In this document: piece by piece, positions 1 through 43,152 of the stretch
Layout of the letters: every line of letters starts with the position of its first letter
How positions within the stretch are numbered: position 1 is the stretch's first letter
NCBI GenBank assembly: GCA_003155495.1
Contig: PMDB01000094.1
Span: forward strand, 1-43,152
Direction: 5' to 3'
DNA length: 43,152 nucleotides
Source of the DNA: Ignavibacteriota bacterium
Lineage (GTDB): Bacteria; Bacteroidota; Ignavibacteria; UBA10030
The notes under the pieces: model-generated
Databases searched by the model: none
What the model saw: the letters and a program-made list of their open reading frames with translations, nothing else
Told to the model about the DNA's origin: nothing
Made by a program: the position numbers and the translations under genes

Positions 1-497
1 ACGAAGCCCTTCGCGAATACGGTAACTCTGGTGCGGCTATGAAATCTCCGGAAGAACGGGCTGAAACATATTACAATGCAGGAAACTCTTTGTATCGTTC
101 GAATAAGTACCAAGAAGCGGTTGAGGCATACAAACACTCACTCAAATTAAATCCCAACGATGACGATACGCGGTATAACCTTCAAATGGCACGTGCAAAA
201 CTGAAGCAGCAGGAACAACAAAAGCAGCAGAAGAAAGATCAAAAACAAGATCAGCGGCAAGATCAGAAAAAAGATCAGCAGCAACAAAATCAACAGCAGA
301 ACCAAGAACAGAACCAACAACAAAAACAAGAGCAAGCGAAACAAGATCAGACGCAGCAACAGACCCAGAAAAAGAATCAGATGCCGAAACAAGAAGCTGA
401 TCGCATCTTAGAGGCACTCCGTAACAACGAAAAGGAAATTCAAAAGAACCTCCGTAAACGGGAAGCAGTGAAAGTGAAAGTGGAGAAGGATTGGTAG
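1..497 (+). CDS. batC: BatC-like TPR protein, 5' end outside the window
   Basis: The reading frame is open from base 3, so the first ATG at 39 is probably internal and the gene starts upstream. A single visible TPR unit (about residues 10-45 from that ATG, with YYNAGNSLYRSNKYQEA and an LNPND turn) is followed by a very long Gln/Lys/Asp-rich tail and a charged C-terminus. This matches BatC of the Bacteroidota aerotolerance (Bat) operon, and batD and batE follow directly on the same strand, which supports the call. Bat proteins are thought to act at the cell envelope in stress tolerance; the molecular role of BatC is not known. The Gln-rich tail is built from short repeated codon blocks and gives long spurious open frames on the opposite strand. 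Confidence 0.8.
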   Translation, partial: EALREYGNSGAAMKSPEERAETYYNAGNSLYRSNKYQEAVEAYKHSLKLNPNDDDTRYNLQMARAKLKQQEQQKQQKKDQKQDQRQDQKKDQQQQNQQQNQEQNQQQKQEQAKQDQTQQQTQKKNQMPKQEADRILEALRNNEKEIQKNLRKREAVKVKVEKDW

Positions 498-573
498 GAT
501 TGGATCGTTGAGCAGCTGGCAAAGAGCAATAAACTGTGCGTTAAGAGCCAACAGCGAAAAGCCAGAAAGAAAA

Positions 574-2418
574 ATGATAGATCAAAAAAGAAAATATTAT
601 CCACATATTATCGGCTTATTCGTTGTTCTATTCTCTGCTGTCTCTCTCCGAGCACAGGATGGTATATTTACTGCGGCAGCGGATCCGATGAAAGTTGCAG
701 CGGGTGAGCAATTTCAATTGACATTTACATTCAATGGAAGCGATGTCAATAGTGTTCGTAATCTAAAAGCTCCGGACTTCAATCAATTTGTTGTCATATC
801 GGGTCCGAATCAGTCGACCAATATGCAATGGATCAATGGCCAAATGTCGGGTTCGATTGCTTTTACCTATATTCTCTATGCTCGGCAAGCAGGTAAATTC
901 ACTATCGGTTCAGCGGTAATTGATTACAAAGGTAAAGCAATTACATCAAATACGATTCAAATTGAAGTCACGCAGGGCAAACCAAAGCAGCAACAAAAAC
1001 AACCCGATCAACCAGGCGCTGATATTGGTGATAATTTGATCGTGAGAGCTTTTTCCGACAAACAGCGTGTTCGACTAGGTGAACAATTGATTGTAACATT
1101 CAAGCTGTATACACGCGTATCGGTTTCCGGCTATAATCTTGCAAAAGCGCCTGCGTTTGACGGTTTTTGGGGTGAAGATTTTGAAATGGCGAAGCAGCCC
1201 AACCAAACGAATGAAACTCTCAATGGCAAACAATATCGTTCTGTGGTGATGAAAAAGACAGCGTTGTTTGCAACACAAGCCGGTAATTTGAAGATTGCAC
1301 CGCTCGAAGTTCGCTGCGCTGTGCAAGTGCAGACAAAACGACGGGGCAACGACCCGTTTGATCAGTTTTTTAATGATCCGTTTTTCCAACAAGTTCAGAC
1401 AACGAATCTGGATGTGAAATCCAATCCGCTCTCAATTACCGTTGATCCTCTCCCGATCAATGCGCCGTCTGGGTTTTCTGGTGCTATCGGACGGTTTACA
1501 TTCAATGCAAGTGTGGACAAACTCAGTGTAAAGGCTGGTGATCCCATTACATTGAAAGTAACTATATCGGGTTCCGGCAATATCAAGTTGGTGACACTTC
1601 CCAAACCGCAATTGCCTACCGATATCGAATCGTACGAGCCGAAAATTTCAGAGGATATTTCACGCGATGGCGGTATTATTCGCGGAAGGAAAACGGCCGA
1701 GTATCTGCTCATCCCGCGCAATGCTGGTCAGCGTGTTCTCGAGCCGATGCCGTTTGTTTATTTCGACCTCGACAGGAAAGAATATATTACGCTTCGTTCT
1801 CCACGGTTCGAGTTTTCCATCGAACCCGGCAAAGAGTATTCCGGTAGCAGCGCCAGTACTATATCGAAAGAAGATGTTCGGATACTCGGTGAAGATATTC
1901 GTTTTCTTAAACTTTCTATCGGGACTCTCCAGCAGAAAAATGAAGAAGGTTCTACAGAATGGTTTGTAATTGGTATGGTATTGCCGCCATTGATATTTGC
2001 CGCAGCATGGTTCTTCCGCAAGCGGATGGAAAAAATCTATGGAGATATGCCGCGGCTTCTGTTTGAGACAGCAGGACGTGAAGCATCGCATCGCCTCAAG
2101 AAAGCACGTGCACTCCTTGAACAGGGGAACACCGAAAGTTATCATGCCGAGATTCTCAAGGCGCTGACAGAATACCTGGAGCATAAACTCAGAACTGCGA
2201 AAGCCGACTTTGTCATGGACACAGCAGTTACACAATTACAGCACTGCGGTGTGAAGGAAGAAGTGATTCAATCATTGAAAACGTGTATGGAACGCGCAGA
2301 ATTTGTTCGTTTTGCGCCGAGTTCCGATACAACTGAAACGCGAAAGGAATTACTCGATGTAGCTGCAGGTGCGATCAATGGTATTGAGCAGACCTTTAGT
2401 AAGCGAGGTGCGTCATGA
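574..2418 (+). CDS. batD: BatD family protein (oxygen tolerance)
   Basis: About 614 residues. The frame is open from a TTG at 508, but the ATG at 574 is preferred: it follows a purine-rich AGAAAG and opens directly into a signal peptide (MIDQKRKYYP, a hydrophobic stretch, then LRAQ). The middle is beta-rich and holds repeated immunoglobulin-like segments. One membrane helix lies near the C-terminus (WFVIGMVLPPLIFAAAWFF), followed by a cytoplasmic helical tail. This is the layout of BatD: exported bulk, single anchor, short inner tail. The gene lies between batC and batE and its stop overlaps the batE start (ATGA), so the three are very likely co-transcribed. A role in aerotolerance is family knowledge; the biochemical activity is unknown. 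Confidence 0.88.
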   Translation: MIDQKRKYYPHIIGLFVVLFSAVSLRAQDGIFTAAADPMKVAAGEQFQLTFTFNGSDVNSVRNLKAPDFNQFVVISGPNQSTNMQWINGQMSGSIAFTYILYARQAGKFTIGSAVIDYKGKAITSNTIQIEVTQGKPKQQQKQPDQPGADIGDNLIVRAFSDKQRVRLGEQLIVTFKLYTRVSVSGYNLAKAPAFDGFWGEDFEMAKQPNQTNETLNGKQYRSVVMKKTALFATQAGNLKIAPLEVRCAVQVQTKRRGNDPFDQFFNDPFFQQVQTTNLDVKSNPLSITVDPLPINAPSGFSGAIGRFTFNASVDKLSVKAGDPITLKVTISGSGNIKLVTLPKPQLPTDIESYEPKISEDISRDGGIIRGRKTAEYLLIPRNAGQRVLEPMPFVYFDLDRKEYITLRSPRFEFSIEPGKEYSGSSASTISKEDVRILGEDIRFLKLSIGTLQQKNEEGSTEWFVIGMVLPPLIFAAAWFFRKRMEKIYGDMPRLLFETAGREASHRLKKARALLEQGNTESYHAEILKALTEYLEHKLRTAKADFVMDTAVTQLQHCGVKEEVIQSLKTCMERAEFVRFAPSSDTTETRKELLDVAAGAINGIEQTFSKRGAS

Positions 2419-3179
2419 AACATACTCAATGGATTCTTATTGTCGGAATCAATGCCTTGTTCGCGAGCGCGGGATGGGCGCAAACTTCGGAAGATGTTTT
2501 CAATCGCGGAAACGAATTGTACCGCGCAGCGAATTATCAAAATGCGGCAAAAGAATATGAACAGATCATCAAACAAGGATACACAAGCGCCGAACTCTAT
2601 TATAATCTTGGCAATGCGTATTATCGGAATGAACAACTTGCACGGGCAATTCTCTCCTATGAACGCGCCGCTCAATTGCATCCGAACGATCCCGACATAA
2701 CGCACAACCTCAAACTGGTGTATCTTAAAACCATCGATCGCATCGAGCCGGTGCCGGATATGTTCTTTATTCAATGGATGCGCGCTGTTGGTTCTTTGAT
2801 ATCTCGAGAAATAGTGCGATTTCTCTTCCTTCTAAGTTGGGTACTGCTCTTTGGATCGCTCGCAATGATGTACTTCATTTTGCGGCCAGATATCCTGCGT
2901 GTTGCTCGGATTATATTCTTCGTTTCCTTCGTTTCGGTTGTTCTCTGGGCCGCAATGTTGGGCATTCAATCATTTCAAGAGACAAGACAGGATAAGGCAA
3001 TCATCACTGCACAGATTGTCACTGCAAAGTCATCCCCAGACGATAAAAGTGTGGATGCATTTGTTATTCATGAAGGTGTGAAGGTGAAACTCACCGATGT
3101 AGTTGGTGGTTGGGTGAAGATTACACTTGTCGATGGAAAAGTTGGTTGGATTCCTGCCGATCAGTGTGAACGAATATAA
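2415..3179 (+). CDS. batE: BatE family protein: TPR, two membrane helices, SH3-like domain
   Basis: 254 residues, ATG overlapping the batD stop. Residues 1-23 form a signal peptide ending in GWAQ. Residues 25-105 hold tandem TPR units (FNRGNELYRAANYQNAAKEY and LYYNLGNAYYRNEQLARA). Two membrane helices span about 135-155 and 165-184. The C-terminal 60 residues form a bacterial SH3-like domain ending in GWVKITLVDGKVGWIPA. This order is typical of BatE. TPRs suggest partner binding in the periplasm, probably with other Bat proteins, and the SH3-like fold may contact cell wall or partners; both are inferences. It is the last gene of the Bat run: the next gene is convergent. Confidence 0.88.
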   Translation: MKHTQWILIVGINALFASAGWAQTSEDVFNRGNELYRAANYQNAAKEYEQIIKQGYTSAELYYNLGNAYYRNEQLARAILSYERAAQLHPNDPDITHNLKLVYLKTIDRIEPVPDMFFIQWMRAVGSLISREIVRFLFLLSWVLLFGSLAMMYFILRPDILRVARIIFFVSFVSVVLWAAMLGIQSFQETRQDKAIITAQIVTAKSSPDDKSVDAFVIHEGVKVKLTDVVGGWVKITLVDGKVGWIPADQCERI

Positions 3180-3227
3180 AAGAATTTGTCGAACAGTGTC
3201 GTCAAAAATTTTACCTCGACGGTATAA

Positions 3228-3260
3228 CAAAAAAGTGTTAAGAAAAAACGCTAAACACTA
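3228..3260 (-). terminator. Probable intrinsic terminator of the response-regulator gene
   Basis: Read on the minus strand, AGTGTT (3259-3254) and AACACT (3239-3234) form a 6-bp stem with a 14-nt loop, followed at once by a run of six T. It sits about 60 bp past the stop of the minus-strand regulator gene and between convergent genes. The stem is short and AT-rich, so the call is moderate. Confidence 0.5.
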
Positions 3261-3320
3261 CTCACCAAAAAAGAAACATTTCGAGTACCGTCACAGTATT
3301 TTTAGTGAACGAGGAATACC

Positions 3321-4682
3321 CTATCCAAGTGCATGTTTTATCGTCGCTTCCAAGGATTCCTTGGTAAAAGGTTTAGGCAGGTATGCCTTCACACCGAGTT
3401 GTTTAGCGCTTCTGACGAAGAACTCGCCTTCCATCGAACTCATTAATACAAATGCAATGGATTTTAGTTTTTCTCCGTACGTGCCTGCTGCGATCTTTTC
3501 GTAGAATGTAAAACCGCTCATAACGCCAGCGCCAAGATTCACATCGCTGATAATGAGAGAGGGCGAAACCTTTTCCATCTCCGTCAACGCACTTTCTGCA
3601 TTGACTGCTGTGATAACATTGAGGTATGTTTTCCTAAGAATATGTTCGACATATTTGCGGATAGAGGGGTCGTCATCAATGACAACGATGACGGCGGTCT
3701 CATCCGGTAGGCCTAATTCCTTCTTAATTCGCTTGGTAATGGAATCGTGTTCATCATCCGAAATCTTAAAGAACTGCTGGAGGTTCTTGAGATGTACAGA
3801 GTCCTCATCCGTGGGCTTGCCGGTTTGCCAAAGTGTTCGCACCGCATCAATATAAGCGCTCACTTGTACCGACCGCTCCACTTCCATATGTTCTGTATCG
3901 CTGATGGAGAAGGATATTTTTAGGGATTGAAGAAGTGAGGATTGCATTTCTGCTGGAACAGCAAGTTGTATCATCAGCTTCATAAGCGTTCGGTAGGCAT
4001 CAATTTCTTGTTGTTTTGTTTTCTCTCGCTCGCGTTCTAAAAGAGTATTGCGTTCTTCTTCCATCTGCTGCACCAGTTCTTCCTGGACACGCTTTTGTTC
4101 CTCCTTCATCTTGAGAAATGCCTCATCCTGAATTTGTTTCCGCTCGGCCTCGACTCGGATTACTTCTGCTCCAGTAGCTGAACCAGCAGAAGATGTTCCT
4201 GGTGTTGCTTGCTGAATTTGCGCAATCAGCCTTTTTTCAAGTTCCTCAATACGCCGTGCTGTATCTTTTTCAATGGCGTTCAAATCCTTATGCGCCACCT
4301 CTTGCACTTCATTCACGGACGCTTTACGGGCGCGGTCTTCCAGTACCTGTTCTGTTTTCTCTTCCTGCTTTCGTTTCTGATTCTCAAGTTCTTGCTGTTT
4401 ATAGAATTCTTTTAGGCGGCGCTTGACTTCCTGATCCACTTGTTCAGCGGCCTGTTGTTTTGCTTCACGCACGGCAACCTCACGTTCTTTCTCCATCATC
4501 ATAATGAGAATGCGTTCTTCATACGCGCGCGCGTAGATGTTTTTGATGTCAAACTCGTAAACTTTGCGGATACGATCCAGTGCGTCGTCAAGCTTTTTTG
4601 CTTTTACATCTTCGTCCACTTGGCGTAATAAAGCCGAGACACGAGCATTGCGTTCCTCAGGTGCTAATAACGATGTTGGCAT
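3321..4682 (-). CDS. Coiled-coil protein with C-terminal response-regulator receiver domain
   Basis: 453 residues from the ATG at 4682, chosen because AGGAG lies 8 nt upstream; the frame stays open to 4808 but without a comparable ribosome site. The N-terminal third (VSALLRQVDEDVKAKKLDDAL...) is helical and resembles a TPR-like segment. Residues about 85-230 are a charged, Gln/Glu/Lys-rich coiled coil. The last 125 residues are a CheY-like receiver: acidic pocket VIDDD, phospho-acceptor D380 in LIISDVNLG, a Ser/Thr position in VLMSS, and K437 in LPKPF. No DNA-binding domain is present, so output is probably by protein contact or oligomerisation through the coiled coil. No histidine kinase is adjacent. 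It stands alone downstream of an aminotransferase gene. Confidence 0.85.
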   Translation of the reverse strand: MPTSLLAPEERNARVSALLRQVDEDVKAKKLDDALDRIRKVYEFDIKNIYARAYEERILIMMMEKEREVAVREAKQQAAEQVDQEVKRRLKEFYKQQELENQKRKQEEKTEQVLEDRARKASVNEVQEVAHKDLNAIEKDTARRIEELEKRLIAQIQQATPGTSSAGSATGAEVIRVEAERKQIQDEAFLKMKEEQKRVQEELVQQMEEERNTLLEREREKTKQQEIDAYRTLMKLMIQLAVPAEMQSSLLQSLKISFSISDTEHMEVERSVQVSAYIDAVRTLWQTGKPTDEDSVHLKNLQQFFKISDDEHDSITKRIKKELGLPDETAVIVVIDDDPSIRKYVEHILRKTYLNVITAVNAESALTEMEKVSPSLIISDVNLGAGVMSGFTFYEKIAAGTYGEKLKSIAFVLMSSMEGEFFVRSAKQLGVKAYLPKPFTKESLEATIKHALG

Positions 4683-4863
4683 ATGAAATTCTCCTGTGTG
4701 AAAAACATCCATACGAAAGTAGACGAATTTGGGAAAAGAGTCAACTTTTGCGTATAGAAGTACTATGAACAAACTTGCAAAACCGGAACATTCCACGTAT
4801 ATGTTCAAATTCTTAAGAGATATTCACTCTTGACAAGGGCTGTCGTCCTTTGATCTGCGATAA

Positions 4864-6033
4864 CTATTTTTCTTTGATAAATTGATGTAGCCGCAGTATA
4901 GCATCATCGAAAAGACCCGAAATCGGCAGAAGGCTTATCACAATGCACGATTTTTGTACCATGTCAAAAAAGTGTCCCGGTTGTACGAGGATATTTTGGT
5001 GAGTAAGAATTTCTTCAGCCCAAGTGTCGTCACTGTACTTTTGCGGAAGCTGGAGAATGGCATTCCACCCGCCTTCGACTCGAAGCAGCGACGTACTTGA
5101 ATCCGTAAAAACTTTTTGCAATAGTCGATAGTTCGTCTGAATCCGCAAGCAAATTTGATTCCTGATGTCTGAAGAACAGCGAAGAAGTTTTGGAAGTGCG
5201 ACTTGTATAGGTGTATTGACCGAGAGAAACGTGTCGGCAATGATATCCAGTCGATTGAGAGCTTCGTTTCGTTGTTGAAGATTACCGTCAACAACAATCC
5301 ATGAGAGTTTGAGTTGAGGAAGGCCCAAAAGTTTTGAGATGCCGTTCAGTGAGAATAACGGTACAAAAGATTGAGAGGTCAAAATGGTTGCGCAGTCTAT
5401 GTCTGGTGAAATATTATACGATCCAAAGACTTCATCTGCAATGAGAGAGGAGTGATGTTTCGAAGCAAGAGAACATATCTGGTCAAATTCATTCTGCTTG
5501 AGGTACGAACCTGTGGGATTGTTTGGATGAACAAGAAGTATGGCTTTTGTCCTATCTGAGAATTGCGCTTGAAGAGACGGGAAGTCAGTATGCCATTCAC
5601 CATCGTACGCGAGTCGATACGAGCGGAGTGTGATATCGTTCAGTTGACACAGATACTCAAACAACGGATAGCTTGGTTGAGGGACTATGACCTCATCGCC
5701 GACATTGCAGAGGAGTTTGAAGAGATATGAATATGCTTCACTCGTACTTGATGCAAGCATAATTTGTTCAGGTGTGATGTCAATACCGTGAACGGCATAA
5801 TATTCTGCTATAGCTTTTCGAGTGCTGAGAAGCCCGCGTGTTTCAGGTTGGTACAATAGTATGGATGGTTCGGTAAACGCGCTAAGAATTTCTTCGGTTG
5901 GATAAAAAAACTCGCATCTCGTAGGGTTCGACTCGGTAAGATCGGTAATCGATTCTCCTCGAAGATGTTTCTCTGATGCTAAACTGGAAAGTCGGTTAGG
6001 AGTAGTATTCCAATCTGTGCGTGAAGAGAACAT
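4864..6033 (-). CDS. PLP-dependent aminotransferase, class I/II
   Basis: 389 residues, ATG at 6033. Fold-type I landmarks are in order: substrate-pocket SNPT near residue 36, the cofactor region ASSTSEAYSYL (94-104), HPNNPTG at 169-175, the PLP-ring Asp in ADEVF (D200) and the Schiff-base lysine K234 in NGISKLLGLP. Length is normal for the family. It is cytosolic and should transfer an amino group between an amino acid and a 2-oxo acid, but the substrate cannot be read from sequence. The relationship to aspartate/alanine/tyrosine-type enzymes is clear; a specific name is not. It lies downstream of typA on the same strand with a 165-bp gap, so it may have its own promoter. Confidence 0.88.
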   Translation of the reverse strand: MFSSRTDWNTTPNRLSSLASEKHLRGESITDLTESNPTRCEFFYPTEEILSAFTEPSILLYQPETRGLLSTRKAIAEYYAVHGIDITPEQIMLASSTSEAYSYLFKLLCNVGDEVIVPQPSYPLFEYLCQLNDITLRSYRLAYDGEWHTDFPSLQAQFSDRTKAILLVHPNNPTGSYLKQNEFDQICSLASKHHSSLIADEVFGSYNISPDIDCATILTSQSFVPLFSLNGISKLLGLPQLKLSWIVVDGNLQQRNEALNRLDIIADTFLSVNTPIQVALPKLLRCSSDIRNQICLRIQTNYRLLQKVFTDSSTSLLRVEGGWNAILQLPQKYSDDTWAEEILTHQNILVQPGHFFDMVQKSCIVISLLPISGLFDDAILRLHQFIKEK

Positions 6034-6198
6034 TTCTTCGAATCCGGGAACCTAGAGAACTGAAATTAAAATATAGGAAACAGAATACGTGAAAAGAACT
6101 TAAGAATAAACAACAAGTACCAATGGATTGTCGGGCAAAATCCCAGATTAAAAAAAAATCACTAAATCACTCATTCACCAAATCATTCAATCGCACTT
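6034..6198. other. Spacer between typA and the aminotransferase gene, with a degenerate short repeat
   Basis: The part next to typA (about 6150-6195) contains a poly-A stretch followed by imperfect direct repeats of the form AAATCAYT (AAATCACT, then ACTCATTCACC, then AAATCATTCAATC). No convincing stem-loop terminator for typA is visible. The repeat style resembles the ACTCATA-type tract at 20850-20920. Confidence 0.4.
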
Positions 6199-8049
6199 TT
6201 ATTCTTCTATAATTTCTGCTTTTTTCTTGGACATACGGTTGCGTTCATTGTGATCAAGATATTTTTTACGAAGACGTATGGACTTGGGAGTCACTTCCAC
6301 GTACTCATCTTCGCCAATCCATTCTATTGCCTGTTCGAGCGAAAGCCTCCGTGGTGGTTCAAGCCGTACTGCCTCATCGGAACCGGACGCGCGCATATTT
6401 GTTAATTGCTTTGTTTTGCATACATTCACAACCATATCATATTCGCGCGAATTTTCACCAACGATCATACCGGCATAAACCTTAATACCAGGCTCAATGA
6501 AAAATGTAGAACGTTCCTGCAATTTCCACATTCCGTATGCAACGGAATCGCCGTCTTCTAACACAATCAATGAACCGCGTGTTCGGTGTGCAAGTTCACC
6601 TTTGAACGGTTCATATCCTCGAAAAATGTGGTGCAGAATGCCGGTACCTTTTGTCTGTGTCATGAACTCTGATCGAAATCCGATCAACCCGCGTGCAGGA
6701 ACAAGAAATTCGAGGCGCGTGTTGCCTTGACTTTGAAGCATGTGCCGCATTTCGCCCTTCCGCTTGCCGAGATTTTCGATAACAACACCAACATGTTCAT
6801 CCGGCACGTCAATAATGACGTGTTCAATCGGTTCGCAGACAACATCAGCGATGCGCTTGAGAATGACTTCGGGGCGCGAGACTTGAAACTCGTACCCTTC
6901 ACGCCGCATCGTTTCAATAAGAATACCAAGATGCAATTCGCCTCTGCCGCTTACTTTAAAAACATCGGGTGAGTCCGTCAATTCGACTCGCAAGCTGACA
7001 TTGGAGCGAAGTTCGCGTGCCAATCGTTCGCCAAGGTGGCGCGTGGTGACATATTTTCCATCGAGTCCGGCAAACGGGGAGTTGTTCACGATAAAGTTCA
7101 TCGAAAGTGTCGGCTCTTCGATAGCAACAAATGGCAGCGGGGTTGGGTCAGATGCATCGGCAATAGTCTCGCCGATATCAACATCTTCCATTCCAGCAAC
7201 GGCAATAATATCGCCCGTTCCTGCTTCCTCGACTTCAATACGTTTCAGTCCTTGAAAAGTATAAATTTTTGTCACGCGCGCATCTTCCACTAATCCATCT
7301 CGATGAACAATCTTCATCTGTCCGCCGAGACGAATCTTGCCGCGCGACACACGACCAATGCCAAGTCGACCAAGATAGTCGTTGTAGTCGATTGTCGTCA
7401 CAAGCATCTGAAACGGACCTGTAGGATCTCCGGTAGGCGAGGGAACACAATTAATAATCGCTTCAAAGAGCGGTTCAAGATTGGTACTCTCTTGATCCAT
7501 TTCGTTTTTAGCGATTCCTTGTTTCGCAATGCAATAAATTGTGGGAAAATCCAGTTGCTGATCGTGCGCCCCAAGCGAGAGGAATAGTTCAAATACCTCG
7601 TCCAGGACCTGATGCGCACGTGCATCTTTTCTATCAATCTTGTTGATGACGACAATGGGACGGAGATCGAGATCAAGCGATTTCTTGAGCACGAACTTTG
7701 TACCCGGTAGCGGTCCTTCAGCGGCATCAACCAGCAGAAGGACACCATCGACCATCTTAAGTGTGCGTTCCACCTCACCGGAGAAATCAGAGTGACCTGG
7801 CGTATCCACAATATTGATTTTATAGATTTCACTTGTCTTCGGATCTTTGTACAACACTGCGGTGTTCTTTGCGAGAATCGTAATACCACGTTCTTTTTCT
7901 AAATCGTTTGAATCCATCACGCGCGTGCCCATATCCTGATTGGCACGGAACGTTCCTGTCTGTCTCAGCATAAAATCCACGAGCGTCGTTTTGCCATGGT
8001 CGACATGCGCGATAATGGCGATATTACGTATATTTTTGATTTCTTGCAT
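6199..8049 (-). CDS. typA: Ribosome-associated GTPase TypA/BipA
   Basis: 616 residues, usual family length. Translational-GTPase motifs are all present in the first 150 residues: G1 AHVDHGKTT, G2 RGITI, G3 DTPGHSDF, G4 NKID. Domain II (beta barrel), the EF-G-like domains III and V, and the TypA-specific C-terminal domain with GLIGFRSEFMT and RGSLIVLEDGDSVAYG follow. TypA binds the 70S ribosome in the manner of EF-G and helps 50S assembly and growth under stress or cold. The ATG at 8049 gives the canonical N-terminus just before the P-loop. A stem-loop with a T-rich tail lies 25 bp upstream of the start (see 8057-8101). Confidence 0.97.
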   Translation of the reverse strand: MQEIKNIRNIAIIAHVDHGKTTLVDFMLRQTGTFRANQDMGTRVMDSNDLEKERGITILAKNTAVLYKDPKTSEIYKINIVDTPGHSDFSGEVERTLKMVDGVLLLVDAAEGPLPGTKFVLKKSLDLDLRPIVVINKIDRKDARAHQVLDEVFELFLSLGAHDQQLDFPTIYCIAKQGIAKNEMDQESTNLEPLFEAIINCVPSPTGDPTGPFQMLVTTIDYNDYLGRLGIGRVSRGKIRLGGQMKIVHRDGLVEDARVTKIYTFQGLKRIEVEEAGTGDIIAVAGMEDVDIGETIADASDPTPLPFVAIEEPTLSMNFIVNNSPFAGLDGKYVTTRHLGERLARELRSNVSLRVELTDSPDVFKVSGRGELHLGILIETMRREGYEFQVSRPEVILKRIADVVCEPIEHVIIDVPDEHVGVVIENLGKRKGEMRHMLQSQGNTRLEFLVPARGLIGFRSEFMTQTKGTGILHHIFRGYEPFKGELAHRTRGSLIVLEDGDSVAYGMWKLQERSTFFIEPGIKVYAGMIVGENSREYDMVVNVCKTKQLTNMRASGSDEAVRLEPPRRLSLEQAIEWIGEDEYVEVTPKSIRLRKKYLDHNERNRMSKKKAEIIEE

Positions 8050-8056
8050 TCTTCCT

Positions 8057-8136
8057 CAATAGAAAATAAAAATGCCTCAGTCTCGACTTCCTTCCTGAGG
8101 CAAACGTAAGATAAGGATATTTCGCGAGAAAGTAAA
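8057..8136 (-). promoter_or_regulatory. Putative typA promoter and leader stem-loop
   Basis: On the minus strand a promoter-like pair TTTACT (8136-8131) and TATCTT (8113-8108) has a 17-bp spacer. The expected start of transcription falls at about 8101, where GCCTCAG (8101-8095) pairs perfectly with CTGAGGC (8080-8074) over a 14-nt loop, followed by ATTTTTATTTT. The RNA would therefore begin with a terminator-like hairpin placed 25 nt before the typA ATG. It may be an attenuator or a stabilising 5' hairpin. Each -10/-35 box matches the consensus at only four of six positions, so the promoter part is uncertain. Confidence 0.4.
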
Positions 8137-8199
8137 ACCTCCGAAGAGAGATGTATGAAGGTTCTTTCGGCTCGGCGAATATCTGGAAATCAAGACAAC

Positions 8200-8234
8200 A
8201 AAAAAAGCTGACCCTATTCAGGACCAGCTTTTGT
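8200..8234 (-). terminator. Intrinsic terminator after the barrel-protein gene
   Basis: Minus strand: AAAAGCTG (8234-8227 region) pairs with CAGCTTTT, with an extra CCT/AGG pairing inside across a small internal loop, and the stem runs into a T tract of seven. It begins about 20 bp after the stop at 8254. Clear stem plus T-run. Confidence 0.75.
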
Positions 8235-8253
8235 CGAATGAACAAAATTATTC

Positions 8254-9303
8254 TTAACGCAGTGAAATACCAACACCGATTGCTGCAACTGGTGTCTTCG
8301 CAAAGCTATACTCTGCATGAACGTTCACGATAAGCAATAATAAACGTACACCAAGGGTCGCTCGGGATTTGTTTTTCCCTTCAAAAGTCATTTCCGGTAT
8401 TGTAAACGGTGTTTCTGTTCCATCCGGTGTAGTAAACTTACCGTCAATTTGTGAAAGAGTAAATGTAGATTTTTCCAGCTGTAGGCCGCCATACACTGTC
8501 AAGAAAAGCAGCTTTTTACTTACTTCAACACCATACGCCGTACCAGACGCATTGAAGATATCTTTATCATCTTTCGATATAAAATTCATTTTTTGAGTCA
8601 TAAAATGTACGGCAACATTAACTGGAAACAATGGAAGCCATTGATCGATATTGTACCGAAGACCAAAGCCCATATAGTTGAATTTTCCGGCGTCGGTGGC
8701 CGACACTGTCGGAATGAATCTGACTATAACTTCTAAACCAAAAGGCAGCCCGATGGCGGCTTGAGGCATGATTAATGGAACTGCAGCAAGGTCGAAGCCG
8801 TTTGGAATTTGGAAAAGATTATTGCTGCCATGTTGTGAGACTAAATTATCAAAAATTGCCTGCTTGATTGGGTCGCTGGTTGATCGTATCATCTTTACAT
8901 AAAACTTTGTACTCTTATCGCCGACAGCCGTCGGTACTCCGGAAACAACCGCATCATAGTCAGTCCCGGCATTGAGTGAAATGGTTTGAGTTGGAATTGC
9001 GGGATTCTTGATGCTAATATGGTCTGGTGTTATAAAATCATATTTTTTGTTGGCATCGATAATTTGTGCAAGGCCGACTTTCACTCCGACATCAAATCCA
9101 AGAACACCATGCAAATCGGCGGAGTGATAAAATCCCGAGTTTAAATCGGCAGCGAATCCGTTGAAAATAGGATTCACATAATTTTTCACATTCAAGGTTC
9201 CCACCCTGCTTAATTCCGCAGACAAATCTTGAGCAACAATATACCTGCTTGCTGCTATACTAACGCAGACAACTGCCAAAAGATATCGTACAATAGATTT
9301 CAC
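8254..9303 (-). CDS. DUF6588-like outer-membrane beta-barrel protein
   Basis: About 349 residues if translation starts at the GTG at 9303, preferred because AAGGAA lies 7 nt upstream and the protein then begins MKSIVRYLLAVVCVSIAAS, a normal signal peptide ending near IVAQ. The upstream TTG at 9327 is possible but would place that ribosome site inside the gene. The mature part has alternating hydrophobic beta-strand patterning, Gly-rich turns (GFGLRYNIDQWLPLFPVNVAVHF) and ends in a strand GVGISLR, as expected for an outer-membrane barrel. I recall this pattern from the DUF6588 family of Bacteroidota; no function is established. It is a single gene with its own terminator. Confidence 0.65.
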   Translation of the reverse strand: MKSIVRYLLAVVCVSIAASRYIVAQDLSAELSRVGTLNVKNYVNPIFNGFAADLNSGFYHSADLHGVLGFDVGVKVGLAQIIDANKKYDFITPDHISIKNPAIPTQTISLNAGTDYDAVVSGVPTAVGDKSTKFYVKMIRSTSDPIKQAIFDNLVSQHGSNNLFQIPNGFDLAAVPLIMPQAAIGLPFGLEVIVRFIPTVSATDAGKFNYMGFGLRYNIDQWLPLFPVNVAVHFMTQKMNFISKDDKDIFNASGTAYGVEVSKKLLFLTVYGGLQLEKSTFTLSQIDGKFTTPDGTETPFTIPEMTFEGKNKSRATLGVRLLLLIVNVHAEYSFAKTPVAAIGVGISLR

Positions 9304-9690
9304 AAAAAAGTTCCTTATGAAGTTCAAAAATGAATGAAATTTATAAAAATGGTTTTTTTCATGTTAGATGTCTATTGTCTAGTCATCTACAAATAGTAAG
9401 ATACGAGAAGATAACCGAAAAGCAATGCTCATGAGACTTTGGCATACCTTAAGTTCCGTCTTACCTATAATCCCTTAAAACCATCCTGGAACGACAGTTC
9501 AAATTCTTGAATTGCTCTTCAAAATCACTTTTTGCATACCTCCATAGCTGTGAAACGGTGTGGCAATAATACAGCAATGAGAAACTGTCATTGTAATTTA
9601 ATGGGAAAGGTTGAAGATAGAATGAACTTCTTTTGGAAAAAACAGTGGCTTTCTTCTATCTTAAAAATATGCGAGAGGAAGCTGGCTCTT
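9304..9690. other. Intergenic stretch without recognisable genes
   Basis: AT-rich sequence upstream of the minus-strand barrel gene; it should hold that gene's promoter, but no convincing box pair stands out. A 63-codon frame at 9532-9723 has no ribosome site, no family resemblance and ends in the repeat described next, so it is not called. Confidence 0.4.
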
Positions 9691-9693
9691 ACT

Positions 9694-9822
9694 ATTCTGG
9701 CAACCGATGTCGCACAGAGTTAGTAGTTCTCAATAAATATTAACCATATGAAGCATGGTATGAAGAAATTGATGTTTATTCTTGCACTTACCATCGCAAT
9801 CAATAGTTTTTTCCTCTCGCGA
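9694..9822 (+). pseudogene. Decayed duplicate of the 5' end of the Lys/Cys-rich exported-protein gene
   Basis: This segment aligns with 12771-12897, the upstream region and signal peptide of the intact gene at 12838. Shared blocks are CAACCGATRTCGCACAGAGT, the AATAA.TAACCA spacer, GTATGAAGAAATTGATGT and TTCTTGCACTT. The copy encodes MKKLMFILALTIAINS, close to MKKLMCVLALVIVIVTS of the intact gene, then loses similarity and runs into unrelated sequence. The AAAGGAG ribosome site of the intact gene is replaced by ATATGAAGC here. It is a 5' remnant, not a working gene. Confidence 0.7.
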
Positions 9823-9823
9823 A

Positions 9824-9966
9824 GTGCGGGGTCAGTATTGCATTGGCTGCGGAGCGTGCGAATATTTCTGTCTGACGCTTCCGTACAAATCGATCTATGT
9901 CGATGGAAACGTCGAAAGAAGGGAAACTCGAGCAAAAGATCGATACAGAGAACGACTTCCCGTTTT
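9824..9966 (+). pseudogene. Fragment of a 4Fe-4S ferredoxin-type gene
   Basis: In the frame of the codons starting at 9833 the translation reads QYCIGCGACEYFCLTLPYK followed by SIYVDGN, a single 4Fe-4S ligand set CxxCxxCxxxC with the usual following Pro replaced by Leu, and a PYKSIYVDGN tail typical of ferredoxin-like domains in periplasmic or membrane redox proteins. There is no start, no second cluster and no upstream domain. The stop comes soon after. It is fused to the signal-peptide remnant only by a junction in another frame, so both are relics. Confidence 0.6.
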
Positions 9967-10186
9967 AATTTAGGTCATGGGATTTAAAATCCGCTCCTCC
10001 CTTGTGGTTTTTTACACATCCTCAACCGCCGAGATTACCCTCACGTCGCTCCGATGAGCGGACAGCTCCAATCCTTTTTTCATTTCATTTGCATTTGGAA
10101 AAAAATCCCGTAAATTTAATTGAGCTACCTTTTTGCATCTATTAAGGATTCATCTACTTATTGTTAGCCCGTTAGAAGAAATTCCC

Positions 10187-10333
10187 ATGAGTAATCGGTC
10201 AAAAAATATTGAACGATGGAAATTAGTAATCACATCAATAATTATTGCCGTTGGATTGGGAGCCGTTGGTTGGCTTTCACAAGGCAGAGATAGTTACAAT
10301 CGTCAAAATATTTATTGCACTTATAACCAATAA
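10187..10333 (+). CDS. Possible small membrane peptide upstream of the acyltransferase gene
   Basis: 48 codons from ATG 10187: a basic N-terminus (MSNRSKNIERWK), one hydrophobic helix (LVITSIIIAVGLGAVGWL) and a polar tail ending CTYNQ. It ends 17 bp before the MBOAT gene and shares its AT-rich composition. No strong ribosome site is visible and I recognise no family, so it may be the truncated start of a lost membrane or export gene instead of a working one. Confidence 0.35.
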   Translation: MSNRSKNIERWKLVITSIIIAVGLGAVGWLSQGRDSYNRQNIYCTYNQ

Positions 10334-10350
10334 ACTTATATCGATCAACT

Positions 10351-11781
10351 ATGCTTTTTAATTCGATTCAGTTTGCAATTTTTTTTGTAATTGTAACATT
10401 TATTTATTTTACTATTAATCATCGATACCGTTGGTTTTTGCTCCTAGCAAGTAGTTGTTATTTTTATATGGTTTTTGTACCAGTGTATATATTAATACTC
10501 GGTTTTACAATAATCGTTGATTATTTTGCAGGTATTTATCTTGAAGAAACAGAAGGGAAAAAGAGAAAAGTCTTCCTCGTTGCAAGTCTGATTGCAAATA
10601 TCGGCGTATTAGCTGTTTTTAAATACTATAATTTTTTAAACGGAAATTTATCCGTTTTTCTTAATGACATTGGTTTCCAGAATCCAATTCCATTTTTATC
10701 AATAATTCTGCCAATCGGACTTTCCTTCCATACATTTCAAGCGATGGCATATACAATAGAGGTGTACCGGGGTCACCAAAAAGCTGAAAGACACTTTGGC
10801 ATTTATGCGCTTTATGTAATGTTTTATCCTCAATTGGTAGCGGGGCCAATCGAACGTCCGCAAAATTTAATACATCAGTTTTATGAAAAACATATATTTG
10901 AGTATTCCAGAATTATTGAAGGTCTACAATTAATGCTTTGGGGACTATTTAAAAAAATAGTCATTGCTGACAGATTAGCAATTTATGTAAATGCTATCTA
11001 TAATAATTCGGAACATCACAATGGAATGACTCTCTTAGTAGCAACAATATTTTTCGCATTTCAAATATATTGTGACTTTTCAGGATACTCCGATATTGCG
11101 ATCGGGGCGGCAAAAGTTATGGGCTTTAAATTAATGATTAACTTTAATCGTCCTTATTTTTCAAGTAGTATTTCTGAGTTCTGGAAACGTTGGCATATTT
11201 CCTTGTCGAGTTGGTTTAAGGACTATTTCTACATTAGTCTCGGTGGAAATCGAGTCTCCGTTCCTCGATGGTATTTCAATTTATTCTTCGTGTTCCTCAT
11301 TAGTGGTTTGTGGCATGGAGCAAATTGGACTTTTATTATTTGGGGTGCTCTTAATGGTTTCTATTTAGTTTTTGCAATCATAACACAAGGTCTTAGGGAT
11401 AAATTTGATGTACTAACTGGTTTAGATAGATTTCCAAGAATTAATCATACAATACAAATACTTACCACATTTTGCTTGGCATGCTTTGCGTGGATTTTTT
11501 TCAGAGCAAATAATGTTACGGATGCTTTCAATATTATAGAAAAGATCTTCAGTTTCAGTGGTTCTATTTATTGGATGGATCCTTACTCTATAGCATATTC
11601 TTTTTTCGGCATAGTATTCCTTATCATCGTTGATTCAAAAAAGGAATATTATCGAGGAAGTTTTTCCTTTTTCAATAACAAAAATTGGATCGTTCGCAAC
11701 CTTTCTTATGCCATGCTAATAATTCTTATTGTGTTGGTTGGCGTATTAGATGGTGGGCAATTTATTTATTTTCAATTCTAA
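10351..11781 (+). CDS. MBOAT family O-acyltransferase (AlgI/DltB-like)
   Basis: 476 residues, multi-pass membrane protein with about ten helices. Hallmarks of the AlgI branch are present: MLFNSIQFAIFF at the N-terminus, PIGLSFHTFQAMAYTIEVYRG, YPQLVAGPIERP, QIYCDFSGYSDIAIG, the RPYFSSSISEFWKRWHISLS block, and the catalytic histidine H322 in SGLWHGANWTF. Such enzymes move acyl groups (often acetyl) across or onto extracellular glycans, with a partner SGNH-type protein; the next gene is one. The substrate is unknown: no polysaccharide synthesis genes are adjacent. The gene is clearly more AT-rich than the flanking housekeeping genes, suggesting transfer. ATG 10351 gives the standard family N-terminus. 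Confidence 0.92.
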   Translation: MLFNSIQFAIFFVIVTFIYFTINHRYRWFLLLASSCYFYMVFVPVYILILGFTIIVDYFAGIYLEETEGKKRKVFLVASLIANIGVLAVFKYYNFLNGNLSVFLNDIGFQNPIPFLSIILPIGLSFHTFQAMAYTIEVYRGHQKAERHFGIYALYVMFYPQLVAGPIERPQNLIHQFYEKHIFEYSRIIEGLQLMLWGLFKKIVIADRLAIYVNAIYNNSEHHNGMTLLVATIFFAFQIYCDFSGYSDIAIGAAKVMGFKLMINFNRPYFSSSISEFWKRWHISLSSWFKDYFYISLGGNRVSVPRWYFNLFFVFLISGLWHGANWTFIIWGALNGFYLVFAIITQGLRDKFDVLTGLDRFPRINHTIQILTTFCLACFAWIFFRANNVTDAFNIIEKIFSFSGSIYWMDPYSIAYSFFGIVFLIIVDSKKEYYRGSFSFFNNKNWIVRNLSYAMLIILIVLVGVLDGGQFIYFQF

Positions 11782-11794
11782 ATAAATCGTGGTC

Positions 11795-12769
11795 ATGGAA
11801 AAAGCATTAATTAATAGAATAAACGAAAACGGCTATAAAAAGTTAGCAATGAAGGTATTCGTATTTGTCATCATTATTGCCTCCTTTGATTTTACGATTG
11901 GCAGGGTACTCAATTATTTCTATTTCACACAAGGATCTGGAACGCAGTATCGAACTACGTATTCGCTTGAAAAGTCAACCGCCGAAATATTGGTTTTTGG
12001 TTCTTCGCGTGCAAATCACCACTACGTTTCTGAAATATTTGAAAAACGCTCGAATTTAACCTGTTATAATGCAGGCAGAGACGGTAATTCTATATTTTAC
12101 CATTACGCAATTCTTAAAGGTGTATTGAAAAGATATTCACCTAAAATTGTGATATTAGATTTTTCGACACACGAATTTGTAAAAAATCAAGATAGCTATG
12201 ACAGAATATCTTCTCTCTTACCATACTATAGAAAGCATCCGGAAATTCGCTCGATTGTAGAACTTAGAGGCCCGTTCGAGAAATTTAAAATGATTTCAAA
12301 CATATACCCATTCAATTCATCAATCCTCTCAATTGCTATTCATAACAACGCAGAGTATAATAACACACAAAGAGAGGATATTAAGGGCTATATGCCGTTG
12401 ACGAAAATCTGGAATGAACCAATTAAGACTGATAGTAATTTTGTACAATATGAACTCGATAGTGTTAAAGTCAAAGCCTATGACTCATTTATAAACGGTT
12501 GTATTAATTCAAGAGTTAAACTATATATTGTCTGCTCTCCATCATTTATTAAATATACATACAAAGAATATTCAGTTACTATTGGGCAAGAAATTGCTGA
12601 AAGGAACAATATAAAATTTTACGATTTCTCCAACGATTCAAATTTCATAAATAATTCCTCGCTATTTCAAGATGTTGGACATTTGAACAATGAAGGTGCC
12701 ACACTATTCTCAAATAGATTAATTGACAAAATAAGCGAAACGGAAAAGAATATTGAACTTGTTCATTAA
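11795..12769 (+). CDS. Membrane-anchored SGNH-hydrolase-like protein, partner of the MBOAT enzyme
   Basis: About 324 residues from ATG 11795 (a GTG at 11789 is the alternative; neither has a clear ribosome site). An N-terminal membrane helix (KVFVFVIIIASFDFTIG) is followed by a soluble domain outside the membrane. The SGNH block I serine lies in LVFGSSRANHH (GSSR at about 69-72), an Asn/Gly-containing CYNAGRDGNS matches block II, and the catalytic Asp-His pair lies in FQDVGHLNNEGATLFS near the C-terminus. It starts 14 bp after the MBOAT stop. In AlgI/AlgJ/AlgX- and PatA/PatB-like systems an SGNH protein passes the acyl group from the MBOAT channel to the glycan; that role is the natural inference here. 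AT-rich like its partner. Confidence 0.8.
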   Translation: MEKALINRINENGYKKLAMKVFVFVIIIASFDFTIGRVLNYFYFTQGSGTQYRTTYSLEKSTAEILVFGSSRANHHYVSEIFEKRSNLTCYNAGRDGNSIFYHYAILKGVLKRYSPKIVILDFSTHEFVKNQDSYDRISSLLPYYRKHPEIRSIVELRGPFEKFKMISNIYPFNSSILSIAIHNNAEYNNTQREDIKGYMPLTKIWNEPIKTDSNFVQYELDSVKVKAYDSFINGCINSRVKLYIVCSPSFIKYTYKEYSVTIGQEIAERNNIKFYDFSNDSNFINNSSLFQDVGHLNNEGATLFSNRLIDKISETEKNIELVH

Positions 12770-12837
12770 ATATTCCGACAACCGATATCGCACAGAGTTA
12801 GGTGCCCTCATTAAATAATAACCAAAAGGAGTGTTGT

Positions 12838-13182
12838 ATGAAGAAATTGATGTGTGTTCTTGCACTTGTCATCGTGATCGTCACATCGCAATCAATCGTT
12901 GCCCAGGAAAAACCCGCGGAGAAAAAGGTCGAGAAGACTGTTGAGAAAGAAAATAAAGCCGTAAAGAAAATGAAATGCTGCGATAAGTACACCGGAGAAA
13001 AATGCGACGGTACGTGCTGTGTGAAGTGTGCAAAATGCAAGAAAGAGTGCAAAAAGAAGTGTGAAAAAGAAGGCATGGAAAAGTGCGCAATGGACAGCAC
13101 GGCGAAATGTGAAAAGCATGACATGAAGAAGATGAAGAAAGAAGTAAAGATTATCAAGAAGACAACAGAAGAAAAGAAGTAA
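12838..13182 (+). CDS. Small exported Lys/Cys-rich protein, function unknown
   Basis: 114 residues. ATG 12838 is supported by AAAGGAG 8-14 nt upstream and opens a clean signal peptide (MKKLMCVLALVIVIVTS, cleavage after IVAQ). The mature protein is about one third lysine and carries ten or more cysteines in pairs and CxxC-like steps (KCCDKYTGEKCDGTCC, KCAKCKKECKKKCEKEG). I recognise no named family. The composition suggests a periplasmic or surface metal- or thiol-binding protein, but that is a guess. A partial duplicate of its 5' end lies at 9694-9822, on the other side of the acyltransferase pair. A strong terminator follows. Confidence 0.75.
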   Translation: MKKLMCVLALVIVIVTSQSIVAQEKPAEKKVEKTVEKENKAVKKMKCCDKYTGEKCDGTCCVKCAKCKKECKKKCEKEGMEKCAMDSTAKCEKHDMKKMKKEVKIIKKTTEEKK

Positions 13183-13204
13183 TACATTTATCTCTCGATG
13201 AGAG

Positions 13205-13236
13205 AGCCGTTTCGGGAATACCGGGACGGCTTTTTT
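13205..13236 (+). terminator. Intrinsic terminator of the Lys/Cys-rich protein gene
   Basis: AGCCGTTTCGG pairs with CCGGGACGGCT (11 pairs including two G-T wobbles) over a short AATA loop, then a run of six T. Located 23 bp after the stop at 13182. Confidence 0.85.
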
Positions 13237-13387
13237 ATTATATAGTTTGAATGTCGACCGACTTTTTGGTAGCTTGTCATCGACCCTGATTGTCCGGAAA
13301 TTCCGTGATAGTCGGGGTAAGGTGTTTTCTGTAAGAGTTGACAACCGATCGCTCAATGATGGATGTTGAACGCTGACAATTGAGAGT

Positions 13388-16300
13388 GTGTGTTGTGTGA
13401 TTGAAGCCATCCAAAAGAAAATCGCAGAAAGCGTACCGTTCCAACAACTGACAGCAGCGGTAGAATCGCTTCAGCCCTGTAACCCGGTTCAGGTGCAAGG
13501 CATCAGCGGCTCGCTCATGGCATTTGTGGCGGCGCATCTCTTTACTATGCGACAATCTCAAATGCTTCTTGTCGTTCCGGATAAAGACCGTGCCGAGCAG
13601 CTTCGTGATGACTGTGCACTTCTTCTTGGAGAGTTGCCTGTGCATATCTTTGCTTCGGGTCCTACCCATGCAGCAAAACTTCTTGATATGAGCGCACTTA
13701 TTGCGCAAATGGAAACACTCCGCGCTTTATCGCGTTCCGAACGTGTGCTTGTTATTGCTTCAGCTGAGGCGTTGACGACGAAGCTCCCGGCACCGAAACG
13801 ATTTACTGAACGTTCCATTGAATTGGAAATCAATAAGGAATATCCATTCGAGCATTTGATTCAAAACCTTACAGGGCTTGGCTTCGAGAAAAAAGATTTC
13901 GTCGAGGAATACGGCGATTTCGCAGTGCGCGGCGGTATCCTGGACATTTTTCCTTTTGTCGGGGATAATCCGATCCGCTTCGAATTTTGGGGCGATTTGA
14001 TTGAATCCATCCGTGAGTTCGATGTACTTTCACAGCGCTCCATCCGCGATCTCCAGACGGCAAGTGTGGTAGCAAGCCTGTACTCCAATTACTCCGATGG
14101 ACATAGTTCATCGCAGAAAACCGATATCATAAAGAACATTGATAAACAGGTTTCGCTGTTGGAATATCTTATCGGCGATGCGCTTCTCTTTCTTGATGAA
14201 CCTTTATTAATTGAAAAGGAATTTGATGAACTCGTACAGGAAGGGTACTCAGATATTTATGAATGGAAAACGATAGAAACACAATTGAAGGGTTTTCCAA
14301 GAATACTTCATTCCACAATCTCCAGTTTTCAATCCCCAATCTCTGTTTCATTTCATGCACACTCTCAACCTCCTATGGGTGGGAGTGTTAGGATGCTTAT
14401 TGAGCATGTTCAGAAGTTGTCCGATCAAGACAATACAGTCTATCTTGCCTGTGATACAAAGGAAGAAGGTGAACGCCTCAGCGAATTGATTGAAGAAGAA
14501 CTGACAACACCGGATGAATCGGAAATCATTCCGCAAACAGCGCAGGACGCTGAGGAACGCGGAGGTCAGAAATCATCTACTCGCCGGTTAGGCGGGGAAG
14601 CAGGAAATCAGGAGCTAGAAAATAATGATCAAACGGTATGGGATACCGAGAAACACGAAAGTCGGGATGAAGACGATATTCACCGAATCGTACATTTTCC
14701 CCCTCCAATCCAATATCAGCTTTTGACTGAAGCGCTCCATTTCGGCTTCATCTATCCTTCAGCGAAGATAGCCATATTCACCGAACATGAAATTTTCGGA
14801 AGACAAAAACGACGTGGAACGACGAAACGGAAAAAGTTTAAGGGGTTCACACAGAAGGAACTCCAGCAGCTCAAGCGCGGCGATTTTGTTGTGCATCAGG
14901 ATTATGGTATCGGGCGGTTTGCTGGATTGCAGAAAATTAAAGTGCGCGGTGTTGAAGCGGAAGTAATGAAACTTATGTACGAAGGGAACGATACGCTCTA
15001 CGTCCATCTCAATTTTATTAGCCGTGTTGAAAAATATTCCTCACAGGAAGGTCACACACCGAAGCTCAACAAACTTGGCGGCGCAGATTGGGACAAACTG
15101 AAATCCAAAGCACGAAAGAAGATCAAAGATATCGCCCGCGATCTCATCAAACTTTACGCACGGCGCAAGCACGAGCAGGGATTTTCATTCGCTCCCGATA
15201 CGCACTGGCAAAAAGAAATGGAAGCATCGTTCCTGTACGAAGACACACCTGATCAGGCAAAATCGACGGCCGATGTGAAGCAAGATATGGAGCAAATATC
15301 ACCGATGGATCGGTTGATTTGCGGCGATGTCGGCTTTGGCAAAACGGAAGTTGCCGTACGGGCGGCGTTCAAAGCGGTGATGAACGGCAAGCAAGTTGCC
15401 GTGCTCGTTCCGACAACAATTCTTGCTCACCAGCACTTCAAGACGTTTCTCGATCGCGTTGGGCGGTATTCGGTGCACGTAGAATCTCTCACGCGTTTCC
15501 GTCCAAAGAAAGAACAAGCAGAGGTTTTGCAAGGACTCCAAGAAGGCAAGGTGGATATATTAATCGGCACCCATCGGTTATTGTCAAAAGATGTCGTGTT
15601 CAAAGATCTCGGCTTGCTTATCATTGATGAGGAACAGCGATTCGGAGTATCGTCAAAGGAGAAATTGCGCCAGCTTCGTGCAAATATAGACACTCTTACG
15701 TTGACGGCAACTCCTATTCCACGGACATTACAGTTCTCGTTGATGGGAGCGCGTGATCTGTCGCTCATAAATACACCGCCGAGAAACCGTATCCCCATTC
15801 AGACAGAAATTGCCCAGTTCGATCCCCAGCTCATTCGTGAAGCAATCTTGAAAGAACTGCATCGCGGTGGACAAGTGTACTTTGTGCATGATCGTGTTCA
15901 AAACATCGGTCTCATCCAGTCGATGCTCGAAGAACATATTCCGAAAGCGCGTTTCCATATTGCACACGGACAGATGAAGGGACATGAATTGGAAAAGGCA
16001 ATGATGGATTTTCTGGAAAGAAAGTATGATGTCCTCCTTTGCACAAAAATTATCGAATCCGGCATCGATATTCCCAGCGTCAACACGATCATCATCAACC
16101 GAGCAGACAGGTTTGGATTGGCGGAGCTGTACCAGCTACGCGGGCGTGTGGGCCGCTCGAATATTCAGGCGTATGCGTATCTTCTTACTCCGCCGCTCTC
16201 TGTGCTGCCGCGAGTAACCCTGCGGCGTTTGCAGGCAATTCAGGAATTTACAGAACTTGGTTCCGGATTCAATCTTGCAATGCGCGATCTCGAAATTCGC

Positions 16301-16957
16301 GGCGCAGGCAATTTACTGGGCGGCGAACAATCGGGATTTATTTTGGAAATGGGTTTTGAGATGTACCAGCGCGTGGTAGAAGAAGCTGTCGCTGAGTTGA
16401 AGGAAGAGGAATTTAATGAATTAGCAGATAGTGAGATGGGTGAAGGGAGAGGGAAAAAGATTGAGACGATCATTGAAACCGATATTGAGGCGCTTATTCC
16501 CGACATTTACATTGAGCACGATTCCGAACGATTGGATATTTATCGTAGGCTGTACCGGTGCATTTCGCATGAAGAAGTTCATGTCATGCGGGGGGAACTG
16601 CAGGATCGATTCGGCGAGTATCCGGAGGAAGTGGAATATTTGTTCCGGCTCGTCGAGCTGAAAATAACAGCGGCAAGAATTGGTTTTATCAAAGTTGAAT
16701 TAAGCGGTGAACTTCTCTCGCTGCATTTCCCGCCGCCGGAAGAAAAAGAATTTTATGAAGGCGATGAAGCGCGGTTCCAGAAAATCATGGGGTATATTCA
16801 CGAGATGAAACAATTCCAACCGCGCCTCAAACAGGACGGCAAACAATTAAAATTACTAGCAAAAATTCCTTCCTCTGAAGAATCCAAGTTGAGATTAAGT
16901 GCGATCAATAGATTTCTCGAAGGTTTAAACTCCTCTCTCCTCTTAGGAGAAGGATAA
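13388..16957 (+). CDS. mfd: Transcription-repair coupling factor Mfd
   Basis: 1189 residues. Order of domains: UvrB-like N-terminus (with GGILDIFPF near residue 180), linker, RNA-polymerase-interacting CarD-like domain (LKRGDFVVHQDYGIGRF, about 495-590), RecG-like translocase (GDVGFGKT near 645, DEEQ near 747, TATPIPRTLQFS, then GIDIPSVNTIIINRADRFG and QLRGRVGRS), and the C-terminal TRCF domain. Mfd removes RNA polymerase stalled at lesions and recruits UvrA. The start is uncertain: GTG 13388 or GTG 13397, neither with a good ribosome site. Two oddities: a low-complexity insert at about residues 382-430, and a C-terminus coded by a sequence of dispersed-repeat type (CTCCTCTCTCCTCTTAGGAG). Confidence 0.97.
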   Translation: MCCVIEAIQKKIAESVPFQQLTAAVESLQPCNPVQVQGISGSLMAFVAAHLFTMRQSQMLLVVPDKDRAEQLRDDCALLLGELPVHIFASGPTHAAKLLDMSALIAQMETLRALSRSERVLVIASAEALTTKLPAPKRFTERSIELEINKEYPFEHLIQNLTGLGFEKKDFVEEYGDFAVRGGILDIFPFVGDNPIRFEFWGDLIESIREFDVLSQRSIRDLQTASVVASLYSNYSDGHSSSQKTDIIKNIDKQVSLLEYLIGDALLFLDEPLLIEKEFDELVQEGYSDIYEWKTIETQLKGFPRILHSTISSFQSPISVSFHAHSQPPMGGSVRMLIEHVQKLSDQDNTVYLACDTKEEGERLSELIEEELTTPDESEIIPQTAQDAEERGGQKSSTRRLGGEAGNQELENNDQTVWDTEKHESRDEDDIHRIVHFPPPIQYQLLTEALHFGFIYPSAKIAIFTEHEIFGRQKRRGTTKRKKFKGFTQKELQQLKRGDFVVHQDYGIGRFAGLQKIKVRGVEAEVMKLMYEGNDTLYVHLNFISRVEKYSSQEGHTPKLNKLGGADWDKLKSKARKKIKDIARDLIKLYARRKHEQGFSFAPDTHWQKEMEASFLYEDTPDQAKSTADVKQDMEQISPMDRLICGDVGFGKTEVAVRAAFKAVMNGKQVAVLVPTTILAHQHFKTFLDRVGRYSVHVESLTRFRPKKEQAEVLQGLQEGKVDILIGTHRLLSKDVVFKDLGLLIIDEEQRFGVSSKEKLRQLRANIDTLTLTATPIPRTLQFSLMGARDLSLINTPPRNRIPIQTEIAQFDPQLIREAILKELHRGGQVYFVHDRVQNIGLIQSMLEEHIPKARFHIAHGQMKGHELEKAMMDFLERKYDVLLCTKIIESGIDIPSVNTIIINRADRFGLAELYQLRGRVGRSNIQAYAYLLTPPLSVLPRVTLRRLQAIQEFTELGSGFNLAMRDLEIRGAGNLLGGEQSGFILEMGFEMYQRVVEEAVAELKEEEFNELADSEMGEGRGKKIETIIETDIEALIPDIYIEHDSERLDIYRRLYRCISHEEVHVMRGELQDRFGEYPEEVEYLFRLVELKITAARIGFIKVELSGELLSLHFPPPEEKEFYEGDEARFQKIMGYIHEMKQFQPRLKQDGKQLKLLAKIPSSEESKLRLSAINRFLEGLNSSLLLGEG

Positions 16958-16969
16958 GGTGAGGTTTTC

Positions 16970-17815
16970 CTGAAATCAACATTCGATAAGAAAAGCATCT
17001 CTGGTCTTCCCACTACATCAGGCGTCTATCTCTTTTATGGTGCGGAAGATGTTCTCATGTATGTCGGGAAGAGTAAAACCATTCGTTCGCGCGTGCGTTC
17101 GCATTTCGCCGCCAGAGATGAACGATGGTTAATGAAGCGCATTCACCGCATCGAGGCACGTGAAACCGCCGGAGAACTTGGCGCGCTTCTTCTGGAATCC
17201 CGGTTTATTAAAGAACTTCGCCCGATGTATAATGTCCGTTCGCGGCAGCCGCGGCGTATTATCATCGCTCGGCGAGTGGACAATGAGCAAGGATATGCAA
17301 CGGTAAAATTAGAAGCAGTCGATTATCTCGATATTAAACCGGACGCTCCCATCCTCGGTATCTTTAAACATAAAACACAGGCGAAGGAATTTCTCGACAC
17401 GATTTCCAAAACTCACCGGCTGTGCTCAAAACTGCTGCGGCTCGAAACATCGCGCGGATGCTGTTTTCCATATCACCTCGGACTTTGCGATGGGGCATGC
17501 ATCGGCGAGGAAGACCCGGCGGCATACAATGCACGTGTGGATGCGGCATTTGAGGCGCGCCGCATTATCGCCTGGCCCTTCGATGGACCGGTCATACTTG
17601 AGGAAATCTCAAAGGATAAAAAACTTCGCGAAGTATTTGTGATCGATAACTGGTGCCTGATCGGATCCGGCAAAAATAATGACCGTGCCGGACAAAGCCG
17701 CAGTTCATCTTCTCCGCATCGCTTCGATTACGACAGCTATAAACTTCTCTATAGTTACGTCATGGAAGAAGGAAACAAAGTGAAGATACAAAAAAGAGAT
17801 GCGGCAATCCCTTAA
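16970..17815 (+). CDS. Cho/UvrC-like GIY-YIG nuclease, probable CTG start
   Basis: The GIY-YIG domain needs residues upstream of the first ATG (17057): LPTTSGVYLFYGAEDVLMYVG contains both halves of the motif (GVY and YVG), and only the second half survives from the ATG. Upstream the frame is open to mfd's own TAA and holds no ATG, GTG or TTG. The best candidate is CTG 16970, placed 6 nt after AAGGTGAGG; this gives 281 residues. A conserved Arg follows (KTIRSRVRSHF), then ALLLESRFIKELRPMYN with the catalytic Glu and UvrC-type Asn, and a Cys-rich block (CCFPYHLGLCDGACIG). The layout matches Cho or the UvrC-like part of DnaQ-UvrC fusions, nucleases incising damaged DNA. Its place behind mfd fits repair. 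Confidence 0.75.
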   Translation: MKSTFDKKSISGLPTTSGVYLFYGAEDVLMYVGKSKTIRSRVRSHFAARDERWLMKRIHRIEARETAGELGALLLESRFIKELRPMYNVRSRQPRRIIIARRVDNEQGYATVKLEAVDYLDIKPDAPILGIFKHKTQAKEFLDTISKTHRLCSKLLRLETSRGCCFPYHLGLCDGACIGEEDPAAYNARVDAAFEARRIIAWPFDGPVILEEISKDKKLREVFVIDNWCLIGSGKNNDRAGQSRSSSSPHRFDYDSYKLLYSYVMEEGNKVKIQKRDAAIP

Positions 17816-17864
17816 GAGTCTTCTCTCAAGAACTGATTTCAAATACTCTGTGTTATACACCTAT

Positions 17865-18524
17865 ATGGAAATAAATACACCGGCACTGTCGACAGACCTG
17901 AGCAGATTCTACAGAACAGCTTTGGGGCTTGCAGTTTTTACGATTCTCTATAATATAGCCGAAGGGCTTGTGTCTATGTATTTTGGTTATCAGGATGAAA
18001 GTCTCACATTGTTTGGTTTTGGCGCTGATAGCTTCATTGAAGTTCTTTCAGGATTCGGCATTGCGCATATGGTACTGCGTATTCGGAAAAATCCGGAGAG
18101 CAATCGCGATGATTTTGAACGAACCGCATTGATGGTGACCGGATATGCATTTTATATGTTGGTTATCGGACTTGCTGCAACAAGCATGTACAACCTCTGG
18201 ATAGGACGTAAACCCGAGACAACTCTGTGGGGAGTGATCATTGCGCTGATTTCTATTGCGGTAATGTGGATTTTAGTGGTCAGAAAAAGAAAAATCGGCA
18301 GGCATTTGAACTCTGCTGCCATGCTCGCAGATGTTGAATGCACAAAGGTTTGTATTTACATGTCTCTTGTATTACTTGTTTCAAGCGGTGTCTATGAACT
18401 CACACGGTTTGCTTTTATAGATACTCTCGGAACACTGGGTCTTGCCTACCTGTCTTTTAAAGAAGGGCGTGAATGTTTTGAGAAAGCAAAGGGGAACAAC
18501 CGTTGTTCCTGCGATGATGAATAA
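17865..18524 (+). CDS. CDF-like cation-transporter membrane protein without cytoplasmic domain
   Basis: 219 residues from ATG 17865; an upstream ATG at 17799 overlaps the nuclease gene and would add 22 residues without resemblance to a transporter N-terminus. Five to six membrane helices are visible. ALGLAVFTILYNIAEGLVSMYFG, the acidic pair in FGFGADSFIEVLSG and LNSAAMLADVECTKVC have the pattern of the membrane part of cation diffusion facilitators, including an Asp in the second and fifth helix regions. The C-terminal cytosolic domain of classical CDF proteins is missing and the tail is short and Cys-containing (RCSCDDE). The transported ion is unknown. No clear ribosome site supports either start. 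Confidence 0.6.
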   Translation: MEINTPALSTDLSRFYRTALGLAVFTILYNIAEGLVSMYFGYQDESLTLFGFGADSFIEVLSGFGIAHMVLRIRKNPESNRDDFERTALMVTGYAFYMLVIGLAATSMYNLWIGRKPETTLWGVIIALISIAVMWILVVRKRKIGRHLNSAAMLADVECTKVCIYMSLVLLVSSGVYELTRFAFIDTLGTLGLAYLSFKEGRECFEKAKGNNRCSCDDE

Positions 18525-18570
18525 GAACCATCTAAAAAAGTATTGTCATTCCCGTGTCAACGGGAATCTG

Positions 18571-18678
18571 AAATATGAGAACACGCTCCCCGTCATTGCG
18601 AGGATCCCGAACGACGAAGTTGATCGGGAGACGAAGCAATCTGCAAATCTATTCGCCGCTTTCTTTGAAAGCGCAAAG
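18571..18678 (+). repeat. 107-bp dispersed repeat, copy 1
   Basis: Matches 19452-19558 in direct orientation with few differences: AATATGAGAA, CCCGTCATTGCGAGGATC, GAACGACGAAGT, GATCGGGAGACGAAGCAATC, TGCAAAT and CGCTTTCTTTGA.AGCGCAAAG are shared. No coding potential. This style of repeat is seen as scattered intergenic elements in some bacterial genomes. Confidence 0.85.
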
Positions 18679-18692
18679 TGACCCCACCGTCT

Positions 18693-18740
18693 CGAAGAAT
18701 TATCATTCTTCGGGACACCTCCCCTCGAAATGAGGGGAGG
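18693..18740. repeat. Two adjacent perfect palindromes
   Basis: CGAAGAAT-TATC-ATTCTTCG (18693-18712) and CCTCCCCTC-GAAAT-GAGGGGAGG (18718-18740). The second has a 9-bp GC-rich stem. Neither is followed by a T tract in either direction, so they are more like REP-type elements than terminators. Confidence 0.75.
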
Positions 18741-18860
18741 ACTAACAGAAAGATGGATAGATAGAAGGATGAATAGAATCTTGCTAATGCAAGATACAGT
18801 TACAGGCCTCCGGCTGAAATCGAAAAATGTCATTCCCGGGGGTTTTAAAGCACGCCACGT

Positions 18861-19283
18861 TCACATTTCATCTGATTTGAGAATAGGTTTTCCGGCAAGA
18901 TATTTTTTCCATGGTTCCCAGTAGAACTCATGCCATCCTTTATCAATTCCCTTGGCTTGTTCGTCTGGTACGTTTGCATGCACAGCCTGTAACACGACAT
19001 CATTTCCCTTCGGCTTGAGAGCGATGATGAATGTTGAGTCAAGATCGTCTTTATTCCAATCCTGCGCCCGCCATGTCTGCACGATAAGCTTATTCTTCAA
19101 AAGTTGAAGATTCTTGCCGGTGATGTATCCGTTGTGTGCTGAAAATGAGCCGCCTACCTTGCCGGAAATCTTCGCCGGAGAACCTGTCGCTGCTGAATGC
19201 TTTTTGGCATCCATATAAAGATCATACAGAGCTTTCGGCGTAGTATTTTTAAATACGACCTCTTGAACGATGGTTTTAGACAT
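18861..19283 (-). CDS. SRPBCC / AHSA1-like domain protein
   Basis: 140 residues from ATG 19283, chosen because AAGGAG lies 6-11 nt upstream; the frame extends to 19352 without a second good start. It begins VQEVVFKNTTPKALYDLYMD, the usual first strand and helix of the START/Bet v 1-like fold, continues with GGSFSAHNGYITGKNLQL and VQTWRAQDW strands, and ends with the long helix containing GWHEFYWEPWKKYL. This is the activator-of-Hsp90-ATPase-like SRPBCC subgroup, small cytosolic proteins that bind hydrophobic ligands; the ligand is unknown. It is a lone minus-strand gene between repeat clusters, suggesting an accessory region. Confidence 0.82.
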   Translation of the reverse strand: MSKTIVQEVVFKNTTPKALYDLYMDAKKHSAATGSPAKISGKVGGSFSAHNGYITGKNLQLLKNKLIVQTWRAQDWNKDDLDSTFIIALKPKGNDVVLQAVHANVPDEQAKGIDKGWHEFYWEPWKKYLAGKPILKSDEM

Positions 19284-19369
19284 GAGTATCTCCTTATAAA
19301 AATAGATTGATGATTTATACTGTAACAATGCATATACTTCTTTTTGTTCCATTCTGGTCGGAATTGCTT

Positions 19370-19420
19370 ACCGGGCGAAGTGATTTACCCGACATGCTCT
19401 TTGGCGGGCTTCGCCCCTAC
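19370..19420 (+). repeat. 51-bp repeat with terminal inverted repeat, copy 1
   Basis: Identical to 20664-20714 except at two positions. GGGCGAAG near the left end pairs with CTTCGCCC near the right end, so each copy can fold into a hairpin with ACCCGACATGCTCTTTGG in the loop. Confidence 0.9.
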
Positions 19421-19451
19421 GTATTTTTTTCTCCAATGGGTTCAATAGCGA

Positions 19452-19558
19452 GAATATGAGAAAGCTTCCCGTCATTGCGAGGATCTCGAACGACGAAGTC
19501 GATCGGGAGACGAAGCAATCTGCAAATTCTATTTGTCGCTTTCTTTGATAGCGCAAAG
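19452..19558 (+). repeat. 107-bp dispersed repeat, copy 2
   Basis: Direct repeat of 18571-18678. After the shared GCGCAAAG it continues AAAGCGACAGAAAG, so GTCGCTTTCTTTG and CAAAGAAAGCGAC form an additional inverted repeat at the right end (19535-19566). Confidence 0.85.
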
Positions 19559-19999
19559 AAAGCGACAGAAAGAAACGCTTGCGAAATCGAAAATGTAATC
19601 TCAAGGGGGAATGAGTATTACGGATGTGATGAGATTCTCGTATAAGATTAAGATTGGAAATTGAATATAAATTACCTTGTCTTGGCCTGGTTCACAGCTG
19701 TCGATTTCGCGGACTTGGAGAGAAGATCAAAAATCAGACTCCCATTCGCCCCTGCAATGACTCACAGACTCTGCGCCGGCTTGTCCGCCATTTTTTGAGC
19801 GGAAGGCGCATCCGCTTTTGTGGAAAATGCTCTTTACTCTTCATCGTTTGCTGTTTTCTCTTCATTCTTTACTTTTCACTGTTTACTATTTACAGTTTAC
19901 CGCTTATTGCTTCTCATTCCAAAACTCGCTACACTTTCATACAATCAAAAAAAATAAATGCAAGACGACTTCACGATAAAATATTGAAGCGAGGGTACT

Positions 20000-20548
20000 A
20001 TGGAAAGAAAAGAATTTTTAAAAAGCGCATGCACATTTGGAGCCTGCGGATGCATTGGAATGAACTTCTTAACCGGCAGTATGGCAGCGGCTCATTCGGA
20101 AAGTACTCAAGGCGACGACAAACCGGATTGGCGAATTGATTTCATGCAAAGTCGTTACAAAAATCTGCTGTATATTCTGAACGACACGCTGGATAAAGAT
20201 ACGTTCATTGCCGTATTAAAAAAACTTGGAGCCAAATGCGGTGATGATTTTGCAAATAAATATAAAAACAATCCCGAAGGTTTCTTTAATTTCATCAAGA
20301 GTCTCTGGGCCGATACCGTCGAGTATGATAAGGAAAAAGGGATAATTCGGGTGAATGAAAAAATACGGAAAACCTGTAATTGTCCATTTATAAGAGAAAA
20401 AGAAGCTCCCGAAATTTTATGCAATTGTTCGTTAGGCACTCAAAAGAGAATATACGAAAGTTTATTCGACAGGAAAGTCAATGTAACACTCGAAAAGTCG
20501 GTTCTCAGAGGCGATGAAAGATGTAGTTTTACGATTCAATTATTATAA
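20000..20548 (+). CDS. Exported Cys-rich protein resembling V4R / ATC-hydrolase-like domains
   Basis: 182 residues. N-terminus MERKEFLKSACTFGACGCIGMNFL is basic then Cys/Gly-rich and hydrophobic, ending near SMAAAHS: an export signal, possibly with a lipobox-like Cys, resembling Tat-type leaders of redox proteins without the twin arginine. The remainder is helical (WRIDFMQSRYKNLLYIL, TFIAVLKKLGAKCGDDFA) followed by CNCPFI, LCNCSLGTQKRIYESLFDR and a final strand VLRGDERCSFTIQL. That ending, with GDxxCxF, resembles V4R and amino-thiazoline-carboxylate-hydrolase-like small-molecule domains. Cysteines at about 72, 121, 123, 135 and 137 could bind metal or a ligand. I do not recognise a named family with certainty. 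Weak ribosome site. Confidence 0.6.
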   Translation: MERKEFLKSACTFGACGCIGMNFLTGSMAAAHSESTQGDDKPDWRIDFMQSRYKNLLYILNDTLDKDTFIAVLKKLGAKCGDDFANKYKNNPEGFFNFIKSLWADTVEYDKEKGIIRVNEKIRKTCNCPFIREKEAPEILCNCSLGTQKRIYESLFDRKVNVTLEKSVLRGDERCSFTIQLL

Positions 20549-21100
20549 TAATTATAAAGAGAGCTTACATCACTGCCCAGATACATGCAAAAAAATAATT
20601 CATTGCGATTGAGCAATGCCTCATACGCCATATGGGTTTCAGAGGGTTTCGGCGATTAATTCTACCGGGCGAAGTAATTTACCCGACATGCTCTTTGGTG
20701 GGCTTCGCCCCTACAATAACTCTTCACTATTTACTCTTCACTCTTTACTGTTTCCTCTTCACCGTTCACTCTTCACTATTCACCGCTTCTCCTCCTCAAC
20801 TACGCACTAACTAACTACGAACTAGTAAACTAGTTTAACTTGCTTCTCCTCATCTCATATACTCAACGACTCATAGACTCATAAACTCACAGACTCATCT
20901 GCTCATAGGCTTAAAGGCTTCCTTGCTTCTCTACCCAAAACTCACTACCATTTTTACAGTGGTTCCCAATCCTACTATTTTGGGGATTCTTTTCATCGCG
21001 CTTTGGGGGGACTGCAAAAGTTTTTACGCATACATAAAATCCAATAAACTCATAACAGAGAACTATGCATGGATTGTTTACACTTTGAGAAGTGATAAAA
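20549..21100. repeat. Repeat-rich region upstream of the STAND gene
   Basis: No gene is called. It contains copy 2 of the 51-bp repeat (20664-20714), a pyrimidine-rich tract of TTCACTNTTTACTCTTCAC-like units (about 20717-20795), AACTAG-TAAA-CTAGTT (about 20821-20836), a degenerate tandem of ACTCATAGACTCATAAACTC type (20860-20912), and TTGCTTCTC...CCAAAACTCACTAC (20923-20948), which matches 19907-19932. Frames that cross it are low-complexity peptides. Confidence 0.75.
20664..20714 (+). repeat. 51-bp repeat with terminal inverted repeat, copy 2
   Basis: 49 of 51 positions identical to 19370-19420, same orientation; the same GGGCGAAG/CTTCGCCC pairing. Confidence 0.9.
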
Positions 21101-24100
21101 ATGAGTAGACTTCAAGCAGTTGAAAATGCACTGATATCTATCAACGATGCTGTTTTTCAAGAACTGTGTGATAGCTTTCTTGCCATTCGTAACAGGAATT
21201 ATTCTACATTTTCAAGGATCGGAAGTAAAAGCGGCAAACAAAAAACAATAAAAGGAACACCAGATACATTTCTATTACTACCAAATGGAAATTACATTTT
21301 CGTTGAATATTCTACCAATATAACCGCTGGATTATCAAAACTTACAGATGATATAAAGAAGTGCATTGATACTTCTAAAAGCGGAATACCATTAGATCAA
21401 ATTGCTGAAATAATTATTTGTGTCAACTTTAGTCTTAGCGTAGATGAAGTTCAATCACTAAGAATCCTTTTAGACAATACTCATATTGCATTGACAATTT
21501 ATACTCTTGATTCGTTAGCAATAGAGCTACATTTGAATCATAGAGACCTAACCAATCAATACTTAGGCTTGACATTAGATACTGGTCAGATTGTTTCCAT
21601 TGAAAGATTTATCGAAGAATATAATAAAGCCTCCAAAGGAATTTCTACTCCCTTGGACAATACCTTTTTACACAGAGAACCAGAATTAAAAGAGCTCAAA
21701 GAATCAATTCACCAATACGATTTTATAATAATCACAGGCGCACCGGGAATCGGAAAAACCAAGTTATCACTCGAGGCAATAAAGAGCTTTCTAAAAGATA
21801 ATCTGTCTTTTACCGCATATTGTGTTTCATATAAAAACCACACCCTACTTTATGATTTATATCAATACTTTGATGTGGAAAAAGATTATCTGTTATTCGT
21901 TGATGATGCTAATCGCATAGATGCATTTAATCAAATCACAGGTTTCTATAAGTCAACTAGAAAAGGGAAGTTAAAAATTATAATCACTGTTAGAGATTAT
22001 GCATTTCAAGAGGTTGGTGTTCTATGTCAAGAATTCTCGCCCAAAAGGATTAACCTAACAAAGTTTTCAGATGAGCAAATTATTGACATTATTAAAGCGG
22101 ATCCTTTTCAAATTCTCAACCACAAGTATCAGAAAGAAATTGTTCGTATTGCGGATGGAAATCCAAGACTAGCCATTATGACTGCTTTGTTAGCAAAGGC
22201 AGAACAGAATATTTATGCATTATCTGATGTGTCTGACCTTTTTGAAAAGTATTTTTCAACTTTTATTAAAGATGACGGGGAATTTGCAAATAATTTTAAC
22301 ATTAAATGCCTTGGGTTAATCGCTTTCTTTTATACCATTCCATACAAGAATAAAGAAATAACGACTTCTATACTTGATAACTTTGGGATTAAATATCCTG
22401 AGTTCATAGATGCAATTGATAGGCTGGAAAAATTGGAATTAGTAGATATTCAATTTGAACATGTAAAATTTCCAGAGCAAAACCTCTCTACATATTTCTT
22501 TTACAAAGCATTCATTAAAGACAATTTGCTTTCTTTCGAAATTCTTCTACAAAAATATTTTGATAATAATAGCAATCAATTCAAAGACTGCGTAATTCCA
22601 GCTAATAACACATTCGGATCGCAAAATGTGATGGACAGATTGAAGCCTGAATTGCAGAAATATTGGAATACAATTAAAGGAGATGAAGAAAGAGCTTTTA
22701 AGTTTCTGAATACATTTTGGTACTACCTACAAGCAGAAACTCTAGAGTTTGTTTTCAATAAAGTTGAGGCATTGCTAACAGTTAGTGTCTCAAGATATGA
22801 AGTAACATACGAAAACAATGCTTTTTCATCCGAACAAGATAAAATAATTGAGCTTTTAGGAAAGTTCTTTGGATTCCACAAAAATCTGAAGGATGTTATA
22901 GAATTGGCTTTTGAATATACTCGAAAAAGTCCCGCTCAACTACCAGAATTGATTCACAAAATAAGAGAACAATTGACTTTCGACGAAGATGATCCGATGT
23001 ATCGATTTATAAGACAAACAATATTGTATGAAATCTTGTTGAATGGATTGAAGAAAAAAGACCTTCTTTTTTCAACAGTATTTTTTGAGTTGTCTAAGAC
23101 TTTCTTATCCTTCAAGTTTCATCATACAAAGGGTGGGAGAAATCTTTCATTTTACTGGTATGATTATCCGATTCCCAATACTAAACCTATACAAGAATTT
23201 AGAAAAAACATATGGAATGCTTTAGAATCTAATTATGATCAGTATCCAAATGAATCTTTCAATTTATTGCAGAGTTATGCGAGTACAAGTCCTTATGTAA
23301 TCAAAGAAGTCATGGAATTTGATATACCGTTCCTTCTGGAAATTATTGAGAAACATCTAAACAATGAATCATTTGAACATTGCAAGTACGTTCAAGACCA
23401 AATTAGATGGTGTAAAAGACACTCTGTTTCCCTTCCTAGTTTTTCATCTTTGTCTCATAAGTTTACCAATAAAACATATGAAACATTCCTAAGGATTGAT
23501 TGGGATAGATTAAGAGACAAGGAAATGTTTGAATTTGATGATTTCAGGGAATATGAAAAATTAAAAGAAGCTGAAATTAGAACATCATTCATTTTCAATT
23601 CGTTATCAGAAGTAGAATCATTTTACAAGGTGTTTGTTTATCTAAAAAAAATGGCAAAAAATGACTGGAATTATCTTACAACTATTGAACATGTCATCGA
23701 TGAGAACTGTTTTAAAAATTTCGCATTAGGATGTAATATTCTAATGCTAATCATTGAAAACGGAAATGAAATCAATTATATACCAAGATCCGTTTTCCGT
23801 AATCATCTGAGAACAGAAGAAAATGCTAAAGCCATTTGGGCTGTAATTCAAGAAAAAGAATTCATAAATAGAAACATTTGGGAGCTTTCATTTTACGATA
23901 ACTTAGACGATAATTTAATTAACAAAAAGTATGCGGAACTAATATTAAATACAGTGAGTAAAATTCATGAATCAACCACAATTCATTTTGATAGACTCGA
24001 AAGATACTTGGTAATTGAATCAAGTCTGTTTCATAATATCCTAAAAATAATAGTTGAGAAGAACGAGAATGAAGGAATCCATTTGCAGTTATGGATGGAC

Positions 24101-24826
24101 TTCTTTAGCCTTCATTTCGAAAAACTAGGTGATGATATTGAACTTATCGAAAAAGCATATCTACAACAAGAAAAAATTCATTCGCATTTTGATTTTGAAG
24201 ATAAAGGATTCTTAAATATTCTAAAGAAGGACTCTAAATTTTTGATTGAATATGTTGGTAGTCTTTATTCTGAAAACATACATGGGCTTTCCGGTGACTA
24301 CAAGAATTTGGGGTTTGTTTGGCAGATAGAAAACATTGAACCTGTATTAGTAAAAGTCTTTGATTTGGTTATTGAGAAAGAACCCTACTTTGGTATTCTG
24401 GGCCACTTCTGTAATTCATTCTTTAGAAATATACAAGATGACTTAAAGAAGAAATCAAGTAAGTTCCTTATTGAATATTGCACGGCAAATCATAATAATC
24501 ACAACAAAATAAATATTGTTGTTGATATAGTGCGACATACAATGAGAGAGTTATTTGAAGAAGTTCTGTTGCTTTTCTTATCATTAAATCAAGATGTCGA
24601 TGTGTTTTCTCGGATTTATTGGAGAGGTAACGGAGGAAGCGGTTCGGGTAATGTGAATTTAGGGGATATTGAAGCAGCTGACTGGAGAAACATTTTATCT
24701 ATTGTTGAAAAATCTACTATAGGTATAAAATTAATACCAATAAAAAAATATATAAATGAAAAAATTGAACATTCCTTAAGATACGCTGATTGGGAAAGAC
24801 AGAGAAGGTTTTTAGAGAGATATTAG
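21101..24826 (+). CDS. STAND P-loop NTPase with nuclease-like N-terminus, putative antiphage sensor
   Basis: 1241 residues from ATG 21101 (GTG 21092 would add three). Residues about 15-160 hold a PD-(D/E)XK-like fold: GTPDTFLLLPNGNYIFVEYST gives the Asp of GTPD and a Glu in FVEYS, where the canonical ExK lysine is absent; I recall VEYTT/VEYST as usual in this family. A STAND ATPase follows: Walker A GAPGIGKT (213-220), Walker B LLFVDDAN (264-271), ITVRD with an arginine (298), then GNPRLAIM and winged-helix-like sequence. The remaining 800 residues are helical repeat-like, the expected sensor region. Such nuclease-STAND proteins (Avs and relatives) recognise phage proteins and cleave DNA or kill the cell. 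Strongly AT-rich, flanked by repeats, no operon partner: a transferred defence gene by inference. Confidence 0.8.
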   Translation: MSRLQAVENALISINDAVFQELCDSFLAIRNRNYSTFSRIGSKSGKQKTIKGTPDTFLLLPNGNYIFVEYSTNITAGLSKLTDDIKKCIDTSKSGIPLDQIAEIIICVNFSLSVDEVQSLRILLDNTHIALTIYTLDSLAIELHLNHRDLTNQYLGLTLDTGQIVSIERFIEEYNKASKGISTPLDNTFLHREPELKELKESIHQYDFIIITGAPGIGKTKLSLEAIKSFLKDNLSFTAYCVSYKNHTLLYDLYQYFDVEKDYLLFVDDANRIDAFNQITGFYKSTRKGKLKIIITVRDYAFQEVGVLCQEFSPKRINLTKFSDEQIIDIIKADPFQILNHKYQKEIVRIADGNPRLAIMTALLAKAEQNIYALSDVSDLFEKYFSTFIKDDGEFANNFNIKCLGLIAFFYTIPYKNKEITTSILDNFGIKYPEFIDAIDRLEKLELVDIQFEHVKFPEQNLSTYFFYKAFIKDNLLSFEILLQKYFDNNSNQFKDCVIPANNTFGSQNVMDRLKPELQKYWNTIKGDEERAFKFLNTFWYYLQAETLEFVFNKVEALLTVSVSRYEVTYENNAFSSEQDKIIELLGKFFGFHKNLKDVIELAFEYTRKSPAQLPELIHKIREQLTFDEDDPMYRFIRQTILYEILLNGLKKKDLLFSTVFFELSKTFLSFKFHHTKGGRNLSFYWYDYPIPNTKPIQEFRKNIWNALESNYDQYPNESFNLLQSYASTSPYVIKEVMEFDIPFLLEIIEKHLNNESFEHCKYVQDQIRWCKRHSVSLPSFSSLSHKFTNKTYETFLRIDWDRLRDKEMFEFDDFREYEKLKEAEIRTSFIFNSLSEVESFYKVFVYLKKMAKNDWNYLTTIEHVIDENCFKNFALGCNILMLIIENGNEINYIPRSVFRNHLRTEENAKAIWAVIQEKEFINRNIWELSFYDNLDDNLINKKYAELILNTVSKIHESTTIHFDRLERYLVIESSLFHNILKIIVEKNENEGIHLQLWMDFFSLHFEKLGDDIELIEKAYLQQEKIHSHFDFEDKGFLNILKKDSKFLIEYVGSLYSENIHGLSGDYKNLGFVWQIENIEPVLVKVFDLVIEKEPYFGILGHFCNSFFRNIQDDLKKKSSKFLIEYCTANHNNHNKINIVVDIVRHTMRELFEEVLLLFLSLNQDVDVFSRIYWRGNGGSGSGNVNLGDIEAADWRNILSIVEKSTIGIKLIPIKKYINEKIEHSLRYADWERQRRFLERY

Positions 24827-24840
24827 AAAGGGGAATCAAA

Positions 24841-25824
24841 ATGATCGGATTGTCAACTTTAGCTAACACGCATAAAGATGTTGAACAGAATTATATGAAA
24901 TTCTTTTCCCTCGTCATAATATTCTCATTCAGCTCCATCGTCTGTGCACAGCAGAAGCAAGTCTGTTTTTCCATCGATGATCTGCCGGTTGTCAGTTATG
25001 GCATCAACGATACGAGCTTCCAGAAGGACATTACGGCAAAACTCATCGCTTCATTTACACGCAATCATATTCCCACCATCGGCTTTGTGATCGTGAAAAA
25101 ATTGTTTAACGATACGCTAAGAAGTTCATTTCAAGTTTCTTTAATAGAGCAGTGGATCGATTGCGGCTTCGATATAGGGAACCACACATATTCTCATCCG
25201 GATTACAATTCTGTTTCACTGAAGGAATACACAGACGACCTCCTCAAAGGAGAAGTCGTAATCAAAGAGATCCTCGCCCGTAAAGGCAGGCACCTCAAAT
25301 ATTACAGGCATCCTTATCTTCATGTAGGCAGCACGAAACTCAAGGCAGACTCGTTGAGTGATTTTTTAAAGCAGCATGGCTCCACTATAGCGCCGGTCAC
25401 TATCGATACCGACGATTATCTCTTTGCACTGGCGTACAAACGGGCACGCGTAAAAAACGATACGGCGCTTTATAAACGAATCGGGCAGGATTATCTTGCG
25501 TATATGGAAAAGAAAATATTGTTTTATGAATATCAAGCGCAAGCACTCTTTGGCCGAAACATCCGGCAGATCCTGCTGGTCCATGCAAGCTGGCTGAACG
25601 CGGAGTATATGGATTCTCTTGCATTGCTGTACATATCACGGGGATATTCATTTATCAGTATGGAGAAAGCTCTCGAAGACTCAGTGTATCAAACGCCGGT
25701 AACGGTGTACGGCAAATGGGGCATATCGTGGCTCGACCGGTGGGCTCTTTCCTGCGGCAAACAGAGCGAATTCTTCAAAGATGATCCCGACCCGCCGGAA
25801 TATGTTTTGGAACTGACGAAATAG
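24841..25824 (+). CDS. Exported polysaccharide deacetylase (NodB homology domain)
   Basis: 327 residues from ATG 24841, which has a good site (AAAGGGG, 7 nt spacing); ATG 24895 would give 309 residues with a more standard signal peptide (MKFFSLVIIFSFSSIVCAQ) but a poor ribosome site. The NodB domain shows the first acidic motif in FSIDDLP, the metal-binding GNHTYSH motif (H-x3-H, about residues 115-120), a YYRHPY motif, and the C-terminal LLVHASWLNAEYMDSL with its histidine. Family members remove acetyl groups from N-acetylated glycans in the envelope; the substrate is unknown. It begins 14 bp after the STAND gene but has higher GC and an export signal, so a functional link is unlikely. The short distance suggests the STAND gene was inserted upstream of it. 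Confidence 0.85.
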   Translation: MIGLSTLANTHKDVEQNYMKFFSLVIIFSFSSIVCAQQKQVCFSIDDLPVVSYGINDTSFQKDITAKLIASFTRNHIPTIGFVIVKKLFNDTLRSSFQVSLIEQWIDCGFDIGNHTYSHPDYNSVSLKEYTDDLLKGEVVIKEILARKGRHLKYYRHPYLHVGSTKLKADSLSDFLKQHGSTIAPVTIDTDDYLFALAYKRARVKNDTALYKRIGQDYLAYMEKKILFYEYQAQALFGRNIRQILLVHASWLNAEYMDSLALLYISRGYSFISMEKALEDSVYQTPVTVYGKWGISWLDRWALSCGKQSEFFKDDPDPPEYVLELTK

Positions 25825-25846
25825 GCGAACCCCTTATCCCATAATC

Positions 25847-25896
25847 ACTCCCGCCCGCCTGCAAAAGCGAAGCGGCGGGCAGGCGTACGCGGGAGT
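25847..25896. repeat. Large nested palindrome
   Basis: Outer arms ACTCCCGC (25847-25854) and GCGGGAGT (25889-25896), inner arms CGCCTGC (25856-25862) and GCAGGCG (25879-25885). No T tract follows, so it is more a REP-like element than a terminator, though it lies 23 bp after the deacetylase stop. Confidence 0.8.
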
Positions 25897-25902
25897 CTCA
25901 TT

Positions 25903-26094
25903 ATGAATGATAGACATACATATTATGTGTACATTCTTGCGAGCAAGAAAGACGGTGTGCTCTATACCGGTATGACAAATGATTTAGAACGCAGGATGCA
26001 CGAGCATCGTAGTGAATCGATTCAAGGATTTACTCGACGGTATCATATCAAATTTGTAGATGGAAATATTCTTCCCTGTCCAGTTGAAAATTAA
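25903..26094 (+). pseudogene. Truncated GIY-YIG nuclease of the small UPF0213/YhbQ-like type
   Basis: 63 codons from ATG 25903. It matches the N-terminal two thirds of the family: YYVYILASKKDGVLYTGMTNDL with the GIY (VYI) and YIG (YTG) elements, then the catalytic Arg region ERRMHEHR and GFTRRYHIKFV. Where the family continues with YYE, a Glu-containing helix and a Lys/Arg-rich tail (about 90-100 residues in total), this one changes to DGNILPCPVEN and stops, so the catalytic Glu is lost. It lies exactly between two palindromes (25847-25896 and 26101-26120), and the truncation point is close to the second. Probably non-functional. Confidence 0.7.
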
Positions 26095-26100
26095 TGTAAG

Positions 26101-26127
26101 ATTCCCGCTTCCGCGGGAATGACGTTT
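26101..26127 (+). repeat. REP-like palindrome, possible terminator
   Basis: ATTCCCGC-TTCC-GCGGGAAT, perfect 8-bp stem, followed by GACGTTTTTA. The ATTCCCG/CGGGAAT core is shared with 18548-18567. It may serve as a terminator through the short T run. Confidence 0.7.
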
Positions 26128-26404
26128 TTATGAGTATGACAAATAAGATTTAGGAGAAGGTCGAAGACCGGGGGGGTAGGTAGAAAAACATGATGAGAAT
26201 GTTCACATTCGGCTTCTGGATGCTCCATTCCGTTTGCCGCGAAGAAAATAGAAGATTATATTGTAGAAAATGGAACGGTATTGTTTTCGCACACGTTCAG
26301 TGCGCTTGCCTACAGGAAAAGAAAAAATACAACCAATTCTGTAAATAACATTGCATATTAATATTGGGAAACTACGCGGCAATGAATGAACCGAGGATGC
26401 TTCT
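26128..26404. other. Non-coding stretch with a possible coding relic
   Basis: No start-to-stop gene is convincing. One frame from about 26190 to 26360 reads AAKKIEDYIVENGTVLFSH and then TFSALAYRKRK without a start codon, which looks protein-like but matches nothing I know. It may be the end of a broken gene. Confidence 0.3.
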
Positions 26405-27076
26405 ATGTCGATGAGTCAAAATAAAAATCTGATAATTTCATATTTAACAATGCGAAGATTAATAGGTATTCTAGGGATAGCCCTGCCTATTGTAGTCGTA
26501 GTGGGAGGATTTATACAAAATGGGTTTGCTCTACAAGGGTCTATAAGTGGTTATTATTATACAAACATGCGAGATTTTTTTGTTGGATTACTTTGCGGAG
26601 TTTCCCTGTTTCTCGTATCCTATAAGGGGTATGAAAAAATTGATGATCTTGTCGGAAAGATGAGCGGGATATTTGCTTTGGGAATAGTCATCTTCCCGAC
26701 TTCAATGTACTCCGGGAAAGTCGTTCAGGTAGGAATGTTTCTTATCGATGACAATATTTCAGAATATATCCATTTAACTTTTAGCGCATTATTTTTTCTT
26801 TTACTGTCATTTAATTCGATGTTCCTCTTTACGAGGCGCGGACCAGGCGTTTTGAGCAAGGAAAAAAAGCGAAGAAATATGACATTTCGTATCTGCGGTA
26901 TTGTCATGACCGTTGCAATAGCATGTGCAACTGTCTATACATTATTTTTGAGAGATACAGTTATTTCAAAAATATTCCCTGTGATAATATTTGAATCTAT
27001 TGCATTATTAGCGTTCGGTGTTTCTTGGTTGGTAAAAGGACATACATTATTTAAGGATAAGAGTATTGAATTCTGA
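26405..27076 (+). CDS. Conserved multi-pass membrane protein, function unknown
   Basis: 223 residues, ATG 26405 (a second ATG at 26411). Six membrane helices are visible: ILGIALPIVVVVGGF, FFVGLLCGVSLFLVSY, GIFALGIVIFPTSMYSG, YIHLTFSALFFLLLSF, ICGIVMTVAIACATVY and IIFESIALLAFGVSWLV. The segment SISGYYYTNMRDFFVGLLCG followed by SYKGYEKIDDL is a pattern I recall from a widespread family of small membrane proteins without known function (DUF998-like in general layout). The short loops contain conserved Tyr, Asp and Arg. No neighbour suggests a role. Lower GC than the biosynthetic genes downstream. Confidence 0.65.
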   Translation: MSMSQNKNLIISYLTMRRLIGILGIALPIVVVVGGFIQNGFALQGSISGYYYTNMRDFFVGLLCGVSLFLVSYKGYEKIDDLVGKMSGIFALGIVIFPTSMYSGKVVQVGMFLIDDNISEYIHLTFSALFFLLLSFNSMFLFTRRGPGVLSKEKKRRNMTFRICGIVMTVAIACATVYTLFLRDTVISKIFPVIIFESIALLAFGVSWLVKGHTLFKDKSIEF

Positions 27077-27084
27077 TTGTTCAA

Positions 27085-27112
27085 GAAGCGGCTGCTGCGG
27101 GCCCGCCGCTTC
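27085..27112. repeat. GC-rich palindrome after the membrane-protein gene
   Basis: GAAGCGGC (27085-27092) and GCCGCTTC (27105-27112) form an 8-bp stem with a 12-nt loop, 8 bp after the stop. No T tract follows. Confidence 0.55.
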
Positions 27113-27196
27113 ATCACATGTGCTCGCTCCCGTTGGACTCGTAAAATGGCGCAGGCATTCAACCATGAAACATCATTGCTCAAAGAATAATCGATA

Positions 27197-27337
27197 ATGA
27201 CTGGTAACGACGTAGAGAAAGCAACAAAGTTTTATAATTCTCATGAATATGGGCAGGCGAAAGAACTTCGAATTAATGCAGCTGTCGGGGAGATTATTGT
27301 TGTCGAGTGTGAACGGGGTTCGGGAGAACTTCGCTAA
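27197..27337 (+). CDS. Doubtful 46-residue reading frame
   Basis: ATG 27197 to TAA 27337. The translation (MTGNDVEKATKFYNSHEYGQ, then AKELRINAAVGEIIVVECERGSGELR) is charged and evenly composed, more like a gene fragment than chance sequence, but there is no ribosome site and no family I recognise. The remaining sequence between 27113 and 27477 shows nothing else. Confidence 0.25.
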   Translation: MTGNDVEKATKFYNSHEYGQAKELRINAAVGEIIVVECERGSGELR

Positions 27338-27477
27338 CTGAAAAAATTTAAAAAGGATACTCAGCGACAAAAATCCAAGATTCTTATACTGGAGTGTTGA
27401 GAGATAGCTCCCGGTATCACGATAAAATCTGCGCATTTAAAAATACTCTTATCATCGCTCTTCAAAGGCTATCAAGG

Positions 27478-30114
27478 ATGAATGTTAAAACTGTTATTGC
27501 TTCTTCTCTTCTTTTATTATTCTACAATAATGCTTTCTCGTTAAATCAAAACAAGGGTGATACTGTGAATGTTTTTCCGAAGAAGGCAGTAAGAGTTTAT
27601 AATACAACTCGTTTAACGACAGAAAAACCGATAATAGACGGCGTCTTAGACGATCCATGTTGGAAAACCGGTGAATGGGCAGGAGATTTCACACAATGGA
27701 TTCCCAAAGAAGGAGCAAAACCCTCGCAACCAACACAGTTAAAAATTCTCTATGACAATAAGAATATTTATGTCGCCATAAGAGCATTCGATAGTGAGCC
27801 GGAGAAAATCATACTCAAAGCTGGAAGACGTGATGAATTAGCAGGTGATCAAGCAGGAATAACCTTCGACAGTTATCATGATCATCGTACCGGTTTTGAA
27901 TTTGATGTTACTGCAGCCGGACAAAAAACAGATCTGATATTAACAAATCCTCTGAATGCTGATTTCAACTGGAATGCAATATGGTATGCAAAAACCGGTT
28001 TGGAAGATTCTGCATGGACAGCAGAGTTTGAGATCCCTTTAAGTCAGTTGCGCTATAGCGGTGATGACGAACAGGTCTGGGGTATGCACTGCTGGCGCTG
28101 GATAGACCGTTTACAGGAAGAGAGCGATTGGGAACCTCAATCATCGACCACTGCAGGAATGCTTTATCAGTTTGGTGAATTACATGGAATAAAAGGATTA
28201 CCTGCATCGCGCCGGATCGAAATAATGCCGTACACGCTTGGGAAACTCAATACTTTTAAAAAGGAACCGGGGAATCCGTTTGCAGATAAAGGCAGATCGG
28301 TTTTTGGAAATCTCGGGCTTGATGCGAAGATAGGCTTATCAAGCAACTTCACTGCCGATCTTACAATAAATCCGGATTTCGGACAGGTAGAGTCCGATCC
28401 ATCCGTCATGAACCTGACTGCATTTGAAACCTTTTATGAAGAAAGGCGCCCTTTTTTTCTGGAAGGAAAAAACATCTTCAATTTCGATTTCGATGACGCA
28501 AACATTTTTTATAGCCGCCGTATAGGACATTCGCCTACCTATAGGCCGGCGTTGGGAGATCATGAGTATATAGATTTTCCGGATAATACCGCTATTCTCA
28601 GTGCAGCAAAAGTAAGTGGAAAAACTTCAGACGGGCTTGCCGTTGGTGTTCTCCAAAGCTTAACGGCACGCGAACAGGCAAAAATAAATTCATCCGGTAC
28701 AAACAGAAATGTAAGTGTTGAACCGCTGACCAATTATTTCATCGCGCGTGTACAGAAAGATTTTAGTGAAGGCAACACCATGCTCGGGGGCATTATTACT
28801 TCTACCAATCGTTTTATAAAAGATTCTCAACTTGAATTCATGAATCATAATGCCTATACCGGCGGTGTCGATTTTCTTCATTATTGGAATGATAAAGAAT
28901 ATTTTGTCGATGCCAAATGTATAGGCAGCACAATTTATGGCAGCACCGAAGGTATCGGGATTCTACAGAATTCATCTGCCCGGTATTACCAGCGCCCTGA
29001 TGCGAATCATGTAAATTTCGACAGCACACGCACCCAGCTTTCAGGGTACGGCGGAAGAATCAGAATAGGAAAAGGAAGTGTAGGCTTGTGGCGTTACTCG
29101 ACCGGGTTTCATTGGCGTTCGCCGGGCCTTGACTTGAACGATATAGGTTTTATGCAAACAACGGACATGATAGAACAGGAAAATGCCGTATCATATTTTG
29201 TCAACCAGCCTGTCTCTATTTTTAGGACGTATTCGGTCAGCTTCAGCCAATTCAATAACTGGGATTATGGAATGAACTATTTGAACTCCGGAGGCATATT
29301 AAGTCTGTATCTTGAATTCCTTAACAAGTGGGCAATTTCAACATCGGTGAATTTTACGTCGGAGGCATTAGATACGCACATCCTGCGTGGCGGATATGCT
29401 ATGCTTGTGCCCGCTGTGTGGTCTTATAATTTTTATGTAAGAACAGATCCATCGGAAAAAATATATTTCGATATAAGCACCAACGTTTCAATGTCGAAAA
29501 ATCAAAGAGTACGATATGTTTCAATTCAACCCGGAATTTCTGTGATCCCGATACATACATTGAAAATATCTATGAGTATCAACTCCTCTTCGAACATCGA
29601 TCACCTGCAATATATCGACACGAAATCGGTGAACAATGGACAAAGGTATGTGCTTGGAACAATCGATCAGCACACGCTGGGCGCAACTTTCAGGATCGAT
29701 TACAATATTACTCCGGAACTATCCATTCAATATTACGGAAGCCCGTTTGCCACGGTGGGGAAATACTCTGAATTTAAATCTGTTACAAATCCGAAGGCGG
29801 TGGAATACAGCAGCAGGTATGCGATTCTCAATCCGGTATTGAAAGACGGCAATTATGAAATATTGGAAAACAACAATTCGGTGGTCGATTATTCCTTTGG
29901 GAATCCCGATTTCAATTTTTCCCAGTTTCGGTCTAACCTGGTCTTCAGATGGGAATACCGCCCCGGTTCGCAAATTTATTTTGTATGGGCGCAGGATAGA
30001 ACACAGTACAGTATGCCCGGGAATAACTCAGTCTATGACGCAGCAGGCGACTTGCAAGCTGTCTATCCCAATAATATTTTTCTCATAAAATTCAATTATT
30101 GGTTTTCAATTTAA
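27478..30114 (+). CDS. DUF5916 outer-membrane protein with N-terminal CBM9-like domain
   Basis: 878 residues from ATG 27478, which has AAAGG 7-12 nt upstream and opens a signal peptide (MNVKTVIASSLLLLFYNNAFS); a GTG at 27394 would extend it without reason. Residues about 35-235 form a CBM9-like sandwich (PIIDGVLDDPCWKTGEW, YVAIRAFDSEP, TAEFEIPLSQLRYSG). The DUF5916 signature ERRPFFLEGKNIFNFDF follows near residue 320, then IFYSRRIGHSP. The rest is strand-rich, with aromatic-ended strands, and the protein finishes FLIKFNYWFSI, typical of an outer-membrane barrel C-terminus. Family members are common in Bacteroidota and may handle glycans or other surface ligands, but no activity is established. 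Single gene, terminator-like hairpin behind it. Confidence 0.88.
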   Translation: MNVKTVIASSLLLLFYNNAFSLNQNKGDTVNVFPKKAVRVYNTTRLTTEKPIIDGVLDDPCWKTGEWAGDFTQWIPKEGAKPSQPTQLKILYDNKNIYVAIRAFDSEPEKIILKAGRRDELAGDQAGITFDSYHDHRTGFEFDVTAAGQKTDLILTNPLNADFNWNAIWYAKTGLEDSAWTAEFEIPLSQLRYSGDDEQVWGMHCWRWIDRLQEESDWEPQSSTTAGMLYQFGELHGIKGLPASRRIEIMPYTLGKLNTFKKEPGNPFADKGRSVFGNLGLDAKIGLSSNFTADLTINPDFGQVESDPSVMNLTAFETFYEERRPFFLEGKNIFNFDFDDANIFYSRRIGHSPTYRPALGDHEYIDFPDNTAILSAAKVSGKTSDGLAVGVLQSLTAREQAKINSSGTNRNVSVEPLTNYFIARVQKDFSEGNTMLGGIITSTNRFIKDSQLEFMNHNAYTGGVDFLHYWNDKEYFVDAKCIGSTIYGSTEGIGILQNSSARYYQRPDANHVNFDSTRTQLSGYGGRIRIGKGSVGLWRYSTGFHWRSPGLDLNDIGFMQTTDMIEQENAVSYFVNQPVSIFRTYSVSFSQFNNWDYGMNYLNSGGILSLYLEFLNKWAISTSVNFTSEALDTHILRGGYAMLVPAVWSYNFYVRTDPSEKIYFDISTNVSMSKNQRVRYVSIQPGISVIPIHTLKISMSINSSSNIDHLQYIDTKSVNNGQRYVLGTIDQHTLGATFRIDYNITPELSIQYYGSPFATVGKYSEFKSVTNPKAVEYSSRYAILNPVLKDGNYEILENNNSVVDYSFGNPDFNFSQFRSNLVFRWEYRPGSQIYFVWAQDRTQYSMPGNNSVYDAAGDLQAVYPNNIFLIKFNYWFSI

Positions 30115-30128
30115 GAAAGATGTGTTTC

Positions 30129-30151
30129 ATCGGTTTCATTCCGATCTTTTT
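30129..30151 (+). terminator. Probable intrinsic terminator of the DUF5916 gene
   Basis: ATCGG-TTTCATT-CCGAT followed by CTTTTTAT, 14 bp after the stop. The stem is only 5 bp, so the call is moderate. Confidence 0.45.
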
Positions 30152-30346
30152 ATAACGTTTTCTTGAGGAAGAAGGGAAAAGTCATTACTAGCTCTTTTTT
30201 TCAGGACTCATATCCTGATACAAAAATCAAAATAAAAAACAGTTATTTAATAACAACATAGCAATTTTGCTGACGGCAAAAACATCATTTCCCCATATAA
30301 ATACTCCTCAAATTCAGGTTTGGATTAAGATTTTTCATCTCAACTC

Positions 30347-30375
30347 TTGACAAACTCAAAAGAATTTCGTATGGT
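30347..30375 (+). promoter_or_regulatory. Putative promoter of the ilv-glt operon
   Basis: A perfect -35 box TTGACA (30347-30352), a 17-bp spacer and TATGGT (30370-30375) as -10. The predicted transcript starts near 30382, about 20 nt before the leader reading frame and 290 nt before ilvD. Confidence 0.5.
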
Positions 30376-30402
30376 ATAGGAGAATTTATTTACTGAAATA
30401 CA

Positions 30403-30555
30403 GTGAAACAGAACAACCATAGAACCTCTTTTACATCATACGGCGCCGTCGGAGAAAACATCCGGCCAACGGTTCTTCTGTCCACACTTGGTACTTTACC
30501 GCTGACTCTTATTCTTAGCCTCCTGCTTGTACTTAGCCTTATTATTGTAGGCTGA
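30403..30555 (+). CDS. Putative ilv leader peptide rich in Leu, Ile and Val
   Basis: 50 codons from GTG 30403 to TGA 30555. The first half is ordinary (MKQNNHRTSFTSYGAVGEN); the last 28 residues contain 12 Leu, 3 Ile and 3 Val (TLPLTLILSLLLV then LSLIIVG). Such a run of regulatory codons just before branched-chain amino-acid genes is the hallmark of leader peptides that couple ribosome stalling to attenuation, known from ilvGMEDA and ilvBN leaders of enterobacteria. It starts about 20 nt into the predicted transcript and ends 117 bp before ilvD. No Shine-Dalgarno site is close to the GTG (AGGAG is 20 nt away), and a hydrophobic run could also be a membrane helix, so translation is inferred. 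Confidence 0.5.
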   Translation: MKQNNHRTSFTSYGAVGENIRPTVLLSTLGTLPLTLILSLLLVLSLIIVG

Positions 30556-30640
30556 GTAAAGCCAGAGGTTGACGAAGCACACCGAAATCGGTTCAACAAT
30601 AAATCAGGTCTTGCAACGTTCTCCTCTGGCAGAGGAAAAA
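30514..30640 (+). promoter_or_regulatory. Possible attenuator region upstream of ilvD
   Basis: Several pairings exclude each other. AGGCTGAG (30549-30556), at the leader stop codon, can pair with either CTTAGCCT (30514-30521 or 30532-30539) inside the leader frame. GCCAGAGG (30561-30568) pairs perfectly with CCTCTGGC (30623-30630). TCCTCT (30622-30627) alternatively pairs with AGAGGA (30631-30636). A small ACCG-AAAT-CGGT hairpin lies between (30581-30592). A ribosome halted on the leader codons would change which forms. However, no hairpin is followed by a T tract (the last is followed by A6), so a classical terminator is not visible. Confidence 0.4.
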
Positions 30641-30672
30641 ATGTATTGTATTCTGTCTGAAAGGAATGAACT

Positions 30673-32343
30673 ATGCGATCCGATATTATCAAAAAAGGGT
30701 TTGAACGAGCACCCCACCGTGCCTTGCTCCGCGCTACAGGCGTAAAAGAGGCGGACTTCGGCAAGCCGTTTATTGCCGTTGCTAATTCTTATGTGGATAT
30801 CGTACCTGGCCATGTGCACCTGCAGGCATTCGGAAAGTTAGTGAAGAATGCCATCCGAGCAGCCGGCGGCGTGCCGTTTGAGTTTAACACAATCGCAGTC
30901 GATGATGGTATTGCGATGGGTCATGCAGGTATGAAATACAGCCTGCCTTCACGCGAACTCATTGCCGATTGTATTGAAACGATGATTGAAGGACATGCTT
31001 TCGATGGCATGGTCTGTATTCCGAACTGCGATAAAATTGTTCCCGGCATGGTAATGGGTGCCCTCCGTACCAATATCCCCACTTTTTTTGTCACTGGCGG
31101 CGCAATGAAAGCCGGAAAAACTCCCGATGGCAAGACAATCGATCTTATTTCTGTGTTCGAAGGAGTTGGTGCGTACAAAGCCGGCACCATGGACGCGAAG
31201 CGGTTAAAGATCCTTGAGAAATTCGCCTGCCCGTCTTGCGGTTCTTGTTCAGGACTCTTCACTGCTAACTCCATGAATTGTCTTCTGGAAGTGATCGGAC
31301 TGGGACTTCCCTTTAACGGTACTGCTCTTGCGAAAAGCAAACAGCGGAACGATCTGACAAAGGAAGCCGGCAAAATAATTATGAAGCTGATTGAAAAGAA
31401 TATCCGGCCTCGCGATATCGTTACACGGGATGCTATTGATGATGCCTTTGCATTAGATATGGCGATGGGCGGAAGTACGAACACCGTGCTCCATACGCTT
31501 GCATTTTGCAACGAAGCAGGAATAGACTATCCACTTTCGCGTATCAATGAAGTGGCGGATAGAATTCCGCATTTATCAAAAATCAGTCCATCCGGTCCTT
31601 GGCATATTGAAGATTTGCACAAGGCAGGTGGTGTTCCCGCGATCCTCAATGAAATAACACGAAAAGGCGGCGATTTGCTTCATCTTGACCGGCCGACAGT
31701 GAGTGGAAAAACATTGAGCAGTATTGTTGCGAAATCAAAAGTGAAGAACGCAGAAGTTATTCGCCCGGTTGAAAATCCGCATTCGGCAAAAGGCGGATTA
31801 GCAATCCTGTTCGGAAATCTCGCTCCGGAAGGCGGTGTTATTAAAACTGCGGGAGTTGCCGCTTCGATGCGCAAACACAGCGGACCCGCGCGTATTTTTG
31901 AAAGCCAGGAAGAAGCGCAGGCAGGAATTCTTGCGGGGCAAGTGCAGGCGGGCGATGTGGTCGTGATTCGTTACGAAGGGCCTCGCGGCGGACCCGGTAT
32001 GCAGGAAATGCTCTCGCCCACTTCGGCAATTATGGGAATGGGTTTGGGTGAAAAAGTTGCGCTCATAACTGACGGACGTTTTTCCGGCGGAACACGCGGT
32101 GTATGCATCGGACACGTTTCGCCTGAAGCGGCGGGCGGAGGTCCTATAGCGGCATTACGTGCCGGCGATATCATCGACATTGATCTTGATGCCCGGTCAT
32201 TAAATGTCCGTCTGAGCGACGAAGAAATTCATTCACGTAGTGCAGCTCTGCCGGAATTCAAACCACGCACAACGAGCAAATGGTTGCGGAGATATGCGCA
32301 TTTTGTAACCAGCGCCAACACCGGCGCAACGCTGAGAAGTTAA
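30673..32343 (+). CDS. ilvD: Dihydroxy-acid dehydratase
   Basis: 556 residues, full length; ATG 30673 with AAAGGA upstream. It dehydrates 2,3-dihydroxy-isovalerate and 2,3-dihydroxy-3-methylvalerate to the 2-oxo acids of valine and isoleucine, in the cytosol. Iron-sulfur ligands are seen in CIPNCDKI and [16 protein letters not shown], with [11 protein letters not shown] and the C-terminal GRFSGGTRG block typical of the IlvD/Edd family. [20 protein letters not shown] separates it from 6-phosphogluconate dehydratase. First structural gene of the ilv-glt block; ilvB follows after 42 bp. Confidence 0.97.
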
Positions 32344-32385
32344 GAAATAGTATTAACATTCATCAACTAATTCAGGAATACTCTT

Positions 32386-34146
32386 ATGACACCTACAAAA
32401 GCACAAGACAATCATCAAGGGAAAATGATGACCGGGGCAGAAATTTTTGTACGGTGCCTTGTAGAGGAAGGCGTCGATACTCTCTTTGGGTATCCGGGCG
32501 GTGTCGTCATCGGTATTTATGATGTGCTGCACGATCTTACACACATCAAACACATTCTCACGCGGCACGAACAAGGAGCAACGCATGCCGCGGAAGGATA
32601 TTCCAAAGCGACCGGCAAACCCGGAGTTGTACTGGTAACCTCCGGTCCCGGTGCAACGAATGCTGTCACCGGAATTGCCGATGCATATATGGATTCAATA
32701 CCGTTGGTCGTGTTCACTGGACAGGTTGTGACAAAACTAATAGGAAATGATGCGTTCCAGGAAGTGGATATCGTCGGCATCACACGTCCGATCACGAAAC
32801 ATAATTATCTCGTTAAAGATGTCAACGAGTTGGCAAATACTATTAAAGCGGCGTTTTACATTGCCACAACCGGCAGGCCCGGTCCCGTGCTTGTCGATTT
32901 GCCAAAAGATGTTCTTGCTGCGAAAGCAGTGTTTGATTATCCCAAGACTATTGCACTTCGCACCTATAATCCGACTGTAGAGGGAAACATCAAACAAATC
33001 AAGAAAGCGGCGGAGCTTCTCAATGAAGCGAAGCGGCCGCTCTTATATGTCGGCGGCGGTGTGATAAGTTCCAATGCGTCTCCTGAAGTACGTGCACTTG
33101 CAGATAAACTGCGTGCTCCGATCACCACGACATTACATGGATTGGGTGTGTATCCTGAGCAGAGTAAGCTGTCGCTCGGCATGCTTGGTATGCATGGCAC
33201 ATGGTACTCCAATATGGCGGTCGATCAATGCGATGTGCTCGTTGCCATCGGTGCGCGGTTTGATGATCGTGTCACCGGAAAAGTAGAAGCATTTGCGAAG
33301 AACGCAAAAAAAATTCATATCGACATCGATCCGTCTGCCATCAGTAAAAATGTGCCGGTAGATGTTCCCATCGTAGGAGATGTGAAGCGCGTTCTCAAAC
33401 ATTTGAACGAACTTGTGAAGCCGCTGGAAACGAAAGAGTGGTTGAAGTCTATTGATGGATGGAAAGCCGAGCATCCGCTGCGGTATAAGCATGACGAATC
33501 GCTTCGTGCACAGCATGTTATTCACAAGCTCGGCGAAATCACAGATGGTGATGCCATCGTTGTATCCGATGTCGGTCAATCGCAAATGTGGACGGCACAG
33601 TTCTTCAAGTGGAAACATCCTCGCACATGTATAACGTCGGGCGGGTTGGGAACGATGGGTTTTTCGCTCCCGGCAGCAATGGGCGCAGCTTTTGGCAGGA
33701 ACGACTTGCCGGTTATTTGTATCAGTGGTGACGGCGGTTTTCAAATGAACATTCAGGAATTGGCAACCATTAAACAAAACAACCTTCCCGTGAAAATATT
33801 TGTTATGAATAACGGGTTTCTCGGCATGGTACGCCAATGGCAGGAATTCTTCTGGAAGAAACGGTATTCGCACACACACATTACCAGTCCGGATTTTGTA
33901 AAAGTGGCTGAGGCATACGGTATCCGCGGTATGCGAGTAACATCGCCTGCAGAAGTGGAAAGCAGCATCAAAACAGCATTGAATTATACTGAAGGCCCCA
34001 TTCTGGTAGAGTTTGTCGTTGCACCGGAAGAAAATGTGTTTCCCATGATCCCTGCCGGACAAACGGTGAACGAAATCATGGATAGTCCGGAGCCGCTGGT
34101 ACAAACACATGCGACACACAAAACGATGATTCATGCAAAAGGATAA
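32386..34146 (+). CDS. ilvB: Acetolactate synthase, large (catalytic) subunit
   Basis: 586 residues. Joins two pyruvates to 2-acetolactate, or pyruvate plus 2-ketobutyrate to 2-aceto-2-hydroxybutyrate. The catalytic Glu is E62 in TRHEQGATHAAEGYSKATG; FTGQVVTKLIGNDAFQE carries the usual Gln and Phe; the ThDP/Mg motif starts at SGDGGFQMNIQEL (GDG near 448) and ends with NNGFLGMVRQWQ. The FAD-binding middle domain is present, so it is a true AHAS, not the catabolic ALS form. ATG 32386 has a GGAAT stretch 7 nt upstream. The regulatory subunit ilvN follows after 27 bp. Confidence 0.97.
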   Translation: MTPTKAQDNHQGKMMTGAEIFVRCLVEEGVDTLFGYPGGVVIGIYDVLHDLTHIKHILTRHEQGATHAAEGYSKATGKPGVVLVTSGPGATNAVTGIADAYMDSIPLVVFTGQVVTKLIGNDAFQEVDIVGITRPITKHNYLVKDVNELANTIKAAFYIATTGRPGPVLVDLPKDVLAAKAVFDYPKTIALRTYNPTVEGNIKQIKKAAELLNEAKRPLLYVGGGVISSNASPEVRALADKLRAPITTTLHGLGVYPEQSKLSLGMLGMHGTWYSNMAVDQCDVLVAIGARFDDRVTGKVEAFAKNAKKIHIDIDPSAISKNVPVDVPIVGDVKRVLKHLNELVKPLETKEWLKSIDGWKAEHPLRYKHDESLRAQHVIHKLGEITDGDAIVVSDVGQSQMWTAQFFKWKHPRTCITSGGLGTMGFSLPAAMGAAFGRNDLPVICISGDGGFQMNIQELATIKQNNLPVKIFVMNNGFLGMVRQWQEFFWKKRYSHTHITSPDFVKVAEAYGIRGMRVTSPAEVESSIKTALNYTEGPILVEFVVAPEENVFPMIPAGQTVNEIMDSPEPLVQTHATHKTMIHAKG

Positions 34147-34173
34147 TGTTGTTGAAAAACAGGAGAAGATACC

Positions 34174-34692
34174 ATGGCATCATCAACGACGAAGGAACAA
34201 ATGAAACAGCATACAATTTCGATGACGGTGGAAAACCATTTTGGAACATTAAATAGAATCGCCGGATTGTTTGCCGCCAAAGGATATAATATTGATAGTC
34301 TTACTGTCGGTCCGACTGAAGATGAAGCTGTTTCACGTATGACTATTGTAACGCGCGGCGACGATCAGATCATTGAGCAAATTATGAAACAACTTCATAA
34401 GCTGATCGATACAATTAAAGTGGTAGATTTGACAGACGACACGTTTGTCGACAGAGAACTGGCGTTAGTAAAAGTACAATCCACACCGACAACACGGATG
34501 GAGATCATGCAGATCTCGGAAATTTTCCGTACGAAGGTAGTGGATATCAGTCCGAAAACTCTGACAATAGAAGCGACCGGTACGCAGCTCAAGGTGGATG
34601 CAATTATTAATATGCTGAAACCGTTCGGGATTAAAGAACTGGCACGTACGGGCCGCGTTGCAATCAAACGAGAGTTTCAAAGCGAAGCATAA
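34174..34692 (+). CDS. ilvN: Acetolactate synthase, small (regulatory) subunit
   Basis: 172 residues, the long form with two domains. ATG 34174 has AGGAG 9 nt upstream. The N-terminal ACT domain reads TISMTVENHFGTLNRIAGLF, AKGYNIDSLTVGPTED and SRMTIVTRGDD, and contains the Asn/Gly positions that bind valine in feedback-sensitive enzymes; the C-terminal domain ends with the usual GIKELARTGRVAIKRE. It activates the large subunit and confers end-product inhibition. Translationally close to ilvB upstream and 38 bp from gltB downstream. Confidence 0.96.
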   Translation: MASSTTKEQMKQHTISMTVENHFGTLNRIAGLFAAKGYNIDSLTVGPTEDEAVSRMTIVTRGDDQIIEQIMKQLHKLIDTIKVVDLTDDTFVDRELALVKVQSTPTTRMEIMQISEIFRTKVVDISPKTLTIEATGTQLKVDAIINMLKPFGIKELARTGRVAIKREFQSEA

Positions 34693-34730
34693 AAGGATAA
34701 AGTGAGAAAGACAGGATAAAGGCAAGAGTA

Positions 34731-37700
34731 ATGACTTCAGATGTATTGAAAAATTTTCCATTGTACGATCCGCGAAATGAACACGATGCGTGTGGAATCG
34801 GCTTTATTGTCAATGTGAATGCCGAGCGTTCCCATGATACAATTATAAAGGGAATCCAAATCCTGGTGAACCTCGCACATCGCGGCGCGAGCGGCTCCGA
34901 TCCTAAAACGGGAGACGGTGCCGGTATTACTATCCAAATACCGCATACTTTTTTTGCTCGAGAGTGCGGTAAGCTTGGTTTTACACTGCCGCCCGAAGGC
35001 GAGTACGGTGTTGGAATGTTGTTTCTCCCTGTCGAACCACAGCCGCGGTTTGAGTGCGAAGCTGTCATCGAGAGAATTGTTCAGGAAGAAGGATTGAGTC
35101 TCCTTGGGTGGCGCGATACTCCGGTGGATGCTGATGCTATCGGCCGTGTTGCACGCGTGTCGCAGCCGTACATCGAACAAGTCTTCATTCGATGTGCTCC
35201 TGGCATGTCAACTGATGAGCTTGAGCGTAAACTGTATATCGTTCGGAAGCGAGCCGAATCGGAAATTGCTGCGTCGACTATTCTGAATAAAAATTTCTTT
35301 TATGTTCCGTCGCTGTCTGCGCGGACAATTATTTATAAAGGATTGCTGATTGCACCGCAGATTGCGCGCTTTTATAAAGAGCTGTCGGATCCCGATACGA
35401 TGAGCGCGCTCTGTCTCGTGCATCAGCGGTTTTCTACAAACACATTTCCAAGCTGGCAGCTTGCGCATCCGTTCCGGTATATTTGTCATAATGGAGAGAT
35501 CAACACACTGCGCGGCAACGTCAACTGGATGCATGCACGTCAATCAGTTCTTACGTCGGAAGTATTTGGCAGCAACATCAACAAATTGTTCCCAATCATC
35601 CAGCCGGGAGTGAGTGACTCTGCGGCGTTGGATAATGCAGTTGAACTCATCACGATGAGCGGCCGCAGTTTGCCTCATGCAATGACGATTCTTATTCCCG
35701 AAGCTTGGGGTGCAGATACCGGTATGTCTCCTGAAAAACGGGCGTACTATGAATTCCACGCATCGTTGATGGAACCTTGGGACGGACCAGCCGCAGTCGC
35801 ATTTACCGATGGCCGTGTTATCGGTGCTACGCTTGATCGCAATGGACTCCGTCCTGCGCGCTATTTAGTGACGAATGATAACTTTTTAATCATGGCATCT
35901 GAAACGGGTGTGCTGGATGTTGAACCGGAGAACGTGAAGCACAAAGGTTGTCTTGAACCGGGCAATATGCTTCTTGCCGACCTTACTGAAAAGCGAATCA
36001 TTCCGGATGAGGAAATTAAAACACGGCTTGCGAACCGGCAGCCCTATGCTCAATGGATTCAAGATAATCAAGTTCGGCTGGACCAGCTTCCTGAGCCGCC
36101 GCGTGAAATCGAATTCAGTCCGGAGGATTTGCTCAAACGTCAGCGAGCGTTTGGCTACACAGATGAAGATATTCGGATGATCGTGGTTCCAATGGCAACT
36201 GATGCACAAGAGCCTGTTGGTTCGATGGGTGCGGATACACCGCTGGCGTGTCTTTCGGATAAACCGCAGACATTGTTCAATTACTTTAAACAGAATTTTG
36301 CACAGGTTACCAATCCTCCTATCGATTCGATCCGTGAAGAATTGGTGATGTCGCTGACGAGCTACATCGGCACAGAAGGTAACCTGCTGGACGAGACACC
36401 GAAGCATTGCCATACATTGAAATTGCCTGAGCCGATTTTGACAAACCGCGAGCTGGAAAAAATGCGGCGTGTCTCGCAAGGTGATTTTCTTGCTACGATG
36501 CTGCCGATGCTTTTCCGAGTTGATGGCGGCGAAAAAGAACTGGAGCGGGCACTAGATGGTCTCTGCCGCCGTGCGTCGTTGGCGATAAAATCCGGGTACA
36601 CGATTATCATTCTCTCCGACCGTGGTGTCGATGAAGAATATGCAGCGATCCCAAGTTTGCTTGCTCTTACAGCGGTGCACAATCATCTCATCCGCGAAAA
36701 AACTCGTACACAAGTAGCACTGGTAGTTGAATCCGGCGAGCCGCGTGAAGTCATGCATTATTGTCTGCTCGTTGGCTTCGGTGCAAGTGCAGTCAATCCG
36801 TACCTGGCTATCGAAACATTGGAAGAACTTGCAAATCGGGGGTATTTTCCGGAGGAGATCACATTCGAAAAAGCGGTTTACAATTATAAGAAAGCAATAA
36901 ACAAGGGAATACTCAAAACAATGTCTAAGATGGGTATTTCCACATTACAAAGTTATCAGGGTGCACAGGTTTTTGAAGCGATCGGGCTGGGAAAAGAACT
37001 CATCGAAAAATATTTTACGGGCATCGCTTCGCGTATCGGCGGCATCGGACTGAATGAGATAGCAATGGAGGCAAAGATGAAGCATGACTTTGCGTTCCGG
37101 AAGCTTACCAGCGTCGATTCAGAGCTTGATCTCGGCGGGAATTACTATTTCCGCATCAACGGTGAACGGCACGTGGTCAATCCTACAACCATCACGAAAC
37201 TTCAGCAAGCAGTTCGGTTGTCGGATAAAAAGATTTATCAAGAATACGCTCAGCATCTGAACAATCAAAACGGAGGATTGTATAATTTACGCGGATTGAT
37301 GGAATTCAAGAAAGGAACGCGTACTGTTCCGATCGAAGAAGTGGAACCAGCAAAGGAAATTGTGAAACGATTCGTTACGGGCGCGATGTCGTTCGGATCC
37401 ATAAGTAAAGAAGCGCATGAGACCCTTGCTATTGCGATGAACCGCATCGGCGGAAGATCGAACACTGGTGAAGGCGGCGAGGACGAAGAACGATTTAAGC
37501 CGGATGCAAACGGGAATCTCCGACGAAGCGCAATCAAACAAATTGCCTCGGCTCGATTTGGCGTATCCGCAAACTATTTGGTTAATGCAGACGAGATTCA
37601 GATCAAGATTGCGCAAGGCGCAAAACCTGGTGAAGGCGGACAGCTCCCCGGTCATAAAGTGGATGCGATCATTGCACGAATACGGCATTCAATTCCAGGT

Positions 37701-39290
37701 GTCGGTCTTATTTCACCGCCTCCGCATCACGATATTTATTCTATCGAAGATCTGGCACAATTGATTTTCGATATGAAAAATGTCAATCCGCGCGCCCGGG
37801 TTTCGGTAAAACTCGTTGCGGAAAATGGTGTCGGCACTGTTGCTGCGGGTGTAGCGAAAGCACATGCAGATTCTATTCTCATCAGCGGTGATTCAGGCGG
37901 AACTGGAGCATCGCCGTTGTCATCTATCAAGCATGCCGGTATTCCTTGGGAGATTGGACTGGCAGAAGTGCAGCAGGTGCTCGTCTTAAACGACCTTCGT
38001 AGCCGTGTCCGGCTGCAGACGGATGGAAAACTACAAACAGGCCGCGATGTTGCTATTGCGGCATTGCTAGGCGCGGAAGAGTTCGGTTTTTCGACGATGC
38101 CGTTAGTTTCGATGGGTTGTATCATGATGCGAAAATGTCATCTCAACACATGTCCGGTTGGAGTTGCAACGCAAGATCCGGCACTTCGCGCGAAGTTTGA
38201 AGGAACACCGGAACATGTTATTAATTTCTTTTTCTTTGTCGCTGAAGAATTGCGCGAGATCATGGCACAGCTTGGATTCAGAAAAGTTGACGAAATGATT
38301 GGGCGCGTCGATATGCTGGAAGCACGTAAGGGGATCGACCACTGGAAGGCAAAACACATCGACATTTCCTTCCTCTTACATTACCCGCCTGCGCCGTCGC
38401 GTTTTGGACGCCGAAGTCAAATTTTACAGGAACACGGTTTGAATGATGTACTCGATCATCAGTTGATCGATAATGCAAAAGATGCAATTGAAAAGGCAAC
38501 TCCGGTCGAATTTGATTTTCCGATTCGAAACATCCATCGGACTGTTGGTGCGATGCTGAGCGGAGAAATTGCCAGAAAATACGGTTCTGCTGGATTGCCG
38601 GAGAATACGATTAAAATACATTTTTCCGGTTCCGCAGGTCAAAGCTTTGGTGCATTTTTGGCGCGTGGTATTACGCTTATGCTTGAAGGAGATGCCAACG
38701 ACTACACAGGAAAAGGATTGTCGGGCGGCAGACTTATAATTTATCCTTCGCGAAGATCGAAATGTGTGCCCGAGGAAAATACAGTGGTCGGAAATGTCAT
38801 CTTATATGGAGCGACGAGCGGTGAAGCGTACTTCAATGGAAAAGCAGGTGAACGTTTTGCTATCCGCAATTCCGGTGCAACAGCTGTTGTGGAATCGGTT
38901 GGCGCTCATGGCTGCGAATATATGACGAACGGCACTGTAGTGGTTCTCGGTCCAACAGGGATAAATTTTGCGGCAGGCATGTCGGGTGGTATCGCCTACG
39001 TGCTGGATGAAACCGGCGCGTTTTCTTCAACACTTTGTAACAGGTCCATGGTTGATATTGATACGCTTGATGCGAAAGACGAAGAAACAGTACGAACACT
39101 TGTGGAAAGACATTTTGAATACACTGCAAGTCCACGTGCGCGATTTATTCTCGACCGATGGCCGCAACTGATAAAGAAATTTGTTAAAGTATTTCCACAT
39201 GACTATAAAAGAGTTTTAGGCATAGTAGCACATGCGCCTGTGAAGAAAACAACATCGACAGAAGTTATCGAGGAGGTAACCCGTGGGTAA
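34731..39290 (+). CDS. gltB: Glutamate synthase, large (alpha) subunit
   Basis: 1519 residues, usual length. The class II glutaminase domain starts with Cys in [13 protein letters not shown] (Cys near residue 22, so a short propeptide is removed). The central domain follows, then the FMN-binding synthase domain with [54 protein letters not shown] and [11 protein letters not shown], the 3Fe-4S ligand segment [15 protein letters not shown], and the C-terminal GXGXG-type beta helix ([17 protein letters not shown]). It turns 2-oxoglutarate plus glutamine into two glutamates using electrons passed from GltD. ATG 34731 lies 38 bp after ilvN, placing nitrogen assimilation inside the ilv block. Confidence 0.97.
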
Positions 39291-40704
39291 GCCGACCGGA
39301 TTTTTGGAATTTAAACGCGAAACACCGGCCCGCCGGCCGGTAGCTGAACGTATTAATGATTGGCAGGATGTCTATCAGGAGTTTGCAGATCAAAAAGTTC
39401 GGACACAGGGTGCGCGCTGTATGGATTGCGGTATTCCTTTCTGTCATCTAGGATGTCCGTTGAATAATGTCATTCCGCATTGGAATGACTTAGTGTACCG
39501 AAATCGATGGAAGGAAGCGATCCGTATTTTGCATTCGACCAATAATTTCCCCGAATTCACAGGACGTATTTGCCCGGCGCCATGCGAAACGGCATGCGTG
39601 TTGGGTATCAATGAACCGGCCGTTGCGATCAAAGCGATTGAGCGATCGATTATCGATGTGGCGTTCCGTGAAGGGTGGATCAAGCCCGAACGTCCAGCAG
39701 TACGAACAGGAAAAACGATTGCAGTGATCGGATCGGGACCTGCTGGACTCGCAGCTGCACAGCAATTAAATCGCGCCGGGCATCATGTGACAGTGTACGA
39801 GAAGAACGACCGCATCGGCGGATTGTTACGTTATGGAATTCCTGATTTCAAATTGGAAAAATTTCAGGTTGATCGGCGCATCGAAATAATGCAGGCAGAA
39901 GGAATTGTGTTTGCAACGAAAGCCCATGTCGGAGTGAATATTGCTTCTGATGAATTGCAGAGGTCGTACAGTGCTTTACTTCTTACAGGCGGATCTGAAT
40001 CTCCCCGCGATCTAAAAGTTCCTGGCCGTGAGTTGAAAGGAATTCACTTTGCGATGGATTTTCTGACACAGCAAAATAAGCGCGTTGGCGGGACTATTGT
40101 TGATCCGGCAAAATCAATTCTCGCAGCAGGCAAGCAGGTTATTATTCTAGGCGGCGGCGATACAGGCGCCGACTGTCTTGGCACCTGTCATCGGCAAAAG
40201 GCGGCATCGGTCCAGCAGTTTGAGATTATGCCGAAACCTCCGATTGACAGATCTCCCAGCACACCGTGGCCATTGTGGCCGCTGCAGTTACGCATAGAGG
40301 GTGTTCACGAGGAAGGCGGAATACGTGATTGGTCAATCGCGACAACTCATTTTGAAGGCGACGCAGAAGGTAATGTAAAGAAATTACATGCTGTGCGTGT
40401 CGGTCCTGCACCGGATTTCAAACCGGTTCCTGGATCAGAATTTTCCATCGACACCGATTTGATATTGATTGCCATGGGATTCACTGGTCCGACGAAGAGT
40501 GGAATGATCGACGAGTTGGGAGTTGCTCTCGATTCTCGCGGGAATGTCTCTACAGACGAGAAATATTTGACTTCAATTCCCGGAGTATACGCTGCGGGAG
40601 ATATGCGACGTGGTCAGTCATTGGTCGTTTGGGCGATAGCAGAAGGACGGAAAGTCGCCCGCGCGATGGATCTTCAATTGATGGGGTTTTCAAATTTACC
40701 ATAG
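39283..40704 (+). CDS. gltD: Glutamate synthase, small (beta) subunit
   Basis: 473 residues, GTG start at 39283 supported by the strong AGGAGGT site 6 nt upstream; it overlaps the gltB stop by 8 bp, so the subunits are translationally coupled. N-terminal 4Fe-4S domains show [17 protein letters not shown] and [10 protein letters not shown]. An FAD site [14 protein letters not shown] (near residue 150) and an NADPH site [14 protein letters not shown] (near 290) follow, and the second FAD contact is [20 protein letters not shown]. It oxidises NAD(P)H and passes electrons to GltB. The similarity to NfnA/DpdA-like flavoproteins is general; the gltB pairing settles the name. Confidence 0.97.
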
Positions 40705-40821
40705 GATTTTATTCGCGAAGATCGCAAAGACATATTGAATGGCGCTATGTCCTCGTTGGTTAAGTTTAGTTTAAGAATTGAGAAAATAGAAAAACAATCA
40801 TTATAAATAAGGAGAAAGAAC
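40705..40821 (+). other. Spacer between gltD and ilvC
   Basis: 117 bp, AT-rich, no terminator-like hairpin. It ends with a good ilvC ribosome site (AAGGAG, 9 nt before the ATG). An internal promoter is possible but no convincing box pair is seen. Confidence 0.4.
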
Positions 40822-41922
40822 ATGGCAATAATCGATTTTGGTGGTGAGAAAGAAAAAGTTGTCACACGTAAGGAGTTTACGCTTGCAAAAGCACGCAAAG
40901 TTCTCAAGAAAGAAGTTGTAGCAGTCATTGGCTACGGTGTCCAAGGGCCTGCCCAAGCCCTGAACATGAAAGATAACGGCATTCATGTGATTATCGGCCA
41001 GGCGAAAGAATTTAAAAAGGACTGGGATCGCGCGGTAAAAGACGGCTGGGTTCCCGGCAAAACTCTTTTTCCGATTGAAGAAGCCGTTCGGCGCGGAACT
41101 ATTATCCAGATGCTTGTATCTGATGCAGCACAGCGAATTATTTGGCCTGTGGTCAAACAAAATCTCAAACCCGGTGATGCGTTGTACTTTTCGCATGGAT
41201 TCTCTATTACCTATAAAGAAGAGACAGGTGTGATTCCACCGAAAGATGTCGATGTGATTTTGGTTGCTCCAAAAGGCTCGGGTTTGAACGTTCGCCGTAA
41301 TTTTCTGTCTGGTGCCGGTATCAATTCAAGCTATGGCGTGTTCCAGGATGCGACCGGCCATGCAGAAGAACGCTGCTTGGCTGTCGGCATCGCAGTCGGC
41401 TCTGGATATTTATTCCCGACAACATTTTTGAAAGAAGTCTACAGCGACCTCACGGGCGAACGCGGTGTGTTGATGGGCGCACTTGCAGGCCTTATGCAAG
41501 CTCAATATGATGTACTTCGTAAGAACGGCCATTCACCGTCGGAAGCGTTCAACGAAACGGTTGAAGAACTGACACAGAGCCTCATCCGGCTTGTGGATGA
41601 AAACGGAATGGACTGGATGTATTCAAACTGTTCAGTTACCGCACAACACGGTGCGCTGAAGTGGAGGCCGATTTTTCATCAGGCAAATCTGCCGGTGTTC
41701 GAAAAGCTGTATGAATCCGTGAAGAGCGGTCAGGAAACTCGCGAAGTGATTCAAGATTGCGGCGGCAAGGATTATCAAGAATATTTGGCGAAGAAACTCG
41801 GAGAAATCCATAATTCCGAAATGTGGAAAGCCGGTGCCGCTGTCCGTGCGCTTCGTCCTAAAGAAAAAGCAAAAGCTATTAGCAAGAAGATTAAAGGAGT
41901 TAGCGGACGAGGACAGAATTAA
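40822..41922 (+). CDS. ilvC: Ketol-acid reductoisomerase
   Basis: 366 residues, ATG with AAGGAG upstream. Converts acetolactate or acetohydroxybutyrate to the dihydroxy acids with NADPH and Mg. The Rossmann nucleotide site is VAVIGYGVQGPAQALN (near residue 35). The all-helical C-terminal domain has the metal-binding YSDLTGERGVLMGALAG with its Asp and Glu, and later NETVEELTQSLIRLVDENGMDWMYSNCS. Length and the single C-terminal domain place it near class I enzymes, with a basic tail (KKIKGVSGRGQN) beyond the usual end. Together with ilvB, ilvN and ilvD it completes the shared isoleucine/valine route. Confidence 0.96.
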   Translation: MAIIDFGGEKEKVVTRKEFTLAKARKVLKKEVVAVIGYGVQGPAQALNMKDNGIHVIIGQAKEFKKDWDRAVKDGWVPGKTLFPIEEAVRRGTIIQMLVSDAAQRIIWPVVKQNLKPGDALYFSHGFSITYKEETGVIPPKDVDVILVAPKGSGLNVRRNFLSGAGINSSYGVFQDATGHAEERCLAVGIAVGSGYLFPTTFLKEVYSDLTGERGVLMGALAGLMQAQYDVLRKNGHSPSEAFNETVEELTQSLIRLVDENGMDWMYSNCSVTAQHGALKWRPIFHQANLPVFEKLYESVKSGQETREVIQDCGGKDYQEYLAKKLGEIHNSEMWKAGAAVRALRPKEKAKAISKKIKGVSGRGQN

Positions 41923-41948
41923 TTCGGTTTGAAGTATTGTAAGGTGTT

Positions 41949-41971
41949 GGGGCGATCTCTAAAGACGCCCC
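41949..41971 (+). terminator. GC-rich hairpin between ilvC and cimA
   Basis: GGGGCG (41949-41954) and CGCCCC (41966-41971) with an 11-nt loop, 27 bp after ilvC. It is followed by TAAACATTATTT without a real T run, so it may be a weak terminator or a processing/stability hairpin inside the operon. Confidence 0.35.
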
Positions 41972-42019
41972 TAAACATTATTTGAAAGTTTTCACTTACA
42001 GATAATACAAAGGCAGTTT

Positions 42020-43152
42020 ATGCAACAAATTTCATTATATGACACAACGCTGCGCGACGGTACACAAGGAGAAGATGTTTCCTTCTCTGCCGAAGATAAA
42101 ATAAAGATTGCCAAACGGCTTGATTCGTTTGGTGTAAACTACATCGAGGGCGGATGGCCTGGTTCGAATCCCAAGGATATGGAATTCTTCGAGCGTGCAC
42201 GCAACACAAAATTCACGCATGCAAAGATTGCAGCGTTCGGATCCACACGTCGCGCGAAAAATCCTGTTGAAAAGGATGCGAATATTCGTGCATTGTTGGA
42301 TGCGCAGACACCGGTCGTGACCATCTTCGGAAAATCGTGGCTTCTCCATGTGAAACAAGCGCTGCAAATTTCTCCTGAAGAAAATTTGACGATTATTGCA
42401 GACTCCGTTGCCTTTCTTAAGAAACATGGGAAAGAAGTGATCTACGATGCAGAACACTTCTTTGACGGATACAAACAGGACAAAGCCTATGCTGTACAGA
42501 CCCTGCAGGATGCGGGCAAAGCTGGTGCCGAAATTCTTGTTCTCTGCGACACCAACGGCGGGACATTGCCATGGGAAATAGCGGAAATAGTGCGCGAAAT
42601 CAAGAAAAACGTCTTGACCCCTCTCGGTATTCACACGCACAACGATTCCGAAACGGCAGTCGCAAGTTCATTACTGGCTGTACGCGAAGGATGTATTCAA
42701 GTACAGGGGACGATCAACGGTTATGGCGAACGTTGTGGGAATGCCAATCTATGCTCTATTATACCTGACCTCCAATTGAAGATGGGGTATCGCTGCGTAT
42801 CAGATGAACAGTTGCTGCATCTTACCAATGTCTCGCGCTATGTGAGTGAACTGGCAAATATGAAACACCAGAAAAATCTTCCGTTTGTCGGGGAAAGTGC
42901 CTTTGCTCATAAAGGCGGTGTTCATGTCAGTGCGGTGATGAAAACGGCGCTCTCCTATGAGCATATCGAACCGGAAGCCGTCGGTAGTATTCGTCGAGTA
43001 TTGATTTCTGATCTTTCTGGACGAAGCAATATTATTTTCAAAGCAAAAGAATTAGGCATGCAGCTTGATGAGAAATCTCCGGCTGTACAGAATATTGTTG
43101 ATGAAATTAAAGAAATGGAACATTACGGCTACAGCTATGAAGATGCCGAAGG
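42020..43152 (+). CDS. cimA: (R)-citramalate synthase, 3' end outside the window
   Basis: 377 codons are visible from ATG 42020 (AAAGG 8 nt upstream); the frame is still open at the window end. It starts [20 protein letters not shown], the catalytic Arg-Asp and metal motif of the HMG-CoA-lyase/isopropylmalate-synthase family, and continues with [32 protein letters not shown], the HTHND metal motif, [19 protein letters not shown] and [20 protein letters not shown] and FGSTRR are typical of citramalate synthases, not of LeuA. The enzyme condenses pyruvate and acetyl-CoA to citramalate, giving 2-ketobutyrate for isoleucine without threonine, which fits its position behind ilvC. The C-terminal regulatory domain is not in view. 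Confidence 0.9.

Follow-up and report, generated by a model that had tools for sequence, protein, structure and literature searches.

A mobile nuclease-STAND gene from an Ignavibacteriota bacterium encodes a candidate stand-alone antiphage protein

The window, by which we mean the whole stretch of 43,152 nucleotides analysed here (contig PMDB01000094.1 of an Ignavibacteriota bacterium), carries at 21101-24826 on the forward strand a gene for a protein of 1241 amino acids, which very probably is a stand-alone antiphage immune protein working like an Avs protein, as a phage-triggered nuclease. It apparently represents an unnamed sister family of nuclease-STAND proteins of a known general type. 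In the mechanism we propose, the C-terminal alpha-solenoid would bind a phage product and relieve autoinhibition of the nSTAND3 ATPase; ATP-dependent oligomerization would assemble the N-terminal PD-(D/E)XK-type domains, which would then cleave nucleic acid and so kill or arrest the infected cell. The proposal draws on the order and folds of the domains, the conservation of motifs, the horizontal spread and a defence and phage context, all read from sequence or structural models. It would add a mobile family to the nuclease-STAND immune proteins of bacteria, one that combines the ATPase clade of Avs5 and an Avs4-like head with an unusual active-site layout.

The open reading frame is complete, with an ATG at 21101 and no internal stop codon, and the start is backed by homologues with the same first residue. 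Full-length homologues share 43-72% identity with the protein. The GC content of the gene is 31.3% (GC3 27%) compared with 42-50% in most flanking genes, repeats lie upstream at 18.6-20.8 kb and no partner gene was found within the window. The first-pass annotation had described a large orphan gene, more AT-rich than its neighbours and sitting among repeats, and was accurate on all three points; every motif that it listed (GTPD, FVEYS, GAPGIGKT, LLFVDDAN and GNPRLA) is present.

The central part of the protein is an nSTAND3 ATPase (residues 189-390, 21665-22270, forward strand), delimited by Pfam and the AlphaFold2 model. Pfam matched residues 194-315 to PF20720 with E=8.5e-10 and 39.0 bits, the gathering cutoff being 27.2. 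The Walker A motif GAPGIGKT (residues 213-220) is encoded at 21737-21760, the Walker B motif LLFVDDAN (residues 264-271) at 21890-21913 and the GNPR of GNPRLA (residues 353-358) at 22157-22168, all on the forward strand. Within these motifs K219, D268, D269, N354 and R356 are invariant in 23/23 homologues. The same Pfam domain has been reported for PaAvs5 (PMC12931631). Like the window protein, Avs5 has a helical-repeat C-terminus, but its effector is a SIR2 domain instead of a restriction-endonuclease-like one.

AlphaFold2 models were built on 11 homologues and therefore rest on a shallow alignment. For the N-half (pLDDT 82), Foldseek against the PDB placed Avs4 as the closest solved fold and returned Avs3 and Avs5 among the ten best matches. 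The Avs4 match spans 505 aligned columns and hence covers both the nuclease domain and the ATPase; the Foldseek TM-scores are low, approximately 0.3, with large rmsd, which we attribute to differing domain orientations. Effector, STAND ATPase and repeat sensor stand in a single chain, which is the AVAST layout and the nuclease-STAND-sensor plan that had been predicted for the gene. Avs4 and Avs3 (PDB 8dgf and 8dgc) likewise combine in one polypeptide an N-terminal nuclease, a central STAND ATPase and a C-terminal sensor that is long and helical. The window protein differs from them in having no sequence match to PADLOC Avs models or PDB chains, in a solenoid unmatched to Avs sensors and in an ExS/ExT site with a helix lysine.

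The N-terminal effector domain (residues 1-165, 21101-21595, forward strand) was modelled with the order helix (16-30), strand (56-59), strand (65-71), helix (77-88), strand (101-108), helix (114-122) and strand (130-134); the region of the first core strand (35-49) has low confidence in the model. This order fits a restriction-endonuclease-like, PD-(D/E)XK core fold and, together with the Avs4 match, bears out the nuclease-like N-terminus of the first-pass annotation. Motif II lies in GTPD (residues 52-55), whose D55 is invariant (23/23), and motif III in FVEYS (residues 67-71), whose E69 is kept in 21/23 homologues. The lysine of the usual ExK is replaced by Ser in the window protein (EYS). 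As the position is Thr or Ser in 22/23 homologues, the loss is, judged by this conservation, a family trait and does not reflect decay of the window copy. The third core strand, which carries the ExS/ExT, is followed immediately by a helix whose K80 and D84 are invariant in all 23.

Such a displacement is documented. In DUF1626 the motif III lysine has migrated to the motif IV helix, leaving a Thr behind, and lysine migration has been proposed for further PD-(D/E)XK families (PMC1913061); cap-snatching RNA endonucleases also use helix lysines (PMC6847833). The window family shares with these proteins the missing motif III lysine and the lysine on the following helix, whereas no significant sequence relation to them was seen and host proteins and context are different. 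The invariant Lys80 (codon 21338-21340, forward strand) fits the migrated-lysine variant, and for this reason the domain is likely to be an active nuclease; its active site most likely consists of D55, E69 and K80, with the lysine shifted from the ExK position to the following helix. The first-pass annotation had correctly stated that the ExK lysine is lacking. Its conclusion that the effector mechanism is open went too far, since the helix lysine is invariant. A more specific and rather unlikely reading is that the effector cleaves RNA, because the ExT/ExS plus helix-lysine layout resembles RNA-cutting PD-D/ExK endonucleases and not Mrr-type DNases. If true, an unrecognized phage product would be sensed and RNA would be destroyed instead of DNA. 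When ten N-terminal domains were scanned on their own against Pfam, no nuclease family was recovered; matches to Mrr_cat (0.09) and to a viral L-protein N-terminus (0.024) in one homologue (L014) were weak and at chance level.

The strongest rival keeps the same switch and makes the N-terminal domain dead or a non-nuclease effector, for example a nucleic-acid-binding domain or a scaffold, with killing by a partner such as a membrane/TIR-like pair. The missing ExK lysine would agree with this, as would the loss of E69 in two homologues, where it is replaced by M (L035) and Q (L033); these two members may be inactive. A candidate partner exists in Arenibacter hampyeongensis and Arcicella rosea. 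There, two small membrane-protein genes lie directly upstream of the STAND gene (L008:8868-10008 and L009:8876-9996, 72-74% identity) and form with it a cassette of three genes. The first encodes a TM protein and the second a TM-coil protein with a weak TIR/nucleoside deoxyribosyltransferase-like domain. Most loci, the window and the Leptospira plasmids included, lack such a pair, however, and a dead domain is at odds with the invariant D55 and K80 and with the retention of E69 in most members. We therefore regard this explanation as unlikely. The claim of a single-gene system holds for the window and for Leptospira, while the cassette indicates that some family members may be multi-gene. As an observation apart, the phage-borne homologue L035 (L035:8001-11726) reads FLMYGT at motif III, without the glutamate, and its nuclease may be inactive. 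The Lewinella homologue is followed downstream, after 88 bp, by a gene for a TM protein with a von Willebrand A-like domain (L003:13910-15496), a possible partner.

The remainder of the protein (residues 491-1241, 22571-24823, forward strand) is the presumed sensor and the least conserved part. AlphaFold2 predicted approximately 45 helices in a long alpha-solenoid (pLDDT 85), in agreement with the long helical C-terminus noted beforehand. By Foldseek, the C-half resembles just generic HEAT-type solenoids with TM-scores of 0.3 or less. No Avs chain appeared among its best 50 matches, in line with the earlier remark that the sensor matches none recognized, and comparison with viral models gave generic repeats alone. 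Among close homologues, the identity of residues 491-1180 is 0.58 compared with 0.71-0.76 for the nuclease and ATPase of the N-half; among distant homologues the values are 0.18 and 0.31-0.34. Divergence of this kind would be expected if the region follows changing phage targets, though relaxed constraint would give the same picture.

In contrast to the architecture, membership in Avs1-5 did not hold by profile. PADLOC returned no Avs1-5 match for the window protein (only mad8, 17 bits), nor did any Avs model match six distant homologues; a search of PDB sequences with the protein and with profiles yielded P-loop noise and nothing useful. With all PADLOC Avs models unmatched we place the protein in a sister family, and filing it as Avs1-5 is unwarranted given the failed profile test and the unmatched sensor. 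The PADLOC profile of PD-Lambda-4_A did not match the window protein either. A profile comparison aligned the nuclease and STAND parts of the two families with 95.7% probability, but their C-termini show no similarity and the PD-Lambda-4_A nuclease motif is of the standard QVK type. Literature searches, with most subscription papers outside reach, found no paper on this STAND family.

Full-length homologues with 60-72% identity were found in Cytophagales, Lewinella, Arenibacter, Mangrovimonas, Mariniphaga and Arcicella, and the full-length layout is common to homologues across Bacteroidota. Two genomes of the same class have homologues at 51-52%, Leptospira plasmids at 43%, and identities of approximately 25% are found more widely. 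Within the class homologues are rare, with 8/391 genomes carrying any. The housekeeping protein TypA of the source genome is 51-52% identical to that of Arenibacter hampyeongensis or Arcicella, compared with 70-71% for the STAND protein, and in a tree the latter clusters with proteins of hosts from several families. A same-family genome (TypA 83%) has just a 26% STAND homologue, and the gene is missing from G001, a genome of the same genus (TypA 98%). The excess of STAND over TypA identity and the absence from the same-genus genome clearly point to horizontal acquisition and recent import. Most of the Leptospira plasmids have in common only the STAND gene with approximately 215 bp upstream and 57 bp downstream, indicating that it moves as a single gene.

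The insertion site could be delimited by blastn of the window against the corresponding locus of G001 (L042). Collinearity of G001 with the window, at approximately 88% DNA identity, extends to 18643 and resumes at 24895. In place of the STAND gene, the interval at L042:12694-14034 (window 18644-24894) encodes a PD-T4-1-like NOV_C protein (E 2e-20) together with a Y1 (REP-type) transposase, and a further genome, G002, has other genes in the matching region. These alternative contents mark the slot as a site of gene turnover and, possibly, a defence hotspot. Short interspersed repeats occupy 18585-20783, with the pairs 18585-18678/19464-19558, 19369-19420/20663-20714 and 19830-19907/20713-20783. 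We rejected the idea of a structured element tied to the STAND gene, as they are dispersed short repeats that match the genome 7 and 14 times. The repeat at 18585-18678 and 19464-19558, which reads CGTCATTGCGAGGA...GACGAAGCAATCTGCAAAT and precedes a short inverted repeat, has 7 genome matches, and one match in the sister genome lies near the Y1 transposase gene; this repeat may be a REP-like element.

The neighbours of homologues were surveyed by identifying phage structural genes by eye from translations and AbiH by Pfam, defence association being a by-eye count. No relatives were found in annotated phages or in a first scan of IMG/VR; profile scans of IMG/VR detected three on phage contigs. 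One lies beside capsid, protease, portal and terminase genes (L020), another beside terminase, portal, protease and capsid genes (L035), and the third lies between lysis and tail genes and AbiH (L034). On the Leptospira plasmid pLiSL2, PD-Lambda-4_A (E 2e-273) adjoins the homologue; further neighbours of homologues are a type I restriction operon, a dGTPase, a DNA methylase paired with an HNH nuclease, and integrases. In this survey, which the first-pass annotation had suggested, other homologues (L002, L003, L009 and L033) stand mostly among housekeeping genes. The phage-borne homologues, the defence-gene neighbours and the clear horizontal transfer support the antiphage role that the annotation had proposed.

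The same plasmids, phage contigs and an integrative element could also be taken to mean that the protein serves maintenance or exclusion by mobile elements (anti-plasmid activity, prophage or plasmid addiction) rather than antiphage defence. We consider this highly unlikely for a single gene with no antitoxin, which also occurs in chromosomes without an obvious element, as in the window, and adjoins antiphage genes. STAND ATPases include regulators too, but a phage-independent role as a host regulator of transcription or stress signalling is extremely improbable here, as Pfam found no DNA-binding domain, the head is nuclease-like, and occurrence is very patchy with horizontal transfer. The phage-triggered nuclease remains our preferred reading. 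The occurrence of the family in phages and plasmids and next to defence genes, and the defence-like gene that takes its place in the sister genome, recommend it as a single-gene candidate in the search for a new phage trigger.

Two further observations concern neighbouring subjects. On a Leptospira plasmid (L017:10001-17675) two different nuclease-STAND proteins, one of the window family and PD-Lambda-4_A, are encoded in tandem. In the window itself, 9309-12826 is a second low-GC (33%) insertion absent from G001, which encodes an MBOAT-like acyltransferase and an SGNH-like partner, both named by eye.
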